Shown here: one piece after another, positions 1 through 64,000 of the stretch
Position numbering within the stretch: the first letter of the stretch is position 1
Layout: the number at the start of each line of letters is the position of its first letter
Origin: a virus
DNA: 64,000 bases
IMG/VR virus record: IMGVR_UViG_3300050120_000309
Span: 31,912-95,911 of that record
Direction: 5' to 3' (one strand)
Notes under the pieces: generated by a model
Told to the model about the DNA's origin: nothing
The model's database searches: none
What the model saw: only the letters and a program-made list of their open reading frames with translations
Made by a program: the position numbers and the translations under genes

Positions 1-54
1 TCCAGACATTTAGATAGAGACCTCTCAGAGACCAGTCTCCTGATCCGAGCCTTC

Positions 55-63
55 GAGCCAAAG
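55..63 (-). promoter_or_regulatory. CTTTGGCTC element, copy 1
   Basis: Exact copy of the recurrent 9-base element, read on the minus strand. It lies directly after the stop codon of the HNH gene. The gene it would serve starts near or beyond the left edge of the window; an ATG at base 9 is possible, 45 bases downstream. Confidence 0.5.
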
Positions 64-501
64 TTATGTAGTTGAGGAATGTGCCCGAAGATACATAGCC
101 GCGGCATCGACTACTGTTGGTTCATCCAAGAAGTGAGCGATACCAAGATTGCAGCGGGTACAAAGTAATCCACGTACTGAACCGGTAATGTGATCGTGAT
201 CGACCGCTAATCTCTTACCGTTTGTGCCAGGTTTGAGGCATATTGCGCAGACGCCATTCTGTGAAATTAGAAGGAGCTGGAAGTCTTCCTCGCGGAGGAA
301 TATACCTAGCCGCTGACGATCTCTTTGCTTCTTCTGAGTCGAGTGATGAGGCAGACATGCCCTCGCTCTGTCTACCGACAAGCATCTCCAAGCTTGCTTT
401 CCTGAGGCTCGTATTCCTTTTGTACGAATACCTGCAGGACCACAAACTGAACATTGTGCTGTTCGACCTGCGGCATCGATATTTGATAGTTTGTGTCGCA
501 T
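64..501 (-). CDS. HNH endonuclease, recombination endonuclease VII type
   Basis: A 145-residue protein. The C-terminal half has CAICLK, DHDHITG and LLCTRCN in order, which is the endonuclease VII/HNH zinc-binding and catalytic layout: two CxxC pairs around DHDH. An extra Cys pair near residue 17 (CSVC) probably binds zinc. Family members cut branched or target DNA and often behave as free-standing homing endonucleases in phages. It lies just downstream of the major capsid gene and its terminator, with no clear ribosome site, which suggests an inserted mobile gene rather than part of the head operon. The start at 501 is the only reasonable ATG. A role in resolving DNA junctions before packaging cannot be excluded. 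Confidence 0.8.
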   Translation of the reverse strand: MRHKLSNIDAAGRTAQCSVCGPAGIRTKGIRASGKQAWRCLSVDRARACLPHHSTQKKQRDRQRLGIFLREEDFQLLLISQNGVCAICLKPGTNGKRLAVDHDHITGSVRGLLCTRCNLGIAHFLDEPTVVDAAAMYLRAHSSTT

Positions 502-506
502 TCAAA

Positions 507-536
507 CAAAAGAGGGTGGCGCGATGGCCACCCTCT
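507..536 (-). terminator. rho-independent terminator after the capsid gene
   Basis: A perfect 10-bp stem AGAGGGTGGC/GCCACCCTCT with a 6-base loop, followed on the minus strand by TTTTG. It lies 25 bases after the capsid stop codon and ends the structural transcript. Confidence 0.85.
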
Positions 537-561
537 CGTGAAGGGTCTAAGACCCGTGTGC

Positions 562-1893
562 TTAGTTCGCGTTGTTGACGTCGAGCGGTGTGGTACCGTC
601 GAAGATCTTGACTGCCGGATCCATGAGGTCCTGGAACGGGCTGTTCGCGTCGGAGAGGTTGAACACCGAGCGTGCCGGCAGAACAAACTCGTTCGGGCGA
701 ACCTTCACGTTCTTGGCCACTGCGACTGCCTGTGCCTCATGGAGGATGCCGAAGCCGTAGGTCTCTTCGATCGCCATGTAGTTCAGGCCGTAACGCTGGT
801 CGGTCCAGTCCTTGACGTGTGCATCCTCGCCGACGATGAGAGCACCGAGGTTACGCGACTCGAACATGAGAATGTCCGTGGTGCGGTTGATCGGGTCAAA
901 GTTGACGAACGGGGATACCAGGATCTTGAACGGCAGGCCGAGGTAGTTCGGCAGCTGCATCGCCGAGTCCTGACGCTGCGGGAGACCGTCTGGGCGAGAA
1001 GTCTGTCCACCGGTCTGTACGCCATTGACGTACTTGCCCTGCTGACCAGCTCCGTTGCCGAGACCCTTGAAGTTGTAGAAGTCGTTGCCCTTCGACGCTG
1101 GGTTACCGCTCCAGTTGGCGAAGTACGAACCACCACCAGCCTGGATCGCGAACTCGCGAAGGACCGGATCCTTGACCCACATGAGCCAGGTCATCGGGTG
1201 TACGAGCATGGTGTCAGGAATGAAGCCCTGTGCCATGACCTGTGCGTACATGTCGAAGACGTCATCGAGCGTCATCGATCCGTTGAGCACGCCCTTGTAG
1301 TTACGGCCGGTCGTGGTGCCCTTGACTGGCTGAACGAGCGAAGAGGTGAGACGAGCAGCTGGGTTGTTGTCATAGACAACGGTGCCGAGCTGGGTGATGA
1401 ACGAGAAGATGTACTCTTCCTTGTGGCGGGCAAGGGCGTTACCGGCAAGACGGAGCCAGTAGTTGATCCAGGGGTAGCTGGATTCCTTGACGAAGCGCTC
1501 ATGGATCTTGAGTCCGAGGCCGTGACGCTTGACGGTCACGCCGAAGCTCTGAGCTCCACCGATGTTGATGTTCACGAACGGAACGTCAGCACCGTCGGCA
1601 ACCTCTTCTGCACGCAGAGGCTCGATCGCCGGGAACACGGTCATCATGCCCTCTTCGTACTCGATGCGCTGAAGGAGGTTGGTACCGATCAACAGGGGCT
1701 CAATACCCTCCTGGACCATCTGGGTCATGGCGCGAGGAATAAGGAAGGCAGCATTCTGGACGTCCATTGCGTCCTTCATGGTGAACTTCTTATCGGTCTC
1801 GGGGTCGTAACCGTTGGTACGGAAGATATTCTCGAGACGCGCAAGGTTCTTGTAGTCGCCGTCAGTCATCGTGATTGTTGGGGTGTGCTGCAT
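562..1893 (-). CDS. major capsid protein (HK97-fold candidate)
   Basis: A 443-residue protein that forms the icosahedral shell. It has the usual composition and layout of large-phage major capsid proteins: a helical N-terminus (about residues 1-60), the stretch IPRAMTQMVQEGIEPLL, then mixed alpha/beta sequence with few cysteines and no signal or membrane segment. Position supports the call: it is the last gene of a minus-strand head operon after terminase, portal and protease/scaffold, and it is followed by a strong terminator. I recognise it by context and general fold character rather than by a catalytic motif, so the neighbouring 468-residue protein is the main alternative for this role. 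Confidence 0.8.
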   Translation of the reverse strand: MQHTPTITMTDGDYKNLARLENIFRTNGYDPETDKKFTMKDAMDVQNAAFLIPRAMTQMVQEGIEPLLIGTNLLQRIEYEEGMMTVFPAIEPLRAEEVADGADVPFVNINIGGAQSFGVTVKRHGLGLKIHERFVKESSYPWINYWLRLAGNALARHKEEYIFSFITQLGTVVYDNNPAARLTSSLVQPVKGTTTGRNYKGVLNGSMTLDDVFDMYAQVMAQGFIPDTMLVHPMTWLMWVKDPVLREFAIQAGGGSYFANWSGNPASKGNDFYNFKGLGNGAGQQGKYVNGVQTGGQTSRPDGLPQRQDSAMQLPNYLGLPFKILVSPFVNFDPINRTTDILMFESRNLGALIVGEDAHVKDWTDQRYGLNYMAIEETYGFGILHEAQAVAVAKNVKVRPNEFVLPARSVFNLSDANSPFQDLMDPAVKIFDGTTPLDVNNAN

Positions 1894-1968
1894 GAGTACG
1901 TGCCTCCTAAAGGCGTTTCAGTCCTGGTGCGGACGGGATTGTGAATTGGGGACAGAGAATGAAGCGTC

Positions 1969-2166
1969 TTAGGATCGGGCGATCCGGACTTCGACACTGC
2001 TCTTGCAGCGATCGCAGCGGAAGTTGCCGGCGATCTGACCAGAGGAATTGGCCTTTGCGAGAAGCTTGTTGCAAGGCTTGCTTGCATCAGCAGCTCGCGG
2101 AGAGTGGCAGCGTAGGCCGCCGTCTTGGACGACGGCCTTACCGCTTGTGATAATCGTCTGCACCAT
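1969..2166 (-). CDS. Com-like small zinc-finger protein
   Basis: A 65-residue protein with C-x(n)-CNKLLAKA and FRCDRCKS. This closely resembles the zinc finger of phage Mu Com, which has the same CNKLL and CxRCK elements; Com is an RNA-binding translational activator. An AGGA ribosome site lies about 10 bases before the ATG. It sits between the 468-residue structural gene and the capsid gene, so a role in translation of head genes or a small structural role are both possible. Function is inferred from the motif only. Confidence 0.65.
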   Translation of the reverse strand: MVQTIITSGKAVVQDGGLRCHSPRAADASKPCNKLLAKANSSGQIAGNFRCDRCKSSVEVRIARS

Positions 2167-2187
2167 TCGTGATGGTCCTGTCTCGAC

Positions 2188-3594
2188 TTACAGGTTGATA
2201 CGCACGATCACGTGAGTGGAGTACTCAGGACGGAGCGTCTTGGCCTGATCGATGGCGTGAATGAACAGACCATCGGTCGTGACGGAGATGTGGTACGGAA
2301 GACCGCGAGTTGCGGAACCGCCCATACGGATGGCGACAGGGTTCGGATCAACCATCGGACCAACCATCGGACGATCGAACTGAGTGCGAACGCGGCCGAG
2401 GAAGCCAACTGGGTTGAGGTTCTGGATACCGATCACGCGCCCGACAATGTCGCTCGGGTTGTGGACGGCCGGATCATACGGGGAGAAGTTACCCGCATCC
2501 GTTCCGTTCGCCTGGGAAGAAGCCACTACAGCAGAGCCGTAGGAGAATCCGCCAACGCCCGATGCACCGGTGAAGTGGGTGAAGGAACGACCGAGGCCCT
2601 GGAAGTAGCCCGTGATGCCATCCGTTGCAGCAAGCTGCGTCAGGGTGGTCGGGGTTGCACCGATCCATGGCAGCTTGAGAACAAACTGGGTCTGGATGGC
2701 GGTTCCCATCTCGTGCATGTAGTTCAGGACCAGGAAGCCCACTGGAACAACGCCGTCGAGGACGTAGTTGATGCCGGTTGCGGAGCTGGTGGTGTTGATG
2801 TTCGCGCCGGTGTTCACGCCACCGATGTACTGGTACACGTTACGGACAGCCGCGCCGATGGGGCGGGCCTTACCGGTCGGGAAGAGGTCGCAGGCCTGGC
2901 CGAAGGTTACATCTCCAGTGCGGATCGTGAGGACCTGACCAGAAGGCAGGGTCACGGTGTCGCCGGCTGCAGCGTCCGAAGGAGCTGCGAGAACAGCGAA
3001 CTCACCAGCAGATGCAACGCGTGCGCCAGTCTGGGGGTTGAATGCGAACCGGATGTCCGAAGGGGAGTATGCAATGACGCAATACTGACCAGCGTTCTTC
3101 AGGATGGCAGACCCGCTATCGGTCGCGCCGGCAACGTCAGCCGAAGCTACGTCAACGGTGAACTCAGATGCGCTGGCGGTCTGAACAACGAAGGTGCCGT
3201 TGAGCGCCGCGGTGTTCGTGAGACCAGTGATGACGATCGACTCGCCAGCCTTGAGCTGACCAGACTTGGTCGAAGTCAGGATTCCGGTTCCGCCTTCAAT
3301 CTGCGAATGGGTGATGGCAAGGGCCTTGGCCGGAGCCTGGGTACCGGAGAAGAGACCAGCTGGCACGAGGCCGCCGTTCTTGTCCTGGCCGACGAGCTGG
3401 TGCGCGCCGATCACGATCGAAGCAAGCTTCGGGTGACCCTGGTCCTGACGGAGGGTAGGAAGGTATGGCGCCGGGTATGCAACTGGCAGCCAGGGGCGGA
3501 GCCATTCGGACGACTCAAGGTCCGGGGTGGTCTGACCAATACGATCCTGTCCATACAGGTTGCCGAAGAACTGGCCGTTTACGTCTCTGCTCAT
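2188..3594 (-). CDS. virion structural protein (head-associated, unknown role)
   Basis: A 468-residue protein, rich in Gly, Ala, Thr and Val, with alternating beta-type sequence. Residues about 95-165 (QIEGGTGILTSTKSG onward) look like an immunoglobulin- or fibre-like beta domain, as in capsid decoration proteins. There are no membrane segments and few cysteines. It lies between protease/scaffold and capsid genes, which points to a head completion, decoration or vertex protein. I do not recognise the family. Confidence 0.6.
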   Translation of the reverse strand: MSRDVNGQFFGNLYGQDRIGQTTPDLESSEWLRPWLPVAYPAPYLPTLRQDQGHPKLASIVIGAHQLVGQDKNGGLVPAGLFSGTQAPAKALAITHSQIEGGTGILTSTKSGQLKAGESIVITGLTNTAALNGTFVVQTASASEFTVDVASADVAGATDSGSAILKNAGQYCVIAYSPSDIRFAFNPQTGARVASAGEFAVLAAPSDAAAGDTVTLPSGQVLTIRTGDVTFGQACDLFPTGKARPIGAAVRNVYQYIGGVNTGANINTTSSATGINYVLDGVVPVGFLVLNYMHEMGTAIQTQFVLKLPWIGATPTTLTQLAATDGITGYFQGLGRSFTHFTGASGVGGFSYGSAVVASSQANGTDAGNFSPYDPAVHNPSDIVGRVIGIQNLNPVGFLGRVRTQFDRPMVGPMVDPNPVAIRMGGSATRGLPYHISVTTDGLFIHAIDQAKTLRPEYSTHVIVRINL

Positions 3595-3614
3595 TGTGTT
3601 TTCCTTTGAAGGGG

Positions 3615-6056
3615 TTACTTGATCTGTGCAGCCTCGAGCCGCATTTTGCCGAGGAATCGCGCTCTTTCGGGAGGCGACATATAACGAAGGCGTGACTGGA
3701 GCAAGTGCTGAGCCTCAAGAGTGGCTTCATCCAGGACAGCGTCTGTTGCCGTAGCAGCAGCTGCTGTCGCATCCGTGATCTGTGTGTGGTCATCAACCGC
3801 TACGGTCGTCTCGATGGGCGTTGTAGCAGCAGTGGAGTCTGTGAACTTGAGGCCCGTGAGGATGTCGGATACCGAGTCGCGCAGGCTGGTGATATGCCGC
3901 TTCGACAGGGACTCGATCTTCTCGTTGGTCTGCTCGGCAGTCAGGCTCTTGAAGCCGTCGTGTCCCTTGAGTACGTTGTGCATGACGATTTGCTGAGCGA
4001 GGGTGTGCTTGGTCGCTGCGAGGATGACATTGCGCGATGAAACGAGCGCCGTGTTCTCGGCAACAAGCGAATCTTTCTCGGACATGAGGCCGTTGAGAAC
4101 CTCGTCCTTCTCATCCAGCTCGGAGCGCATCAGAACGACGTGATCCTTATTGCCGGCGAGACGGGACATTGCCCAGGCGAACTGGTCGTCTGCACTCCAG
4201 TGATCAAGCATGGAACGAACTGCCTGACGAAGAATCCAGGTTGCGTCGTAGTAGCCGTCGGTCTCCTTCGGAAGGGCGGTGTAACCCTTGTCGAGGGACT
4301 TCAGAGTGGCTACGAGCGAAGCCCGTACTTCAGGTGCGATCTCTTTCGGAGCGGTAGCGCCATCCTTGAGGACGACAGAACCAATGGCAGCATCTACGAG
4401 CTTGGTGTACGCCTCGTCTGTCTGGTTGGACCCGTCGGCGACGGCGGTGGTGTCTTCACCCGCCTTGGTTGGAGCAGGAAAAGCCGCTTCTTTGATCGTG
4501 ATGTTGCCCAGGATCTGATCTCTGAGCTCTACTGAGATCTTGGCGCGTCCCAGAACCGTCCGGGCAGCAGCTGCAGAAGCAGCGTCAGCGATCGGGAAGG
4601 TCGAGAGCGGACCACAGTAGGAATCTTTGTTGTCGACAAGCTGGGTGTCGCCCATCTCGAGAACTACTTCAGCCAGGACACCAGCGGCGTCAGCGAAGAA
4701 GTCACGATCGAGATCGTTGGCTGCTTTCCAGTCAGCGAAGTCGGTGGCCGCGGGAGCAGCATCTGCCTTCGTGCATTCGCAGTCATCTCCACCCTCGCAA
4801 CCCTCTTCGTGCTTCATGGCGATTTCCTTGCCCTGAAACTCCTTGGCTGCCTTGGCGGACTTGGTGGAAACACCCTTGGATTGACCGGACGGACCAGCCT
4901 TCTCCTTCTTCTTGGCGTCTTCCATCAGCTCTACGAGTTCTGCTGCTACAACTGGGTCAGTCGCGTCCTGCACGATGGCGTCCCACTTGTTCTTGCGAAT
5001 CTTGGCATTGACGACGGAAACCAGGCTGCGCTTCGAGGTCTTCAGCTCTTCCGTCTCAGGCGCCCAGGCAGCGAGTGAGTCCTTGACGGACAGAGCACGC
5101 TCAGAGGTGAGATCTGGGGACTTCAGTTCGGTGCTTAGCGCAGCAAAGTCAAGCGTCGAAATGTCGAGAACTGAATTCATTGAATCCTCGGCTACAGACA
5201 AATCGGACTCATACAAACCATCCGTGAGTCGTAGTCCGTCAGCGGTTGCGGTGTTCTGCATGTTGATTGGGAGACCCAGGAAGAACATCTTCTCTAGGCT
5301 GTCGGTCAGAACCTTCTTGCTGAGGGTGGTGGCGAATGGGTCAGCAGCGAAGTTGATAAAACTGACTTCCTGGTTGATCAACGAGCCGGCGATGATGAAC
5401 ATCGACTTGCCGTCTTCCATCTCGCCCGGCTTGTGTCCGCACTTACCGTCGGTTGCCCAATCGGTGTGGCACAGAGAGCAGACCGCAGCATCGGTTTTGA
5501 ACCCGACTGAAACTGTGAGGTACTCATCAGCTAGAACTTTGCGGATCGCATCGGGATTCGTGATGCGCAGACCGAGGTCGGTGTAACCCAGACCCGTGTA
5601 CTCGTCAAGCGGAAGTAGATTGTCTACGATCCAGTCAACTGAATCGAACAGGCTCTTTCGCTTGCGACCGTCACGCTGGTAGAAGAGGAAGTCCTTCAGG
5701 ACAGGCATGTCAGTGCTGTACTTGTAGCTCTCGTCGACGTACTTTGCTTCGAGAACTCTTCCAAGAACATCACCATGCTCGTTGTGTCCAATAAGGACCG
5801 GGCGGGCTGTTCTCAGAGTGGTGAGGCCATCTTCAGACTTCTGTGGGAGCCAGGTGTGAATGGACTCCATCATCTTGTCGGGGCGGTAGAATCTCCGGTT
5901 CCCGTTGACGATGCCAGCATGGGAAGCAGCTACATGAACAAGCAGGCTGTGGCCAGTGTCGGACTGAGAGTCCTTGCACTCGAACAGGTGTTGCTTATTC
6001 TCCCGGACTTCCGTAGGGCGGAAGGTCCAGAAGTCGCGCATCTGGATCCAGGACAT
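3615..6056 (-). CDS. prohead protease fused to a scaffold-like region
   Basis: An 813-residue protein. The N-terminal ~240 residues look like a prohead serine protease: PVLIGHNEHGDVLGRV gives the catalytic His region, and YLTVSVGF resembles the S-x-G-F nucleophile motif. A zinc-type insertion CSLCHTDW...CGHKPGE follows. Residues about 250-813 are acidic, Ala/Glu/Lys-rich and largely helical, with a Cys-rich patch CEGGDDCEC and a coiled-coil-like segment near residue 640, as expected for a scaffold or core protein. Such fusions supply both the internal core and the maturation protease during head assembly. It is placed between portal and capsid genes, the canonical position. GAGG lies shortly before the ATG at 6056. 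Confidence 0.75.
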   Translation of the reverse strand: MSWIQMRDFWTFRPTEVRENKQHLFECKDSQSDTGHSLLVHVAASHAGIVNGNRRFYRPDKMMESIHTWLPQKSEDGLTTLRTARPVLIGHNEHGDVLGRVLEAKYVDESYKYSTDMPVLKDFLFYQRDGRKRKSLFDSVDWIVDNLLPLDEYTGLGYTDLGLRITNPDAIRKVLADEYLTVSVGFKTDAAVCSLCHTDWATDGKCGHKPGEMEDGKSMFIIAGSLINQEVSFINFAADPFATTLSKKVLTDSLEKMFFLGLPINMQNTATADGLRLTDGLYESDLSVAEDSMNSVLDISTLDFAALSTELKSPDLTSERALSVKDSLAAWAPETEELKTSKRSLVSVVNAKIRKNKWDAIVQDATDPVVAAELVELMEDAKKKEKAGPSGQSKGVSTKSAKAAKEFQGKEIAMKHEEGCEGGDDCECTKADAAPAATDFADWKAANDLDRDFFADAAGVLAEVVLEMGDTQLVDNKDSYCGPLSTFPIADAASAAAARTVLGRAKISVELRDQILGNITIKEAAFPAPTKAGEDTTAVADGSNQTDEAYTKLVDAAIGSVVLKDGATAPKEIAPEVRASLVATLKSLDKGYTALPKETDGYYDATWILRQAVRSMLDHWSADDQFAWAMSRLAGNKDHVVLMRSELDEKDEVLNGLMSEKDSLVAENTALVSSRNVILAATKHTLAQQIVMHNVLKGHDGFKSLTAEQTNEKIESLSKRHITSLRDSVSDILTGLKFTDSTAATTPIETTVAVDDHTQITDATAAAATATDAVLDEATLEAQHLLQSRLRYMSPPERARFLGKMRLEAAQIK

Positions 6057-6071
6057 GCTGCCTCTGACTTC

Positions 6072-6266
6072 TTACTGGTTTTGTGTGGAAGGACCGTACC
6101 CGGGGAGAGAAACAGGCGTTGGGCCTTTGCTCGTATCCGTAATCGGGGTTACACGGTAGTGAATTTGCTTAGAGAGATTCTGTGCGTCGGCGATCGGTGT
6201 TTTCCGGATCTGGTGAGGATGCTGGAAAAAGGTCACATTCGTCGGCTTGGTCGGATCTGAGGACAT
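6072..6266 (-). CDS. small Thr/Pro-rich protein overlapping the portal 3' end
   Basis: A 64-residue reading frame starting inside the last 98 bases of the portal gene in another frame and filling the portal-protease gap. AAGG precedes the ATG at suitable spacing. It is rich in Thr, Pro and Gln, and no family is recognised. The overlapping portal C-terminus is itself of odd, charged composition, so which frame is used in the overlap is not certain. Confidence 0.4.
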   Translation of the reverse strand: MSSDPTKPTNVTFFQHPHQIRKTPIADAQNLSKQIHYRVTPITDTSKGPTPVSLPGYGPSTQNQ

Positions 6267-8397
6267 CGGATGCCTTGAGGCTCAGGCTCGATGACACAAG
6301 CACAGAGACCAGATCGGGGTCGTAGGTTGTAGCCACAAGCGACTTCATGTGGTCTATCCCCGTTCGGTCCTGTCTAGTATAGGAATTCACATCACCTTCA
6401 ACGGAATCACTAAGCAACCGGTCGGCTATCGTGTCGATCACGGCTGCTGATCGCACCTTCCAATCAGCGATATCCATGGAGCCAGTGAGACCGCATTCGC
6501 TCTGCATTGTCTCTGCAAGACTCACCAGTTCATCGGTGAAATCAGATGCTGCTCCTTCAAGCGCGCTCTGTGCCTTCGTTGGCCCGAGTGCAGTACCGTG
6601 CTGATTGGAGGGTGCATTCTTGTTTGCAACGGACTTCGCCGCGGGTGAGCTCTTCTTGGCGGTAGCGCGCTGAGGAGCGCCGCCACCAGCTTTGATGTGC
6701 GCAGTCTTCGCTTCGAGGACACTGACTTTGTGGCCGGAGGTAGCCTCGGAGTGAGCGGTCTTCGCCTTCATGAGACCTTGCTCGATGTTGGCCTGCTTGC
6801 CGGCGTGCTCGGTCTGCAGCGGCAAAGCTTCCTTCATCTGCTCATGCTGCATCTCCATGATGTCCATCTGCGATTTAGCTTTGGCCTTCTCTGTTTCCTG
6901 GACCAGGCGAACGACGTGCAGATCGAAGTGCAGCTTCTTGCGCTGAACCTCTTTGAATGTCTTCTTGCCGATCATCTTGCGCGCTTCATCCTCGTCGATG
7001 AGGTTGTTGAGGAAGAGCTGGATGACGTGGTTCTCGAACTTGATCTTGTTGTCGAGGTCGATCTCGTGGAAGAGGATCCATGTGCGCGCCACGGCCTTCT
7101 GGACGGAGACCGAGTAGGTCGCCTCCATAAAGAGTTCCTTGAAGATCTGCAGGCGCACGAGACCACCAAAGGTTTCGAGGTCAGCCTTGATGGCGTCCTT
7201 CAGGTTCTGAGAGATGTTGTCAGCAGTGGCTCGGTTGGCATTCTTGCCGTCACCCATATCGAGTGCAGACATACCAAGACCGGTGTAGATACGGCCTTTG
7301 TAGTGCTCGATCATGGTCTTTGGATCAAGACCCTTGCCTTCGGCACCGACGACGGCGACTTCGACGCGCTCGTCTGTAACGAACACACCTTCCTTCGGCA
7401 TGTTCTCGATTTGCCACTTGATCAGATCGGTCTCGCTGGTGCCGTTCTCATCCCAGGTGGCCGGGGCGTCCTCGGTTCCGACCTTGATGTGGAAGAGAGG
7501 GAAGAGGTGGTTGATGTATAGCAGCTCGACGTTCTCTTCGAGGCGGCGCAGGGCGAAGATGTCATCCTTGACGCCGACCAGGCGCGGGGTGCCGAAGCGA
7601 TGACCTGGCTTGACGTCCCATTTGAAGTGAATCACGTCGTCGAGGTCGATGTCCTGGAACGGAGCTCCTGTCTCGAAGTAGCGACGCCACTTGGTGGGCA
7701 CACCGTCCTCAAGATAGGGGAAGATCAGGTGGGCTGGGACCAGCCGGTAGCCGGCAACCGGAGGCTTACGGCCCTTCTTCTGTTTGACGGGCGCAGCATC
7801 TTCCTGACGGATCTTCTCAAGGAAGCAGTTCGAGGCGAGCAGGAGGTTGTAGAGAATCTGCGTGTAGAACGACTGTGTGTCGCGCTCCATCACGTACTCC
7901 ATCACCTCAAGCCGACGGGTCAGGTACTCGACGTCGGGATCCTGGTCGCCAATGATCTCGAAGCCGTTGCGGAACATCAGCGACAGCTTGCGACTGGTGG
8001 CCTGGCGGACATAGGGCTCTGTATCGAAGATCGTGAAGGGCTCGAGCAGGTTGTACTCGGGCTGAATGATGCCGGACATGCGCCGATAGGTCTGGTTGGC
8101 GTCATCTGTCCGCTTGGCGATGGACTCGGCGAGGGGCTGCGGAACCTTGATGCGGTCCTGCATCTTCAAAGTTGAGGTCTTGGCCATCGGAATGAAGCGC
8201 TCGCCGTCGGTCATGACCGTGTTCATGGTCAGCCGGTGCATGCCGCGCACGCTGGGCTTGAGCTCTACGCCGTCGACCTTTCGGACGAGACGCTGGGCCT
8301 TGGGAATGGAAAGAGACCCATCCTTCCAGGCGGTGAGCTTACTTTGGCGCTGCAGTTCATGATTGGCTTGTGACGCGAGTTGCTGCTTCGTTGGCAT
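6169..8397 (-). CDS. portal protein
   Basis: A 742-residue protein forming the dodecameric portal through which DNA enters and leaves the head. The portal-like core spans about residues 90-460: YVRQATSRKLSLMFRNGFEI, VPAHLIFPYLEDG, DDVIHFKWD and the nearby SALDMGDGKNANRATADN. The last 250 residues contain a long Lys/Glu/Gln coiled-coil (near residue 500) and a Lys/Ala/Pro-rich linker, longer than usual for portals. It lies between terminase-side genes and the protease/scaffold, the canonical order. The extreme C-terminus overlaps a small gene in another frame. Confidence 0.85.
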   Translation of the reverse strand: MPTKQQLASQANHELQRQSKLTAWKDGSLSIPKAQRLVRKVDGVELKPSVRGMHRLTMNTVMTDGERFIPMAKTSTLKMQDRIKVPQPLAESIAKRTDDANQTYRRMSGIIQPEYNLLEPFTIFDTEPYVRQATSRKLSLMFRNGFEIIGDQDPDVEYLTRRLEVMEYVMERDTQSFYTQILYNLLLASNCFLEKIRQEDAAPVKQKKGRKPPVAGYRLVPAHLIFPYLEDGVPTKWRRYFETGAPFQDIDLDDVIHFKWDVKPGHRFGTPRLVGVKDDIFALRRLEENVELLYINHLFPLFHIKVGTEDAPATWDENGTSETDLIKWQIENMPKEGVFVTDERVEVAVVGAEGKGLDPKTMIEHYKGRIYTGLGMSALDMGDGKNANRATADNISQNLKDAIKADLETFGGLVRLQIFKELFMEATYSVSVQKAVARTWILFHEIDLDNKIKFENHVIQLFLNNLIDEDEARKMIGKKTFKEVQRKKLHFDLHVVRLVQETEKAKAKSQMDIMEMQHEQMKEALPLQTEHAGKQANIEQGLMKAKTAHSEATSGHKVSVLEAKTAHIKAGGGAPQRATAKKSSPAAKSVANKNAPSNQHGTALGPTKAQSALEGAASDFTDELVSLAETMQSECGLTGSMDIADWKVRSAAVIDTIADRLLSDSVEGDVNSYTRQDRTGIDHMKSLVATTYDPDLVSVLVSSSLSLKASDVLRSDQADECDLFPASSPDPENTDRRRTESL
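6374..6384 (-). promoter_or_regulatory. TTCCTATACTAG element, copy 1
   Basis: Minus-strand reading TTCCTATACTAGACAGG, inside the portal coding region about 320 bases before the protease/scaffold start. It shares 16 of 17 positions with copies at 14921 and 19048. TATACT resembles a -10 box. It could be an internal promoter for the protease-capsid segment. Confidence 0.4.
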
Positions 8398-8411
8398 AGG
8401 ATACCGGGGTG

Positions 8412-10019
8412 TTACAGAGACTGGCTGATGCCGGAGATGGCGGTCTGAACGCCGGCTTTGGAGAGGACCGCTGCGGCGGCGGCAGTTGGAGCGGGGACAG
8501 CAGGCGGGGTGACGGTGATGACACCGTTCGAGACGGTGTAGCTGGCACCGTTGCCAGACTGCGTTGTGGCGAGGATGGAGCCGACGGTGGATAGGAGGGT
8601 CGTCGAGCTGGATGCTGCGGTAGTCGTGCTTTGCTGCTGCTTGAGGAACGAATCAGCCAGGGAAGAGAGGGTTCCGAGGTTGTTGACCATCGTCAGCAGC
8701 TTCACCTGGTTGCAGGTGTCGGACTGCGTGCGGGTCATGAGCTTCTTGAAGGAGTTCAACGACGTGGAGATCTTGCTATTCGCCTTCGCCATACTCCAGT
8801 CGAGGATCGTGGACAATTCCTGCATGCCAGAAGAGAGTCCGAGAGATATTCCCGACGAACTTGACTGAGAGCAGCTCGGAGAGGGTGCCGGCGGAGCGGC
8901 GGGCGGGGGTGGGGTCGCCGAAGAGGTTCCACAGGCTGACGCGGCGCTGTTCGACGTGATCAAACCGGCCAGCGCGCCGCTTGTGACGCGCGCATCTTGG
9001 GTTGTCGTGCGCAAAACACCGATCAAGGAGCTTGCAGCACCGCTCTGGACCGAAGTGAGGCCGGCTCCGAGGCTGTTGGTCATCGATTTCAGAGGAGCGA
9101 TCGCCATTTGAGCGATTCGATCGAGAGAAAAGACCATCGAGGAGGCGTCGCTCATCAACTGGACGAAGACGAAGGAGGTCAGACCGTTGGAGATGTCCTG
9201 AAGACTCTCGCTGGCGTCCGTTGATTGGACCAAAGTGAAGAGACTCTTGACCTGAGCGAGTTCTGAAGTGGCCAGGTTGGCGAATGTGTTCACCATGCAG
9301 CCAATGTCCTGGCTGATCGACGAAATACCCGCCATCATCGAGAAGGCGGACGCATAAGTGAGCCCCATTGCTGCAACGTGGTCAGTGAGGGCGTCATTCA
9401 CGTCGTCTCCGACGTCGACAGTCGATGCTGGAATGACATTGGGTGACGATGCGGTAGCTGCTACCCCGGCCGCGGCCGGATAAGTAGTGAGTTGACTGGC
9501 GATTGCGGTGTAGACCGTTGCCTGGGTCTTGAGACTGCGCAGCATCAGGGGAAGCTGGGAGCTGAAGTCGCCCTGGCCGGCTAGGCCCGCCTCAACTGCC
9601 TTGTTGATCGTGACGACAGCCTGGTTCTGAAAGGGATTGGGCTGAATCGTAGCATCGGTGCCGGCGGCCTGTGTGAGTTGCTGCGCGCCGAACTCCACAT
9701 CGAGGAGATTGGAGTACATCAGCATCGAGACCGCCGGAGGAATGGCCCCGTAGATGGCACTGAGAGCGCGGCCGAGGTCAGGGTTCGATGCAGTGTTGAC
9801 GGTGATGCCGAGGCCCTTGGTCAAACTGAGAATCACGCCCTGCAGATAGACTGCCGTACCGGCCAGGTCGATCAGGTCGGCACTGAGCACTGTGGCGCGC
9901 GAGCTGTTCGTCGCCGTTCCACCGCCCGTCGTCGAAGTCGGAACGACAGAAGGGGTAGCTGACGGTGAAGGCACCGTGAGCGGGGGATTGCGAGCGAACT
10001 TCCATGGAGAGAAGGACAT
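8412..10019 (-). CDS. Ala/Ser/Thr-rich helical virion protein candidate
   Basis: A 535-residue protein rich in Ala, Ser, Thr and Leu. Long amphipathic helical stretches are broken by a proline linker near residue 367 (PPPPAAPPAPSPS). The N-terminal ~35 residues are Pro/Ser/Thr-rich and probably disordered. It lies directly between terminase-side genes and the portal (gap 14 bases to the portal), so a head-internal or connector role is plausible. No recognised family and no catalytic motif. Confidence 0.6.
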   Translation of the reverse strand: MSFSPWKFARNPPLTVPSPSATPSVVPTSTTGGGTATNSSRATVLSADLIDLAGTAVYLQGVILSLTKGLGITVNTASNPDLGRALSAIYGAIPPAVSMLMYSNLLDVEFGAQQLTQAAGTDATIQPNPFQNQAVVTINKAVEAGLAGQGDFSSQLPLMLRSLKTQATVYTAIASQLTTYPAAAGVAATASSPNVIPASTVDVGDDVNDALTDHVAAMGLTYASAFSMMAGISSISQDIGCMVNTFANLATSELAQVKSLFTLVQSTDASESLQDISNGLTSFVFVQLMSDASSMVFSLDRIAQMAIAPLKSMTNSLGAGLTSVQSGAASSLIGVLRTTTQDARVTSGALAGLITSNSAASACGTSSATPPPPAAPPAPSPSCSQSSSSGISLGLSSGMQELSTILDWSMAKANSKISTSLNSFKKLMTRTQSDTCNQVKLLTMVNNLGTLSSLADSFLKQQQSTTTAASSSTTLLSTVGSILATTQSGNGASYTVSNGVITVTPPAVPAPTAAAAAVLSKAGVQTAISGISQSL

Positions 10020-10022
10020 GAT

Positions 10023-10433
10023 TTACCCGGCTAGCGCCGAGACCTTGGCGCCGATGGCGGACGGGTTCTGGAGATCAGTTGGGGACAGGGCAAACACCTG
10101 ACCGAAGTTCTGGAGTGACTGGAACTGATTACCCACCTGGCCAAGAGCCGCATCGGGGTACATCATGGCAGCGACAGAAGCGTTGTTGGGGATCAGATAC
10201 TTGATCACGGCGTAAGCGGCAGCCAGAATCCAGTGGGTGGAGCTGTACGACGCCATCTGTGACTTGAAGTCGGACAGTCCGTGGAAGGTGGCGTTGTGAT
10301 AACTGAGGGAGCCAGCAAAGCCCAGCTGCTGCTGGAAGGGCCATTGCGTAAGCTTCGACATCACAGACACGGCAATCGGTCTCTCGAAGGAGCTGAGATA
10401 TCCGGCGGCGATGTTGCTTTGGACTTGGCTCAT
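10023..10433 (-). CDS. unknown head-module protein
   Basis: A 136-residue soluble protein of mixed composition. Its start codon overlaps the terminase stop codon (TAATG), and it is followed after 3 bases by the 535-residue gene, so it is translationally coupled inside the head operon. No recognised motif. Possible roles are head completion or connector assembly. Confidence 0.6.
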   Translation of the reverse strand: MSQVQSNIAAGYLSSFERPIAVSVMSKLTQWPFQQQLGFAGSLSYHNATFHGLSDFKSQMASYSSTHWILAAAYAVIKYLIPNNASVAAMMYPDAALGQVGNQFQSLQNFGQVFALSPTDLQNPSAIGAKVSALAG

Positions 10434-12553
10434 TAGCGGTTGAAGCGTATTCCAGACGCGATGCCATTGAAGGGGGAGACACCAAAGCGCGACATGCCGC
10501 TGTTGGAACCGCCGGAACGGAAGCCACCTGAAGAAGGCAGGCCACGGGAGGGAACTCGACTGCCTGTGGGAGCGGGACGACCTTGTCCGCCCACCATCAT
10601 GGCGCCGCGACCGTTGTGAAGAACACGTCCCTGTTGGGGCTGAGCGGCAGGGAGTCCACGTGCTGGAACTCCACTGCGCCGGGCCATGACTGATTTGGTC
10701 TGCTCCGTCGTATCGGCAGGAGCCGAGCTCGGAAAGGGAGAAGACGGTGCTGCGGGCTGGTATGCGCCTAGACCCCAGCCTGCCACGTGGGCAATCTGAG
10801 CCAAACGTCGTACTGCTTCCTTGGTCCGGAAGAGGCCAAATTCGATCTCGATACCGAGCATGGCGAGCATGAATGCATCGAGGTCGTGGTCACCTGTTTC
10901 GGCATCAGTCTCATAGCTGGCAGGCACTCCATGGGTCGACCAGCTCTTGACGCGGTAGCCCTGCATCTGTGCGATCAGGATCTTGTCATCATCAGCGGAA
11001 AGCTCGACGAGTTCATTCTCGAGAGCGATGACAGTGCCTTCGACCATGAACGGCTTGGTCCGGCGTTTGATATCTTCTTCATCGTCCTTGCGCTTGCGCT
11101 CACCGATCTCACGATTGGGGACGAGCTTGTTGAACTCCAAGGTGCCACCGAAGTCGATGACCTTGAGGTTCTTCATCTTGTACGTCTGCGCGTCGCCTTC
11201 TTTCCCAGCCAACTGGCCTTCGGTACGGAGCAGTTCATCTTGCGCGAAGCCAAAGCCGGCATCAATGTAGATGTGGTCGCACATCCACTTCTTATTGAGT
11301 CGCTTGATCTCGGCGATGGATAGGGCGACGGTAGACTTGGGGTCATCGACGACGCACCGGTCGACGGCCTTGCGCACGCGGGTATTGGTGTCATATTCAA
11401 CGACATATATCCTGGTTCCAGTACCCTTACCATTCCAGTCAATGCCCATGATGTAACGCTTGGTGTTATCCGGCCGCGCGTCGCGGTGGGCATAGAATCT
11501 CTGCGTTTTATCGAGGAAGAACGACTTGAACACGCCGGCCACTGGGTCACCGAACTCGGCAAGAAACTCATGGATGAAGCGATCCATGGTCTTGGCTTCG
11601 AGCATGTAGTTCTCGCGCTTCTCCTCAGACCACTCGGGGTGGTCAGTGATGGGGAAGAAGAACTCTTTGTACTCATCGAACTTCTGACACATCTGGTAGT
11701 ACATGCCACGCAGACCTGTCGGGGTTGACGATCCGTGGAAGGTCAGCTCTTTGAAGCGGCGCAACAGCGGCATCAGCGCGTCGTAGTCATCCTCGTTGAG
11801 ATAGTCCTGTTCATCCAGGCGGATGCGACGGGGGTTCTGACCTCGAGTGGCTCCGCCCTTCTTACCCGAACCTGAACCGGCGGTGAAGATCTTGATGATC
11901 GACCCGTTGTTGAAGCGAAGGAAGTAGTAGGGGGATTGTTTCTGCTGGGCAAGGACACCGGCCAGGCTGGGGGAATTCTCCAGCTGGCTCAGGATCTCCA
12001 TGTACCACATTTCAGCCTGGGTCTGCTGAGGGCAAACGATCATGGTCTCAAGCTTCTTGCGGGTGAGTGCCAGGTGCAGTTCTTCTCCGATACCGGTAGA
12101 GGACTTACCCATACCACGAGCCCATCGGTCGACCTTGCGCGGAGCGGTGCAGCTCAGCGCTTCCTTCTGATACCACCGGAGGGGCATGGGAATGAAGTCG
12201 CCGTCTGCGTTCTTGACGACGATGTTCTTGCCAACCCAATGGGCAGGGTCGTAGATATCCCGGATCTCATCGATCGTCATGTCCTCGCCGAGTTCAGCCA
12301 TCTGGGCCTGCTTCTCGAGGAACATCTGCTCATCGTTGATTCCACGGCACTTGATGTTGAAAGTGCGACCAGGAAACTTTGACTTGTAGTCGATGTGGCA
12401 CTTGCGGCAGATGTCGTTCTGCATCTGGCGCACGATGCCCTTATCGGTGCCGTCGGCGTTCCGATCGCGTGCAATGGTCTTACTCAGAAACTGTTGCTCT
12501 TCGGCAGGCATGCTCGTAAGCAGCTGCTTGAGAGTCACAAAGTTGTCAGGCAT
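10433..12553 (-). CDS. terminase large subunit
   Basis: A 706-residue ATPase/nuclease that pumps DNA into the prohead and cuts it. The Walker A motif is ARGMGKSS (Lys about 150), Walker B is RIRLDEQD (Asp-Glu about 247-248), and the coupling motif is GSSTPTG. The RNase H-type nuclease begins with IMGIDWNGKG (Asp about 372). A zinc-like CRKCHID lies near the N-terminus and a Gly/Ser/Pro/Arg-rich tail ends the protein. The start at 12553 (MPDNFVTLK) avoids a 47-base overlap with the preceding gene, although its ribosome site is weak; an upstream in-frame start at 12622 exists. Confidence 0.95.
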   Translation of the reverse strand: MPDNFVTLKQLLTSMPAEEQQFLSKTIARDRNADGTDKGIVRQMQNDICRKCHIDYKSKFPGRTFNIKCRGINDEQMFLEKQAQMAELGEDMTIDEIRDIYDPAHWVGKNIVVKNADGDFIPMPLRWYQKEALSCTAPRKVDRWARGMGKSSTGIGEELHLALTRKKLETMIVCPQQTQAEMWYMEILSQLENSPSLAGVLAQQKQSPYYFLRFNNGSIIKIFTAGSGSGKKGGATRGQNPRRIRLDEQDYLNEDDYDALMPLLRRFKELTFHGSSTPTGLRGMYYQMCQKFDEYKEFFFPITDHPEWSEEKRENYMLEAKTMDRFIHEFLAEFGDPVAGVFKSFFLDKTQRFYAHRDARPDNTKRYIMGIDWNGKGTGTRIYVVEYDTNTRVRKAVDRCVVDDPKSTVALSIAEIKRLNKKWMCDHIYIDAGFGFAQDELLRTEGQLAGKEGDAQTYKMKNLKVIDFGGTLEFNKLVPNREIGERKRKDDEEDIKRRTKPFMVEGTVIALENELVELSADDDKILIAQMQGYRVKSWSTHGVPASYETDAETGDHDLDAFMLAMLGIEIEFGLFRTKEAVRRLAQIAHVAGWGLGAYQPAAPSSPFPSSAPADTTEQTKSVMARRSGVPARGLPAAQPQQGRVLHNGRGAMMVGGQGRPAPTGSRVPSRGLPSSGGFRSGGSNSGMSRFGVSPFNGIASGIRFNR

Positions 12554-12575
12554 AGAGGAGGTGTTCCAGACGTGC

Positions 12576-12977
12576 TTAGTTGAGGCGGAGGATCTTGACG
12601 GTGATGGCGCCAGGGCCAACAATGGCCGAAACAGTCACCTTGATGGCGCGGCCCTTGAGGGAGATCCCGGTTGGCCATTCACCAACTTCAAGGCCACTGG
12701 CATTGAAGATCGTGACGCCGGTGAAGGTCTTGACCGATACGAAGGTTCCGGTACCGTCATCATTGAGGACCTCAATGGTGCAGGACGTGGTTCCATCCGT
12801 GAAGGAGGGAACTACCTCGATCGAATTGGCCTGGGGATTAATGGCAGCCGACGTTGTACCTGCAGTGATTGCTGTTAGCAACGTGGCAGGAGTTGAGTAG
12901 GACGGTGTGAGATCGCCGACGTTCCAGCGAGGGGGAAGGCCCATTGAAGGGTGCGGACTGAGAGGACTACGACCCAT
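12576..12977 (-). CDS. beta-rich small virion protein candidate
   Basis: A 133-residue protein, Thr/Val/Ile-rich with a beta-sandwich-like pattern (SIEVVPSFTDGTTSCTIEV). It is placed between the Gly-rich genes and terminase. Its composition resembles decoration or head-tail joining proteins, but no family is recognised. Confidence 0.55.
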   Translation of the reverse strand: MGRSPLSPHPSMGLPPRWNVGDLTPSYSTPATLLTAITAGTTSAAINPQANSIEVVPSFTDGTTSCTIEVLNDDGTGTFVSVKTFTGVTIFNASGLEVGEWPTGISLKGRAIKVTVSAIVGPGAITVKILRLN

Positions 12978-12989
12978 GAGGATCTCCTG

Positions 12990-13490
12990 TTATCTGTGAA
13001 GGAAGAGGGCTTCTTGGCCGAGCCACCTGCGAGAAGTGGTCGATGTGCCTGTGAGCTCGATGGCGGCGCGCTGTCTGCGCTGTTGGGAAGTCTTGGTGTC
13101 GATGTAGTCGCCACCGAACCGTAGCTTCTGAGCAAAGCGCCCTTCAGCGGTGAGTTCGGAGAAGCCACGAATCAAGGTGTGCGTGAACTGGTTGGTCGCA
13201 TATCCAACGAGCAAAGTGCCGGCGAGGGCGGCGGCTACGGGAGGCAGGCCGAAAGTCGCGGTGAGCCCGGCGGCTGCAATTCCACCAAGAACCGGTTGAA
13301 CTGCCAGTGAAACGGACTGAGCTGCCAGTGTGGGGATCAGTTCCCCGCGTTTGGCAGAGGCCACTTCCATAGCAAGGATAGGAAGACCCCAGTACGCGCC
13401 TTCTGAAGCAAACTTGTGTCCCTTCCAATAGGAGTTCTTGATCTCCCTGGAGAAGGTGATGGGTTCATCTCTGGGTGTTAGCCATGCCAT
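12990..13490 (-). CDS. Ala/Gly-rich membrane-active protein candidate
   Basis: A 166-residue protein. The central segment (residues about 60-110) is hydrophobic and Gly/Ala-rich, with glycine-zipper spacing (GGIAAAGLTATFGLPPVAAALAG). The ends are charged and polar. It is the first of four adjacent Gly/Ala-rich proteins upstream of terminase. Such proteins may be internal virion or DNA-ejection proteins that insert into host membranes; this is inference. Confidence 0.55.
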   Translation of the reverse strand: MAWLTPRDEPITFSREIKNSYWKGHKFASEGAYWGLPILAMEVASAKRGELIPTLAAQSVSLAVQPVLGGIAAAGLTATFGLPPVAAALAGTLLVGYATNQFTHTLIRGFSELTAEGRFAQKLRFGGDYIDTKTSQQRRQRAAIELTGTSTTSRRWLGQEALFLHR

Positions 13491-13493
13491 TTA

Positions 13494-14300
13494 CTACCTC
13501 GCTTTGTGAAGACCGAACACGAGGTCACCGCCGGCGCCGATGCGCCCCATGCGGTCTCTCACTCCTGAATCGGAGAATCCGTTGTCTTCGGGAGCAGCTC
13601 GGTCAACTCGTTCGGGATCGCCGTTGCCGTGAAGCACTTTGATGGCCCCACCGATGACGGCCGAAGCGGCGACGATGGCGCCGAGACGGGTACCGCCTCC
13701 CCATTTGCCCCATACCTCACTGGCTTTGAAGGCGCGGCCGGCTGCAATACCGACTCCAGTGCCGACGGCGGCGGCTACGACGGTGCCGGCAGTGCTTCCA
13801 TCAGTGGTTCTGTGGCCGACGTAGCCTCCGACGAGAGCACCAAGACCGCCAGAGATCGATGGCCGCTGCAGCGCGGTCTTCCATCCGCCAGGAGACCGGA
13901 TCTCATCAAAGAGACCTTTGCCGTAATCGCGGATCGCGGAAGAGGTGTCTGCTGCGTATTTCGGAGCAGCTTTGGAGAAGTCTTTGCTGAACTGGGCAGC
14001 GCCGTATCCAACTTCTTCGTTGTAGGCTCCTCGGTATCCGTCGGCTCGAGCGCGTTGGCGCGCCATGACAGACCCTACCGCGGCAGCGCCACCCGCAGTG
14101 AGAAGGCCTGCTGTCCCATATTGAAGAGCTGAAGTGGCTCCGGCATCAGCTCGAGTACCGGCACTTCCTTCGGTGGTTGCATACGTCTCAGCTCCGGCGA
14201 ACAGACCAGCGCCGGCAGCGAATACGGCTGCTCCCCCAGTGAGGGGATTTGCCCACAATCGTGAGGTAAAGTTCCCCGCTACTGAGTCAATGAAGGCCAT
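13494..14300 (-). CDS. glycine-zipper-rich protein
   Basis: A 268-residue protein with several Gly/Ala runs at zipper spacing, for example GGAAVFAAGAGLFAG and GGLGALVGGYVG, alternating with polar helices. It is separated from the next gene by 3 bases. A membrane-penetrating or pore-forming virion protein is plausible by composition. No enzyme motif. Confidence 0.55.
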   Translation of the reverse strand: MAFIDSVAGNFTSRLWANPLTGGAAVFAAGAGLFAGAETYATTEGSAGTRADAGATSALQYGTAGLLTAGGAAAVGSVMARQRARADGYRGAYNEEVGYGAAQFSKDFSKAAPKYAADTSSAIRDYGKGLFDEIRSPGGWKTALQRPSISGGLGALVGGYVGHRTTDGSTAGTVVAAAVGTGVGIAAGRAFKASEVWGKWGGGTRLGAIVAASAVIGGAIKVLHGNGDPERVDRAAPEDNGFSDSGVRDRMGRIGAGGDLVFGLHKAR

Positions 14301-14306
14301 AGAGTA

Positions 14307-14636
14307 TTAGCGAAGCATTCGGACGGCACCACTACTGAGTGCTTTCTGCGCGCCCCAACGTCGGTACCCTCTCATCCCTGCCATTCCCGCGGCGCCCATA
14401 GCAGCTCCACCGATGGCACCTCGCAGATGATTGTCACGATCGGAGACACCTCCAACGACAGCTCCGCCTCCAGCTACGAGGGCTGTGGCGTTGACGAGTC
14501 CCCGGTTGGTTTTGTAGTCATTGGCGACGCCCCGGGCGACGGCCTTTGCTCGCTGCGCGCCTGGTGAGTTGTAGAACTTGCCGGCACGGCTGGCAGTGGA
14601 ACGAAACCCGTTGATGGCGCTGCTGAAGATGCTCAT
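14307..14636 (-). CDS. glycine-zipper small protein A
   Basis: A 109-residue protein starting MSIFSSAINGF, then a helical region and a Gly/Ala zipper (GGGAVVGGVSD, GAIGGAAMGAAGMAG), with a basic C-terminus. The N-terminus matches that of the next gene (MSIFGRAVNGF), so the two are likely paralogues. Confidence 0.55.
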   Translation of the reverse strand: MSIFSSAINGFRSTASRAGKFYNSPGAQRAKAVARGVANDYKTNRGLVNATALVAGGGAVVGGVSDRDNHLRGAIGGAAMGAAGMAGMRGYRRWGAQKALSSGAVRMLR

Positions 14637-14645
14637 GAAAGTCCT

Positions 14646-14882
14646 TTAGTAAGAAGCCTGTTGTGCTTGAGACCGGAGCTTGGCTGAGGATTTGCCGTAG
14701 AGACCTCGCGCTACGAGGCCGCCAGGTACGCCGCCTATGAGTCCCCACTTCTTATGCCCCTGGGGAGCAGATAGATAGCCTGCACCCAGACCAATCCCTA
14801 GACCCGCTCCTTGAGTGACGGCGAACTGCTGGCCTCGAGATAGACCTTTGAAGCCGTTGACAGCTCGACCGAAGATGCTCAT
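14646..14882 (-). CDS. glycine-zipper small protein B
   Basis: A 78-residue protein starting MSIFGRAVNGF with a Gly-rich hydrophobic core (GAGLGIGLGAGYLS). It is probably paralogous to the 109-residue neighbour. It is the first gene downstream of a promoter-like TTCCTATACTAG element 38 bases before its start, so it may begin the head transcript. Confidence 0.55.
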   Translation of the reverse strand: MSIFGRAVNGFKGLSRGQQFAVTQGAGLGIGLGAGYLSAPQGHKKWGLIGGVPGGLVARGLYGKSSAKLRSQAQQASY

Positions 14883-14920
14883 GGGAATCCTTTCGCGTCC
14901 GGAGACACGTTTGAGCCTGG

Positions 14921-14931
14921 CTAGTATAGGA
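14921..14931 (-). promoter_or_regulatory. TTCCTATACTAG element, copy 2
   Basis: Minus-strand TTCCTATACTAGCCAGG located between a GIY-YIG gene and the Gly-rich gene series. TATACT may act as a -10 box for the head operon; no convincing -35 is seen. Confidence 0.5.
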
Positions 14932-14973
14932 AGATGGTCGCTAGTCTCTGACTTGATTGACCCGACAGGGGAG

Positions 14974-15570
14974 CTAGGCTACTTGAGCAAGCGCTCTAGC
15001 ACGCTTGCGATCTCGATACCTACGAGCTTCCAAAGCCATGGGAGATGGATTTGGGTTCTTTGCTCTTGCTGTGGCAGATACTCTTGCTCGAACATCTGAC
15101 GACAGTACTTTACCCAGGTGGGCATTACTGATTCGCCTCTTTGTGATCTCCGAATGTGGGCCACGTACCTTGATGCTCGCGGCTCTGAGCTTTGCCCGTG
15201 CTTCATCGGGATAGGGATTATCTGCCCAGTGGCCAGTCTTTCCAAATCGGTGGTTATCCGATCCAGACCCAGTACCACCGCCTCCGGGAGTCATGTTGTA
15301 TCCCTTCAGCGGATTCATTGAGTCATATTGCTCAATCAATCGGATCTCATGAGAGTCCAATTGGTCTTCAGGAATCTCGATAAGGACCTCTATTATGAAG
15401 TTCTCAGCACCATACTTGACGATTGCCCGATGCAAAGCCTGAGAGGATCTACCGCGTAGGGCTGTTGACCGATGAAGGTTCCATCGGCGCTCAAGCTTCT
15501 TGATCGTTTGACCAACATAAAGTTTTCCGTTGGTCGTATTCGTGATGAGGTAGATCACACCAGTTCTCAT
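14974..15570 (-). CDS. GIY-YIG homing endonuclease
   Basis: A 198-residue protein. The N-terminal GIY-YIG nuclease domain shows GVIYLITN and KLYVGQT followed by RRWNLH and an Asn/Glu region. The C-terminal half contains NUMOD3-like DNA-binding repeats (ARAKLRAASIK, TKRRISNAHLGK) and a basic tail. It cuts a recipient genome to spread its own gene. It is placed between a Gly-rich structural gene and the JAMM gene (3-base gap), and appears to be a free-standing mobile gene. Confidence 0.9.
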   Translation of the reverse strand: MRTGVIYLITNTTNGKLYVGQTIKKLERRWNLHRSTALRGRSSQALHRAIVKYGAENFIIEVLIEIPEDQLDSHEIRLIEQYDSMNPLKGYNMTPGGGGTGSGSDNHRFGKTGHWADNPYPDEARAKLRAASIKVRGPHSEITKRRISNAHLGKVLSSDVRARVSATARAKNPNPSPMALEARRYRDRKRARALAQVA

Positions 15571-15573
15571 GGC

Positions 15574-16014
15574 CTAATCCTTGACTTGATTTATTAGACA
15601 CGGAAGCATCGGGATCCAGAAGTCCAGCTTGGTGCTGAGCTTGCCCTTATCGTCCGACACCTCGCAGATGCCAATCAGGGAGTCTCCCTCTTCAACTCCA
15701 GAGGTGACGTCATGCCTGCTGGGCGAGCTATCAGAGACGGTATGCGTGTGAATGGATCCAAGGGAGAGCCCCTCGGATCTGGCCTGGTTCTTGAGGGCCT
15801 GGTACTGCAGATCGTCATACTCGACGACGTAGGGACTGGTCTTGGTCATACGGATCTTGTGGAAGCTGACGACGTGGTACTCGCCCACACCCCGCCGAAC
15901 AAAGATCACTTCCATGTACTCGTGGCCAGGTTTCTTCCGGTAATGGTAAAGGACCCGGCGACGGAACGAGGCCAGGTCCTTATTGCGAATGTGAACATCG
16001 AATGCGAGCGCCAT
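15574..16014 (-). CDS. JAMM/MPN-type metalloprotease candidate
   Basis: A 146-residue protein. It has a complete JAMM zinc motif: H89-T-H91, seven residues, S99, two residues, D102 (within GSIHTHTVSDSSPSRHD), and an upstream Glu (E32 or E35) as the catalytic acid candidate. JAMM enzymes cleave isopeptide or peptide bonds, and phage members occur in tail-tip processing. Here it sits between a homing endonuclease and a metallophosphoesterase, not among tail genes. Substrate unknown. The motif match is seen directly; activity is inferred. Confidence 0.65.
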   Translation of the reverse strand: MALAFDVHIRNKDLASFRRRVLYHYRKKPGHEYMEVIFVRRGVGEYHVVSFHKIRMTKTSPYVVEYDDLQYQALKNQARSEGLSLGSIHTHTVSDSSPSRHDVTSGVEEGDSLIGICEVSDDKGKLSTKLDFWIPMLPCLINQVKD

Positions 16015-16021
16015 GGAACCC

Positions 16022-17572
16022 CTATGCAGCGTGAGGAAGTTTGAAGCCGTAGTTCAATGACCTCGAGGGGCTCTTTTCAATGACGGATGAGATGAATAGC
16101 GCGTTGATGCCTTCGGTGAAACTCACCTTGTGCGCATGCAGCGCCCGGCGGGAGAGCACGTATCCCTTCTTCGCATGCCAGCGGTCGGCAGGAGAGAGGG
16201 AGGGAATCTGGTGGTGGATGATGCCGTCGATTTCACGCGAAACCTCGTGGTGCAGGTGACCTGTGAAGAAGTACTGGAAGTCTGAGGCACCCCAACCGTT
16301 GCGGGCTTCGCCGGCCATGAGGCCCGGCAGCATGGTGACCTTCTCGTCGTTTCCATGCGCGAATCCCATCAGGGTATTCCCGTAGAGAGCGTACTGGCGG
16401 GGGTCGGTGGTGACGCGGACTTCGACGTCACTGTCATTTCGGTACCAGGCCTTGAGGAAGTGGAGCAGGCTCAGGGAGTTCTGATAGTCGTGGTTGCCAG
16501 GGCAGGCGATGAGGCAGACCGGACCAATCTGACGAAGCAAGTCAATGTGCTTGACGGCCAGCATGTTGCCCTCAAAGATCATGTTCTCCGGCAGACCATC
16601 GAGGTCCTGGGGAGTGAGAGCAGTGGTTGAGGCGGCAAGGTTGTCGACATGAAACCAGTCGCTACCCACCGGCACGAAGATGACTTCGGGGCGGCCATGG
16701 CGCGCAACCTGCTCAAGCAAGCGAGAGGTGTGGTCGATCAGCAGCTGCTCGGTCTGAACCTTGGAGTAGGTCTGTCCGCCGGCGTCGGTCCAGCCCACCT
16801 TGCCGAAGTGAAGATCAGTGGGGGAGACGATGAGGGCGAAGCGCTCGGCAGCCTGGATCTTGGGCATGGAGAGCATGGGAGGGCGGTAGGAGGGGGCGAA
16901 GCGCTCGATGTGCTCCATGAATGGGGCCACGACGTTGTGCTGCAGGTCGCGGTACTTGTCCGCGTCCGATTGAGTCTCTTTCCACTTCTCTATCTCGTAG
17001 CCCTGGGAGAGTGCCTGACGGCGCATCTGAAGTGCGGTCTCGATCAGCTCTTCGACGGGGCGCGTCATCAGCTCTTCAGCAGAGAACGGCTCCTTGTCGT
17101 GTGTCCATCCGTGGATGGTCTTGTACTCGGCGAACCAGGGGCGAGGGAAGGTGAAGGTGCGGCACATCTCGTTGACGGAGGCAGGCGCGCCGTCCCAGTT
17201 TGAGTAGGCCTTGGCCATGTCACGGTGAGTCGTACCGGACACCACAACCGGCTCCGGCGCATTGCGCAGGAAGGTCACATAGGTGTCGGTCTTCTCGTTG
17301 TAGACGTAGCGGGAAACCTTGGTATCTCCAACAGCTTGGCTGAGCAGGTGGATCTTGCTTTGCTTCTCTGAGACTTCCTTCACAGGCTCAGGCTTGGCGG
17401 AGCTCTTCTTGGCGGCCGGTGTGGCCAACTTCATACGGCGCTCGATTGTGTCTCGGCTTACACCGTACTTCTCAGCAATCTGTGTGACCGTGAGGTTGTT
17501 TGGCGCCGCCAGTTCCGTCTCGATCATCTCGAGTGTGACTTTCGCGCGGGGCCGTCCCTTTTTCATCGTCAT
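16022..17572 (-). CDS. calcineurin-like metallophosphoesterase with N-terminal HTH
   Basis: A 516-residue protein. Residues about 5-50 (KGRPRAKVTLEMI...QIAEKYGVSRDTIERR) form a helix-turn-helix. From about residue 250 the dimetal phosphoesterase motifs appear in order: SPTDLHFGK (D-x-H), VGSDWFH, CPGNHDYQ, GFAHGND and TGHLHHE. Family members hydrolyse phosphodiesters in DNA, RNA or small molecules. GGAG lies 9 bases before the first ATG. A DNA- or RNA-processing role near packaging is a guess. The HTH closely resembles that of the GIY-YIG protein at 18432. Confidence 0.8.
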   Translation of the reverse strand: MTMKKGRPRAKVTLEMIETELAAPNNLTVTQIAEKYGVSRDTIERRMKLATPAAKKSSAKPEPVKEVSEKQSKIHLLSQAVGDTKVSRYVYNEKTDTYVTFLRNAPEPVVVSGTTHRDMAKAYSNWDGAPASVNEMCRTFTFPRPWFAEYKTIHGWTHDKEPFSAEELMTRPVEELIETALQMRRQALSQGYEIEKWKETQSDADKYRDLQHNVVAPFMEHIERFAPSYRPPMLSMPKIQAAERFALIVSPTDLHFGKVGWTDAGGQTYSKVQTEQLLIDHTSRLLEQVARHGRPEVIFVPVGSDWFHVDNLAASTTALTPQDLDGLPENMIFEGNMLAVKHIDLLRQIGPVCLIACPGNHDYQNSLSLLHFLKAWYRNDSDVEVRVTTDPRQYALYGNTLMGFAHGNDEKVTMLPGLMAGEARNGWGASDFQYFFTGHLHHEVSREIDGIIHHQIPSLSPADRWHAKKGYVLSRRALHAHKVSFTEGINALFISSVIEKSPSRSLNYGFKLPHAA

Positions 17573-17664
17573 CCAAGGTCTCCAAAAGGTGATCCTGACG
17601 GCCGTTGCTGACCGTCAGGCTGTGCAGCCAGGCTTTCGCCTGAGTGCCGTGTGGGGATTCGGTG

Positions 17665-18429
17665 TTACAAGAAATCCGGGTCGAGCTTGCGAAGCTTATC
17701 CCCACGAGCAGACTGTTCTGTCCCGATGTCATTTCCCTTCGCCTTGCCTTCAGCCTTGGCGATCTTCCACTTCTGTTCGGGGGTGAGCATCCAGTCCTTG
17801 AGAATCATCCTGCGCCTGGCTTCCAGTTGAGCCAAAAGCTCAGCGTTGATATGGAGAACTCTTTCCCATGTGAGGGGAAGAACTTGCTGATTTGTGCCAC
17901 CTTCTGCGTCTTGCGTCGCAAAGCTGATGGCATCGGTGACGTTGACCTGGGTAAGGCGGGCACCTTCGCCTGCGGATAGGATGTTGACGCAGCGCTGCTC
18001 CTGGACGTCGATGTAGGTCAGGGTCGAGACCATCGCCCGGGCATCTTCCGTCAATTGATCCGGTTCCTGGCCGATTGTTCTGCACCAGCTGGAGAACCGT
18101 TCTTCGATGAGGTTGCGCTCGATCGGGCAAAGCTTGCCCTCTGGCGCCTTCTCCATACGAAGGAGGGGGCACTTGGCGGCGTAGGCGCAGCGGTCTTCAG
18201 GCTTCACGTTGACCTGGTTGCCTGGGCAGATGAGTACGGAGCCGCCAGCGGGTCCCAGGATGACCAGGGATTGCTGGAAGGCCTTGAGCTCGAGTGCTTC
18301 AGGTTGAGTCAGTCCCAGCTCGGCGGTAGTGCCAAGGATGGATGTGAAGGTGAAGGCGGGCTTCATGGAAGCGAGATCGGCCGCGTCGAGCGAGACCATC
18401 CCGTCCAGTCGAATGTCAGATGGGGGCAT
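17665..18429 (-). CDS. unknown protein with a four-cysteine cluster
   Basis: A 254-residue protein. Residues about 68-105 hold spaced cysteines, each next to typical metal-site residues: ICPGNQ, RCAYAAKCPLL and KLCPIE. This suggests a zinc or iron-sulfur site. The C-terminus is Lys/Glu/Ala-rich and helical. It lies upstream of the phosphoesterase and near the packaging module; a small terminase or packaging accessory role is possible but not shown. Confidence 0.55.
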   Translation of the reverse strand: MPPSDIRLDGMVSLDAADLASMKPAFTFTSILGTTAELGLTQPEALELKAFQQSLVILGPAGGSVLICPGNQVNVKPEDRCAYAAKCPLLRMEKAPEGKLCPIERNLIEERFSSWCRTIGQEPDQLTEDARAMVSTLTYIDVQEQRCVNILSAGEGARLTQVNVTDAISFATQDAEGGTNQQVLPLTWERVLHINAELLAQLEARRRMILKDWMLTPEQKWKIAKAEGKAKGNDIGTEQSARGDKLRKLDPDFL

Positions 18430-18431
18430 GG

Positions 18432-19037
18432 CTATGAGTACTCTTTCAGTCGGCGAAGGACTGTATCTTGGCTGATGTGAAACTCTTCAGCGATCTTCTT
18501 AGTGCTCAAGCCTCTATCCCAAGCTGCCTGGACCTCAGATGTTGAGATCACTCGGGGCCGACCTATCCCGGAAGTGACTGATTTACGAACAGTCTGTTTG
18601 ATCGGACGGATACGAACTCGGTGAAGCTGCGCCTCTATTGAGTTTTCGACCCACTGTATTGAACGAGGAGGACGGGATTTGCCTCGCTTTGATAGGCCGA
18701 TCTTTGATTTATGTTCTTCGGATTGAGGACCTATAACGGCCCCTGATGGGCCTTCGCCTCCATCAGTTAGGTTTCGAAGACAGCCTGTTCCAATATCAAT
18801 GCGTCCATGCAGAGCGATTAGTTTTATCTCTTCAGCAAACGCTTCTTGCTCCGTGAGATTGCTCTTCACGATCTCTATGTGAGTGTGATTGGTTGGTCGT
18901 TTGTGATGTCGCCCTTTGGTAAAAGCTCGGTAACCCGAACCTTTACCGATGTAATATGGTGTGCCGGCGCAGCCACTGGGGCTGTCTTTGCTTCTAACGT
19001 ACTGATACACATAGAAGTCGTTGCGCGGAGAGAGCAT
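18432..19037 (-). CDS. GIY-YIG homing endonuclease with C-terminal HTH
   Basis: A 201-residue protein. The nuclease motif is split as FYVYQYV and PYYIGKG, typical of one GIY-YIG subgroup, followed by HIEIVKSNLTEQEA and a Glu-rich helix. The C-terminus (GRPRVISTSEVQ...KIAEEFHISQDTVLRR) is a helix-turn-helix. The start at 19037 is preferred because a promoter-like TTCCTATACTAG lies 11 bases upstream and CAGG can act as ribosome site; a longer frame runs into non-coding sequence. Confidence 0.85.
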   Translation of the reverse strand: MLSPRNDFYVYQYVRSKDSPSGCAGTPYYIGKGSGYRAFTKGRHHKRPTNHTHIEIVKSNLTEQEAFAEEIKLIALHGRIDIGTGCLRNLTDGGEGPSGAVIGPQSEEHKSKIGLSKRGKSRPPRSIQWVENSIEAQLHRVRIRPIKQTVRKSVTSGIGRPRVISTSEVQAAWDRGLSTKKIAEEFHISQDTVLRRLKEYS

Positions 19038-19047
19038 GCTGACCTGA

Positions 19048-19058
19048 CTAGTATAGGA
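19048..19058 (-). promoter_or_regulatory. TTCCTATACTAG element, copy 3
   Basis: Minus-strand TTCCTATACTAGTCAGG placed just before the GIY-YIG start and just after a terminator hairpin, the layout expected for an autonomous promoter of a mobile gene. Confidence 0.55.
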
Positions 19059-19076
19059 ACTTGCCGCAAAAGGCAG

Positions 19077-19110
19077 GACCCCGAGCCGGCACGTATGCAC
19101 ACTCGGGGTC
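19077..19110 (-). terminator. terminator hairpin after the 168-residue gene
   Basis: A perfect 9-bp stem GACCCCGAG/CTCGGGGTC with a 16-base loop; a CCTTTT run follows a few bases later on the minus strand. The rest of 19111-19269 is purine-rich without a credible gene. Confidence 0.55.
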
Positions 19111-19269
19111 GATTGGCGGGGTAGGAGAGGAGGTTTGCTTTGGTCTGGGAGGGAGGCGACGGCGACCGTGGCAGGTGAGCTGAGGTTTGTCTTCCTGGAT
19201 TGAAGTCGTTTACCCAATGGGGTTTAGACACAGGAGGGAAGGGAAGGAATAGAGGGAATTGGGTCCCGA

Positions 19270-19776
19270 CTAATCCTGGATGGGGAAAACCTTATGCACT
19301 GCCGAGTCTGACAGGACGGCTGCGACGTGGATCGAGCAAACGTGGCGCTCTTTGAGCATGTCCTCGCCGTATGCGACTACCCATTCCGCCAGATCCATAC
19401 ATTGCGACATGTACTGGTCCACATAGGAGCAGTTCGAGTTCGAGGAGTGCTCCCAGCAGCCATCACCGTTGTTGAAGCAGAGCACAGCGTAGCGGCCGTG
19501 GGAACGCTTTAGGTAGTAGGCCGGCGCATTGAGCGCGCCGCACTTGGTGCAGGCCAGTGTCGTACCGTGGCTTGGTTTGATGGACGTTTGTGCAATCAGT
19601 CCAGCAAAGAAGTCTTCGACACCGCGGATCATAGCTGTCAGGTCGAAAGGTCGGAACATCGGGGACACGCTGGTCTCTCCAGGTGTTTCAGACATTCGAC
19701 GGATGATCTCGTGCGACGCCTGCGCGGCATGCTCTGGGGTAGTGATCTGAAGAACGGGACTTGAGGTATCCAACAT
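19270..19776 (-). CDS. unknown protein with zinc-ribbon-like cysteines
   Basis: A 168-residue protein. CTKCGALNAPAYYLK followed by LCFNNGDGCWEH and a later Cys suggests a zinc ribbon. The C-terminus (LKERHVCSIHVAAVL) adds another Cys/His pair. The start at 19776 has GGAG 10 bases upstream; two longer in-frame starts lack one. It is the first gene downstream of the repeat-rich non-coding block. Confidence 0.55.
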   Translation of the reverse strand: MLDTSSPVLQITTPEHAAQASHEIIRRMSETPGETSVSPMFRPFDLTAMIRGVEDFFAGLIAQTSIKPSHGTTLACTKCGALNAPAYYLKRSHGRYAVLCFNNGDGCWEHSSNSNCSYVDQYMSQCMDLAEWVVAYGEDMLKERHVCSIHVAAVLSDSAVHKVFPIQD

Positions 19777-19817
19777 GGGTGTTATCTCCACCATCAGAAT
19801 CAGATAGGGAGGGTACT

Positions 19818-19826
19818 TAGCCAAAG
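19818..19826 (-). promoter_or_regulatory. CTTTGGCTA variant element
   Basis: One mismatch from CTTTGGCTC on the minus strand, 41 bases before the start at 19776, whose GGAG ribosome site falls between the two. It matches the spacing class of the copies at 23021 and 48795. Confidence 0.35.
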
Positions 19827-20220
19827 GTATGAGAAAGAAGGTTTGCTTTTCTACTATTTACTCAGAGTAAAACGTCAGAGTAACAATGAAACAGATTGCA
19901 AATAGGGGGTACTTTGATAAAGAGGAACAGCATAATGCCTAAAGCATTATGCAAGGTGAACTATGAGTAAAAGGGTTTGAGTAGAAAGGGTATGTATTAA
20001 GTAATAAGTACTCTGAGTATAGTTTTACTCTGAGTAGTACTTACTCGCAGGCTCGTAACGGTAGGGTAGCACCACCAGACGACGACGCCAAAGGCACAAC
20101 TACACTCTGAGTAAAAGTACTTCTGGAACTCAGAAGAACCCTTTAGACATGGACAGATCTGAGTACTCAGACCCATCCCCCTGTTCCGCGGCTCCCCCTT
20201 CCCATCGCAACCAGGCGCAG
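19827..20220. repeat. non-coding block of palindromic ACTCnGAGT repeats
   Basis: No credible gene. It contains the 9-base near-palindrome ACTCAGAGT/ACTCTGAGT at 19860, 20010, 20027 and 20104, related GTCAGAGT at 19874, a perfect 12-base palindrome CTGAGTACTCAG at 20159-20170, and a perfect hairpin CATAATGC/GCATTATG at 19931-19951. The block is locally A+T-rich compared with its surroundings. It could be a replication origin with iteron-like repeats, or an operator cluster. Confidence 0.6.
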
Positions 20221-20244
20221 AAAAGCCCGACACAAGGCCGGGCT
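20221..20244 (-). terminator. rho-independent terminator
   Basis: AGCCCG/CGGGCT stem followed on the minus strand by TTTT, 25 bases after the stop codon of the 94-residue membrane protein. Confidence 0.7.
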
Positions 20245-20268
20245 CATCTGGTGGGTCTGGGTATGAGA

Positions 20269-20553
20269 TTAGAACGGACGTAGCAAGCGCTCAGCGGCCT
20301 CGTGTGCTGTCACAGCGATCAGGACGTAGACGAGGAGCCAGATGAGGCCTGTGAGAGCCAGGAAGCCCTGGATGAAGAACGTGACAACGGATGCAAGGAC
20401 GGTCCCCAGCAAGATCAGTGGCACACTGGAGTAAATCCCCCAGGAAGACTTGATTTGCCAGACGAGACGAGGCAATGCCCAGGTCAGGAGGGTGGCACAG
20501 ATGACTGCAAGCTCACTGATTCGTCCCTGATTAGGATCGAAGGTTATGTGCAT
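20269..20553 (-). CDS. small membrane protein
   Basis: A 94-residue protein with about three hydrophobic segments (ELAVICATLLTWALPRLVW, VPLILLGTVLASVVTFFI, FLALTGLIWLLVYVLIAV). It is the last gene before a terminator and overlaps the preceding gene. A holin-like function is conceivable from size and topology, but there is no lysis gene context in the window. Confidence 0.5.
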   Translation of the reverse strand: MHITFDPNQGRISELAVICATLLTWALPRLVWQIKSSWGIYSSVPLILLGTVLASVVTFFIQGFLALTGLIWLLVYVLIAVTAHEAAERLLRPF

Positions 20554-20869
20554 CGTCGAGGTCCTTTCCCTGGATCAGGAACGTGCCGTCGGCCGCGTAT
20601 CTGCTGAGGGACGGTCCGAGGTAGTTGATCATCTGCTGCTGAGCACAGAAGCGCTCGCATTCGCTGAGGTACTTGAAGATGAGATCGGCATGCTCACCCT
20701 TGGCTTGGAGGGAGGTACCGTCATCGAGGGTGATCACGTAGCTGATAGCCTTCACCGTCGACAGGTCGGCGAAGTTGACGGCCGGTGCGACAGCGGCTGC
20801 CGGCTTGGCAATAGCGCGGGGCTTTGTAGCGGGACGGGGCGGCAGGACAATCTTCTTGAGGGTGGGCAT
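20531..20869 (-). CDS. unknown small protein
   Basis: A 112-residue protein. Its N-terminus is basic and Pro/Ala-rich, and the C-terminal 70 residues form a compact alpha/beta pattern (SYVITLDDGTSLQAKGEHAD). It overlaps the membrane protein by 23 bases. No family recognised. Confidence 0.5.
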   Translation of the reverse strand: MPTLKKIVLPPRPATKPRAIAKPAAAVAPAVNFADLSTVKAISYVITLDDGTSLQAKGEHADLIFKYLSECERFCAQQQMINYLGPSLSRYAADGTFLIQGKDLDDAHNLRS

Positions 20870-20872
20870 GTG

Positions 20873-21037
20873 TTACTCCTTTGAATCGAACTCTTCCTGG
20901 GTGGGCTCTACAACATCGGCCGGCACTTCATCGACAAGGCGCTTGCCACCGACACCGAAGATGTAGAGGACAAATGCAAGCATCAGAAGGCAGAGGAAGA
21001 TGAAGAACCAGAACACGAATGGGTGTGGCTGAGGCAT
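20873..21037 (-). CDS. single-span membrane protein
   Basis: A 54-residue protein starting MPQPHPF, with one strong transmembrane helix (FWFFIFLCLLMLAFVLYIFG) and an acidic tail. AAGGAG lies 4 bases before this ATG, which decides the start over a longer frame. Confidence 0.6.
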   Translation of the reverse strand: MPQPHPFVFWFFIFLCLLMLAFVLYIFGVGGKRLVDEVPADVVEPTQEEFDSKE

Positions 21038-21045
21038 GGGGCTCC

Positions 21046-21384
21046 TTAGTTCTCGAGCTTGGAATTGGTTTGAAGCTGAGGGCAGATAACCGTACATGCG
21101 CGCTGCGCATTCTCAGCAGACATCATCAGGTACCCAAGTTGGGGGAAGATGATGGAGATGGAGGCGGCTAGCGCGCCGCGCGTACCGATGTCCAAGCCGA
21201 CCCGAGAGTCCGGTGTCTTGCCAGCCTTGATCAACTCGTACTCTTCGGCATAGATATGCGTCATCGTCGCTGCAGCTTGACCCAGCTCCTCTTCGAGCAC
21301 AATCAGCTTGCTCTTGAGTCGCTCCAGGTCAAAATACAGATCGATGTACTGCAGGGTTTCTTTGGTGCGGTGTGGGGTACTCAT
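21046..21384 (-). CDS. unknown protein behind a CTTTGGCTC element
   Basis: A 112-residue protein. The N-terminus is a coiled-coil-like helix (YIDLYFDLERLKSKLIVLEE), then a hydrophobic stretch near ISIIFPQLGYLMM. The ATG lacks a Shine-Dalgarno sequence; instead the 9-base element lies exactly 28 bases upstream. No family recognised. Confidence 0.5.
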   Translation of the reverse strand: MSTPHRTKETLQYIDLYFDLERLKSKLIVLEEELGQAAATMTHIYAEEYELIKAGKTPDSRVGLDIGTRGALAASISIIFPQLGYLMMSAENAQRACTVICPQLQTNSKLEN

Positions 21385-21412
21385 AGATGCAGCTTTGCCC
21401 AGAAGGACTCAT

Positions 21413-21421
21413 GAGCCAAAG
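21413..21421 (-). promoter_or_regulatory. CTTTGGCTC element, 28 bases before a start
   Basis: Exact copy on the minus strand, exactly 28 bases before the ATG at 21384, which has no ribosome site. Confidence 0.6.
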
Positions 21422-21450
21422 CTATATAGTGCGAAAACTTGGACGGGTCT

Positions 21451-21651
21451 TTATGCGGAATCATCCACCAGAGTTGTTGTGATCTGATTCTCGCTGGAGA
21501 GCAAACTGGTACCCCGACATGCCTGAATGTATAGAGGCTTCTCATAGGCAAACGTGTTCGCCTTGAAGAGATGGGCCACGCCCTCCGCAATCTCGGAAGC
21601 AGAGACCAGGCCTTTCGTCTCGATCATGAATTCAACGTGAACAGATGACAT
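21451..21651 (-). CDS. unknown small protein
   Basis: A 66-residue soluble protein (MSSVHVEFMIETKGLVSASE) with an alpha/beta pattern. It lies upstream of the 112-residue gene. A longer frame in +1 through the stop exists but is explained by the regulatory element downstream. No family recognised. Confidence 0.45.
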   Translation of the reverse strand: MSSVHVEFMIETKGLVSASEIAEGVAHLFKANTFAYEKPLYIQACRGTSLLSSENQITTTLVDDSA

Positions 21652-21759
21652 GAGCGACCTTCCGTGCTGCGGCTGCCGGCGGTGACTTGGGTTCCGTAGT
21701 TGGGCGCCAAGTGCTGCGTGGAGTCTTAGTGACGCGAATGAAGGATCGGCAGTTGGCCA

Positions 21760-22161
21760 TTACTGAACTACCTCGCCTGTTTTGAGATTCGTCGTTCCTT
21801 CGATAAAGGGCCAGTCCTCGAACTTCTCCAGAAGTGCCCAGGAGATCTCAGAGATTGCTACCCACCAAGGCGCCTGTGGGGCCGAGAAGTCACAGATGAT
21901 GCCATGCTCGTCGGTATAGGATCCGCCAGCAAAGGTCTGACGGGTCTTTTCATGGACAGCTTTGATTGCTCCCTGCATCTCGAAGAGCTCGCCGTTACGG
22001 ACCAGAACGCTATCAGAGGTGACGAGCCTGAAGGTGGCAAGATCCTTCACTTCGCCGGGGATGAAGTTGCTAACGACACGAGGGGCAGACTTCACTTTGC
22101 CCTGGACGACGAAGCGGGCCATGAAATAGCCCGAGGTTTCGAGATTGATGAGTTCTGACAT
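21760..22161 (-). CDS. unknown protein behind a CTTTGGCTC element
   Basis: A 133-residue protein starting MSELINLETSG. Mixed alpha/beta, several Trp near the C-terminus (APWWVAISEISWALLEKFEDW). The start at 22161 lies 28 bases after an exact element and lacks a ribosome site; a longer in-frame opening runs through the terminator and is not credible. Confidence 0.5.
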   Translation of the reverse strand: MSELINLETSGYFMARFVVQGKVKSAPRVVSNFIPGEVKDLATFRLVTSDSVLVRNGELFEMQGAIKAVHEKTRQTFAGGSYTDEHGIICDFSAPQAPWWVAISEISWALLEKFEDWPFIEGTTNLKTGEVVQ

Positions 22162-22189
22162 GAGTTGAATATGAACTGCATGTCCGTAG

Positions 22190-22198
22190 GAGCCAAAG
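22190..22198 (-). promoter_or_regulatory. CTTTGGCTC element, 28 bases before a start
   Basis: Exact copy, 28 bases before the ATG at 22161. It directly abuts a terminator stem, so its first bases also serve as the terminator's T tract. Confidence 0.6.
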
Positions 22199-22230
22199 AC
22201 AACGCCCACCTTTATCAGATGGGCGTTGTC
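22198..22230 (-). terminator. rho-independent terminator after the acidic gene
   Basis: A perfect 11-bp stem GACAACGCCCA/TGGGCGTTGTC with an 11-base loop, followed by TTTGG on the minus strand. It lies 20 bases after the stop codon of the 242-residue gene. Confidence 0.75.
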
Positions 22231-22249
22231 AGAGACTACTGATGGTTCG

Positions 22250-22978
22250 TTATGCCGCGACCCGCTCCGGTGAGTTGGAGAACAGTGTGGTCCAGGCTGC
22301 CGCCATCTTGATGCCAGACCCGATGCTGTAGATGATGGTCCGTGAGGCGTCAGCATCAGCTAGGTGGTCGGCATAGTCGGTGATCTCCGTGGCCAGTTCT
22401 TCAAGGCCAACAAGGAAGCCTTCCTCGGTCAGGTTTGGGACCTGGTCGACGAACGCAAGGATCATGTCTTCGACATCATCGAAGGACTCTTCGAGTTCAC
22501 TCTCGATAAGGGAGAGATTTTCCTGTTCATCCTCAGTGACTGCGCCACACGCAATGCCCAGGATGACGTCCGCGAGAGCATCGGACAGCGTGTCGTCACT
22601 CAGCTCATCGTTGAAGCCGAAGTCGGTTCCAAGGGCCTCAGCACGAACCTGCGCGCCATGCACAGGACAGTCGACGTTGTCGCAGTACTCCTCGCCGGCC
22701 CCACCTTGTGCCTGCAGAAGATCCTCTGATGCTGTTCCGGGATCAGTCTCGATAAGAAGGCGCTCGGGGTTGTTGGTCAAGAGCAAGGCCGCGCCGTTGG
22801 GCGGGTAGGAGAAGATGCCAGTCTCCAGGGTCTCACCGATCGTTCCGTCGATCTCTCCAGCCTCTACAGACTCGATGACCGGGATCAGTGCTTTGAGCAG
22901 CTCAAAGGTGGAAGGGGACTTGTAGTTCTGGATCAGGATCTGGGTTCCCGACTCAAGTGCAAATGTGATTGACGCCAT
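22250..22978 (-). CDS. acidic unknown protein
   Basis: A 242-residue, strongly acidic protein (about residues 120-210 rich in Asp/Glu and Leu, for example SLIESELEESFDDVEDMI). A Cys/His patch CDNVDCPVHG near residue 98 may bind metal. GGAGG lies 9 bases before the ATG. Acidic composition could mimic DNA, as in some anti-defence proteins, but no family is recognised. Confidence 0.5.
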   Translation of the reverse strand: MASITFALESGTQILIQNYKSPSTFELLKALIPVIESVEAGEIDGTIGETLETGIFSYPPNGAALLLTNNPERLLIETDPGTASEDLLQAQGGAGEEYCDNVDCPVHGAQVRAEALGTDFGFNDELSDDTLSDALADVILGIACGAVTEDEQENLSLIESELEESFDDVEDMILAFVDQVPNLTEEGFLVGLEELATEITDYADHLADADASRTIIYSIGSGIKMAAAWTTLFSNSPERVAA

Positions 22979-23020
22979 AGGTGTTGCCTCCGACTACGAG
23001 ATTGCCGTTTGGTGGGGTTC

Positions 23021-23029
23021 GAGCCAAAG
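23021..23029 (-). promoter_or_regulatory. CTTTGGCTC element with a partial second copy
   Basis: Exact copy, with CTTGGCTC at 23034-23041 as a near-duplicate upstream. It lies 42 bases before the start at 22978, whose GGAGG ribosome site falls between. No other feature is seen in 22979-23172. Confidence 0.55.
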
Positions 23030-23172
23030 CTAAGAGCCAAGACCCTTCAGGAACTGGCCCGGTGTGCGCGGCGAACCTCTATGAATCAACTTACGGATCG
23101 TTCGTATGCGAAGCCATCCGGTGATCCCCTGACGTGTGCATAGGGAAAGCAGCCAGAGACGGAACCGGATCG

Positions 23173-23793
23173 TCACAGCCGTTCCTGGAAAGTGACCTGC
23201 TGCTCCAGCATGCCGAGGGCGGTATGAGTGGCACGAGAAAGGACATTGCTCCCTGTAACCCCACAGGCGATATATTTGAGTCCCTTGTTACGGGCCTCCG
23301 TCTTGGCTTGGGTGTACATCTGCCGGTAGAGGCCTCGGCGCCGATGATCTGGATGAGTCCAGACGGTGCCGATCCACGCAGCGTTACCTTCGACCCACTG
23401 AAACCAGACCAGGATCGCTACGGTGACTCCCAGGTGTTGGATGTAGACAACGTGATCCCAAGAACGCGCAAAGAAGGTCTCACCAGTTCCTTCGCTGACA
23501 TGCTCGGCCCCAATCTCGCGGGAGGCGGCATGTGCGATGGCCATCAATTCGCCATCGCCTATTTCATCGAGGCTTAGGGCGCCACTGTAGTCACTGGGGA
23601 TCTCTTGAGGGAGGAACATGGCAGATAGGTTCTCGAGGAGGTTCTCATCGTCCAAGGTAATGAACGACGTGGTGCTGAAACGCAGGTTGAGGACACCAGA
23701 CTCTTCACCTCGGTTCACACCGATCTGAAGTTCAGTCATTGGTCCAAAAGGGGAGGGAACAGGAAGCTTTGCGTCCAGAAGCGTGAAGAGCAA
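23173..23793 (-). CDS. GNAT-family N-acetyltransferase
   Basis: A 206-residue protein. The acetyl-CoA-binding motif A is IGTVWTHPDHRRRGLYRQMY (R-R-x-G-L), followed by a motif B-like ACGVTGSN and a C-terminal beta strand. It transfers an acetyl group to an unknown amine. The TTG start at 23793 has GGAG 7 bases upstream, inside the end of the previous gene; an internal ATG at 23739 has a weaker site. Confidence 0.75.
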   Translation of the reverse strand: MLFTLLDAKLPVPSPFGPMTELQIGVNRGEESGVLNLRFSTTSFITLDDENLLENLSAMFLPQEIPSDYSGALSLDEIGDGELMAIAHAASREIGAEHVSEGTGETFFARSWDHVVYIQHLGVTVAILVWFQWVEGNAAWIGTVWTHPDHRRRGLYRQMYTQAKTEARNKGLKYIACGVTGSNVLSRATHTALGMLEQQVTFQERL

Positions 23794-23796
23794 TAG

Positions 23797-24177
23797 CTAC
23801 TCCAGGGAGGGGATGATTTCGAGGTAGGAAGCGAGACGTCCGCCGCCGCACATGAGTCCGGGTGTTTCGACTTCAGGGTCGTGGATGATTCCAGCCCAGT
23901 TCAATGCCCAGTGGCCGGCAAACGGCTGGCCCTTGGTGTGGAACAGGATGTGCAGCAAAGCGTAGTCAGGTGGTTTGCCCACACCGCGCCAGCGCTGCAA
24001 TCCTTTGCCTTTGACCTCAATGTTCAGAGAATCAAGTGCAGAAACGAGCTCCCAGGTCTTGGTGCCATGGTTGTGTCCGAACAGTTCGATCGACTCCTCG
24101 ACGGAGATGCCGGCTGCCATTGCAACAACGGTCTGACCACAGACCCGGGAGTTCTTTGGTTGTACGAGATGAATCAT
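23797..24177 (-). CDS. papain/C39-like cysteine peptidase candidate
   Basis: A 126-residue protein with a possible triad of C13 in NSRVCGQTVV, H89 in GHWALNW and D100 in IIHDPE. This order and spacing resemble peptidase C39-like domains. It lies before the acetyltransferase in the same transcript. Activity and substrate are inferred; it could be an inactive relative. Confidence 0.55.
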   Translation of the reverse strand: MIHLVQPKNSRVCGQTVVAMAAGISVEESIELFGHNHGTKTWELVSALDSLNIEVKGKGLQRWRGVGKPPDYALLHILFHTKGQPFAGHWALNWAGIIHDPEVETPGLMCGGGRLASYLEIIPSLE

Positions 24178-24407
24178 TAGGCGAGGTTGAACGTGATCGT
24201 GTCGCCCTTTTTCATCTGGAACATGGGGACAGAGTCGGGAGGAAGATCGAACCAGATAGCGGCGAGGCCGCGCTGGCCGGTGCTTGAGACGTAGGGTACG
24301 GAGAGCTTGGAGTAGGTGGCGGTCTTCGGTGGGTTGGAGAAAGGCTGATCACGACGTTCGATTTCGGCGGTCGGGGTGTCGGTGGCTGTGAAAGTGACGG
24401 ACTTCAT
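24177..24407 (-). CDS. small beta protein, duplicated type 1
   Basis: A 76-residue protein starting MKSVTFTAT and ending MKKGDTITFNLA. The end resembles that of the gene at 24867 (KAGDRIIFEIS), suggesting a duplicated small beta-barrel-like protein. The ATG has no ribosome site but has a CTTTGGCTC element 28 bases upstream. Confidence 0.5.
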   Translation of the reverse strand: MKSVTFTATDTPTAEIERRDQPFSNPPKTATYSKLSVPYVSSTGQRGLAAIWFDLPPDSVPMFQMKKGDTITFNLA

Positions 24408-24410
24408 GAA

Positions 24411-24662
24411 CTAGAGTCTGCCCGGCCTGGGACCCGAGCCAAAGTGATAGTCCAACGAAGTCTCGCCTTCCGGATCAACGATCTGTTCGATCTTGAAATA
24501 GAGCTGAATGACAACCATCCAAACGTGCCGGTACGCACGCCACAGACGAGGCCACCAGTGCGTCGGAAGCTCCCCGGCACGCAGCTCAGCTACATTCCTT
24601 TCGTACGGATAGGCAACGCCCAAATCGGAGATGTACTGGAGGTGTTCGCTACGGTCTGACAT
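24411..24662 (-). CDS. small protein, duplicated type 2
   Basis: An 83-residue protein starting MSDRSEHLQY. The segment ELRAGELPTHWWPRLWRA matches the neighbour at 24649 (VLAEGKLPTHLWYRFWLK), so the two are paralogues. Its 3' end contains the regulatory element of the next gene. Function unknown. Confidence 0.5.
   Translation of the reverse strand: MSDRSEHLQYISDLGVAYPYERNVAELRAGELPTHWWPRLWRAYRHVWMVVIQLYFKIEQIVDPEGETSLDYHFGSGPRPGRL
24436..24444 (-). promoter_or_regulatory. CTTTGGCTC element, 28 bases before a start
   Basis: Exact copy embedded in the 3' coding end of the 83-residue gene, 28 bases before the ATG at 24407. Confidence 0.6.
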
Positions 24663-24870
24663 GGCTACCCTCCTCGGCGCCAAGCTCCATGATCTGGGCC
24701 ATCTTCAGCCAGAAGCGATACCAGAGATGAGTCGGCAGCTTACCTTCCGCCAAGACCCTCCGGTTGTCCTTGAAGCGATAGGAGAGACCGATCCGGAGCA
24801 TCCGGTCGGTGTGCATCTCGAGCTGCTCTTCTGGGGTCAATGCTGGTGCGAAGTGAAATGGGAAGGTCAT
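24649..24870 (-). CDS. small protein, duplicated type 2
   Basis: A 73-residue paralogue of the downstream 83-residue protein, sharing the LPTH-W-W/R-W core. It overlaps that gene by 14 bases. Function unknown. Confidence 0.5.
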   Translation of the reverse strand: MTFPFHFAPALTPEEQLEMHTDRMLRIGLSYRFKDNRRVLAEGKLPTHLWYRFWLKMAQIMELGAEEGSHVRP

Positions 24871-25076
24871 GAGATCTCGAAGATGATACGATCGCCGGCT
24901 TTGAGACCGAGAGGTGTGAGGAAGATGCCAGGTGTAGCGAACTTCATGTGGACGGTGCCTGAGATCCGAGAGTCTTCCTGAGTGAAAGCAACCTGCATCT
25001 CAGGGAACTCGCCATTCTCGTTGATAGTGACATCGAGGGAGGGATCAGCAAGGACCTGCAGAACGAGACGCTTCAT
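24867..25076 (-). CDS. small beta protein, duplicated type 1
   Basis: A 69-residue protein with alternating beta pattern ending LKAGDRIIFEIS, related to the protein at 24177. It overlaps neighbours by 4 bases upstream and 1 base downstream, indicating translational coupling. Confidence 0.5.
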   Translation of the reverse strand: MKRLVLQVLADPSLDVTINENGEFPEMQVAFTQEDSRISGTVHMKFATPGIFLTPLGLKAGDRIIFEIS

Positions 25077-25297
25077 TAGCCCCAGCTGTGTTCAGAGATG
25101 GTGTATTGAGACTCTCGAAAAAGGACGAAGGCCAGATTTGCGGCATCTATCCGTCGAGCAAAGCGCAGTGGTTTGTTCGGATCCGTTGTCCACTCGTAGA
25201 TGGTGTGGAGGTCGTTGTATGGTGCGATACCTAGCCACTCAGGCATTGGTCCTGTCGGCGCCTTCTCAATGAGCCAACCTGTTTCTATGGGTTCCAT
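25076..25297 (-). CDS. unknown small protein behind a CTTTGGCTC element
   Basis: A 73-residue protein (MEPIETGWLIE, later TTDPNKPLRFARRIDAANLA). The segment W-T-x-D-x-x-K-x-L-R-F resembles a small phage protein type with unknown role. The element lies 28 bases upstream; GAGGG sits only one base before the ATG, too close for normal use. Confidence 0.5.
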   Translation of the reverse strand: MEPIETGWLIEKAPTGPMPEWLGIAPYNDLHTIYEWTTDPNKPLRFARRIDAANLAFVLFRESQYTISEHSWG

Positions 25298-25325
25298 GCC
25301 CTCGACCCTATAGGGCCAGACGGGG

Positions 25326-25334
25326 GAGCCAAAG
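25326..25334 (-). promoter_or_regulatory. CTTTGGCTC element, 28 bases before a start
   Basis: Exact copy, 28 bases before the ATG at 25297. The remaining gap to 25486 holds an inverted repeat TCAGATAA/TTATCTGA at 25414-25438 and no gene. Confidence 0.6.
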
Positions 25335-25486
25335 GTTACCGAGCAGGATCATCCTGGTGTAACTGAGCACTCTCTTTGCCGAATGCCCCGTACGGGAACA
25401 TGTACAGGTTTGGTCAGATAATCGACACATTTATCTGACATGTTGAAGAAACATACATGTCGGAAGAACCGGCAACATCTTGCCTC

Positions 25487-25681
25487 TTATCCCGTAGAAG
25501 CCCGTTTATCGGCAACATTGTGCCTGATAAAGCCAAGTCCCACCATCATGTCGTACTGCCTCTGAGAGACGACGATCGCCGGCGGCTCATGGGAGTAGGG
25601 AACAGGAAGAAGCAGCTCTCTGAGGTCATTGAGCTGGAGAGCCCCGGTGTTCTTGGTGTACTCAGGATCTGACGATTTCAT
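25487..25681 (-). CDS. unknown small protein
   Basis: A 64-residue soluble protein (SQRQYDMMVGLGFIRHN near the C-terminus). The ATG overlaps the previous stop codon as TAATG, which supports a real coupled gene. Confidence 0.45.
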   Translation of the reverse strand: MKSSDPEYTKNTGALQLNDLRELLLPVPYSHEPPAIVVSQRQYDMMVGLGFIRHNVADKRASTG

Positions 25682-25983
25682 TACCGACTCACCTGATCTA
25701 CAGGCGGCCCAATGTTCTCTATATAAGAGCAGAACCCGTCACCCATTACCAGGGCTGCGTCTTTCGGAATAGAACCAGAGACATCTATGGATATGGAGAA
25801 GGGGAATGCCTTGACGGGTAGTTTCTTACTCTGTTTCCGAGATGCAAATTCCAACCAGTCCACAAAGGATTGGTTCGCTCCATCATTGAGGATCTCAGTC
25901 CCCAGATCGAAATCTCTCAGATCGATCGGCCGGTCAATCTCTGTGCTGTAGATCGTCCAACTAGCTTTCTTGGCAGCTGCCAT
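25681..25983 (-). CDS. unknown small protein
   Basis: A 100-residue protein starting MAAAKKASWTIY. AGGAA precedes the ATG. Alpha/beta pattern, no motif recognised. The next gene overlaps by TAATG. Confidence 0.5.
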   Translation of the reverse strand: MAAAKKASWTIYSTEIDRPIDLRDFDLGTEILNDGANQSFVDWLEFASRKQSKKLPVKAFPFSISIDVSGSIPKDAALVMGDGFCSYIENIGPPVDQVSR

Positions 25984-26024
25984 GGATGTTCCTATCTGTA
26001 TGGGGAGTTTGAGCGGTCGGCCTA

Positions 26025-26234
26025 TTACTTGATGACCCCATTCATCTTGAGTACAGCCTGGAGGTTCTCTATACCAACGGCGACCCGGAAGATCGCAGGG
26101 GTGAGTGCTTCGATTGCCAGCATGATCAGAACCAGGCAGGTCGTTACCGACCAGTGCGCGTGAAGAGCCACCTGGAAGAGCAGAGCTCCTGTGATAATCC
26201 ACCGAATACCACGGATGAGGTGTGCCTTCGTCAT
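26025..26234 (-). CDS. small membrane protein behind a CTTTGGCTC element
   Basis: A 69-residue protein starting MTKAHLIRGIRW with two hydrophobic stretches (IITGALLFQVALHAHW and CLVLIMLAIEALTPAIF). The start at 26234 lies 28 bases after an element; GCAGGA directly abuts the ATG and is badly spaced as a ribosome site. Confidence 0.5.
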   Translation of the reverse strand: MTKAHLIRGIRWIITGALLFQVALHAHWSVTTCLVLIMLAIEALTPAIFRVAVGIENLQAVLKMNGVIK

Positions 26235-26262
26235 TCCTGCAGCGTAGTGGCTCAGAAGGGCT

Positions 26263-26271
26263 GAGCCAAAG
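26263..26271 (-). promoter_or_regulatory. CTTTGGCTC element, 28 bases before a start
   Basis: Exact copy, 28 bases before the ATG at 26234 and 23 bases downstream of a TATATAAAAGTGA box. Confidence 0.6.
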
Positions 26272-26293
26272 GCGCCGTCACGCGAACCGGAAA

Positions 26294-26308
26294 TCACTTT
26301 TATATATG
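26294..26308 (-). promoter_or_regulatory. CATATATAAAAGTGA box, copy 1
   Basis: A 15-base sequence repeated exactly at 26671-26685. The TATATAAAA core resembles a -10 or T4-late-like box. It lies upstream of the 69-residue membrane protein on the minus strand. Confidence 0.45.
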
Positions 26309-26641
26309 CAGGGGCGGAGTAAGTGTCTTGATTCTCAGGTTCTTGGCAATGACAGCATGCTCAGGTTCATTGGGATCAAAGACAAGGACATGTACCGCCT
26401 GCTCTCCAGCAACCCATCCCAGATTCTTCATCATATGGAGCAAGTCTATGACATCGTCAGAAGATAGGGACCAGTCGAGCTGGCCCTGATCGTCCGTGCC
26501 TGTGGTGATCCCGAAGACCGGTAGAGCTGGGGGGTGTTGTGAGGTGCGGTGCCCTGGATCCGTGTTGGCTCTCGGGTCGTTGTCAAAGATGACTGTGGCG
26601 TTGTCGATGGCTTCGTTGAATGACATACTCATGGCGCCCAT
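26300..26641 (-). CDS. unknown protein at the leftward arm start
   Basis: A 113-residue protein (MGAMSMSFNEAIDNATVIF) with an alpha/beta pattern (GEQAVHVLVFDPNEPEHAVIAKN). No clear ribosome site; ATG at 26641, ATG at 26632 or GTG at 26674 are possible starts. It is the first leftward gene after the divergent region. No family recognised. Confidence 0.45.
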   Translation of the reverse strand: MGAMSMSFNEAIDNATVIFDNDPRANTDPGHRTSQHPPALPVFGITTGTDDQGQLDWSLSSDDVIDLLHMMKNLGWVAGEQAVHVLVFDPNEPEHAVIAKNLRIKTLTPPLHI

Positions 26642-26670
26642 AGTAAGCGGCGCACTACTGCCAGCCAAAC

Positions 26671-26685
26671 TCACTTTTATATATG
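26671..26685 (-). promoter_or_regulatory. CATATATAAAAGTGA box, copy 2
   Basis: Second exact copy of the 15-base box, just upstream of the first leftward gene, where the leftward promoter is expected. Confidence 0.5.
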
Positions 26686-26699
26686 TGGAGAATGCTCCG

Positions 26700-26864
26700 C
26701 ACTGATCGCAGATTGGTGCTCGGAAAACGCTTTGCCAATGGGGATACCAGGGTAATAAGGGTTACCCGATATGGACACTAATCGTTTCGAGCCCACCCCG
26801 GGTGAACCAGGGGTACTGATGTCCACACATCAGCATAACCGTAACACTTACAAGGAGATACACA
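26700..26864. promoter_or_regulatory. divergent intergenic region
   Basis: No gene. Leftward and rightward arms start on either side. It holds an inverted repeat GGGTAA-taaggg-TTACCC at 26750-26767, a candidate operator. The rightward gene has the ribosome site AAGGAG at its end. Confidence 0.5.
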
Positions 26865-27428
26865 ATGGATACTCATAAGTTCGCAGACGTCGTCGCATCA
26901 GAACTCGGTCTACCCAAATACAAGGTAGTCGTTCAACGTGAGCTCGAGGGAATCAACGCAATGGTTGTTCCTGTAGTCAACGAGATCTGGCTCAGCCAGC
27001 AGATGGTTGAGGAACTCACCAACGAAGAGATCTGTGCAGTCATCACGCATGAGCTTGCTCATCCCTATCACTCGCATCTAGCTAAGCGCAACGCAGTGTC
27101 AGCAGGTCAGTTCATCCTGTCAGGCATCAATCTGTTCCTGCCATTGCCTATCTGGAAGAAAGTAGTCATCGAGCTCGGCATGTCGACGGTCGCTGCGATC
27201 GCCAAGCACAAGATGTTCTGTGCTCAAGAGTATGAAGCAGACGAAATGTCCTTCCGCTATCACCTGCAGGGATCACTGGTCTCTGCATTGAACAAGATCG
27301 AAGCATCAGCACAAGAGCTTCAGAAGAAGTCGGGTCAACCACAGTGGATGCTGGCATTGGGTAGCTTGACTCACCCCAAGACAGCCGATCGTATCGCTCG
27401 TCTCAGTGTGCCCGTGATCAATCGCTAA
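26865..27428 (+). CDS. M48-type zinc metallopeptidase
   Basis: A 187-residue protein. The zinc motif HELAH (H62, E63, H66) is followed by a third-ligand region QEYEADEMSFRY near residue 125, the HtpX/M48 arrangement E-x-x-x-D. A hydrophobic segment lies between (FILSGINLFLPLPIW). M48 enzymes cut membrane or misfolded proteins. AAGGAG lies 9 bases before the ATG. As the first rightward gene it may act early in host takeover; that is inference. Confidence 0.8.
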   Translation: MDTHKFADVVASELGLPKYKVVVQRELEGINAMVVPVVNEIWLSQQMVEELTNEEICAVITHELAHPYHSHLAKRNAVSAGQFILSGINLFLPLPIWKKVVIELGMSTVAAIAKHKMFCAQEYEADEMSFRYHLQGSLVSALNKIEASAQELQKKSGQPQWMLALGSLTHPKTADRIARLSVPVINR

Positions 27429-27462
27429 TAGCCCTATACCTCAGATTCACAAGGAGAATCAC

Positions 27463-27675
27463 ATGGAATTCATCAAGAAGTACACGTCGTATCTCCCGGA
27501 TATGCCCTCAACCTCTGAGGTCATCAAGCACATGGATAGCTACCTGCTCGATAAGAGCAAGGCGGTTACCGAGTTTCTCGATGAACACCCTGGTATCGCT
27601 ATCCTGCTCAGCCCTACAAGTATCACGCGTCGCGCAGCACAGAAGCATGTCGACAACATGCTGCACCAGAAGTAG
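27463..27675 (+). CDS. unknown small protein
   Basis: A 70-residue protein, helical and charged with a short hydrophobic centre (PGIAILLSPTSI). AAGGAGA precedes the ATG. Same transcript as the peptidase. Confidence 0.5.
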   Translation: MEFIKKYTSYLPDMPSTSEVIKHMDSYLLDKSKAVTEFLDEHPGIAILLSPTSITRRAAQKHVDNMLHQK

Positions 27676-27678
27676 CAA

Positions 27679-27694
27679 TGTTCCACGTGGAACT
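27679..27694 (+). other. parS-like palindrome
   Basis: TGTTCCACGTGGAACT contains a perfect 14-base palindrome GTTCCACGTGGAAC. It matches the well-known ParB-binding consensus TGTTTCACGTGAAACA except for the C/G pair at the inner T/A position and the last base; TTC-CACGTG-GAA variants are known in several bacteria. It lies in the gap after the 70-residue gene. No ParB gene is seen in this window. Confidence 0.5.
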
Positions 27695-27698
27695 CACT

Positions 27699-27718
27699 GG
27701 TCACCCAATTGGGTGGCC
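27699..27718 (+). terminator. hairpin, possible terminator
   Basis: GGTCACCC-aatt-GGGTGGCC stem with one G-T pair, followed by TTCGCTGTTT. Weak T tract. Confidence 0.4.
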
Positions 27719-27763
27719 TTCGCTGTTTATGGACACATAACCCATGCAATAGGAGAAATCACA

Positions 27764-27877
27764 ATGTTCAGCTACGAAGTAAAAGGCATGTCCCCTCAGG
27801 TATTCGTCTCCCTCATCCTCACCGGTATGTTCATCGCCACGATCGCTATTGGTCTTGGTTTCCGCTACGCAGCGTAG
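27764..27877 (+). CDS. single-span membrane peptide
   Basis: A 37-residue protein, MFSYEVKGMSPQVF and then one transmembrane helix (SLILTGMFIATIAIGLGF). AGGAGAAATCACA precedes the ATG. Function unknown. Confidence 0.55.
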   Translation: MFSYEVKGMSPQVFVSLILTGMFIATIAIGLGFRYAA

Positions 27878-27918
27878 TCGTAGTTTCACGGACCATAACC
27901 CAGATCAAGGAGATCATC

Positions 27919-28047
27919 ATGCACGTATTACTCGCCAAAGTAATCGCTACTGTCCTCGTATCTATCGCAACACTCACTTACATAGCGTACGTGTCTTACA
28001 GGCCAAAGAATGCAGGTCCTGTAACTGATTACAAGCACTGGCTTTAG
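27919..28047 (+). CDS. single-span membrane peptide
   Basis: A 42-residue protein, MHVLLAKVIATVLVSIATLT and then a polar tail ending DYKHWL. AAGGAGATCATC precedes the ATG. It is similar in design to the preceding peptide. Confidence 0.55.
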   Translation: MHVLLAKVIATVLVSIATLTYIAYVSYRPKNAGPVTDYKHWL

Positions 28048-28060
28048 TGGTCGGACATTA

Positions 28061-28083
28061 GCCCTCAGAGATGAGGGCCTTTG
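28061..28083 (+). terminator. rho-independent terminator
   Basis: GCCCTCA-gaga-TGAGGGC stem with a GNRA-type loop, followed by CTTTG. It closes the small-gene transcript before the HNH gene. Confidence 0.65.
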
Positions 28084-28117
28084 TCTGCCCATTGGGGTAG
28101 AGACAGAAAGGAGAAGT

Positions 28118-28564
28118 ATGAAATCTGTCGAGGAACGATTCTGGTCCAAAGTCATCAAGCAGCCTAACGGGTGCTGGATATGGACTGGAGGAGTAAACGC
28201 AATCCATGGCTATGGCAGGTTCTGTCATAGCTCAACTGAAGAGAAGGCACATCGATATAGCTATCGCTTGGCTAAAGGAGAGATACCGGAAGGTCTCAAT
28301 CTCCTGCATTCCTGCGATGTCAGAAGATGTGTAAACCCTGACCATTTGAAACCTGGTTCACAGTTGGAAAACGTCCAGGACTGTGAGTCCAAAGATCGAT
28401 TCAATCACCCACAAGGTGAGAGTCATGGCAGCGCAAAGCTGACTGCAGCTCAAGTTGAAGAGATTAGAGGTCTTGCAGGCAAAATGCCCCACTCAGCAAT
28501 AGCGGCAAAGTTCGGTATGAGTAGATCTCATGTCGGCAATATCTGTCGTGGCGCCAAGTGGTAG
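28118..28564 (+). CDS. HNH homing endonuclease with C-terminal HTH
   Basis: A 148-residue protein. FWSKVIKQPNGCWIWTGG opens the HNH_3-type domain, followed by AHRYSYRLAKGEIPEG, LLHSCDVRRCVNPDHL and NVQDCESKDR. The C-terminus SAIAAKFGMSRSHVGNICRG is a helix-turn-helix for target recognition. AAAGGAGAAGT precedes the ATG. It lies between a terminator and a long hairpin, which suggests a free-standing mobile gene. Confidence 0.9.
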   Translation: MKSVEERFWSKVIKQPNGCWIWTGGVNAIHGYGRFCHSSTEEKAHRYSYRLAKGEIPEGLNLLHSCDVRRCVNPDHLKPGSQLENVQDCESKDRFNHPQGESHGSAKLTAAQVEEIRGLAGKMPHSAIAAKFGMSRSHVGNICRGAKW

Positions 28565-28600
28565 ATGTACCTGCGGTGCAAGCCCATAAGCACCGTATGT

Positions 28601-28631
28601 GCCAGAGACGTGGTCCAAACACGTCTCTGGC
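28601..28631 (+). repeat. perfect 12-bp hairpin before the large gene
   Basis: GCCAGAGACGTG/CACGTCTCTGGC with a 7-base loop (gtccaaa). There is no T tract, so it may be an RNA processing or regulatory structure rather than a simple terminator. It lies 20 bases before the ribosome site of the next gene. Confidence 0.6.
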
Positions 28632-28663
28632 TTACTTCAACTACCAGATCAAGGAGAATGATC

Positions 28664-31453
28664 ATGTCCAACAATACCAAGAAGACCCTCGCCCTCGTCA
28701 AGGAAATGGAACTGAAGCCCCGCGTTCGTGTCCCCTACGTCGCAGGTGTTCACAGCCACTTCCACGCCCCAACCATGTTCCACAGCACCTGGGAAACGTC
28801 GAACTTCTTCGACATGTTCCTCCCAGAGGGTGTGAACTATGTTGAGGTGTCTGTACTCGGCCGTACTGAGGATGAACTGGATGCCAACACATCCTGGTTC
28901 GACCACATCGGACGGGAAGGTCTCAAGATCCAAGGTGTTACGCACCGTGTGATCTTCGGTGACTGGGATGACGACGGAGTTGCCATCATGGTGCCGGCGG
29001 ACGCAGTGAAGGGACTTCAAGACCTCGGTCTATCCCTCCAAATCAATGGACCCGCAGATAAGGCTAAGGTACGCAAGTACTTCCGTCGTATCCGCGCGCA
29101 CCACGAATGGGCCATCTCGGGCGCAATCGTTGCCACCAAACAGGTGGAGAATGGTGAGGTACTGACCGTTGCTCCGGATAGCCAGTCGGACATCCGGTTC
29201 GATATGCTCCATGTCGACCTCAAGGGCATGGACCCAATCAACGTAGCACTCGCTGATGGTGTACACCTCATCGATGTCAACCTGTGCCATACCATTGGCC
29301 TGGCCTACGGCATCGATAAGCTCACCAACGTCAAAGTGGGTGATGCGTTCAAGGGAACAGCACTCTCAGGTCTCGGCCTGGGTAAGGGCTTCTTCCATGT
29401 CGTTGAGAACGCAACCTATGGAATCGTCCTGTATGGAGCGAAGAAGCAAGTCACGTTCAGTGAGTTCTTCCTCGGCTCACTCGGAGATGTCAAGGGTGCT
29501 GATGTGGCCTATTCGGACCTTCAGTCAACCATCAACTTCGACTATCACCAGGGCGAAATGCTCTATAACCAGTCCGTCCTGTTCATGCAGGAAGTCATGG
29601 AGGCAATCCACAACGAAGACAAGATGCGCCACGTGTTCCTGACACACATGGCTCCGATCTCCGAGATCCTCAGCAATGAGGAAGATGGCGGTCGTGAGTC
29701 CTGGGTACTGCTCGAAGCACTCCGCAAGGGTGTTCCGGTCAGCGCGCAGGGACCAATGAATCCCGGCCTGTTCCGCAGGGTGGTGCGTCATCTGTTCACA
29801 CACGTGCTCGATGCAACCAAGGGACGTGTTCCCTTGACTGGTATCGTGGGACGTTTCAACCTCATGCCTGACCTCAACTGCTTTCTCGAAGATGGATCTG
29901 TGGACTATCGTCTCAGCTCTATCCCAGCAGAAGCTGTGGTCTGCATGGATCTCGATCAGGGCCCATTGGCCATGTATCGTCAGCCCTCGGGACACAAGAA
30001 GGAGCTGGTCAGCACGAACAATGTGCATGACCGTCGCTTCAAGAAGTTCCGTGGTCAGAACCGTATCATCCTCGGTGCAGATGCACTAGAGTATCTCGCC
30101 ATCATGGGTGGTGGAGATATGGACGATGCGGTCAATGCAACCGTCAACCTGTCCTGGGTGGAGACAATGGCAACTGGGTCATACCCGTTGACTGCACTCC
30201 CCGCGGCACAGAGCACCAAGGCACTCGACGCAGACAACAAGTATCGTCGTGGTCCTGCCTATCCCCGTCAATGGTCGATGATCGACTTCTTCGAAGCAGT
30301 TGCTGCTTCCAAGGAGAAGGCATCCATGTCCATTGGTGTCGTCGTCAACGCAATCATGCTGGATGAACTCCTGTCCGGCGTGCATAAGGAGAACATGCTT
30401 ACCGATATCGCCGATCGCATCGTTGATGCCAAGGATGAGTCGGAGAAGCATGACCTCCGTGTCGCCTATGACTGGCTCCGCAACCGTGAGGATCGTATCC
30501 TCCGTGTCGTGGCTTCCAATCTGGAGGCATTCATCGATCAGAGCAAGACTGGTGCAGGTGATGCTGCTGTATTGGCATCATTCACCGCTCTCATCAACGA
30601 GGTCCGTAACAACAGCATGGTGATCCCCTCGTCGTTCATGATCAAGAACAACAAGGGCCGTGAGCGTGTGCCAGCTAAGCGTCTCATGGATATGGACTTC
30701 ATCACAGCGCCCTCGCTCGTCTGCGAGACGCTCAACCGTATCAAGTTCGAAGCCGATCAGATGCAGGAGGCTCTGGTCGAGGAGCAGTGGCTCAACGTGG
30801 ACAGCATTCCTGACTCGTTGGACGCAGCATTCCCACGCAGCAAAGCACACCGTGAGGAGGCATTCGAGCTCCGTATGGCATGGGGTGAGGCATTTCAATC
30901 CCAGCCCAATGCAGACCTGGCGATTCGCTATAAGAACGCCATAGATAACGTGGTCAAACCAGCCTTCTTGAACAAGGAATTGTTCGAAGAGGACAAGGTT
31001 CAGATCGCAGTGGAGCATGCTCGTCTCACCTACCGTGGTCGCAAGACTCAGGCAGAGCGTGGCGAGAATGGTCGGTTCCGGAACTACCCTGATGGGCTGC
31101 TCTGGACCAACACCATCGGTCTGTACTACATCAAGGCGCTCGAAGAGGCTGGACTTACCGGTCTGTATGTACCGGTTCAGTTCGATCGCTGGAGCCGCAA
31201 CCTCAGCCGTGGTGCATTTGATGTCCGGGTCGTAGCCGGCATCGTTCTGCGCGCGGAAGATGACATGATGCTCGGAACCACGTTCAATGTCCTCGATGAA
31301 GTAGAGGATGGTATCTATCCCATGATCGATGGCATGATCACCGTCCAGGCACCTGCAGCTGAACTGCGGGCGCCTCGCAACATCGTCAATGAGTCGTTCG
31401 ACAACCCCATGGAGCTGGACTTCGATCTTGATGAAGTCTTTGCCCGTGGCTAG
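28664..31453 (+). CDS. two-barrel RNA polymerase-like protein (YonO/QDE-1-type candidate)
   Basis: A 929-residue protein. The central region has, in order, MYRQPSGHKKE (about 437-447), IILGADALEYL, MGGGDMDD (acidic loop, D485-M-D-D), SIGVVVNAIM (about 556) and IDQSKTGAG (D625, K628). These resemble the barrel and bridge elements of single-chain RNA polymerases with two double-psi beta-barrels: R-x-P, D-x-D-G-D, G-x-x-x-N and D-x-x-K-T-G. The acidic loop lacks the expected fifth-position Asp (A489), so either the triad differs or the protein is inactive. AAGGAG lies 7 bases before the ATG at 28664, which decides this start. If active it would transcribe phage genes. The family call is inference from motifs. 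Confidence 0.55.
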   Translation: MSNNTKKTLALVKEMELKPRVRVPYVAGVHSHFHAPTMFHSTWETSNFFDMFLPEGVNYVEVSVLGRTEDELDANTSWFDHIGREGLKIQGVTHRVIFGDWDDDGVAIMVPADAVKGLQDLGLSLQINGPADKAKVRKYFRRIRAHHEWAISGAIVATKQVENGEVLTVAPDSQSDIRFDMLHVDLKGMDPINVALADGVHLIDVNLCHTIGLAYGIDKLTNVKVGDAFKGTALSGLGLGKGFFHVVENATYGIVLYGAKKQVTFSEFFLGSLGDVKGADVAYSDLQSTINFDYHQGEMLYNQSVLFMQEVMEAIHNEDKMRHVFLTHMAPISEILSNEEDGGRESWVLLEALRKGVPVSAQGPMNPGLFRRVVRHLFTHVLDATKGRVPLTGIVGRFNLMPDLNCFLEDGSVDYRLSSIPAEAVVCMDLDQGPLAMYRQPSGHKKELVSTNNVHDRRFKKFRGQNRIILGADALEYLAIMGGGDMDDAVNATVNLSWVETMATGSYPLTALPAAQSTKALDADNKYRRGPAYPRQWSMIDFFEAVAASKEKASMSIGVVVNAIMLDELLSGVHKENMLTDIADRIVDAKDESEKHDLRVAYDWLRNREDRILRVVASNLEAFIDQSKTGAGDAAVLASFTALINEVRNNSMVIPSSFMIKNNKGRERVPAKRLMDMDFITAPSLVCETLNRIKFEADQMQEALVEEQWLNVDSIPDSLDAAFPRSKAHREEAFELRMAWGEAFQSQPNADLAIRYKNAIDNVVKPAFLNKELFEEDKVQIAVEHARLTYRGRKTQAERGENGRFRNYPDGLLWTNTIGLYYIKALEEAGLTGLYVPVQFDRWSRNLSRGAFDVRVVAGIVLRAEDDMMLGTTFNVLDEVEDGIYPMIDGMITVQAPAAELRAPRNIVNESFDNPMELDFDLDEVFARG

Positions 31454-31849
31454 CACCGCAACCTGTGCGGTGAATAGAAGCCTTATTCACCGCATGGGCA
31501 ACCCAACGGACCGGGTTGAATGCCTCATATGCTGCGCTTATGACCCATAAAGGGCCTATATGCCTCGTATATGAGTCATTCACGCCGGCCTGAGTGGATA
31601 TACCACCAGACTTACCGGATGTTCTGATCCACACCAATACGGGGCCAGTGAAGTCGCCCTGGATGTCGTATTGAATGGAAATAGAGCACATGACACCACA
31701 CCCTGCCCGCTAACGCGCGCATCTGGTCGTGGCCTCCTAGCTGGTGAAGCCCGTGAAACGGAAGTAAGGGTAGTGGAAGTGAGAACTAAACACTTCTCCT
31801 GATTAGCGCTCACACCCCACCCCAATACCTTCAACACAGGAGATTTCAC
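31454..31849 (+). ncRNA. structured non-coding leader with alternative hairpins
   Basis: No gene in 396 bases. CACCGCA (31454), TGCGGTGAATA (31466) and TATTCACCGCA (31484) let the middle segment pair with either side, giving mutually exclusive hairpins. A second structured part at 31524-31579 pairs CTCATAT with ATATGAG and ATGAC with GTCAT. The 3' end carries AGGAGA before the next gene. It could be an attenuator or a small RNA; function unknown. Confidence 0.45.
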
Positions 31850-32080
31850 ATGAAAGCTGCCTTCGACATCACATTCGTTGACGTGCGCCTGCCCAATAAG
31901 CAGAAGCGCCAGCACTTAGTCCTTCGGGCCGACAACCAGAAGCAAGCACGGGAGCTATTCGGCTCACAGAAGGGCTCTGACTTCAAGGCTCTGTCTGTCG
32001 ATGAGGTATTGGCTACGGTCAGCCCTGCATCGCTGGAAATGCTCACCACTCGGTTCAAGGACCATCGAATCGCAGCCTAG
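31850..32080 (+). CDS. unknown small protein
   Basis: A 76-residue basic protein (MKAAFDITFVDVRLPNKQKR) with an alpha/beta pattern. AGGAGATTTCAC precedes the ATG. It follows the structured leader. No family recognised. Confidence 0.55.
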   Translation: MKAAFDITFVDVRLPNKQKRQHLVLRADNQKQARELFGSQKGSDFKALSVDEVLATVSPASLEMLTTRFKDHRIAA

Positions 32081-32094
32081 TACATCCCTCAGAG

Positions 32095-32129
32095 GAGGGT
32101 CGTAGAGCTCCACAGAGCGGCCCTCTTTC
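32095..32129 (+). terminator. probable terminator
   Basis: GAGGGTCG/CGGCCCTC stem (one wobble pair) with a 15-base loop and a following TTTCT. Short T tract, so moderate confidence. Confidence 0.45.
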
Positions 32130-32178
32130 TGACGCCTAAATACCATGTATCCACAAGATCTTGTATGGGAGATTCATC

Positions 32179-32568
32179 ATGACCGGTTCAGGTACTGCTG
32201 TTACACGCCTTTGGTCTCACGCGGCATCATGCCCACACTGCAACGCCAATCTGATCCAGTCAGAGATCCCACAGGCTGATCGCCACAACTATCTCCCCAT
32301 GGTGAAGGATGAAACCACTGGCAGATTCGTCGATGGATCGGATGATGGCAGGAAACTGTACTTCTACCGGATCATTGGGATGAGCAGCATGCTGTTCGAC
32401 CGGGTGCTGGCATGGTCCTGCCCTGACTGCAAGGTCACAGACGTGATCCCGGGCATGGAAGCCAAGTGGGCAGAAGAACAGGCCTATTGGGCTGAGCGTG
32501 GGGCTGCTGCGGCTCGCCGTATGCAGGACGCTACCAACAAGGCTATCGATCGAGCATCTGCGGCCTGA
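32179..32568 (+). CDS. zinc-knuckle protein
   Basis: A 129-residue protein. SCPHCNANL near residue 17 and SCPDCKVTD near residue 81 form a CxxC/CxxC zinc site. The C-terminus is an Ala/Arg-rich helix. The start at 32179 is chosen by homogeneous composition and short spacing to GGGAGA. Function unknown. Confidence 0.55.
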   Translation: MTGSGTAVTRLWSHAASCPHCNANLIQSEIPQADRHNYLPMVKDETTGRFVDGSDDGRKLYFYRIIGMSSMLFDRVLAWSCPDCKVTDVIPGMEAKWAEEQAYWAERGAAAARRMQDATNKAIDRASAA

Positions 32569-32738
32569 ACCTGCCCTCGCGCGTGCGTGAGATGTGATTT
32601 GGTGTGTGGGAGGTGAGGCACCTAGTCTAATCATCACCTTCGGTCCTCTAATTCCCATACCACCTCACCAAAGCCTTCCATATCTATGACTTCTCATAGA
32701 TCAACGCTTCGCTCACCACATACTCAGAGGAGATCTAT

Positions 32739-32924
32739 ATGCCTGAGAAGGACCGCATGGTCCCTGCTACCGCTGCATGTACTGAGGACAAGTTTGCCTT
32801 CAAGGATACTGTCCTTCAGTTCCCATGGCCTGACGCTGCTGTATGGCTTACGGTCAATCGAGGTCTTAGCCTGAATGGGGCGATTTCATACCTTACAGAG
32901 TTGGAAGCTGAAGCATTCAGCTAG
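32739..32924 (+). CDS. unknown small protein
   Basis: A 61-residue protein (MPEKDRMVPATAACTEDKFA). GAGGAGATCTAT precedes the ATG. No motif recognised. Confidence 0.5.
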   Translation: MPEKDRMVPATAACTEDKFAFKDTVLQFPWPDAAVWLTVNRGLSLNGAISYLTELEAEAFS

Positions 32925-32932
32925 GAGAGATG

Positions 32933-33232
32933 ATGTCTGATAGCTATGAGAAACCCTTCAAGCTTTCACCTCTTCCAATGAATGCTGACTACACTCGGAT
33001 TGAGCAGAGGTTGATTGCTCATTATGTCACTATGTTGGGTAGTCTCATGGGACCTGCTCACAAGTGGATCTATGATCGCTGTGGGTTCTATATCATTCAG
33101 GGCACAGTGTTTACCGCGCCGAATGCTGATGAGCCCATGACCTTTCATATCCCAACTGGTCGAGAGATCGCTCTCTACAACATGCTTCTGATCTGCTATG
33201 AACAGTCAGATGCTCGTTTGATCAAGTTCTGA
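32933..33232 (+). CDS. unknown small protein
   Basis: A 99-residue protein (MSDSYEKPFKLSPL). AGGAG lies 5 bases before the second of two adjacent ATGs, which is preferred. Mixed alpha/beta; no family recognised. Confidence 0.55.
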   Translation: MSDSYEKPFKLSPLPMNADYTRIEQRLIAHYVTMLGSLMGPAHKWIYDRCGFYIIQGTVFTAPNADEPMTFHIPTGREIALYNMLLICYEQSDARLIKF

Positions 33233-33242
33233 AAGGAGATCC

Positions 33243-33356
33243 ATGCATGAACTGTGGGTCTCGTTGAAAGAGATTGGTGTTTGGGCCTGGCCATGGATCC
33301 TATTATGGCTAGGGACCTGTTTACTGGTTCATCGTATGGATCGTAGGAGTACATAA
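33243..33356 (+). CDS. Trp-rich membrane peptide
   Basis: A 37-residue protein with one hydrophobic helix (WAWPWILLWLGTCLLVH). AAAGGAGATCC precedes the ATG, and the stop overlaps the next start (TAATG), which supports a real gene. Confidence 0.6.
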   Translation: MHELWVSLKEIGVWAWPWILLWLGTCLLVHRMDRRST

Positions 33357-33568
33357 TGGCTGAAGCTCGTGCTCAGGAATTTCAAGCTGAGCAGCGTGCC
33401 TTCTTTGATAAGGCATTGCTCGCAGGTTTGGTAGCAGTCACGGCTGGTTGGCAATCCGGCGGACGTCTCAATACAACCCAGATGGAGAAGATCACGGATG
33501 ATGCTGTCCTTATAGCTCTGGAACTGACTCGTAAGCGTCAGGTGCAGTTCGACAATGGAGAGATCTGA
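33356..33568 (+). CDS. unknown small helical protein
   Basis: A 70-residue protein, mainly helical (ARAQEFQAEQRAFFDKALLA). It is coupled by overlap on both sides (TAATG and TGATG). Function unknown. Confidence 0.55.
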   Translation: MAEARAQEFQAEQRAFFDKALLAGLVAVTAGWQSGGRLNTTQMEKITDDAVLIALELTRKRQVQFDNGEI

Positions 33569-33696
33569 TGAGGTTACTTCGCTGGCTTCATCCATTCCAT
33601 TGGTGGTCTCCTTGGACTACCGGATCTCATCCGGGATTGTCTCGAGAGGAACGGTTCTGTTACCTCTGTGGTGAGTGGCGTGGAAGGCTTGCTTAG
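33568..33696 (+). CDS. small Trp-rich CxxC protein
   Basis: A 42-residue protein (MRLLRWLHPFHWWSPW, later CYLCGEW). The start overlaps the previous stop. The single CxxC may bind zinc as a dimer. Function unknown. Confidence 0.45.
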   Translation: MRLLRWLHPFHWWSPWTTGSHPGLSREERFCYLCGEWRGRLA

Positions 33697-34098
33697 GCTG
33701 CCGAACCTCACACAACACATTAGATCCACAAGTTTGTAGGGCGGGCTTTACCTGTCATTCGTCGGAAACTATCCGGATTCGAATGAACACCGTCTTTGAT
33801 GTGCCATGAGCAGGTGTGTGCCGAGCCAATCCTTCGCAATCATGAGGGGCAAAGTATAGGGGCAATCCCTCTGTGCAATCGAACCGTTGAGACGTACAAG
33901 GGGCCTTGGTGGCCGAAGACACCATTGAGAATACAATCCCTCGCTGTTCCGAGCACATCAGCCGGGCATGGCTTCAACGAAGTGGGCAAGTGGCTAACGC
34001 TGATATAAGCCATGAAGCATCGAGGCATTCCCGGTACTAGTGACGGGTCTGCCCTACAAGAACTATCTGTTCTATCCCAACACTCAAGGAGATTCGTT
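33697..34098 (+). ncRNA. non-coding stretch with pseudoknot-like pairing
   Basis: No credible gene: short frames here lack ribosome sites. ATCAGC (33957) pairs with GCTGAT (33999), and CATGGCTT (33967) with AAGCCATG (34007), in interleaved order, the layout of an H-type pseudoknot. It may be a structured RNA or leader. The next gene has its own AAGGAG. Confidence 0.35.
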
Positions 34099-34320
34099 AT
34101 GGCAGGTTCGCTTTCTGTACTTCTACAGGTCAATGAAGCTCGTCATGCCCTGTGCCGCGCTCAACAGCTCTGGGGTGATACAGCATTCGTTCTCGATCAG
34201 TCTGACCTGAATACCAAGATGTTCATTGTCTCTGCCGGCGGTAAGACTATCCGTGCATACGGTGAGGGTGAGTCTTGGGATGAGGCATTCATTGCAGCTG
34301 GTGAGTCACTGTTCCCTTGA
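34099..34320 (+). CDS. unknown small protein
   Basis: A 73-residue protein (MAGSLSVLLQVNEARHALCR, then a beta pattern). AAGGAGATTCGTT precedes the ATG. No family recognised. Confidence 0.55.
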   Translation: MAGSLSVLLQVNEARHALCRAQQLWGDTAFVLDQSDLNTKMFIVSAGGKTIRAYGEGESWDEAFIAAGESLFP

Positions 34321-34379
34321 ACCTAAGGTGTTCTCTGTATGGTACGTGCTGCTACGGAAAGGGAAGATCAAAGAACGAT

Positions 34380-34445
34380 ATGAACGCTATCTATCACTCT
34401 GTGTGGGCTTTGCTCGCCATGCTCTTGCCGAAGCATGCTCACTAA
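34380..34445 (+). CDS. tiny hydrophobic peptide, doubtful
   Basis: A 21-residue frame (MNAIYHSVWALLAMLLPKHAH) overlapping the next start. Weak upstream GGGAAGA. It may be a leader peptide coupling translation to the next gene. Confidence 0.25.
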   Translation: MNAIYHSVWALLAMLLPKHAH

Positions 34446-34626
34446 TGGTCGGCCGGAGAACCCGGTCACTACCGCGCGCATCGAGACCGCCAAGCTGAAC
34501 CAATACATCAATCAAATGATCTTTGAGATCGTTGGTCCAGTTCATATCCTCAACATCTTCAATCCAGTAGAGAATGGCCCAGCCGATCTGGCTTGGAAGA
34601 AACTGCTGGTCGGTCAATCTCTGTAA
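34435..34626 (+). CDS. unknown small protein
   Basis: A 63-residue protein (TARIETAKLNQYINQMIFEI). No clear ribosome site; translation could be coupled to the preceding peptide. Natural-looking composition, no motif. Confidence 0.4.
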   Translation: MLTNGRPENPVTTARIETAKLNQYINQMIFEIVGPVHILNIFNPVENGPADLAWKKLLVGQSL

Positions 34627-34659
34627 TCCGATCCCACAATTCAGAAAGGGGCTACGCCA

Positions 34660-35187
34660 ATGCGTCGTCTATGTATCAGTATGCTTGTCAGTTTGGCGAT
34701 GTTGGTTCCCACCACATCGTTTGCACAGAACGTCGCTATGGTTGATGCACCTTCAACTGTTTCGTCGTCCTCGATGGACAACAATACCAACCATGTCATC
34801 TCCTATGACGCCTTTGGTGTCATCCTGCCTCCACATGTGAGTCCCAAGCCGAAGTTCGACAAGGTACTTGGTGGACTGTGGGCTGTTGATCTCACCGCCA
34901 GACTGGTGGATGCACAGACCACGCACACTTTCCTCTCGAATCCATGCAAATGCTTCGCTGAGGGAGATCCATTGGCGCCTGGTAGCCCAAATTGGGGACA
35001 TCTATTGCCGTTCCAGTTCGGTATATGGGCGGCAGTAACTGTTACCAGCTATGAGCTGAGCAAGCATCGACATCGGCAAATAGCAAGGCTCCTTGCTTCT
35101 GGCGACAGTGGAATGGAGATCCAAGCGGATATCCACAACATGGGGTTGCATGCACCTTTGGTTCAAACGGCAACTTCAGTAAAGTGA
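34660..35187 (+). CDS. exported protein with signal peptide
   Basis: A 175-residue protein. The N-terminus MRRLCISMLVSLAMLVPTTSFAQ is a typical Sec signal with cleavage likely after SFA. Mature part has a CKC pair and a hydrophobic segment (FQFGIWAAVTVTSY) near residue 125. It would act in the envelope, perhaps in lysis control or superinfection exclusion. No family recognised. Confidence 0.6.
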   Translation: MRRLCISMLVSLAMLVPTTSFAQNVAMVDAPSTVSSSSMDNNTNHVISYDAFGVILPPHVSPKPKFDKVLGGLWAVDLTARLVDAQTTHTFLSNPCKCFAEGDPLAPGSPNWGHLLPFQFGIWAAVTVTSYELSKHRHRQIARLLASGDSGMEIQADIHNMGLHAPLVQTATSVK

Positions 35188-35192
35188 GCTCC

Positions 35193-35495
35193 ATGACCGC
35201 TGCATATCCTGAAGAGCATCCGGAGAAGAAGACGCCGGTGCTCGATGTTGAGATCGATACTTCCAATACAGTCCAGCTCGAAAAGAGCATGGCTGAAGTG
35301 GATGCTATTGCCACCCATAAACCTGATCAACTCGAGAAGGATGTTCGTGCCAGTCTCAAGGAGATCCATGAATTCCATGGAGCTAAGTTCTTGAAGAACC
35401 CACCTGCCGAGAAGTTCATGAAGGCCACTTATTTGGCCGATCTGAAGTTCCGAGAGATGGATCATCTTCTGTTTGCTCAGCAACATCAGGGGTAG
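35193..35495 (+). CDS. unknown acidic helical protein
   Basis: A 100-residue protein (MTAAYPEEHPEKKTPVLDVE) rich in Glu, Lys and Ala. GTG at 35184 overlapping the previous stop is an alternative start. No motif recognised. Confidence 0.5.
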   Translation: MTAAYPEEHPEKKTPVLDVEIDTSNTVQLEKSMAEVDAIATHKPDQLEKDVRASLKEIHEFHGAKFLKNPPAEKFMKATYLADLKFREMDHLLFAQQHQG

Positions 35496-35621
35496 GAACG
35501 CCCCAGATACTGCAGTCTCCTCTGCAGTGGACAGTTCCCATCCGCCGGTATGTATGACCGGCACCCTTTAGTACTGCGACTGTTGTCACATGTATCGATG
35601 AAGTGAAAGGAGTTCTAGCCT

Positions 35622-35666
35622 ATGGCTGGTTCCGGCTCGCTTGATGATTCATTCAAGCCAACGTAA
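35622..35666 (+). CDS. 14-residue mini-ORF, doubtful
   Basis: MAGSGSLDDSFKPT behind AAAGGAG with 9-base spacing. It could be a leader peptide. The rest of 35496-35795 holds only a terminator. Confidence 0.25.
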   Translation: MAGSGSLDDSFKPT

Positions 35667-35727
35667 CCACTACACCTCACTCACAACCTAATTCGCGCTG
35701 CACCACACAGCATCAGCAACACCAATC

Positions 35728-35751
35728 AGCTCACCCTAACCGGTGGGCTTT
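35728..35751 (+). terminator. terminator with CTAACC loop, copy 1
   Basis: AGCTCACC/GGTGGGCT stem with loop CTAACC, followed by TTCG. Same loop as the terminators at 37539 and 49821. Confidence 0.6.
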
Positions 35752-35795
35752 CGTCGTTCTACGCACCGTTCACTGAAGATCACAAGGAGATCATC

Positions 35796-35981
35796 ATGGC
35801 AAGCAAAGGCTGGACTGCATCGCAATCGAGGGGTTTTCTGCGCAACAATGCGCCTGTTGAGTACGCGCAGCGCTACACCGACACCACTCCCTCAAGCCAC
35901 ATGCCAGTAACGCTGGCTCAGGTTGTTTTCGTCCCCAACTCCAGACTTCGGCCGAGAGCTGATCGCCTGGTCCGGGCTTAG
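35796..35981 (+). CDS. unknown small basic protein
   Basis: A 61-residue protein (MASKGWTASQSRGFLRNNAP) ending RLRPRADRLVRA. AAGGAGATCATC precedes the ATG. Function unknown. Confidence 0.5.
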   Translation: MASKGWTASQSRGFLRNNAPVEYAQRYTDTTPSSHMPVTLAQVVFVPNSRLRPRADRLVRA

Positions 35982-36010
35982 TACTAGATACAGACATTGA
36001 GAAGCCGTGT

Positions 36011-36052
36011 GCTGCCCTTGGTTGGACGAGTAATCGATTTCCAAGGGACAGC
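36011..36052 (+). repeat. long inverted repeat in a leader
   Basis: GCTGCCCTTGG pairs with CCAAGGGACAGC (one bulged A) across a 19-base loop, upstream of the next gene. A regulatory RNA hairpin is possible. Confidence 0.45.
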
Positions 36053-36121
36053 AGCTCTGTGGTAGCAGGGCGCGTTCGTTGAGGACTGCCTATATCCTCA
36101 ACACCATTCTGAAAGGGCCTC

Positions 36122-36349
36122 ATGGCTAAGAAGACATTCATTTGCATCGAGGGTCCTTTGGCTGGTCAACAGCTGGAGGATCCTCAGACCGATTACATGC
36201 GCTTCAGCCGATCAACGGACACCTTCAACAACACCTATCCCTCGGGGATTTGGACCAAGGAATATGCCGATGGCAATTTCCCGTCCGGTGTGCTCATCCA
36301 CCGCTCAGTATTCGCTGAGCTACTCGCTGGTCTCGCAACTCAGGAGTAA
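36122..36349 (+). CDS. unknown small protein
   Basis: A 75-residue protein starting MAKKTFICIEGPLAGQQLED, a beta-rich start seen in small phage proteins. GAAAGGGCCTC precedes the ATG. Function unknown. Confidence 0.55.
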   Translation: MAKKTFICIEGPLAGQQLEDPQTDYMRFSRSTDTFNNTYPSGIWTKEYADGNFPSGVLIHRSVFAELLAGLATQE

Positions 36350-36351
36350 CA

Positions 36352-36501
36352 ATGATCTGCTCACTCTGTCGTGATGCCATCTTTTTCCAGCCTGATCGAC
36401 ATCGTGATCGTTACTACCACTCTGGTCAGGTCAGTAAGGAACGGTATCTCGTACACGTTCAATTCGGATGCTTCAACAAAGCAGTGCCTGCAAAGTGGTA
36501 G
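36352..36501 (+). CDS. small CxxC protein
   Basis: A 49-residue protein (MICSLCRDAIFFQPDRHRD). CAGGAGTAACA precedes the ATG. One CxxC and a later Cys could bind zinc. Function unknown. Confidence 0.55.
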   Translation: MICSLCRDAIFFQPDRHRDRYYHSGQVSKERYLVHVQFGCFNKAVPAKW

Positions 36502-36503
36502 CG

Positions 36504-36812
36504 ATGAACGGCGATCTAACCATTCCTGCAATCACGTCTCTTGAGCCGTGCCATTGCCATTCGTCCACAGCAATCTGTGGATGTATCTCGAGAGGTTCCG
36601 GAGAACTGGACTTTCTTGGTCTCTGGGAGAATGAGTGCCCTCATGGGCATGCATTCCAACCATGGGATCATCCCTGCATTATTCACCCTGGTGTGCTCTT
36701 GAACCCACCTCTTCCGCCGAAGCACCGAGCGATTCTTGGTGCCATTATGGCGACCGTATTGGGAATCTGGGTGGCTTTGATTCATCCCCACCTCTCATCC
36801 CTCCTCCACTAA
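36504..36812 (+). CDS. Cys/His-rich protein with C-terminal membrane helix
   Basis: A 102-residue protein. CHCHSSTAICGC and CPHGHAFQPWDH give a zinc-binding-like N-terminal half; the C-terminus is one transmembrane helix (AILGAIMATVLGIWVALIH). The start at 36504 follows the previous stop by 2 bases. Confidence 0.5.
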   Translation: MNGDLTIPAITSLEPCHCHSSTAICGCISRGSGELDFLGLWENECPHGHAFQPWDHPCIIHPGVLLNPPLPPKHRAILGAIMATVLGIWVALIHPHLSSLLH

Positions 36813-36813
36813 T

Positions 36814-36990
36814 ATGGCCCGCAGAGTCCCCATACTCGGCATGACAACAACAATCTGTTCGATGGCTCATACGGTGGAAGAGCACGCTGACTGCTACAGC
36901 TCAGCCTTCTCCAGTGGCCGTGTGTTCCAGTGCAAATGCAAGTGTCACCAGTCCAAGCAGATCAATCTGTTTGGCTCAAAGAGAAGATAG
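36814..36990 (+). CDS. small Cys-rich basic protein
   Basis: A 58-residue protein ending with QCKCKCHQSKQ and a basic tail. An internal ATG at 36841 would give 49 residues. It follows the previous stop after one base. Possible zinc-binding or nucleic-acid-binding peptide. Confidence 0.45.
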   Translation: MARRVPILGMTTTICSMAHTVEEHADCYSSAFSSGRVFQCKCKCHQSKQINLFGSKRR

Positions 36991-37003
36991 GAAACACTCA
37001 GCT

Positions 37004-37153
37004 ATGGAAACACATCCCGGTTTATGCATCGCAGCCTTCTTTACCTTCGTCGTCGTTGGATGGATCGGGCGGTGCATTTGGATATGCAGGCATGACGTGG
37101 TCACAGTCAATACCACCTGTAAGGGTGGATGCTCGCTGAAGTCAACAGTTTAG
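37004..37153 (+). CDS. Cys-rich membrane peptide
   Basis: A 49-residue protein with one transmembrane helix (CIAAFFTFVVVGWIG) and several cysteines (RCIWICRH, CKGGC). AGGA lies upstream at long spacing. Function unknown. Confidence 0.45.
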   Translation: METHPGLCIAAFFTFVVVGWIGRCIWICRHDVVTVNTTCKGGCSLKSTV

Positions 37154-37182
37154 CTGGTCTGGACTCCTTGGGACCGGTTATC

Positions 37183-37208
37183 GAGGGGCAGTTGTGGAAC
37201 TGCCCCTC
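37183..37208 (+). repeat. perfect 11-bp hairpin
   Basis: GAGGGGCAGTT/AACTGCCCCTC with loop gtgg. No T tract follows; it could be a terminator without tail or an mRNA-stabilising hairpin before the next gene. Confidence 0.5.
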
Positions 37209-37233
37209 TCAATCACCTATTCGCAGAGGCCCT

Positions 37234-37512
37234 ATGAAACCCAGCATCATCGACGTCGTGCAGCGCTATGGCTTCATGCCAGCCAAGCCAATCATTGAAG
37301 CTCAACACTTCTCTGAATGGCAGCACCCTTCTGTTCGCAATGCAAAGGACAGACAGTGCTCAGTCATGGTCTTCGGCAATCGTGCCGTTGTCCACTGTGC
37401 CAAGGGTGATCCGCACTACACAACTTCAGCCAGTGACGTTGAGTTCATGCTCCGTACTGAGTTCCCCATGTTCATGGCGCAACCAGCAGTACTTCAGGCT
37501 GCTAACGCCTAA
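37234..37512 (+). CDS. unknown small protein
   Basis: A 92-residue protein (MKPSIIDVVQRYGFMPAKPI) with an alpha/beta pattern. Start chosen after the hairpin; the upstream in-frame extension crosses it. Function unknown. Confidence 0.5.
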   Translation: MKPSIIDVVQRYGFMPAKPIIEAQHFSEWQHPSVRNAKDRQCSVMVFGNRAVVHCAKGDPHYTTSASDVEFMLRTEFPMFMAQPAVLQAANA

Positions 37513-37538
37513 CGATGTATCAGCAGATGAGCCACTTG

Positions 37539-37565
37539 AGCCCGCCCTAACCGGCGGGCTTTCTC
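37539..37565 (+). terminator. terminator with CTAACC loop, copy 2
   Basis: Perfect 8-bp stem AGCCCGCC/GGCGGGCT with loop CTAACC and a following TTCTCTTTG. Confidence 0.8.
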
Positions 37566-37599
37566 TTTGCCATTCAACCGAATCACGAAAGGAACCACC

Positions 37600-38007
37600 A
37601 TGTCACAACATGGCATCAAGCTCTCGCGCCCACAGAATGCTCTCCCCGTAGAGCTCCGTCAGCGCAATAGCGATCTTGACGTCCTCATCTCTCTCGCGGG
37701 TACCGCAGCAGAGAACCAGTCCTTCGGCTTCCAGTCCCAAGTTCGTGTGGCTCGCCGACTCATTCGACAGAACTGTTCCAGCTATCGCCCCAGCACTGCA
37801 TTTGCAGAAGCAGTTGTCTGTGGCTCTGGTGAGAAAGACGGCACCCCAGCAAAGGGCAGCCAGTGTTTCACCTGCCGTGCAGGCCAGTTCTCTCAGAGCG
37901 GCTTCTTCACCGGTGAAGAGCAGCCACCTCAGTCCCCCCGTGACTGCATAGTTCCACCTTGGAACGATCCTGACATTCAACCAGCAATGGTTCAATCCGT
38001 TACCTAG
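37600..38007 (+). CDS. unknown Cys-containing protein
   Basis: A 135-residue protein. The middle has QNCSSYRP and AVVCGSGEKDG, then GSQCFTCRAGQF. A zinc or disulfide site is likely. AAAGGAACCACC precedes the ATG at 37600. No family recognised. Confidence 0.5.
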   Translation: MSQHGIKLSRPQNALPVELRQRNSDLDVLISLAGTAAENQSFGFQSQVRVARRLIRQNCSSYRPSTAFAEAVVCGSGEKDGTPAKGSQCFTCRAGQFSQSGFFTGEEQPPQSPRDCIVPPWNDPDIQPAMVQSVT

Positions 38008-38048
38008 ACGGTCATCTGGGCAAATCAAACAACGAAAGCAGGCAACAC

Positions 38049-38399
38049 ATGAGCGGTATCCTTCTCAGCAACACTCGTCGTCGCATCTCCGCCACCATCG
38101 GCGGCAAAGTCGTTTCCTCCCTTGAGTCTGGCCCGGCTATTGTCGGTGGCAAGCTCTTGCGCATCTCCGAAGGCCGCGAAGGCGGTAGCAAGACCGACGG
38201 CTCGGCGTATGTCGTCGCGCATGTGCAGGTGAATCCCGGCACGGTTATCCGTGTTGCGGGGTATGGACCGGATCAGGTCGCGCAGATCAATGCCATCCAG
38301 CCGGATGGTACTTTCAGCGCATTCCTGAGCGGTATGGGTCGTGGCGGCTACAAGCTCGTCGAGTTCGACAAACCGGCTGATTCTCAGCCGGCGGCGTAG
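38049..38399 (+). CDS. beta-rich unknown protein
   Basis: A 116-residue basic protein with repeated beta-turn sequence (GSAYVVAHVQVNPGTVIRVAG). Possibly a single-stranded nucleic-acid-binding or structural protein, but no family is recognised. Confidence 0.5.
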   Translation: MSGILLSNTRRRISATIGGKVVSSLESGPAIVGGKLLRISEGREGGSKTDGSAYVVAHVQVNPGTVIRVAGYGPDQVAQINAIQPDGTFSAFLSGMGRGGYKLVEFDKPADSQPAA

Positions 38400-38527
38400 G
38401 CTCAGGACGACTCCCTGAATGATGCAAAGATTCTGTGCAGCGGGCTTCAAGTCTGCTGCACAGATTTCTGCATGTAAACACCGAAAACAGGGTGTTTCAA
38501 ACCGAGCATTGGGACTTACGTGACGGA

Positions 38528-38545
38528 ATCAGGTCTTTTCCTGAT
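38528..38545 (+). terminator. short hairpin, possible terminator
   Basis: ATCAGG-tctttt-CCTGAT stem. Short, with the T run in the loop; weak evidence. Confidence 0.3.
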
Positions 38546-38558
38546 CGAATTGCCCGAC

Positions 38559-38569
38559 CTAGTATAGGA
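38559..38569 (-). promoter_or_regulatory. CTAGTATAGGA element, copy 4
   Basis: Same 11-mer as at 6374, 14921 and 19048 and in the same absolute orientation, although genes here run rightward. On the minus strand it reads TCCTATACTAG, so if it is a promoter it would give antisense RNA; alternatively the near-palindrome CTA-gta-TAG is an operator for the permease gene 58 bases downstream. Confidence 0.35.
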
Positions 38570-38626
38570 GAATCAGGCTCACGTCCCGGATTCGCTCTTT
38601 GGAAACTGGAAACTGAGGCCTTAGAA

Positions 38627-39373
38627 ATGGCTATTACAGCCCTCGAATTATCCCTCATCGCAGTGCCTCTCGGACTACGTCACGGGTTCGATTACGATCA
38701 CCTCGCGGCGATCGCAGACATCTCAAGTCTCCAGACCAACTGGAAGCAGGGAATGAAGCTTGGGTTGCTCTACGCACTCGGTCATGCCCTGACTCTATTC
38801 ATCCTCGCAGCACCAATCTTGCTGTTCGGCATCCATATTCCAGCGCTTCGATTCCCCTTGGCTGATCGCCTGGTCGGAATCACGCTGATCGTGATGTCAC
38901 TTTGCATCTTCATAAGTGTGGTCAGGAACAAGCATTCTCATGCTGCTCCAACCAGTCGCATTGCGATGCTAGTGACCTGGACGCAATGGGCAGCGTGGCG
39001 TATTCGGGCCTGGATGGGTTCCGATGCATTACCACCTGTCCCGTTCAGATTCACCTATGATCGTGGTTCGGTCTTTGTAGTCGGCATTATTCATGGCCTC
39101 GGTGCCGAGACACCCAGTCAGCTCGCTCTGTTCATGCTCACCGCCCAAGTTGGCGGAGCAGCCATGGGCGTGGTTGGACTCTTGTGTTTTCTCGCTGGCC
39201 TATTAGCCATGAATACGTTCATGACGGCCACAGCCTCGGGCCTCAAAACCTCGAGTCTGCGTGCCCCATGGATGAATCGGGGATTCAACCTGTTGGTGGC
39301 CAGCTATAGCCTGGCTGCCGGCGTGATCTTCGCAGCAGCGCTGGCTGACAAACTCCCGCCATTGGGACACTAG
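38627..39373 (+). CDS. NicO-like nickel/cobalt permease homologue
   Basis: A 248-residue membrane protein with about six hydrophobic segments. Near the N-terminus LRHGFDYDHLAAIAD (R18, H19, D22, D24, H25) closely resembles the R-H-x-x-D-x-D-H-I signature of NiCoT/NicO permeases, which move Ni2+ or Co2+ across the inner membrane. LYALGHALTLFI and GLGAETPSQLAL fit the second and third conserved regions (S-L-G-H and L-G-F-D-T-A-T-E types). GAGG lies upstream of the ATG. The longer open frame upstream is non-coding. Metal transport genes are unusual in phages; substrate is inferred from the signature. Confidence 0.7.
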   Translation: MAITALELSLIAVPLGLRHGFDYDHLAAIADISSLQTNWKQGMKLGLLYALGHALTLFILAAPILLFGIHIPALRFPLADRLVGITLIVMSLCIFISVVRNKHSHAAPTSRIAMLVTWTQWAAWRIRAWMGSDALPPVPFRFTYDRGSVFVVGIIHGLGAETPSQLALFMLTAQVGGAAMGVVGLLCFLAGLLAMNTFMTATASGLKTSSLRAPWMNRGFNLLVASYSLAAGVIFAAALADKLPPLGH

Positions 39374-39380
39374 GAGCAAT

Positions 39381-39650
39381 ATGCGAGAGATTCATGAACC
39401 TTTAGATTCTGATGGAAGTAAGATTCGTCAAGGCGTGATTGCCACAATAGAAGCACTCAGCAAAGTTGACTTTAGCGCATACACCTTGCAGGGCAACCAC
39501 GGTGGGATCGTCAAGATGGCAAAGGTATGCTGTCCGAAAGACTTTCCAAGTTCAGTGGTAGAAGCTGTGACCAAACGTGTCATCTCAGCATTGGGATTTG
39601 ATTCTCTCGACTTCGTTGAGTTGGAAACCAACTCAGGATTCATTCAGTAG
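39381..39650 (+). CDS. unknown small protein
   Basis: An 89-residue protein (RQGVIATIEALSKVDFSAYT). TAGGAGCAAT precedes the ATG. Loosely similar to the next protein in the R-x-x-I-x-x-I-...-D-F-x-A pattern. Function unknown. Confidence 0.5.
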   Translation: MREIHEPLDSDGSKIRQGVIATIEALSKVDFSAYTLQGNHGGIVKMAKVCCPKDFPSSVVEAVTKRVISALGFDSLDFVELETNSGFIQ

Positions 39651-39662
39651 ATTCGGAGCAGT

Positions 39663-39920
39663 ATGAACGATACGCCACAAGCCCGACATGAACGTGATGT
39701 ACGTGCAGCTATCCTATTGATAATGCAAGGTTTTACGAACTTTGACTTCACCGCAACAGCGCATCCTTGGATCAGACTAAGTATGGTATGGTGGGCCGGC
39801 GCTAACCTTCGAGACATTTCTCATGACGTTATTTATGAAGCTTTGGATCGTTGTTACATCTGCCTTGGCTATACAGACCAAGTTGATCCTTTGCAAGCTT
39901 TGGCTCCAACTGCCCCATAG
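39663..39920 (+). CDS. unknown small protein
   Basis: An 85-residue protein (VRAAILLIMQGFTNFDFTAT). CGGAGCAGT precedes the ATG. Possibly a distant paralogue of the preceding gene. Its last codons contain a CTTTGGCTC element for the next gene. Confidence 0.5.
   Translation: MNDTPQARHERDVRAAILLIMQGFTNFDFTATAHPWIRLSMVWWAGANLRDISHDVIYEALDRCYICLGYTDQVDPLQALAPTAP
39898..39906 (+). promoter_or_regulatory. CTTTGGCTC element, plus-strand copy
   Basis: Exact copy inside the 3' end of the 85-residue gene, 47 bases before the GTG at 39954, which has a GGAGG ribosome site in between. Confidence 0.5.
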
Positions 39921-39953
39921 GTCAATCTGAGACTGCAATCCCCGGAGGATTCA

Positions 39954-40526
39954 GTGTCAAAGCATAACGACCAGAAGCAGGAAGGCCTGCCCCGCAGCAA
40001 ATCGTCCCGTCAGAAGCTTCGCCGGTGGTCATTCATCACTCGCATGAAGATGGAAACCGGTGACGTTCAGACTCATCAGTTGCCCGGACTGTCGTACGGC
40101 AACTCCGCCCAGGCCCAGCAGACTGCTGATGATCTGCTCGCGCAGTTCAAACAGCATGAAGGCGCGCCACAAGACGTCACCCTCATCCCAGTTGGTCATG
40201 AGACCATCTCGGAAACGACCATGCGTCAGCTCAATGGGCTGCAGGCACAGGTCAATCTCATCACCAAGGCAGCATTCATCTTGGCTGAGAAGTTCAGACT
40301 GGCAAGCACCACCGACAAGTCCATTGAGGATCTGGTTGGTGAGGCTTCCAATCAGGCCCGCGCGCACCTGTTCCCACGTTGGGCAGAAGCGCAGGCCAAA
40401 ATCAACGACCTGGACGTCGAAGCCGTCACCTCAGTTGAGGCAGATGTTGTTGCACCGAAGGCCAAGCGTAAGCTCGGTATCGATGCAGTCAATGCGATCC
40501 TCAATAACCCAGTCGAAGTCGACTGA
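39954..40526 (+). CDS. unknown helical protein
   Basis: A 190-residue protein with a basic N-terminus (PRSKSSRQKLRRWSF) and a helical C-terminal half. GGAGG precedes the GTG start. It ends before a strong terminator. A nucleic-acid-associated role is possible; no family recognised. Confidence 0.55.
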   Translation: MSKHNDQKQEGLPRSKSSRQKLRRWSFITRMKMETGDVQTHQLPGLSYGNSAQAQQTADDLLAQFKQHEGAPQDVTLIPVGHETISETTMRQLNGLQAQVNLITKAAFILAEKFRLASTTDKSIEDLVGEASNQARAHLFPRWAEAQAKINDLDVEAVTSVEADVVAPKAKRKLGIDAVNAILNNPVEVD

Positions 40527-40560
40527 GCCAAGACTTTACGCTAATAGCTATAACCCAAGA

Positions 40561-40583
40561 CCCCTGAGAAATCAGGGGTTTTC
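40561..40583 (+). terminator. rho-independent terminator
   Basis: CCCCTGA-gaaa-TCAGGGG stem with a GAAA loop and a following TTTT. Confidence 0.85.
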
Positions 40584-40619
40584 CTATGCCCCTCTCAACC
40601 ATTGTCAGGAGAACGAATC

Positions 40620-41087
40620 ATGCCACTTGCGCAAGAATTAGAGCAGAAGATCGATACGGTTATCGGTCAGTTCAGCAAAAGCGGTCCGGTCTCCTGGCTG
40701 TCCACTCAAGTCAAGTCCTCTCGTAAAGCATTAGCTCTACGCAGCCTCGAAGGAACGCTGGCCAAGGTCATTACCACGGCCAACGGTCATCGCAAACAGA
40801 ATGTGAAGAAGCACTCCGCCGTGTATGCAGCCCTCTGGCTCACTGCCAAGGACGAGATCGCGGCCTATTGCCTCAAACAGGATGCGACCTTCGACGATGT
40901 ATACGCCCAGATGCCAGCTCTCAAAGAGCTGGAGCTATGGGCTGAGCCCGCACCTCCCAAGCAGTCGCCGATCGCACTCACTGTGCTCGGAGTAGCAGCC
41001 TGGGTTGGTGGAGCATTCGGCATCGGCGTTCTCATTGCCGTGACGGAGATGTTTTACAAGTGGGGCCATCACCTCATCGCACGATAA
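40620..41087 (+). CDS. unknown protein with C-terminal membrane helix
   Basis: A 155-residue protein. Residues 1-120 are soluble and helical; a transmembrane helix follows (ALTVLGVAAWVGGAFGIGVL). AGGAGAACGAATC precedes the ATG. It is the first gene of a long membrane-protein cluster. Confidence 0.55.
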   Translation: MPLAQELEQKIDTVIGQFSKSGPVSWLSTQVKSSRKALALRSLEGTLAKVITTANGHRKQNVKKHSAVYAALWLTAKDEIAAYCLKQDATFDDVYAQMPALKELELWAEPAPPKQSPIALTVLGVAAWVGGAFGIGVLIAVTEMFYKWGHHLIAR

Positions 41088-41094
41088 GGACACC

Positions 41095-41313
41095 ATGGAA
41101 ATCTTCACGATCGTTCTCAACGTCCTGTTTGGCTGCAAGCATTCCGAGAATTGGATGACACGCCCGTTCACCGACATCAAAGGTGTGACGTACGCCAACT
41201 GCCTGAAGTGTGGCACCCGGCGTCTCTACGATATGGACGCTGGCTGCTATTACACAGAGCGCTCCGGCAAGCCCAAGCTGAAGGTTGTCCCCAATACCCG
41301 CATCGCAGCATAG
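41095..41313 (+). CDS. small zinc-ribbon-like protein
   Basis: A 72-residue protein. FGCKHSENW and NCLKCGTRRLYD give a C-x-H and CxxC pair typical of short phage zinc ribbons. AAGGACACC precedes the ATG. Function unknown. Confidence 0.55.
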   Translation: MEIFTIVLNVLFGCKHSENWMTRPFTDIKGVTYANCLKCGTRRLYDMDAGCYYTERSGKPKLKVVPNTRIAA

Positions 41314-41321
41314 GAGCAGTC

Positions 41322-41651
41322 ATGTTCGGATCAGTGATGTTCGGTGCCCTCATCTTTGAGGCGGGCACATGGCTGGGCTTCGGAGTCTCGAAGTTCGGCT
41401 CTCGCGATAAGAACCAGAACATCCTGATCAATGGCTATGACGCTCGGCGATCCATTGCCGGCGTCGATGGCATGCTGGCCAAGAAGTCCACGCATGCTAC
41501 CAAATGGCAGCGTACAGCGGCCGAGCGCCTGGGTCAGATGATCCGGGCGTTCGTCAATACTCGGGCCTTCGAGCTCCTGCTGCTGCAGAAGATCAGCGAA
41601 GCATGGCCGGGCAAGAAGCAACTCGATGAGGAGGTCAACCTCTTTGTCTAG
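41322..41651 (+). CDS. unknown protein with hydrophobic N-terminus
   Basis: A 109-residue protein (MFGSVMFGALIFEAGTWLGFG), then a charged helical part. AGGAGCAGTC precedes the ATG. Possible membrane-anchored protein. Confidence 0.55.
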   Translation: MFGSVMFGALIFEAGTWLGFGVSKFGSRDKNQNILINGYDARRSIAGVDGMLAKKSTHATKWQRTAAERLGQMIRAFVNTRAFELLLLQKISEAWPGKKQLDEEVNLFV

Positions 41652-41673
41652 GCTTCAGCAACTGCATACAGGC

Positions 41674-41757
41674 ATGTCAAACGTCGCCGCCGGCTTCAGT
41701 TGGGTGGGCCTCATTGGGCTCGCCTACTTCTACTACCGCTGCATCATGCCTCACTAA
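41674..41757 (+). CDS. tiny membrane peptide
   Basis: A 27-residue peptide (MSNVAAGFSWVGLIGLAYFY). One hydrophobic helix, no strong ribosome site. It lies just before the HNH gene. Confidence 0.4.
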   Translation: MSNVAAGFSWVGLIGLAYFYYRCIMPH

Positions 41758-41764
41758 GGACACC

Positions 41765-42415
41765 ATGAAACATCTTGATGGTCTAACTGACAGACCAGCC
41801 ATCAAGATCGTGGGTCAGATGAAAGATCTGACTAACAGACGATCAGGTAAGTTGGTATCTCTTCGACCTGTAGCACGTAATGAGCAAGGCAACGTCCTTT
41901 GGGAATGCCGTTGCGATTGTGGACGCTATTTGGATGTCGTTGGAGCGCAGCTTCTTAGACCAAACAGGCCTACGAGATCATGCGGATGCTACAAAGACGA
42001 AGTCATGTCTCAACGCTATGGCCTTCCGACAGGTAAAGGTTTGGCCTCCGGAGAAGCCGCACGCAATCAGGTCTTGATCGGCTACAAACGTCACGCCAAG
42101 CGACGAGACAACCCCTGGACGCTAACCGCTGAGCAAGCATTCGCACTCTTCGAAGGGGTTTGTCACTACTGTGGTATCCCACCCTTCCGTGAGCGAACTA
42201 ATACTCTCGATACAGGCCGCAAGGGCATGAGCGGATCCTACAAGTACAACGGGATCGATCGTGTTGATAACAGGCTGGGCTATACAGCTGAGAATACCGT
42301 GAGCTGTTGCTCTCATTGCAATATGGCCAAACGACAACTCCCATATCACGAGTTCATTGCTTGGATTCACAGAGCTGCAAAGCATCTTCGAAAGCGAGGC
42401 CGACAATTACTCTAA
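41765..42415 (+). CDS. HNH homing endonuclease with zinc-binding N-terminal domain
   Basis: A 216-residue protein. The N-terminal segment LWECRCDCGRY...RSCGCYKD is a zinc-binding domain common in phage HNH endonucleases. The nuclease part has VCHYCGIPP, YNGIDRVDNRLGY and NTVSCCSHCNMAK, with a basic C-terminus. The sequence TAAGGACACCATG before it is identical to that before the gene at 41095. The gene downstream lacks a start, so this mobile gene may have inserted at the start of that gene. Confidence 0.9.
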   Translation: MKHLDGLTDRPAIKIVGQMKDLTNRRSGKLVSLRPVARNEQGNVLWECRCDCGRYLDVVGAQLLRPNRPTRSCGCYKDEVMSQRYGLPTGKGLASGEAARNQVLIGYKRHAKRRDNPWTLTAEQAFALFEGVCHYCGIPPFRERTNTLDTGRKGMSGSYKYNGIDRVDNRLGYTAENTVSCCSHCNMAKRQLPYHEFIAWIHRAAKHLRKRGRQLL

Positions 42416-42417
42416 CT

Positions 42418-42747
42418 CCTACTGCACAATCGTCCGCCATCGCAGGCTTTGCGCTGTGGCTGGTTGGCTGGGCTACATTCTTCAAGATGCATGCCATCCC
42501 TGTCATTGGTAAGTTCGTCAATCAGGAGAACGCTACAGCCTGGATTGCCAAGAACAAAGTCCTCACCATGCTTATCACCGAGATCTTCAACTTTGGTGTG
42601 CATGGCATCAGTAATCCAGCAAGTGTGACGTTTGCACTCGGTGGCACAGCGTTCAACACGCTGATGATCTTCATCATTCTTCCTGTGACTCAGTGGTCCA
42701 AGAAGCGGCGCTCACACCACGACATACTACAAGGAGTACCAGCATGA
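42418..42747 (+). pseudogene. membrane protein gene lacking a normal start
   Basis: About 109 codons open after the HNH stop, with hydrophobic segments (FALWLVGWATFF, ALGGTAFNTLMIFIILPV) and a basic tail, overlapping the next start by 4 bases like a normal member of this cluster. The first ATG (42487) is internal and has no ribosome site. The 5' end may have been replaced by the HNH insertion, or an atypical start is used. Confidence 0.5.
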
Positions 42748-42914
42748 AACTACTCGCAGTCATGGCATTCATCTACACAGCTGTGATCAAAACCGCGGTC
42801 CTGCTGGTTGCTCTGTTCCTCGGTTCATTGGCCGTCGTAGGCCTCTACGATCTATTCATACTGCCCTTCGTGAGTGCATATCACCGCGCCCTGAGGGAAA
42901 GGAGGGTTGGTTGA
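42744..42914 (+). CDS. small membrane protein
   Basis: A 56-residue protein with two hydrophobic stretches (LAVMAFIYTAVIKTAVLLVALFL) and a basic tail. AAGGAGTACCAGC precedes the ATG. Confidence 0.6.
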   Translation: MKLLAVMAFIYTAVIKTAVLLVALFLGSLAVVGLYDLFILPFVSAYHRALRERRVG

Positions 42915-43069
42915 AAGCCTTAGGCTTATTCATTCTCCGTCTCCTGTTCATTGCAGCTTATTCCGTCGTTGTTGGCCTACTGACAGGCTGGCTATGGAAC
43001 AAGTTCATGGAACATCAGTACAGCAAGCTCGGTCGCTCCGCGCGCTACGTCCAGCCCATCGCAGCATAA
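42911..43069 (+). CDS. small membrane protein, TTG start
   Basis: A 52-residue protein (MKALGLFILRLLFIAAYSVV). The TTG overlaps the previous TGA, with AAAGGAGGG upstream. One transmembrane helix and a basic C-terminus. Confidence 0.6.
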   Translation: MKALGLFILRLLFIAAYSVVVGLLTGWLWNKFMEHQYSKLGRSARYVQPIAA

Positions 43070-43101
43070 ACTCATCCATCTCAGATCTGAAGGAGCATCA
43101 C

Positions 43102-43323
43102 ATGTTCAAGTTGCTTGGCGCCATTGCATTCGGCATTCTCTCCGTCTTCGGAGTTACCTACCTCATCCTCAAGAAACAAGAGGATAAAGCTATCGCCAAT
43201 CAGATCGATTGCCATGTCTTCAACTTCCTGAAGACGATCCAGCGCGGCGTCACCGGCTTCGTTGGTACGGTCAAAGATCAGATCCAGACCGGACCGCTCC
43301 CTGTTGAGGTACCGGTTAGCTAG
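43102..43323 (+). CDS. single-span membrane protein
   Basis: A 73-residue protein with an N-terminal helix (LLGAIAFGILSVFGVTYLIL) and a polar remainder. AAGGAGCATCAC precedes the ATG. Confidence 0.6.
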   Translation: MFKLLGAIAFGILSVFGVTYLILKKQEDKAIANQIDCHVFNFLKTIQRGVTGFVGTVKDQIQTGPLPVEVPVS

Positions 43324-43324
43324 A

Positions 43325-43453
43325 TTGAAACCCTTCCTGTTCCTCCTGGGCCTCATCGTGGTGCTCGCAGGTTTGCTGGGCACCACGATACGCAATCAGA
43401 ACAAGCTGATGAGACGCTTCGTCGGCGTGAAACAGCACGAGGTATTCGCATGA
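43325..43453 (+). CDS. small membrane protein, TTG start
   Basis: A 42-residue protein (MKPFLFLLGLIVVLAGLLG), similar in design to the one at 42911. The TTG follows the previous stop after one base; the stop overlaps the next ATG. Confidence 0.5.
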   Translation: MKPFLFLLGLIVVLAGLLGTTIRNQNKLMRRFVGVKQHEVFA

Positions 43454-43641
43454 AGATTCTCTGTGGCCTATTGATCATGATAGGCGGCATCTGGTTGTTC
43501 GTGAAGACAGATCGGAAGGGCGAAGCATTCTGGGCTGGCGTGACATTCTTATGTGGCCTGCTCATTACCCTGGCTACACCATTGCCTGAAGGATCCAGCT
43601 TCACAGTCACGAATGGAGAGTTCATCCCCATTCAACCGTAA
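43450..43641 (+). CDS. small membrane protein
   Basis: A 63-residue protein with two hydrophobic segments (CGLLIMIGGIWLFV, GVTFLCGLLITLATPL). ATGA overlap with the previous gene. Confidence 0.6.
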   Translation: MKILCGLLIMIGGIWLFVKTDRKGEAFWAGVTFLCGLLITLATPLPEGSSFTVTNGEFIPIQP

Positions 43642-43656
43642 CGATAGGAGTTACCT

Positions 43657-44058
43657 ATGAAGACCGTTCTGGCCTTCTGGGCCGCGACCATCGTGTTCCT
43701 CTCAGGGCTTTTACTCTGGAGAAATAAGCGCAAATACCCCGGCAAACGGGCTGTTTGGCTGATCACCAAATCCTTCACAGAATTGACAATCGTAGTTGTG
43801 TCTGCACTTCGTATGCCCGCATTGCTGGTGGCCTGGATCACGTTGTGGATCACGCGCCCCATCAAGGAGCCTTGGCTCCGTACCACTGTGGGCGTACTGC
43901 TAGCCATAGGGCTCGGCTACCTCGCAGTAGTTGCCATGGAAGTGATCCTGTTACTTTCCGTCTTCTCGATCGACGAGATCACCGGAGAGGAAAACGGTTT
44001 CCTGAGGAACTACAAGCACGCGCGGCAGTCAGCTCAATCTCGTCCCGTGGCGGCATAA
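43657..44058 (+). CDS. membrane protein, three predicted spans
   Basis: A 133-residue protein (LAFWAATIVFLSGLLLW, LRMPALLVAWITLWI, TTVGVLLAIGLGYLAVVAME) with an acidic loop and a basic tail. AGGAGTTACCT precedes the ATG. Function unknown; a holin or envelope modifier is conceivable. Confidence 0.55.
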   Translation: MKTVLAFWAATIVFLSGLLLWRNKRKYPGKRAVWLITKSFTELTIVVVSALRMPALLVAWITLWITRPIKEPWLRTTVGVLLAIGLGYLAVVAMEVILLLSVFSIDEITGEENGFLRNYKHARQSAQSRPVAA

Positions 44059-44060
44059 GC

Positions 44061-44336
44061 ATGCGCGTTGGAATTCTCGGCAACTCTATACTCACCAGCA
44101 CTCTGATGAGTCGAATCCTTTCGAACGATCAACCGGAACACATCACTGTGATCCGAGAACCGGAGCCCGAATTGCCACCTATCTTTGGTATGTCTTCAAT
44201 GGACCACATGTTTCGCGGCGGTCGCACCAACGTCGAGGACGCTGCACAGGGCCTGATGGCTCGCAGCAATCGTATCAAGGGCAAGCGTAGCGCTTCGCAT
44301 CGCGCCCGCTCCAACAAGCGCAAAGCCAACAACTAG
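44061..44336 (+). CDS. basic unknown protein
   Basis: A 91-residue protein with a polar middle and a strongly basic tail (KGKRSASHRARSNKRKANN), which could bind nucleic acid. It starts 3 bases after the previous stop. Confidence 0.5.
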   Translation: MRVGILGNSILTSTLMSRILSNDQPEHITVIREPEPELPPIFGMSSMDHMFRGGRTNVEDAAQGLMARSNRIKGKRSASHRARSNKRKANN

Positions 44337-44338
44337 CC

Positions 44339-44713
44339 ATGAACACTCAGAACCTCCTCAAGGTTCGTCAGGCCATCCTCCAGAACCCTATGGAGTTCAG
44401 TATCTCGGTGCATCACCTGGATACGGAGGATGGCAGAGTTGTTCACGATATCGGAGGCTGGGCTGATGCCCTGTTCCTCCCCAACTGGCGCGTCACACAC
44501 CTCGAGCATCCAGAACGTCGTCTCGATCGCGCTGCCAATCTCCTCGGTCTCAACAGAGCTATGGCTCAGAGACTCATGTGCCCCTTCCAATGGCCAGCAC
44601 ACCTACGCGTTGAGCTTCTCAGGCTCGAAGATCTGCACGATTGCCTTCAGATCGCTACGCTCACCGCTGCTCGTATCGAGCACTTCATCGGAACGGATGG
44701 CTACGACGCATGA
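44339..44713 (+). CDS. unknown protein, paralogue pair member A
   Basis: A 124-residue protein. NLLKVRQAILQNPMEF and LMCPFQWPAHL correspond in order and spacing to LHLLKAQILAEPQHY and FSLPYGWPAPF in the protein at 44913, so the two are likely paralogues. Function unknown. Confidence 0.5.
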   Translation: MNTQNLLKVRQAILQNPMEFSISVHHLDTEDGRVVHDIGGWADALFLPNWRVTHLEHPERRLDRAANLLGLNRAMAQRLMCPFQWPAHLRVELLRLEDLHDCLQIATLTAARIEHFIGTDGYDA

Positions 44714-44916
44714 AGAATACTCTCAGGTTCTTCCTGGACACCACTGGAACTGAGCCACAACTCAGCATTGGCCAATCCATTGGAGAAGAGTCGATCGTGT
44801 TCTCAGTCAAGGACTCTGCTGCGGTGATCGCCGAGATCATGACTCTATCGGCAATGTCGGACATGGGTTTGTGCGAGAAGTATGTTCGAACAGAAGTTGA
44901 GGTCACCTACGAATGA
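44710..44916 (+). CDS. unknown small protein
   Basis: A 68-residue acidic protein (MKNTLRFFLDTTGTEPQLSI) lying between the two paralogues with ATGA overlaps on both sides. Confidence 0.55.
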   Translation: MKNTLRFFLDTTGTEPQLSIGQSIGEESIVFSVKDSAAVIAEIMTLSAMSDMGLCEKYVRTEVEVTYE

Positions 44917-45479
44917 ACATCGAACGATTACATCTTCTCAAAGCGCAAATCCTTGCCGAGCCCCAGCATTATGAACAGCACACCTGGGGCGGTGTATACG
45001 CAGACGTAGAGGAAGAGCTCCTTGAGACAGACAAAGGCAGTCTGCTGGATATGTTTCGTCTTCGGCTGAAGCTTGATGGGCTTACGAGTACTGAGAATAG
45101 CCCTCTTTTCCCAACTGCTGAAAAGCCTCTGTGTGGAACAGCATGCTGTATGGCTGGCACAGCTTATGCGATGTTTGACTTCTCAAGCTTCCTGTCTGAA
45201 TTGGACCTTGGACATGGACTCGGAAACTCTGTATATGCTGCACGGTTATTGCTTGATTTGACCGATTCAGAAGCTGGGTTTCTGTTCTCATTACCTTACG
45301 GCTGGCCTGCGCCATTCAACATGCACTACCAAGCTGCGACAACACCATTCGCGGCAGCGACGGTCGGCGCTGCCGTCATCGACTACCTGATTGCCCATCC
45401 TGGGTTGTCTCATGCTGAGTATTTCGGTTGGGATTTGGATACTGCGATCAAGGAATGTGATGAGGAGATTCCCTTCTAA
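44913..45479 (+). CDS. unknown protein, paralogue pair member B
   Basis: A 188-residue protein. Contains CGTACCMAGTAYAMF (a Cys/Gly-rich stretch) before the LPYGWPAPF core shared with 44339, then an Ala-rich helix. ATGA overlap upstream and TAATG downstream. No family name can be given. Confidence 0.55.
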   Translation: MNIERLHLLKAQILAEPQHYEQHTWGGVYADVEEELLETDKGSLLDMFRLRLKLDGLTSTENSPLFPTAEKPLCGTACCMAGTAYAMFDFSSFLSELDLGHGLGNSVYAARLLLDLTDSEAGFLFSLPYGWPAPFNMHYQAATTPFAAATVGAAVIDYLIAHPGLSHAEYFGWDLDTAIKECDEEIPF

Positions 45480-45820
45480 TGAGTCTCTTTCAATGTGACA
45501 ACTGCGGGGTGTGTGAAAACACATCCTGCAGTAACGCGAGTCACGCCTACCATAACAACCATCTTTTCAAGGGTGAGAACGCCCGTTTGGCCATTGAGTC
45601 CTACCGGATAGTCCTTGGTCTACCTGTGGGAGCGGCACTTGGCGCCTACTGCAGTGTCTGTACTCCGTTCTGGTTTACGGCGAAGGGTGACCTGGGTATA
45701 GGTCCCAACCCAGATCCACGGCCCGGATCAGGTGTATGGCATAACCGGTTCCCGATGGAGTTCTTTCCCAAGGGCACCATGAGGACGGACCAGAACGGTA
45801 ACCTAGCTGTACGTACCTGA
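45479..45820 (+). CDS. zinc-binding unknown protein
   Basis: A 113-residue protein. FQCDNCGVCENTSCSN at the N-terminus and AYCSVCTPFWF near residue 57 form a zinc-ribbon-like arrangement. It is coupled to the previous gene by TAATG and followed by a strong terminator. Confidence 0.6.
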   Translation: MSLFQCDNCGVCENTSCSNASHAYHNNHLFKGENARLAIESYRIVLGLPVGAALGAYCSVCTPFWFTAKGDLGIGPNPDPRPGSGVWHNRFPMEFFPKGTMRTDQNGNLAVRT

Positions 45821-45837
45821 TTAGGTAAATGTATAAG

Positions 45838-45866
45838 AAAGGCCCTGTCTATTGGCAGGGCCTTTG
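45838..45866 (+). terminator. rho-independent terminator
   Basis: Perfect 10-bp stem AAAGGCCCTG/CAGGGCCTTT with an 8-base loop; the stem's 3' arm supplies the T tract. Confidence 0.85.
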
Positions 45867-45883
45867 TGTTTCAGGTGACCCTC

Positions 45884-46420
45884 ATGACGCTCGATTACAT
45901 CTTTGATCAGGTAGATTCTCTCAATCTGATGCACGAATTCTTTGTTCAGTACTTGGAAGGTGCCGATAGAAAATCAGGCATCTTTCATTGGCGAGATCTA
46001 ACTATTCCTGAGATACCTGAGTATCTCAATCGAATCAGCAAATCAAAGGATATGGCTCATAGTACGTGGAGACAGCTGCAGAAATCTCTGCGCTGGCTAG
46101 TGCTATGCGCCTATGACAATCAGATTTGTAGTTTACCTGAACACTGGTTTGTTGAAACCAATACACGCGATCGCCGTACGTTGTGGTGTGTTGAGTGGAA
46201 AGAGACCGCGATTGCAACCATAGCAGTCAGACGAATGACTCCGGACAATGCGTCCGACGAAAGGATTCAAGAATGGGTTCAGCTTACAAGAACAAAGAAC
46301 TTGCTACAACAGGCCAGGAAAATGATCGCAAGGCCCGCTCGACAGAGATTGCGAAACGTGGGATCAACACCACAGGCGAACTCGTTGAGTTTGCGAGCGC
46401 CCTTATTACTGACATCATGA
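45884..46420 (+). CDS. unknown protein with overlapping 3' end
   Basis: A 178-residue protein (MTLDYIFDQVDSLNLMHEFF). CAGGTGACCCTC precedes the ATG. The last ~148 bases overlap the next gene in another frame, and the C-terminal residues look less natural there, so a frameshift or true overlap is possible. Confidence 0.45.
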   Translation: MTLDYIFDQVDSLNLMHEFFVQYLEGADRKSGIFHWRDLTIPEIPEYLNRISKSKDMAHSTWRQLQKSLRWLVLCAYDNQICSLPEHWFVETNTRDRRTLWCVEWKETAIATIAVRRMTPDNASDERIQEWVQLTRTKNLLQQARKMIARPARQRLRNVGSTPQANSLSLRAPLLLTS

Positions 46421-46587
46421 CCGGTCGAGTCTCCTATGAGACTGCAACCGCCGCAATTCGTGCAAGTGAGAATATCTTGCGCGGAGTCATAATCAACTAC
46501 CGGTTTGGCAATGTTCCGCTGAAAGATACTGGTAAGAAGAATGCAAAGATCTTGACATTGGTTCCAGACCCATGTCCACCTAAGTAG
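46273..46587 (+). CDS. unknown basic protein
   Basis: A 104-residue protein (MGSAYKNKELATTGQENDRK). AAAGGATTCAAGA precedes the ATG. Helical C-terminal half. It overlaps the previous gene by 148 bases. Confidence 0.5.
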   Translation: MGSAYKNKELATTGQENDRKARSTEIAKRGINTTGELVEFASALITDIMTGRVSYETATAAIRASENILRGVIINYRFGNVPLKDTGKKNAKILTLVPDPCPPK

Positions 46588-46631
46588 TTTACTGGATGGT
46601 GGCTGCAACCTTATAGGGAGAAGATCATAGC

Positions 46632-47462
46632 ATGCCCAGGAAAGGTGACCGGCCTAAGCCGAAGCTGCATATTGCAGTTCTGATGGCTGAAGCATTAGCT
46701 GCCAGAAACGGCGGTGTACTTCCTTCTATGACCTACTTGTTTGTAAATGAGTACAAACAAGTCGCATCCGCCATATACCGACATCCTGATGCATTTGTGC
46801 ATATAAAACAGGAGAGTTTGTACGCCCATCGCAAGTATTCAGCTTCCGGTTGGGTCAAAGAGGCAGAAGAACTTGCAGCAGAAAATGGCGGTTTGCTTCC
46901 TAGCTCTAAGTGGTTGATAGGTAATGGCTATGTCACTCTTGTTTCCAAATTGACGAGATTTCCCGATCGATTCAAGCACATACCACGTCATATGCTCCAG
47001 ATCACGAGAACTCCAGAGGAATGGGTGCTCGTTGCTCAGAGACTAGCCGAAGAGAATAACGGCATCCTGGACTATCACAACGTGATGGCAAACCACCATG
47101 GTTTGTACAATGTGATGCTCAGGAATCGATCGTTGTTCTCTCATATACCGCTTTTTGTGAATCGTAAATTGCCAATCACAGCTGCGGAGTGGGTTCCAAT
47201 TGCAGAAATGATGGCAAATGAGAACAACGGCATGCTGCAGCACGCAGGCTGGTTACTAAAGAACGAGTACACAGGTCTATGTGCTGCTTTGTATCGCTTC
47301 CCAGAACTATTCACACACATTGTTCAGCCTGTATTGGAATGCATTAGGGGAGATTACTCCCTGCTTGGTCTTCGAGGCGGAACTAAAGCTCAACGTGATC
47401 GTGTTATGGACCGATATTTGAACTTCACCCAAGATAAGCTTCAGGAGATATTCAATGGCTAG
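46632..47462 (+). CDS. four-repeat helical protein
   Basis: A 276-residue protein made of four tandem repeats of about 55-60 residues with the pattern W-V-x-x-A-E-x-L-A-x-E-N-G-G-x-L-P...W-L...N-x-Y...L-x-R-F-P-x-x-F-x-H-I. Copies begin near residues 14, 73, 132 and 188. The pattern resembles helical DNA-binding repeats found next to homing endonucleases. AGGGAGAAG precedes the ATG. A sequence-specific DNA-binding role is inferred. Confidence 0.55.
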   Translation: MPRKGDRPKPKLHIAVLMAEALAARNGGVLPSMTYLFVNEYKQVASAIYRHPDAFVHIKQESLYAHRKYSASGWVKEAEELAAENGGLLPSSKWLIGNGYVTLVSKLTRFPDRFKHIPRHMLQITRTPEEWVLVAQRLAEENNGILDYHNVMANHHGLYNVMLRNRSLFSHIPLFVNRKLPITAAEWVPIAEMMANENNGMLQHAGWLLKNEYTGLCAALYRFPELFTHIVQPVLECIRGDYSLLGLRGGTKAQRDRVMDRYLNFTQDKLQEIFNG

Positions 47463-47946
47463 TGCCGGTAAGGGAATATCAGATGCAGTCCGCAACGCCG
47501 TAGGCGAGTGGATGACCGACAAGACCTGCGACGTCCTCTTTCAGAAGCTTCAAACTGAAGGTGGAACGAACGGCTGGAACCTGAATCAGTTCCGTAATCG
47601 TGTGCGCGGAGCCGACAACTGGGTTCGGATCGTTCGATCCCGTGGTGTATCCGGCTGGCGCAGGACCTATTACACCAAGAGCTTTCCCAGTCGTGGTGTC
47701 ACACTCGAGGTCAACTCGAACGAAGCTGACGATCTCATTGAGTATGTGACTGTCAAGGCCAATGGCAAACCCATTGGGGGTGGCAAGGTCAAGGTGCCTT
47801 CGATGTTGGGGTCTCAAGCTGGCCGTAAGGCTGGGCTTGTACTCTCATTCACGGCATTCACCGATGACGAGCTCTTGGCCCTTCAGGCTGAGATGGAGCA
47901 CGGTGCAAGCAGCAATCACTTCCTGCTGGAGGAACGCATTGGCTGA
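47455..47946 (+). CDS. unknown basic protein
   Basis: A 163-residue protein, basic with a beta-rich centre (RRTYYTKSFPSRGVTLEV). The start overlaps the previous stop. No motif recognised. Confidence 0.5.
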   Translation: MASAGKGISDAVRNAVGEWMTDKTCDVLFQKLQTEGGTNGWNLNQFRNRVRGADNWVRIVRSRGVSGWRRTYYTKSFPSRGVTLEVNSNEADDLIEYVTVKANGKPIGGGKVKVPSMLGSQAGRKAGLVLSFTAFTDDELLALQAEMEHGASSNHFLLEERIG

Positions 47947-48397
47947 GCCGTTCAAGTTCGAGATCGATCGCTCCTTATGGTACCGAGGTAACGGTACCTC
48001 CAGACTCAAGATGAAGGACACAGAGCAATACTGCTGTCTTGGCCTGGCATGCCTCACTCAGAACTACACGCCAGCTGAGATTGAGGGACGGCAAACTCCT
48101 GCCTCTCTCATTAATGCCCCGGGACTGGACCGCTTTCTGGGTCCATTCACGTTCACTGTGGAAGCTCGTGCGTCCGGGTACACCGCTGTCTCATCGCGGG
48201 ATGCCACCGACCTCATGTCTCTCAATGACACAGTTATTGGTTCGGAAGCGAGCTTTTGGAAGAAGTGGACAGGTGCTGAACCTTGCACTTCGAACTCAAC
48301 CATCCACACTGCGGTCATCAAGACAGAAGAGCAGCGTGAAGCTCTTATTACAGAGATCTTCGCTGCAAACAGCATCGAGGTGACCTTTGCAAACTGA
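47939..48397 (+). CDS. CCLGLACL-motif protein A, TTG start
   Basis: A 152-residue protein. SLWYRGNG followed by QYCCLGLACLTQN matches a small phage family of unknown function; the next gene is a paralogue. GGAGG lies 6 bases before the TTG, which sits inside the previous gene's end. Confidence 0.6.
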   Translation: MAEPFKFEIDRSLWYRGNGTSRLKMKDTEQYCCLGLACLTQNYTPAEIEGRQTPASLINAPGLDRFLGPFTFTVEARASGYTAVSSRDATDLMSLNDTVIGSEASFWKKWTGAEPCTSNSTIHTAVIKTEEQREALITEIFAANSIEVTFAN

Positions 48398-48794
48398 AGC
48401 CCTCGAAGTTGTTGTTGATCGCACGCGCTGGGCACGCGGGGTGCCCGGCAGCCTGTTGCTCAGTTCTATAACAGGAAAGTGTTGCATCCTCGGATTCGCC
48501 TGCCTCTCGGCCGGCGCCACCGAGGAGCAGATAGAGGGTATCGGAACTGTGGATGAGCTGGTTCGTCATCGCAAGTTCAAGTATGCCGCCCTCGGCGCCA
48601 TGGGATTTGCCATGAATAATGCATCCTGGGAGCAGAAGACGACTGACGAAGCCGCGATGATTATGCGTTTCAATGATCAACGTCTCGGCACCAATTTCGC
48701 CGAGTGTAATGGTCTGTTCACAGAGGCCGATCGGGAGCTAATCATCTCTGATTTGCTGGCAAAGCAGAAGATCGCAGTGACGTATATCAACTAG
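48387..48794 (+). CDS. CCxLGFACL-motif protein B, TTG start
   Basis: A 135-residue protein. TRWARGVP then GKCCILGFACLSAG, aligning with the preceding paralogue; both end with a short beta strand (IEVTFAN, IAVTYIN). GAGGTGA precedes the TTG. Confidence 0.6.
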   Translation: MQTEALEVVVDRTRWARGVPGSLLLSSITGKCCILGFACLSAGATEEQIEGIGTVDELVRHRKFKYAALGAMGFAMNNASWEQKTTDEAAMIMRFNDQRLGTNFAECNGLFTEADRELIISDLLAKQKIAVTYIN

Positions 48795-48803
48795 CTTTGG
48801 CTC
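48795..48803 (+). promoter_or_regulatory. CTTTGGCTC element, plus-strand copy
   Basis: Exact copy directly after a TAG stop, 43 bases before the GTG at 48847 whose AGGAG ribosome site lies between. Confidence 0.55.
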
Positions 48804-48846
48804 CAGTGGGGAATCTCGTACAAGCAAAGTAGGAGATCTCCCCGCT

Positions 48847-49800
48847 GTGCCTATTCACCCCGAAAAGCTCTACGTCATCGCCGTCATCTCGAACCCCCGC
48901 CGTTACCAGTCCCGCTACGCGCTCTATCGTTCATTCGAGAAGTATGTACAGGACTCAGGTGCAACGCTCTACACCGTTGAAGCTGCCTTCGGTGAGCGTG
49001 ACCATGAAGTCACAAGCAGCGACAATCCTTTCCATATCCAGGTCCGTAATGGACACGAGATTTGGCAAAAGGAATCGATGGCAAACATTGCCCTCTCTCG
49101 TCTCCCCAAGGAAGCCAAGTACATTGCGCTCGTCGATGCTGATGTTCGCTTTGAACGGGAAGACTGGGCAGAGGAAACCATTCACCAGCTGCAGCACCAC
49201 ACCGTCGTGCAGATGTTCTCACACGCGATCGACCTCGGCCCTAGCTCTGAAGTAATTCAGAACCATGCAGGCTTTGGCTTCTGTTTCCGTCACGGACACA
49301 AGCGGGAGAACATGGGTAAGTATGGCCCGTTCTGGCATCCCGGCTTTGCCTGGGCATACCGTCGTGAAGCACTCGATGCCGTCGGCGGATTCATAGACAC
49401 CGCTATCCTGGGTGCAGGTGATCATCACATGGCCTTGTCCCTCATTGGTAGCGCTGACGTGTCCTTCCCAGGCGGTATCACCGACTCCTACAAGAAACCC
49501 ATCCTGCGCTGGCAAGAACGCGCTCGTGGGGCCTTCCAGGCGAATGTAGGCTATGTTCCCGGGCTTCTGCGCCATCAGTTCCATGGTTCCAAGGCTGGCC
49601 GTCAGTATGAGAGCCGCTGGAAGATCCTGACTGAGGAGCAGTTCAACCCTGAGACGGATATCGTGAAGGATCTGCAGGGCCTGTGGCGCCTGGCTGGCAA
49701 CAAGCCTCGACTCCGCGATAGGCTCATGTCCTATTTCGCGAGCCGCAACGAGGACAACATCGGTGTCGAACCGTTCTTCGGCGATAGGTACAAGCACTAA
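48847..49800 (+). CDS. GT-A-type glycosyltransferase
   Basis: A 317-residue protein. LYVIAVISNP opens a nucleotide-sugar-binding fold; IALVDADVRF is the D-x-D metal motif, and GAGDHHMALS and GFAWAYRREALDAVGG fit the acceptor side of GT2-like enzymes. It probably transfers a sugar to phage DNA, a virion protein or host surface glycan. GTG start with AGGAG upstream. It ends before a terminator, as a stand-alone transcript controlled by a CTTTGGCTC element. Confidence 0.75.
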   Translation: MPIHPEKLYVIAVISNPRRYQSRYALYRSFEKYVQDSGATLYTVEAAFGERDHEVTSSDNPFHIQVRNGHEIWQKESMANIALSRLPKEAKYIALVDADVRFEREDWAEETIHQLQHHTVVQMFSHAIDLGPSSEVIQNHAGFGFCFRHGHKRENMGKYGPFWHPGFAWAYRREALDAVGGFIDTAILGAGDHHMALSLIGSADVSFPGGITDSYKKPILRWQERARGAFQANVGYVPGLLRHQFHGSKAGRQYESRWKILTEEQFNPETDIVKDLQGLWRLAGNKPRLRDRLMSYFASRNEDNIGVEPFFGDRYKH

Positions 49801-49820
49801 AGCTCAGCTCGAGCCATACA

Positions 49821-49845
49821 CCCTCCCTAACCGGAGGGCGTTTTG
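49821..49845 (+). terminator. terminator with CTAACC loop, copy 3
   Basis: CCCTCC/GGAGGG stem with loop CTAACC and a following TTTTGCTTTG. Confidence 0.8.
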
Positions 49846-49887
49846 CTTTGTCTACACATAATTACTGATGGTTGGGCCGAGGAGAGC

Positions 49888-51504
49888 ATGGGATTCTTGC
49901 GAGTAGTGACACACGCTCTTGCACTCACGGCGATCGATAGAATCCATGATCTCTCTACGATCCTCACCAATCAGAAGAGTGTGAAGCTTCCCACTCTTCG
50001 ACGTATCAACACATCCAGTCCCTGGCTGACCTCTAAGTTCTGGTCCAGCAAGACTGTTGATGGAGCAGTCCTATTTGGTAGAGCTGAACGCTCTGGTGCG
50101 AAATATGCACTACCCAAGGGATTGCCCAAGGCCGGCGAGAAGACGCTGGCCATCGAGAACGAGCCCCATACGGTCGATGCCTTCTCAGGTGTGATCGAAT
50201 CGGGCTACGGCAAAGGCGTGAAGACCTTGCTTGCAGACGAAACCGTCGTGCTCAAGATCAAAGGCAAGTCTGTTCTAACCCGAATGAACTATCACGTCCA
50301 CGATGCAGATGTTGCCGGTCTGCATTACGACCTTGTTGTCGAAGGTCTGCCCGAAGGAACCCGTCAGTTTGAACTGAACATCCCTCGTGGCGAATACAAG
50401 GGGCGATATGCCTTTGTCACTACTGGCAAAGGCATGATCGTTGTCCCCATGAAAGATCGCAGCATCGTGCTGCCGAAGCCTGATTACAAGCTCAAGACCG
50501 AAGACTGGCTACGCGATGTCGTAGCCGCCAACCCACAGGACTATGTAATTGAGAGGAAAGTAGATGGCTCTTTGGGAAATGTTGTCATCGAAGGCGAGCG
50601 AGCATACTTCCGTTCGCACCGTGAGGGTGGAGAAGCGTACGTGGATAAGCTTCCCGGTCTCGAGTTCCTTTCCAACCGTAGTCCGTTCAAGGTTCTTAGA
50701 TCTTTAGAGCCAGCACCTAAACTGAGCGGCACCATCCTCAAGGGCGAACTCCTCCATGCGGATGGTGTCTCTCGTGTCAGTGGCATCCTCAACTCCCATC
50801 CAGAGCGAGCGCAGGCCATGCAGGCCAAGCGTGGCAATGTCTGGTTCGAGGCCTGGGATGTCGTCAAGATCAAAGGGAAAGATGTAAGCCACCTACCCGC
50901 TGCCGAGCGACGTGTGTTGCTCGACGAGGTGATAGGTGACATACGAAGGTTCAATCAGAACTGGAAGACCGTCGACCATTACAAGGGTAACGATCCTGTT
51001 GGTTTCTATCATGATGTTATCGGTGATGATCGCGGCCTACCTTACTCAGAAGGCATCGTCGTCAAGTCCGCCTCCGGAGTGTCAGGTGAACCCTGGTTCA
51101 AGATCAAGAACCGGGACTTCGAGGACTTTGTTGTACTAGACATCCTGCCATCGAAAGGAATCAAGTATGCCACTTCAATGGCCGTTCTGGTGGTCCAAGA
51201 TCCAATCACAGGAGGCATCGGAGAAGTTGGAAGCTTTGCTATTCCTGATGCCCAAAGACAATGGATCTGGGACCATCGAACCGACCTTATCGGAGCGGTT
51301 GCGAAAGTATCTGTAATGGAGAAGACAGCATCTGGAGCACCCCGAGCTGGGGTGTTTCACGGATGGCATGGTGATCCTCGTTACGGTGGAATGGGAACAG
51401 AAATGTCGCTGGCCATGTACTCAGAGAGTCTGGCCGGCGGCGATCCCGCAGAAGCGCAGCGCATGTTGTATCGATTGAAGAGTTCAGCTGGTTGGAAACG
51501 CTAA
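49888..51504 (+). CDS. ATP-dependent DNA ligase fused to a LigD-type phosphoesterase domain
   Basis: A 538-residue protein. Around residues 135-175, NYHVHDADVAGLHYDLVVEG (H136, H138, H146, Y147, D148) matches the 3'-phosphoesterase domain of bacterial LigD. The ligase domain follows: motif I IERKVDGSLG (K224 is the adenylated lysine), motif III KGELLHADG, motif IV SEGIVVKSASG and motif V FKIKNRD, then an OB-like part. It would clean 3' ends and seal nicks or breaks. GAGGAG precedes the ATG at 49888. No Ku or polymerase domain is fused. Confidence 0.85.
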   Translation: MGFLRVVTHALALTAIDRIHDLSTILTNQKSVKLPTLRRINTSSPWLTSKFWSSKTVDGAVLFGRAERSGAKYALPKGLPKAGEKTLAIENEPHTVDAFSGVIESGYGKGVKTLLADETVVLKIKGKSVLTRMNYHVHDADVAGLHYDLVVEGLPEGTRQFELNIPRGEYKGRYAFVTTGKGMIVVPMKDRSIVLPKPDYKLKTEDWLRDVVAANPQDYVIERKVDGSLGNVVIEGERAYFRSHREGGEAYVDKLPGLEFLSNRSPFKVLRSLEPAPKLSGTILKGELLHADGVSRVSGILNSHPERAQAMQAKRGNVWFEAWDVVKIKGKDVSHLPAAERRVLLDEVIGDIRRFNQNWKTVDHYKGNDPVGFYHDVIGDDRGLPYSEGIVVKSASGVSGEPWFKIKNRDFEDFVVLDILPSKGIKYATSMAVLVVQDPITGGIGEVGSFAIPDAQRQWIWDHRTDLIGAVAKVSVMEKTASGAPRAGVFHGWHGDPRYGGMGTEMSLAMYSESLAGGDPAEAQRMLYRLKSSAGWKR

Positions 51505-51533
51505 CCGAATCACTACTGAAGTTGAGGTAACAG

Positions 51534-52160
51534 TTGTCATATCAAATCGAATTCACTAGCGCGATCTCACTTCATAAGGATAAACGGGATCCGCTTGACG
51601 AGTGGGCAGCGGAGTCCTTTTTCCCAGCAATTCATGGTGTGATCAAGGCAACGGACAAACACGGGGAATACTTCGAGATAGGTACCATCGATGCGCTTTA
51701 CCTCGATGTTTATCGGGCTATGAGTGTAGGTATCGATCTCCTCAACACCGCCGATATTGTGAGTTCAGAGCTGTCGGACCTAGTCGTGGATTTCTATGAT
51801 CAGCAATACTATCGATTCAATCCGTATGTTGAGGGCATGCTTGAGCCTGCGCATCTGAATCTGCTCTCAGTTGAGAAGATCAAGATCGATGAAAAGTACC
51901 GCGGGAAAGGTATTGGCCTAGCGGCCATACAAAGGCTCATTGACCTCCATAGTGCGAACTGTGGACTAGTCTGTTTGCGGCCGTTTCCTCTTCAATACTC
52001 CGGTAAAGTAGCTGACTTTGATCCCGAAGTCGTTGCTGCCGATACCAACAAGCTGTCGTGTTATTACACCAAGGCAGGATTCGCTCCATTTGTGGGCTCG
52101 AATTATATGGTGCTTGATCCAACCTTCAAATCTAAACCGGTTCTGCTTAGGAATCGATAG
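51534..52160 (+). CDS. GNAT-family N-acetyltransferase, TTG start
   Basis: A 208-residue protein. Acetyl-CoA loop IDEKYRGKGIGLAAIQRLID (R-x-x-G-I-G) and a C-terminal YYTKAGF motif are typical GNAT features. GAGGTAA precedes the TTG. Substrate unknown. Confidence 0.75.
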   Translation: MSYQIEFTSAISLHKDKRDPLDEWAAESFFPAIHGVIKATDKHGEYFEIGTIDALYLDVYRAMSVGIDLLNTADIVSSELSDLVVDFYDQQYYRFNPYVEGMLEPAHLNLLSVEKIKIDEKYRGKGIGLAAIQRLIDLHSANCGLVCLRPFPLQYSGKVADFDPEVVAADTNKLSCYYTKAGFAPFVGSNYMVLDPTFKSKPVLLRNR

Positions 52161-52185
52161 TTCAACAGTCATGAAAGGAAACACC

Positions 52186-53115
52186 TTGAATCAGACCGAA
52201 ACACAAGCAGACAATATCCAAGCTCTCACTGCGCAGCTCACGAGCGACGCCCTGGCAACCTGGAGCGACGACAAGCGCAAGCTGTTCACCGATACCTTCG
52301 ATGCACGTATCCGTACCGCGCGCTACATCCTGATCAAGACAGCCGCGCATGTTGCCTATAAGGGCAAAGAGAAGCATTTCATCTCTGACAAGCACCTGAA
52401 CGCTCTGCCGAAGTATTGGAATCATACAGGCGACGAGCTCAATGACAAGAACACCACGGGCAGCTACCATAGCAATCACACTATCGGCGGTCGCCCAACA
52501 CCCGAGCTGGATCTTATTGCCGTCGACCGCGCAATGGAGATCATCAACACACTGCCCCAGCTGAATGAAGCTGTTCGCATCATCAGCCCAGAGGTCAGTG
52601 CCATGATCGAGAAGCGGAGCAAGCTTCTGGCCAAAGGCAAGCTACTGCTCACTGAGGCTGAAAGTCTTGCTGGTCATCTCGACATGGAGGACTTCGATCA
52701 GAACATGACGATCGCTGCCTTCCGTGCCTCCATCAAGGATCGCGAGAAGAAGCGCACGTCTCTCTTGAACAAGCTCGACGACATCGGTGCTGAAGGTGGA
52801 CAGCTCGACAGCAGGATCAACAAGTTCCTGTACAACGGTCTGCCTGGTCTCTCTGAGGCTGTTATCAAAGTCATCAGCGATTATGTCGATCGCGCAGCAG
52901 CATTCTCCGGTCTCAATCGCCGTGTCGCGGAGCAGGTTCAGTTCGGTGATTCGGATGCAGCTCTTGAGTTACTGAAGGGATTTGAGCAGGATGAGGTCAA
53001 GGTATCGACCGACGTCAAGGCTCAGTTCGATGCAGCGCTTGAGGTGCTGAAGCTGGCTGGCAAGAAGAAGCTAGGCACCGGAAGCAAACAGAAACTCCTC
53101 ACACGAAAGGCCTAA
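52186..53115 (+). CDS. unknown helical protein
   Basis: A 309-residue protein, mainly helical and charged with a coiled-coil-like middle (FRASIKDREKKRTSLLNKLD). AAAGGA lies 8 bases before the TTG at 52186; an ATG 15 bases earlier has no ribosome site. No family recognised; a DNA-binding or structural role is open. Confidence 0.5.
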   Translation: MNQTETQADNIQALTAQLTSDALATWSDDKRKLFTDTFDARIRTARYILIKTAAHVAYKGKEKHFISDKHLNALPKYWNHTGDELNDKNTTGSYHSNHTIGGRPTPELDLIAVDRAMEIINTLPQLNEAVRIISPEVSAMIEKRSKLLAKGKLLLTEAESLAGHLDMEDFDQNMTIAAFRASIKDREKKRTSLLNKLDDIGAEGGQLDSRINKFLYNGLPGLSEAVIKVISDYVDRAAAFSGLNRRVAEQVQFGDSDAALELLKGFEQDEVKVSTDVKAQFDAALEVLKLAGKKKLGTGSKQKLLTRKA

Positions 53116-53116
53116 C

Positions 53117-53638
53117 GTGTCTCATCAGCCGCAAGATGTAACTCTGACCCTGTTGAAGAACGGGTCAATGCGTACCGGGGTGCTGCATACGAGGAGCACC
53201 CCGTTCAATACCTTCGTGGCTGCTGTTGAGCCCGAATTCGCTCGGGAGATGCATGCATGGCCGGGCTATAAGGGTAGAGACGATGAGGACGAGGACGTCC
53301 GCGAGAAGTCTCAGGCAGCTCATTTCACCACCAACAAACGCCTGGGTAAGTATCACTTCGGCTTTGGATTCTTTCAGAACTACTCTTGGAATCGAAGAAG
53401 TCTGATCCAGCAATTCTGTGACGCAGGATGCAGCAATAGGGGATTCACAGAAGAGGAAATCGTAGCTTACATTCTGGAGAAGAATCCGTTGATCCAGATA
53501 TCCAAACCGGATATGTACGATGGCGCAACTACGTATACACAAGGTTCTTTCGATCGAAGTAAAGCCGGCTGGGATTATCACTTCGGCAGAACCGATGTGG
53601 TTGTTTCCAAAGGCCCCAAAGCAAAGTTAGTCGACTGA
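53117..53638 (+). CDS. unknown protein, GTG start
   Basis: A 173-residue protein (YHFGFGFFQNYSWNRR in the middle, CDAGCSNRGF after). AAAGG precedes the GTG. Mixed alpha/beta. No family recognised. Confidence 0.5.
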   Translation: MSHQPQDVTLTLLKNGSMRTGVLHTRSTPFNTFVAAVEPEFAREMHAWPGYKGRDDEDEDVREKSQAAHFTTNKRLGKYHFGFGFFQNYSWNRRSLIQQFCDAGCSNRGFTEEEIVAYILEKNPLIQISKPDMYDGATTYTQGSFDRSKAGWDYHFGRTDVVVSKGPKAKLVD

Positions 53639-53656
53639 AACCAGCACGGAGAAACC

Positions 53657-53809
53657 TTGACTATTATTACTCTCGCAATCATGTTGTTCGGTACCCCAAT
53701 CATTCCGGCGCCTAAGCCAGTCCCAACCGTCATTCATCTGCCTACTCTTCCATCGCCAACAGCACCTCGGAAACCTGTTCGAGTTGATCTGGGTCGGAAG
53801 AACGCATGA
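53657..53809 (+). CDS. Pro-rich peptide with hydrophobic start, TTG start
   Basis: A 50-residue protein (MTIITLAIMLFGTPIIPAPK) with a Pro-rich remainder. GGAG lies before the TTG, and the stop overlaps the next ATG. Could be a small signal-anchored or lipidless exported peptide. Confidence 0.45.
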   Translation: MTIITLAIMLFGTPIIPAPKPVPTVIHLPTLPSPTAPRKPVRVDLGRKNA

Positions 53810-54180
53810 ACAGTCGTCCTGAGGTGCCTGTAGTGAAAGCCACATCTCCCTGGCCGCGGTGCGATTGGAACATCGCCAAGGACGAACCGCGGGAACCAGG
53901 CGCTACCGTTCAAATGGGCGACTGCATGAACATGGTCAGTCGCTCTTTTGGAACTCGCCGGCCATACTTCAGAGCTTGCGAGACCTGTAGTACTTTGTCC
54001 CGACGTCTCCGACGCTTCATGAAGAGTGAACGACGTGTTGAGAGCTACAGCTACCACGTCTATGACCTCGGAGTGTTGACCGAGATTCGAGAATTGCCTC
54101 GCCCGGAAGCTGCCATCATTGCTGAATGCAAGGCTGGCAACTTTGGATATAGACCTGGATATGGCTGGGAGGAACAGTGA
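53806..54180 (+). CDS. Cys-containing basic protein
   Basis: A 124-residue protein. WPRCDWN, GDCMNM and ACETCS provide spaced cysteines (zinc-like), followed by a strongly basic helix (RRLRRFMKSERR). ATGA overlap upstream. Function unknown. Confidence 0.5.
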   Translation: MNSRPEVPVVKATSPWPRCDWNIAKDEPREPGATVQMGDCMNMVSRSFGTRRPYFRACETCSTLSRRLRRFMKSERRVESYSYHVYDLGVLTEIRELPRPEAAIIAECKAGNFGYRPGYGWEEQ

Positions 54181-54623
54181 TCGATCTGCTGGCAATGCTT
54201 CTGATCTTGGGATGTCTGTCCCTTTGGACAGTCATCCTCGTGCTGCTGGCGGGTCTTTTATATGCCATGACCAATCTGTTTCCTCGTAAAGAGATTGGCT
54301 GGGAAGAAATCGGGGAGAAATTCACTCGCTTCTCTCTTCTCAAAACTCCATGGCTCAATATATATCTCCACAAACTCGATGCTCCCAGCTGGCACCCGGA
54401 GTGCCATGATCATCCCTGGAACTTTGTGGCTTTCCTCATCTGGAATGGCTACCTGGAACGCATCGGGGATATCGACTATCGCCGGCGGCCAGGAACTTTC
54501 CTCTATCGGCCTGCGGAGTTTGCTCACAATGTGATCACGCCATACGGTACCTCTTGGTCAATCATCTTCACCACTTCCAAGAAGCGGGAGTGGGGATTCA
54601 AAGCTTGTCAACTGGAGGGATAG
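54177..54623 (+). CDS. membrane-anchored cupin-like protein
   Basis: A 148-residue protein. An N-terminal transmembrane helix (LAMLLILGCLSLWTVILVLL) precedes a single cupin domain: ECHDHPWNFVAFLIWNGY, RRRPGTFLYRPAEFAHNV and SIIFTTSKKREWGF. Histidines in HDHPW and FAH form the metal site. The family is found in phages but its substrate is unknown. GTG start overlapping the previous stop. Confidence 0.65.
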   Translation: MIDLLAMLLILGCLSLWTVILVLLAGLLYAMTNLFPRKEIGWEEIGEKFTRFSLLKTPWLNIYLHKLDAPSWHPECHDHPWNFVAFLIWNGYLERIGDIDYRRRPGTFLYRPAEFAHNVITPYGTSWSIIFTTSKKREWGFKACQLEG

Positions 54624-55019
54624 TTGGACGACTTCGTATACATCGAAGAGATCTCTGGAACGACAGGTGGGTTAGACAAAGCAGCCAACCTATTCAAGGA
54701 CATGAACGATGCGCTGAGTACGACACTGCTGCCTCTCTTGTTCAACGGCAACATCGACGAGCTCCAAGCTTTCGATGCCGACTGCAACAATTGCAAGTAC
54801 CTCCAGCGTGTTCCCTTCGATCGCATCAAGCACCCTCCTGGAATTTGGGGTATGCCCGGCATCTGTGGTCAGTTCAATCGTCCGGTTTCAGCTTTTGGGC
54901 CTGGCTTGTTCTCAGGTCATCCCTGTTTTGTCCATCGTAAGACTGGCAGACTATCTGCTCATGTCGATAAGCCACCTTTTCACCGACGCTTCTACGACGG
55001 CCAGGAGAACCAACTGTGA
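54624..55019 (+). CDS. four-cysteine unknown protein, TTG start
   Basis: A 131-residue protein. CNNCKYLQRVPFD, GICGQFN and GHPCFVHRKTG form a four-Cys site, possibly iron-sulfur or zinc. GGAGGG precedes the TTG, which directly follows a TAG stop. No family name known to me. Confidence 0.55.
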   Translation: MDDFVYIEEISGTTGGLDKAANLFKDMNDALSTTLLPLLFNGNIDELQAFDADCNNCKYLQRVPFDRIKHPPGIWGMPGICGQFNRPVSAFGPGLFSGHPCFVHRKTGRLSAHVDKPPFHRRFYDGQENQL

Positions 55020-55456
55020 GCACCATTACATTCGATCGAAATACCCGCGTGGTAAATCGTCGTGTTGAACTCGAGACCAAGTACATCGGCCGTGGATCTG
55101 ACTGGGGCAACCCGTTCACCAGCATCAAGGGTAGGGATACCAAGGCCGAGTTCGTCGTAGGCACGCGCGATCAGTCGGTCTCTGCCTACAGGGAATATCT
55201 CCTTCGATCTCCTGTCCTGCTTCATCGGTTACTTGAACTGAATGGTCATAAACTGGGCTGCTTTTGCAAGCCCCAGTCCTGCCATGGAGACATTTTACGA
55301 TGGGCTCTGCGCGGCATGATCAAGATGTATCAGGTGCGCGCTGTGCCTGATGGCTTCTTCGATTGGAAAGATCAGACCAATGTAGAGGACCTGGTGTCCT
55401 TTGCAGATTCGGAGGAGCGACGTGGTTTACACATCGGCACCGACTGCGGGCTATAA
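55016..55456 (+). CDS. DUF4326-family protein
   Basis: A 146-residue protein. YIGRGSDWGNPF at the start of the domain and GHKLGCFCKPQSCHGDIL near residue 76 are the DUF4326 signatures (conserved Trp/Gly and C-x-C/C-H-G-D). The function of the family is not settled. The start overlaps the previous stop; its neighbours include NAD-related enzymes 2-5 kb away. Confidence 0.8.
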   Translation: MSTITFDRNTRVVNRRVELETKYIGRGSDWGNPFTSIKGRDTKAEFVVGTRDQSVSAYREYLLRSPVLLHRLLELNGHKLGCFCKPQSCHGDILRWALRGMIKMYQVRAVPDGFFDWKDQTNVEDLVSFADSEERRGLHIGTDCGL

Positions 55457-55760
55457 GACCATCGAGGACGAGTTCGAAGCCAGTCTTCGGCGAGCATTTC
55501 TTGGGGACAGGCTATCTCCCGGCGCATTCATCGTTGTCTACGATCGTCGTCAGACGTTCCGCCTAGAAGGAATGGGCTATGGCGAAGCGATGGGCTGGCT
55601 TCGTGTGGAACTGGTAGAGCTGGATGAACAGTCCAGTGAATATTGTGGCTATTTGACCGAGGCAGGTCGCACTCATTTCTCTCAACCGAAGACAGCAGAG
55701 TCTGTTGTCGTACAACGCAATCCTGACTTCATGGATCGCCTCCAGGGTTCTGTTATGTAG
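55422..55760 (+). CDS. unknown protein ending PDFMDRLQGSVM
   Basis: A 112-residue protein. GGAGGAG precedes the GTG at 55422, which is inside the DUF4326 gene. Its C-terminus PDFMDRLQG matches that of the protein at 55973. Function unknown. Confidence 0.55.
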   Translation: MVYTSAPTAGYKTIEDEFEASLRRAFLGDRLSPGAFIVVYDRRQTFRLEGMGYGEAMGWLRVELVELDEQSSEYCGYLTEAGRTHFSQPKTAESVVVQRNPDFMDRLQGSVM

Positions 55761-55767
55761 AGGTGAG

Positions 55768-55971
55768 ATGAGAAGGAATAGACGGTCTAAGACCACACGG
55801 TCTCAGTGGATCAACCTATTGTCGAGAGTACCTGTTGGCAATAGCCTGATTGTAGTTCTAGTATTCCTTCTCTTATTGTGGCTAGTCTTTCCATTCTGGA
55901 GTGTCCTCCTCTTTGTAGCAGGTCCCTTCTGCTATGCGGTCTATGTCTTCTTCAGAGCCCCAAAAGGATGA
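55768..55971 (+). CDS. small membrane protein
   Basis: A 67-residue protein with a basic N-terminus (MRRNRRSKTTRSQW) and a strong hydrophobic segment (LIVVLVFLLLLWLVFPFWSV). AGAGGTGAG precedes the ATG. Confidence 0.6.
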   Translation: MRRNRRSKTTRSQWINLLSRVPVGNSLIVVLVFLLLLWLVFPFWSVLLFVAGPFCYAVYVFFRAPKG

Positions 55972-55972
55972 C

Positions 55973-56296
55973 ATGCCGAAACCACCAGAGATCAGTACGG
56001 TCACTCTTGAGAAGCTAAGGATCATTCATCAGCGGCTCGAGTTCGAAGACGCGATGGACGAATTTGAAGTGCCAGCTGACAAAGGTTGGCTCGGCAAAGT
56101 AATGCATGCTGTAGAGACGGAGTCATTGACGAGAGGACTCATCGAGGAATTCGGTTCGCCTCAACAGTTTCTCCACGCTCTTACAACATTCTTGATCAAC
56201 AAGAAGCTCATCACCAAACCACCAGCGTTCAAGCGGCCCGCTGCTCCTCGAGCACCGGACTTCATGGATAGAATGCAGGGCCATGTTGCTGAATAA
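55973..56296 (+). CDS. unknown protein ending PDFMDRMQGHVAE
   Basis: A 107-residue helical protein. Its last residues match the C-terminal motif of the protein at 55422, two genes upstream. AAAGGATGAC precedes the ATG. Function unknown. Confidence 0.55.
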   Translation: MPKPPEISTVTLEKLRIIHQRLEFEDAMDEFEVPADKGWLGKVMHAVETESLTRGLIEEFGSPQQFLHALTTFLINKKLITKPPAFKRPAAPRAPDFMDRMQGHVAE

Positions 56297-56948
56297 GCAA
56301 GAGATCTTACAACCACATCTTCTCCCTCAAGTTACGGACCGCATTGAATCAGGTCCGCTGCAATTCGGAGAAGACTGGCCAGGACTTTACCTCCGCGGCG
56401 ACAGTGCATTGGGTTATGCCCAGAGCCTAAGCGCAGCGTTGGATAAGAACAGGCTCAATTCGGTTGATCGTATTGTCTTACAGGGATTGCTCGAGGAATT
56501 GCAATCCTGCCAATCGCTTCGCAATGGAACGCGTGAAGTGCTTGGTTTACCGGAACAGCTGACTCGCGCTGAGCTCCTCAAAGAGCGCGCGGAGCTGCAA
56601 GTACACCTCAGATACATCGCCATCGATGGTCGTCAGTTCCCAGATAACGAATCTCCTTTTCTATGGGTATTCAACCATGAGAAAGACATTCGCTGGCAGG
56701 AAACTCAGCGCCTCAAGTCTGCCGTGCGGGCCACGAATACGGTCAGCGAGTTTATGCAGCTTGCAGCTGATTATCCAGAAGCAGCGAAGGAAACATTACA
56801 GCAACTATGGCTCGACGATCCCACTGGAATGCGGGACATGATCGACCATCTCGAAGCAGTAGGAGTATTTCATGGAGTCAACAACGGAACTGACAGCGCC
56901 GATCGGCGTCTTGAAGCCGCCACCAGCTCCACAGACGAATCCCTATGA
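56283..56948 (+). CDS. unknown helical protein
   Basis: A 221-residue protein of charged amphipathic helices (LLEELQSCQSLRNGTREVLG). The start overlaps the previous gene by 14 bases. No motif recognised. Confidence 0.5.
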   Translation: MLLNKQEILQPHLLPQVTDRIESGPLQFGEDWPGLYLRGDSALGYAQSLSAALDKNRLNSVDRIVLQGLLEELQSCQSLRNGTREVLGLPEQLTRAELLKERAELQVHLRYIAIDGRQFPDNESPFLWVFNHEKDIRWQETQRLKSAVRATNTVSEFMQLAADYPEAAKETLQQLWLDDPTGMRDMIDHLEAVGVFHGVNNGTDSADRRLEAATSSTDESL

Positions 56949-57051
56949 GACTCGATGTGGTTGCGGGAACATAATGTTCTTCACCAAACCTTTGACAGAT
57001 TGGACTGCCACGTTTTGTGGGAGATGTGAATCCACAGTATGGGTACGCTAA
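56872..57051 (+). CDS. zinc-ribbon protein
   Basis: A 59-residue protein starting MESTTELTAP, then CGCGNIMFF and CGRCESTVW forming a CxC/CxxC zinc ribbon. AGGAG precedes the ATG. It overlaps the preceding gene by 77 bases and the following one by 13. Confidence 0.6.
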   Translation: MESTTELTAPIGVLKPPPAPQTNPYETRCGCGNIMFFTKPLTDWTATFCGRCESTVWVR

Positions 57052-57698
57052 TCGGCACCTGGTTTCTCTATGCAGCAACCATCATCATGGCGGTTCTTCC
57101 GCCGGCAACCCTGGAGGGAATTCCTGAGCAATTGGGACGGAATTCCTTCTTCTATAGATATACCGCGACTGATCCATCCTTCATGCCCTCTACGTTGATC
57201 TTCGGACCATGGGAGCCAATGGGGTACGCACAGTTCGGCGCGCTGCAGAGGCCAGCGAGGGTACGAATCGGTATTGTGTGTCCTGGCAAGGTCATGGAAT
57301 GCCTGCCGGATGTGGTTTACTTCGAGGCCGAAGTCTACACCTATGAGCCCGAGTATTTGTATCACACCACGAACCTGAATCTTGATTCTGGCGACAGGGT
57401 AGTAGAACCCTTTGGCGGAACACACTCCGTGACCGATCGTGTGTTTTGGACGAAGAACTTGCCCAAGAATTGGATGCCCGGCAGCAACACCGCTCCTCAG
57501 CTTCCCATTCTCAAGTACACCTCTGGGGGTGAGTTTGTCACTGCTGATTTCAGCAGAATGCTGACGAATCCAGACACCTCTATACATCTTGGGGAATGGA
57601 CCATTCGCACACCTACCAGTCTCAGTACGGATCTTCACGATCTCATCTATTACGCACCATCAGCCCCCAAGGTAACCCATAGGCATGGCAGAAAATGA
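57039..57698 (+). CDS. unknown beta-rich protein with hydrophobic start
   Basis: A 219-residue protein. MGTLIGTWFLYAATIIMAVL is a signal-like or anchor helix; the rest is beta-rich with many Pro/Tyr. It overlaps both neighbours, consistent with one operon. Function unknown. Confidence 0.5.
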   Translation: MGTLIGTWFLYAATIIMAVLPPATLEGIPEQLGRNSFFYRYTATDPSFMPSTLIFGPWEPMGYAQFGALQRPARVRIGIVCPGKVMECLPDVVYFEAEVYTYEPEYLYHTTNLNLDSGDRVVEPFGGTHSVTDRVFWTKNLPKNWMPGSNTAPQLPILKYTSGGEFVTADFSRMLTNPDTSIHLGEWTIRTPTSLSTDLHDLIYYAPSAPKVTHRHGRK

Positions 57699-58095
57699 CG
57701 TCTTCGTCTTCGGTTCAAATCGCGCAGGGAAACACGGCAAAGGTGCCGCAGCTGACGCACGTGACTTTTATGGCGCTATCCGATGGCGAGGTGAAGGGAT
57801 TCAAGGTCCAGGTCTATTTGGAACCAGTTATGGAATCCCCACCAAGGACCGATGGCTCCAGATCCTGGAACTAGATCAGATCAATCGCCATGTTGATCGG
57901 TTCCTTCTCTATGCAGTGATGCATGCAGAAGATAACAACCTGATCACTCGGATTGGATGTGGTCTATCCCTCTACACCAATGAACAGATCGCCCCGATGT
58001 TCCGCGGCGCTCCTGACAACTGTAGCTTCGATCCCGAATGGCTTCCGTGGGGTCTCAAGACGTGGATCAAACCACCACATAAAGGAACACAGTGA
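57685..58095 (+). CDS. macro-like domain protein
   Basis: A 136-residue protein. VFVFGSNRAGKHGKGAAADA, then GLFGTSYGIPTKD, then TRIGCGLSLYT, the three conserved loops of a small macro-like (A1S_2505-type) family in phages. Macro-type folds bind ADP-ribose or related nucleotides. Its stop overlaps the GTG of the Prs-like gene, so it belongs to the NAD cluster. Ligand binding is inferred. Confidence 0.65.
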   Translation: MAENDVFVFGSNRAGKHGKGAAADARDFYGAIRWRGEGIQGPGLFGTSYGIPTKDRWLQILELDQINRHVDRFLLYAVMHAEDNNLITRIGCGLSLYTNEQIAPMFRGAPDNCSFDPEWLPWGLKTWIKPPHKGTQ

Positions 58096-58952
58096 TCAAG
58101 CTCCTCAGTATGACTAATACAGAAGGTCATTTGACCTTCCCTGCAGGTAAAGAGATCAAGTTCAACAGCTTTGTATTCTCCGGAGGGGAGATCCAGGTCC
58201 AGGTTGGACCGAAAGATTGTCCCCATTGCTCGCTACCGCGCGTCGTAAAGATCGTCGCTGATGTGTTCTCAGCTATCGACTTCATGACCTTGATTCATAC
58301 GGTGGATGCACTTCGGCGCCGTGGTACCGAAGAGATTCACCTGGTCTGCAAATACCTTCCGTATGCGCGCCAGGATCGTGTAATGGAAAACGGTGAATCC
58401 CTTGGAATCAAGGTTGCTACCGATCTCATCAACTCCCTTAACTTCAAATCTGTCGAAGTCTGGGATGTTCACAGCGATACCTCGCTGGCCCTGATAAACA
58501 ACGTCCATCACGTGGACCAGGGGTCCTTTGCCCGCTTTGCTTGGCCGGCATTTGAGCCAGGTGTGGTCCTCGTTGCGCCCGACGGCGGCGCCTTGAAGAA
58601 GGTGTTCAAGACAGCTAAAGGTTATGACCGCGACATGGTCGTTGCCGAGAAGCATCGGGACACCAAGACAGGTGAGATCACCGGAACAACTGTTCACTCC
58701 GAGCATATCGGAGACCGGAACTTCCTGATCCTCGATGACATATGCGACGGCGGTCGTACATTCACTGAGTTGGCCAAGGTCCTTCGTCCCCTGACGAATG
58801 GCAAGGTCTATCTCTATGTGACCCACGCCATCATGTCGAAAGGTCTCGATGTGTTCAAAGGTCTGATCGACCACATCTACACGGCTAATCCGTTCCCGGG
58901 TGTGGATCTCACAAACCCCATCATCAGCAAGATTCAGATGCCTACGGGCTAG
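58092..58952 (+). CDS. ribose-phosphate pyrophosphokinase-like enzyme
   Basis: A 286-residue protein. YLPYARQDRVM is the Prs flexible-loop signature and FLILDDICDGGRTF (D215-D216) the PRPP loop; EVWDVHSD corresponds to the catalytic region. Normal Prs makes PRPP from ribose-5-phosphate and ATP. In phage NAD+ reconstitution pathway 1 the homologous enzyme instead pyrophosphorylates ADP-ribose. Which substrate is used here cannot be told by eye. The GTG start overlaps the macro-like stop (AAAGGAACACA upstream), and the NAMPT-like gene follows after 7 bases. Confidence 0.85.
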   Translation: MIKLLSMTNTEGHLTFPAGKEIKFNSFVFSGGEIQVQVGPKDCPHCSLPRVVKIVADVFSAIDFMTLIHTVDALRRRGTEEIHLVCKYLPYARQDRVMENGESLGIKVATDLINSLNFKSVEVWDVHSDTSLALINNVHHVDQGSFARFAWPAFEPGVVLVAPDGGALKKVFKTAKGYDRDMVVAEKHRDTKTGEITGTTVHSEHIGDRNFLILDDICDGGRTFTELAKVLRPLTNGKVYLYVTHAIMSKGLDVFKGLIDHIYTANPFPGVDLTNPIISKIQMPTG

Positions 58953-58959
58953 GAGCTTC

Positions 58960-60654
58960 ATGTTCAAGATCTTCGCACCGCACGCGGCCGACTTCTATAA
59001 GACCGGCCACCCCTTCATGTTCCCCGAGCAGCTTGAAGAGCTCTATGGCAACTTCACGCCCCGCGGCGACAAGCTGGCCAAGGTTCTACCGGACTTCGAT
59101 CACAAGATCACCTGGGTGGGCTTTCAGCCTGTTCTCCAGTATCTGTTGATCGATCTCTGGAACGATACCTTCTTCAACGTCCCGAAGGAGAAGGCAATCG
59201 CCAAGTACAAGCGCCGGATGGATCTCGCGCTCGGTGAAGGGGAAATCCCAACCTGGAAACTGGCGGATCTGCACGATCTCGGCTATTTGCCGCTGACCAT
59301 CAAGGCCCTGCCCGAGGGTGTTCGCGTCGACATTCGTGTCCCGCCCTACACCGTCAAGAGCAATCAGCCCAAGCATGCCTGGATCGAGCAGTATATCGAG
59401 ACCCAGATGTCTGCTGAGGTCTGGAAACCTCTCACCACGGCGACCAGCGCCTTTGAGTTCCGGCGGCTCTTCACTCGCTATGCGATTGAGACCGGGATCG
59501 ACCTGGGCTTCGTGGACTGGCAAGGTCATGACTTCTCCATGCGGGGAATGTCTGGCCTGATCGACGCCACGACATCTGGTGCAGCTCACCTGATGCTCTT
59601 CAACGGAAGCGACACGATCTCTGCGATCGACTTCCTTGAGGACTACTATCCCGACACACAGCCAATCATTGCAGGGTCTGTTCCTGCAACTGAGCACGCT
59701 GTCTCCTCCAGCAACATCATCATGATCGCTGCTTCTCTTGAGAAGTATGGTCAGTGGAATGGCTGGACCACGGAGAGTCTGAACCCTCGCCTCAGCGATC
59801 CGTATTTATATCAGATCGCACCAGAGAATCGCCAGGCCTACTTCGATGCATGTCCGATCATCGAGATGGCGGAAGTCGCCTTCCTCAAGCACATGCTGGT
59901 CAACGTCAAGCCCAAAGGGATCTTCTCCTATGTGGCAGATACGTATGACTTCTGGGCTGTGGTTACGCGCATCGCCAATCACCTCAAGAAGGAGATCATG
60001 GCCCGTGAGGGTAAAGTGGTCTTCCGTCCTGATTCGGGCGATCCGGTCAAGATACTGGTTGGAGACGTAGAGTCAAGACTGATTGCCAGTCCAGAGTATG
60101 AAGGTGCAGTCCAGGTTCTCTGGAGCATCTTTGGCGGCAAGGTCAACTCGGCCGACTATGCAGAGCTTGACAGCCACGTGGGTCTCATCTACGGGGACTC
60201 GATCTCGCTCGAGCGCGCCGGCAGTATTCTTGAGGGTCTCAAGCTGAAGGGTTTCGCATCCAGCAATGCTGTCTTCGGCATTGGATCGTTCACCTATCAG
60301 TTCGTCACGCGCGATACCTTCGGAACCGCTATCAAAGCTACTCATGCCGTCATCGCCGGCCAAGAACATGACCTGTTCAAGGATCCGAAGACCGATAACG
60401 GTATGAAGAAGTCCGCTCGCGGATTCATTCGTATTGAGAACGAAGACGGGCACTACGTGATGTATGACCGACAGACCCGGGAGCAGGAAGCCCAGGGTGA
60501 ACTGAAGGTTGTGTTCGAGAACAGCAAGATGGTCAAGATGCATACGGCCAATGAGGTTCGAGCACGCATTCGTAACGCAGTTCTGGATATATGTGAGATC
60601 GATAAGGCACCCATATGGCAAAGAGTAAGCGCAAGAGTAGCAGCAGCAAAGTAA
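58960..60654 (+). CDS. nicotinamide phosphoribosyltransferase-like enzyme
   Basis: A 564-residue protein. HDFSMRGM (about 190-197), GSVPATEHAV (catalytic-type H246), SYVADTYDFW, RPDSGDP (about 356-362), IYGDSISLE and FGIGSFTYQ match NAMPT. NAMPT joins nicotinamide to PRPP to give NMN; the phage homologue in NAD+ reconstitution pathway 1 joins nicotinamide to pyrophosphorylated ADP-ribose to give NAD+ directly. AGGAG precedes the ATG at 58960. Its place right after the Prs-like gene supports one pathway. Substrate choice is inferred. Confidence 0.9.
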   Translation: MFKIFAPHAADFYKTGHPFMFPEQLEELYGNFTPRGDKLAKVLPDFDHKITWVGFQPVLQYLLIDLWNDTFFNVPKEKAIAKYKRRMDLALGEGEIPTWKLADLHDLGYLPLTIKALPEGVRVDIRVPPYTVKSNQPKHAWIEQYIETQMSAEVWKPLTTATSAFEFRRLFTRYAIETGIDLGFVDWQGHDFSMRGMSGLIDATTSGAAHLMLFNGSDTISAIDFLEDYYPDTQPIIAGSVPATEHAVSSSNIIMIAASLEKYGQWNGWTTESLNPRLSDPYLYQIAPENRQAYFDACPIIEMAEVAFLKHMLVNVKPKGIFSYVADTYDFWAVVTRIANHLKKEIMAREGKVVFRPDSGDPVKILVGDVESRLIASPEYEGAVQVLWSIFGGKVNSADYAELDSHVGLIYGDSISLERAGSILEGLKLKGFASSNAVFGIGSFTYQFVTRDTFGTAIKATHAVIAGQEHDLFKDPKTDNGMKKSARGFIRIENEDGHYVMYDRQTREQEAQGELKVVFENSKMVKMHTANEVRARIRNAVLDICEIDKAPIWQRVSARVAAAK

Positions 60655-60920
60655 TCACGATGGCTGTCCGGCAACCTGTCGGGCAGCCCGTGAACCACGC
60701 CAAGACCATCTGGGAATCGCAGAATGTCCCAGAGGACAAGGCAGCTGAGTGGTTCGAAGGTGAAGCTGAACGCTGGGCCTCCTGGTCTGGTTACAGCTTG
60801 GAGTCAACTCGCGGGGTGTTATCTCGCTGGTTGTCTTTCATGGCCCTGATGAATGGCCAGGATACCAAACGAATCGCAGTGCTCTTCGGTCAACACGCAC
60901 CAGTACCAATGGCAGCCTAA
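60615..60920 (+). CDS. unknown small basic protein
   Basis: A 101-residue protein (MAKSKRKSSSSKVITMAVRQ) with a Trp-rich helical middle (AAEWFEGEAERWASWSGYSL). It overlaps the NAMPT gene by 40 bases. Function unknown. Confidence 0.5.
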   Translation: MAKSKRKSSSSKVITMAVRQPVGQPVNHAKTIWESQNVPEDKAAEWFEGEAERWASWSGYSLESTRGVLSRWLSFMALMNGQDTKRIAVLFGQHAPVPMAA

Positions 60921-60930
60921 GGAGGCAAGC

Positions 60931-61284
60931 ATGGGAACCAGTTTTCGTCCTGTTAGAGAGACCTGGGGAGTTCACTCCTCAACCTTCGTCAAGCCCTTCG
61001 AGTTGGAATCTATTCTCGAAGAACTCGGCGAGGTAGCCTTCTGTGGAAATGTCGATACCCTCGATTACGGTGAGGTTCGCTCCGTTGCATTCGAAGAGGG
61101 ACAGAAGCTCATCGACTACCTGACTGAGAAGACAACGGATGAACTCGTTGCAGTACTCATCGACGTTTTCGACGAGGAATCTCCCTTGCGATCCCTAATT
61201 ACCAATTTGAAGGGCATGTGCGTGAGCTTTCAGGACCTTCTTGGTAGCGACGGGGAATTGACCTTCTACATCGACGCCTACTAA
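60931..61284 (+). CDS. acidic unknown protein
   Basis: A 117-residue acidic protein (LESILEELGEVAFCGNVDTL). AAGGAGGCAAGC precedes the ATG. No motif recognised. Confidence 0.55.
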   Translation: MGTSFRPVRETWGVHSSTFVKPFELESILEELGEVAFCGNVDTLDYGEVRSVAFEEGQKLIDYLTEKTTDELVAVLIDVFDEESPLRSLITNLKGMCVSFQDLLGSDGELTFYIDAY

Positions 61285-61285
61285 G

Positions 61286-61294
61286 CTTTGGCTC
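61286..61294 (+). promoter_or_regulatory. CTTTGGCTC element, plus-strand copy
   Basis: Exact copy just after a TAA stop, 76 bases before the ATG at 61371, the longest spacing seen. Confidence 0.45.
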
Positions 61295-61370
61295 GTCTGC
61301 CAAGCCGTCATACCCTGAATTTGCTTCCAGTTGTATCGGAACAATAACCCTGCAACACAAGGACAACACC

Positions 61371-61652
61371 ATGGCAAAGAACAACTTCACCACCCGTGAG
61401 CGCAGCGCTCTGATTTCCCTTCGTAGCAATGGCGTTTCGGCCAAGAACCTCGCAACCGCATTCGGCGTTACCCTCGGCAGCGTCTACTCGACGACCGTCG
61501 ACGCCGCTCCTGCGCGTACCAGTTCGCGCCAGTCTTCGGCCAAGCCCCTTCCGACTGCTGTTGCGGCGCCTGTCGCAGCCAGCAAGACTACCCGTGCCCG
61601 CAAGGTTACGATCAAGCCGGTCAGCCGGATGACCAACAGCCTCTGTAACTAA
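61371..61652 (+). CDS. HTH-like protein with Ala/Pro-rich tail
   Basis: A 93-residue protein. ERSALISLRSNGVSAKNLAT-AFGVTLGSV fits a helix-turn-helix; the rest is Ala/Pro/Thr/Arg-rich, resembling small basic DNA-binding proteins. AAGGACAACACC precedes the ATG. It has its own upstream element and terminator, so it may be abundant. Confidence 0.55.
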   Translation: MAKNNFTTRERSALISLRSNGVSAKNLATAFGVTLGSVYSTTVDAAPARTSSRQSSAKPLPTAVAAPVAASKTTRARKVTIKPVSRMTNSLCN

Positions 61653-61670
61653 GTCGGTTCAATCATCTCA

Positions 61671-61698
61671 GGGGCCAGAGTATTCTCTGGTCCCTTTG
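61671..61698 (+). terminator. rho-independent terminator
   Basis: GGGGCCAGAG-tatt-CTCTGGTCCC stem (one wobble pair) followed by TTTG. Confidence 0.75.
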
Positions 61699-61756
61699 TG
61701 ATCTCTACACACAAACACCGATGTGATTCTGTTCTACGACTGGATACAGTAGCCTC

Positions 61757-62908
61757 ATGCCGAAGCAATACACCCGTGTCGAATTAGTTCTTGCTTCACT
61801 AAATCGCAAGACCGGCGATATCATTTATACGTTCAAGCAGACGTTTCCCCGGTTGATCCTTGCTGAACTGAACACGCACACTATCGCTTCGAAGAGCGCC
61901 GCCTCGAGCCGCGCTATCCCGACATTGAAACAGCTCTGGAACATTCTCCGTGATCCGTTCCTTCCGATCTCCATTGGTTCCTACCAGGCGGGCATGCAGG
62001 CCGGCGATGAGATCCAGGGCTGGAGACGCACCACCTGTGAGCAATTGTGGCTCCTTGCCCGGTATCCTGCTCTCCTTGCGGCATGGCTCAGCTTTAAGCT
62101 GGGCGCGCCCAAGCAGTTCTCCAATCGCCTCGTGGAACCGTGGATGTGGGTAGAACAGCTCTGGACGTCTACTGACGTTGAGAATGAACTTCTGCTTCGC
62201 AACAGCTATATGGCTGAACCTCATTACGAGCTCTTGGCCCAGCAGAAGCAAATCCTGATCAATCGGATCAAAGCACACTTCGCAGGAACAATTGACCCGC
62301 CACTTGCAAGAAAGCTACAGGTTCTTGAGCATGGCGATTGGCACATGCCATTCCTCAACAGCGGGGACTTCTATCTGGATCTTGAGACCTTGATCCGGAA
62401 GAACATCATTGGTTTTACCGAGAACGGCATCCGTGTTCTCGATCGTAAGACCGCCGAATTCACGATGATTCCCAATCTTCATCTGCCCTTGGATATCGCC
62501 AAAGCAGTCTCAGCTGCACGTTGTGCTTGGATCAGCTATTACATGCCCGGGGACGACAGTCAGCGCATGGGTAATACTGCAGCCGCTCTCCTGACCTATG
62601 CCAAGCTGTCTGCCGGCACTATCCGGCATCTCAGCCCGCTTCAGCATGTCGCTACGCCTCTGCCCTTCAGTGTCAGAGTTGGCTCTCATGTGGGTTGGAT
62701 GATGTTCCGCAAGCAGATTCCGAACGAAGCGGGCGGCGACAAGGTCGTCCCTTCGATCACTCCACAGATGGCCTTCCGCTTGTTACAGGATGTCGAAGAG
62801 GGATCGGATTCCATCACTCAACTCCATAACTTACAGCTCGGTTTCCTGGACGAGATCAAGGAACAACAGTCGATCTTCCGATCGCAGAACGGAGCATATA
62901 TTGCCTAG
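61757..62908 (+). CDS. ThyX-like protein with altered signature
   Basis: A 383-residue protein. FPRLILAELNTHTIASKSAASSRAIP (about 30-55) aligns with the flavin-dependent thymidylate synthase region of long phage ThyX proteins, where R-H-R/N-T-H-R precedes S-R-N-A-S-S-R-A-I-P. Here the residue after the His (H41) is Thr instead of Arg, and Asn is replaced by Ser, so catalysis may be lost or changed. Later H-S-P-x-x-H and RVGSHVGWMMFRKQIP fit the C-terminal ThyX region. Normal ThyX makes dTMP for DNA synthesis. The role here is uncertain. Confidence 0.6.
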   Translation: MPKQYTRVELVLASLNRKTGDIIYTFKQTFPRLILAELNTHTIASKSAASSRAIPTLKQLWNILRDPFLPISIGSYQAGMQAGDEIQGWRRTTCEQLWLLARYPALLAAWLSFKLGAPKQFSNRLVEPWMWVEQLWTSTDVENELLLRNSYMAEPHYELLAQQKQILINRIKAHFAGTIDPPLARKLQVLEHGDWHMPFLNSGDFYLDLETLIRKNIIGFTENGIRVLDRKTAEFTMIPNLHLPLDIAKAVSAARCAWISYYMPGDDSQRMGNTAAALLTYAKLSAGTIRHLSPLQHVATPLPFSVRVGSHVGWMMFRKQIPNEAGGDKVVPSITPQMAFRLLQDVEEGSDSITQLHNLQLGFLDEIKEQQSIFRSQNGAYIA

Positions 62909-63302
62909 CTACGACGAAGAAGTACACGAAGAGACCCATGCCCATGAACCAGAGACTTTGCAGGTCGTTGACCCCGTCGCCATCGCCTTTACCGAAACTC
63001 AAGAGGCAGATGTTCCCTTTACCATGGCAGCCGCTTCCGCCGTCCTCGCCAAGGTGTATCCCGAGCACGACAAGATCGCTGCAAGTGTAGATCAATACGC
63101 CACGATCGAGAAGTTCATGTCCCATCTCGGCAACCAGGGTATCTTCCTGGCTGAGGTTGCTGCTCGTAATGATAGGCAACCTGGCACCCTCAAGTACTCG
63201 CGCACAAGTCTGGATCACCACATCAAATCGTTCCTTGGTGTGAACCTTCCAGCATTGGCCAGCGAGAAGCAGGAGATTCTGCTAGAGGCTGCAAAGGGAT
63301 AA
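62901..63302 (+). CDS. unknown protein, TTG start
   Basis: A 133-residue protein (MPSYDEEVHEETHAHEPETL) with an acidic His-rich N-terminus and a helical C-terminus. GGAG precedes the TTG, which overlaps the previous stop. Function unknown. Confidence 0.5.
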   Translation: MPSYDEEVHEETHAHEPETLQVVDPVAIAFTETQEADVPFTMAAASAVLAKVYPEHDKIAASVDQYATIEKFMSHLGNQGIFLAEVAARNDRQPGTLKYSRTSLDHHIKSFLGVNLPALASEKQEILLEAAKG

Positions 63303-64000
63303 TGCTCACTCTCGTCGATCACGTTATGGAGGCCGGTTATCCCGGCCTCCACTCCGATATTGTCCATGCCTTTGAGGCTGGATCAGCGCTGCACGGCGCA
63401 CGCATGCTTGGTAAGTCAGACTTTGACGTTGCTGGTGTGTTTATTGAATCCCCTGTTCGTAGGGTTGGGCTCCATAAGATGGACCACTTCGTCACTTCTA
63501 CCGGCGACAATACCAGCCGGAACACGAAGGACGACAAAGACTTTCAGTTTCAATCCTTAGGACATTGGGCGATGCTCGCCGCTGCGGGCAACCCCACAAT
63601 CCTTGCGTCTGCCTTCGCTCCACCTTTGCCTGGTGTATCGAATGTGTGGACAAATCACATTCTGCCCAACATCCACCATTTCATGGCGAAGAAGCACACT
63701 AACGCTTTCATGGGCTATGGAACCAACCAGTTCCATCGTATGCAAAAGACCAAAGGTGCTGGAAAGCATGGTCAACGCCTCGAACTTGAATCTCAATTTG
63801 GATTTGATACCAAGGCAGCAATGCATATGATCCGCTTGATGTATGAGGGGATCGAACTGATGCAGACGGGAAGGATTACATTTCCTCGACCGGAGAAAGA
63901 ACTACTCCTCGAGATTCGAAAGGGTGAATGGAGCCAGCCCAAAGTGGAAGCGCACTTTCTGGACCTGGAGCAACGTCTACGTGAGGCAGAAGCAGAGTCG
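63302..64000 (+). CDS. RlaP-type nucleotidyltransferase, cut by window edge
   Basis: 233 codons, open at the right edge. HGARMLGKSDFDVAGVFIE has the polymerase-beta nucleotidyltransferase motif (G37-K-S-D40-x-D42). GHWAMLAAAGNPTIL, KKHTNAFMGYG and KAAMHMIRLMYEGIELMQTG are typical of the RlaP-type (PF10127) family, which is linked to RNA repair in some genomes. The ATG overlaps the previous TAA. Substrate unknown. Confidence 0.8.
   Translation, partial: MLTLVDHVMEAGYPGLHSDIVHAFEAGSALHGARMLGKSDFDVAGVFIESPVRRVGLHKMDHFVTSTGDNTSRNTKDDKDFQFQSLGHWAMLAAAGNPTILASAFAPPLPGVSNVWTNHILPNIHHFMAKKHTNAFMGYGTNQFHRMQKTKGAGKHGQRLELESQFGFDTKAAMHMIRLMYEGIELMQTGRITFPRPEKELLLEIRKGEWSQPKVEAHFLDLEQRLREAEAES

Follow-up and report, generated by a model that had tools for sequence, protein, structure and literature searches.

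Relatives of the enzymes considered here, the ADP-ribose pyrophosphate synthetase Adps and the nicotinamide ADP-ribose transferase Namat, have been shown to rebuild NAD+ from ADP-ribose and nicotinamide (PMC13232231). This pair is known as NAD+ reconstitution pathway 1 (NARP1). RyDEP, a third gene beside NARP1, frees ADP-ribose for the pathway (PMC13232231), and for phage Adele the combination of NARP1 with a macrodomain gene has already been published (PMC12846349). The structure of Namat was solved by Lan et al., and a helix signature acting as selectivity clamp, GSXPhiXPhiXPhiTRD, marks Namat and is absent from Nampt (PMC12774641). Here, we describe a virus locus in which genes for both enzymes directly follow a gene of the A1S_2505 family. 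On balance, we lean slightly towards a reading in which it is a phage counter-defence operon made up of NARP1 and an accessory macrodomain gene.

The window, which is the whole 64,000-base stretch of DNA that was analysed, corresponds to bases 31912-95911 of a 95,911-base IMG/VR virus record. Portal and terminase genes are present in this record, which is diverged: among 50,697 phage records, no near DNA relative of the region was found, and the best covered about 6% at 64-70% identity. The features discussed below are the following.

55016-55456, + strand: DUF4326 protein (PF14216, E 1e-18), 2.2 kb upstream of the macro-like gene
57039-57698, + strand: gene of 219 residues with no Pfam or PHROG match, overlapping the macro-like gene by 14 bases
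57685-58095, + strand: predicted macrodomain-like protein of the A1S_2505 family, 136 residues (NF049995, phrog_2072), proposed hydrolase of an ADP-ribose derivative
58092-58952, + strand: predicted Adps (Prs-like), 286 residues, GTG start, loop DDICDGGRTF (phrog_619, E 9e-77)
58960-60654, + strand: predicted Namat (Nampt-like), 564 residues, GSFTYQFVTRD at residues 442-452 (phrog_448, E 1e-170)

A three-gene locus at 57685-60654 had been proposed in a sequence-only reading of this DNA; its coordinates proved right, and the homology of all three products (phrog_2072, phrog_619 and phrog_448) is far beyond chance. The same reading regarded the genes as coupled by overlap or a 7-base gap. The spacing is indeed of this kind, with a 4-base overlap (GTGA) between the macro-like and Adps genes, 7 bases between Adps and Namat, and plausible ribosome-binding sites before the GTG at 58092 (AGGAA, Adps) and the ATG at 58960 (GGAG, Namat). 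It does not mark out a separate three-gene operon, because genes on both sides of the trio overlap it too, including a downstream gene (60615-60920) that shares 40 bases with Namat; tight packing is a property of the whole block. The 219-residue gene possibly belongs to the same transcription unit as the macro-like gene. Matches to a promoter or terminator specific to the three genes were at chance level, with no excess. We also considered the DUF4326 gene as a fourth member, given a published proposal that DUF4326 processes phosphate groups on products of ADP-ribose breakdown (PMC9503650). This candidate was rejected because no enrichment was observed near NARP1, where DUF4326 genes were found in 5 of 87 loci with no consistent distance, and the protein is probably outside the operon. 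Elsewhere in the packed block, PHROG matches were observed to cysteine dioxygenase (54177-54623, phrog_4786) and thymidylate synthase (61757-62908, phrog_85).

Judging from the residues of both enzymes, the Prs-like and Nampt-like genes very probably represent NARP1, as had been suggested before, rather than ordinary Prs and Nampt. The helix signature is present in the window Namat as GSFTYQFVTRD, whereas control phage Nampts have GGGLLQEVTRD, GGGLLQQLDRD and GGALLQSLNRD at this site. The best PDB matches of the protein were the SpbetaL1 Namat chains 9w5x and 9w5w (410 bits), compared with 150-160 bits for human and bacterial Nampt. The sequence-only reading had also proposed a comparison of active-site residues with characterised enzymes. 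When this was carried out, 17 of the 20 NAD+-contacting residues were identical to those of SpbetaL1 Namat, and the three changes (R40K, A362S and Y396F) are conservative; the SpbetaL1 clamp residues R40, F392, Y396, T398 and D400 correspond to K38, F444, F448, T450 and D452. Key residues had been described as intact by eye, which holds for RPDSG (356-360) and H246 but not for a PRPP loop of the Prs type, in place of which the Adps version, DDICDGGRTF, is found. Two further features of the window Namat are an insert of about 50 residues just after the catalytic His (residues ~253-305), 25-50 residues longer than in other phage Namats, and a C-terminal tail absent from the other six proteins aligned. 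Namat/Nampt relatives were detected in 1,939 phage records and Prs/Adps relatives in 1,472; viral contigs were searched for Namat relatives with an alignment, after a search with the single window sequence had returned no matches.

With regard to Adps, the Prs-like protein scored 109 bits against the curated model of true Prs, ribose-phosphate diphosphokinase (TIGR01251), below its cut-off of 113 bits. Its DDICDGGRTF loop is located where Prs of the E. coli type reads DDMIDTGGTL, and solved Prs structures have DDMIDTGGT, DDMVDTAGT or DDIISTGGT at this place. In Prs, the loop at the DTGGT position binds the 5-phosphate of ribose-5-phosphate. Loss of the loop threonine would suit the bulkier ADP-ribose. 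Among 126 Adps reading frames at NARP1 loci, 115 had a DD(I/L)(C/I)(D/S)GG loop, none had DTGG and 11 had neither form. We infer from these alignments that the DD(I/L)CDGG loop may serve as an Adps marker; this is our own criterion and not a published one. It would offer a simple candidate sequence marker, DDICDGG versus DTGGT, to show which substrate Adps chooses, a matter that has been called obscure (PMC12774641). Across the Adps reading frames of loci L008-L252, the form DD(I/L)CDGG(R/G/A)TF separates Adps from Prs and is usable for bulk annotation of NARP1.

The product of the first gene was assigned to the A1S_2505 family (NF049995, 116 bits against a curated cut-off of 45 bits, E 8e-34; phrog_2072, E 7e-36). 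Its earlier description as macro-like is upheld at the level of fold, but not by a match to Pfam Macro (PF01661): the window protein had none, the model matched 2 of 60 homologues (best E 0.03), and a PDB sequence search with the macro-like protein alone gave no match. An AlphaFold model based on 60 sequences had a pLDDT of 92, and its Foldseek matches (probability 1.0) were macrodomains, including Bt_1257 (2fg1), TARG1, SCO6735 and DarG, with TM scores of only about 0.6 (0.62 for TARG1 and 0.53-0.63 for DarG). Designed hydrolases of the OSH55 series scored alike. In addition, hhalign related the family to phage macrodomains with an E value of 6e-6. On the strength of this modelling, we are confident that the predicted product has a macrodomain-like fold.

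The occurrence of macro genes was assessed in 122 other NARP1 loci, thinned at ~90% Namat similarity (in the printed number, 124, the record of the window is counted twice). A canonical macrodomain gene was present in the flanks of 27 loci, always on the same strand. In 23 of these 27, it was within 2.5 kb of NARP1, compared with 9.9 expected if the genes were placed at random in these flanks; in six loci it was located between Adps and Namat. Macro-bearing loci occurred on several branches of a Namat tree, although not every case is independent and about 10 group in a single clade. Thus, a macro gene beside NARP1 is a recurrent arrangement. The A1S_2505 type is mostly found away from NARP1: it was detected in the flanks of two of the 122 loci, at 845 and 4,657 bases and contiguous in neither, and the only contiguous A1S_2505-Adps-Namat case in the survey was the window itself. 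No second, canonical macro gene was found in the record. Two other loci had unusual organizations. In L241 (9994-11989), overlapping Adps and canonical macro genes are situated just upstream of a Namat that is split into two reading frames ~250 bases apart, with the break at the GS..TRD signature; this may reflect a frameshift, or else an intron or an insertion that interrupts the active-site motif. In L127 (7868-10354), a true Nampt-type gene, not accompanied by Adps, is followed ~600 bases downstream by an A1S_2505 gene.

Among the alternatives, the one that survives best accepts the pair as NARP1 and takes the macro-like gene to be unrelated to it, encoding a general early protein of phages and lying upstream by coincidence in a dense block. 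A1S_2505 was present in 320 phage records, many of the best-scoring being N4-like genomes (72-78 kb), and in one such phage, Meara, the gene is found among small early genes beside RNA polymerase genes; Adps was detected in none of 80 viral A1S_2505 loci with flanks of up to 10 kb, and in the window the gene shares its tight packing with genes on both sides. What this explanation leaves to coincidence is that a protein with a macrodomain-like fold is encoded immediately before enzymes that would act on ADP-ribose, in a neighbourhood repeatedly occupied by other macro families, and we consider it rather unlikely. Whether the macro gene is a functional third member appears evenly balanced. Its description as an extension of the known pair remains plausible, given the recurrence of macro genes beside NARP1 and the RyDEP precedent, but a macro gene with NARP1 had already been described for Adele, and A1S_2505 genes mostly occur apart from NARP1.

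Conserved residues bear on what such a member might do. The FGSN motif (including N12), H17, G20, A22, Y49, T53-K54, G91, F106 and N112 were invariant in all 60 homologues. A weak profile alignment to TARG1 (E 0.13) placed K54 on the catalytic Lys84 and A/S95 on Asp125 (TARG1 residue numbers were counted from the printed alignment). In the ligand loop, the window copy retains G91 and G93 but has Leu96 where 58 of the 60 homologues have Gly. Since this loop usually cradles the diphosphate in macrodomains, ADP-ribose binding by the window protein may be altered or lost. It could be argued that the protein acts as a sponge, holding an immune signal based on ADP-ribose and not cleaving it, with NAD+ repaired by Adps and Namat. 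The RyDEP family has sponge-type members beside cleaving ones (PMC13232231), and both the missing TARG1 aspartate and the changed loop glycine are compatible with such a role. The putative equivalent of the catalytic lysine is nevertheless invariant, and DarG, in which the lysine is all that is retained of the TARG1 dyad and which is inactive as a K80A mutant, works without the TARG1-type Asp (PMC5179494, PMC9411070); a sponge therefore seems improbable.

Ordinary salvage, in which Prs would make PRPP from ribose-5-phosphate, Nampt would convert it to NMN and the host would adenylylate this to NAD+ (a NARP2-like or host-assisted route), is very improbable, for although both proteins fall in the Prs and Nampt superfamilies, SpbetaL1 Namat accepts PRPP in vitro (PMC12774641) and one Acinetobacter chromosomal segment has the same Namat and Adps motifs in an operon with NadM, the window pair has the Namat clamp and the Adps loop, its Prs-like protein scores under the Prs model cut-off, and no gene of the NMN adenylyltransferase type (CTP_transf_like/NMNAT) was found in the 95.9-kb record, which may be incomplete, with all controls positive. 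The last result fits a two-step pathway, and the NadM in the Acinetobacter operon means that the motifs of Namat and Adps do not exclude PRPP use. Entry CAKLQF020000015.1 (L170), filed as Acinetobacter phage MD-2021a, resembles a bacterial chromosome, and on it an Adps-like gene, a gene with the Namat motif and NadM follow one another.

For the favoured reading, a NARP1 operon with an accessory macrodomain, we propose the following mechanism. Cleavage of NAD+ by a host NADase defence would leave nicotinamide and ADP-ribose. Adps would transfer pyrophosphate from ATP onto ADP-ribose to yield ADPR-PP, and Namat would combine this product with nicotinamide, so that NAD+ would be regained in two steps and NMN adenylyltransferase would not be needed. 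The macro-like protein, whose gene lies just before Adps and is probably on the same message, would hydrolyse a conjugate or derivative of ADP-ribose that is no substrate for Adps, thereby freeing ADP-ribose and removing a lesion or signal. Candidate substrates are ADP-ribosylated nucleic acid or protein and 1''-modified ADP-ribose; one of these could be ADP-ribose-1''-phosphate, the product of RES-type NAD+-phosphorolysing toxins (PMC9503650). Such a hydrolase role has, in our estimate, a little less than an even chance, yet it appears likelier than the earlier suggestion that the protein binds or channels ADP-ribose. A bolder proposal is that A1S_2505 is a new phage ADP-ribosyl hydrolase family with DarG-like lysine chemistry, here wired to NARP1, such that ADP-ribose removed from DNA, from protein or from a modified nucleotide would go directly back into NAD+; this we regard as speculative and on the unlikely side. 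If true, canonical macrodomains and RyDEP would be joined by a third, convergent route through which phages seem to link the release of ADP-ribose to the restoration of NAD+. There would then also be a functional hypothesis for A1S_2505, a family that hundreds of phage records contain and whose name says no more than that it is a non-structural protein.

Compared with known systems, the two enzymes most resemble NARP1 of phage SpbetaL1 and its relatives, in which they are also adjacent on one strand, and the window Namat shares the signature, clamp and catalytic residues; the window differs in its extra upstream macro-like gene and in the Namat insert and tail. The macro-like protein has its best fold matches of known function in the ALC1-like macrodomains DarG, TARG1 and SCO6735, from which it differs in being shorter and very divergent (14-16% identity in fold alignments). 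Its K54 is a candidate counterpart, by the weak profile alignment, of the catalytic lysine of TARG1 and DarG, and it lacks Asp125 of TARG1. RyDEP-NARP1 of mycobacteriophage DyoEdafos likewise has a third gene beside NARP1 (PMC13232231). By analogy, the window macro-like protein might also supply ADP-ribose, although RyDEP is a RyR-domain glycosidase acting on 2'/3'cADPR and the window gene encodes a predicted macrodomain-like protein. A search of the record for an RyR domain gave no match, but the control of this search was unable to give a signal. In the Pakpunavirus phages Adele and PaGz-1, a macrodomain gene occurs within a few genes of NARP1, and its product was proposed to free ADP-ribose (PMC12846349). 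There, the gene lies downstream of Namat and encodes a canonical macrodomain (phrog_335) that BLASTP does not relate significantly to the macro-like protein of the window, whose gene is directly upstream of Adps. A macro gene with NARP1 is thus not new in principle; what is new is a contiguous gene of the A1S_2505 type upstream of Adps.
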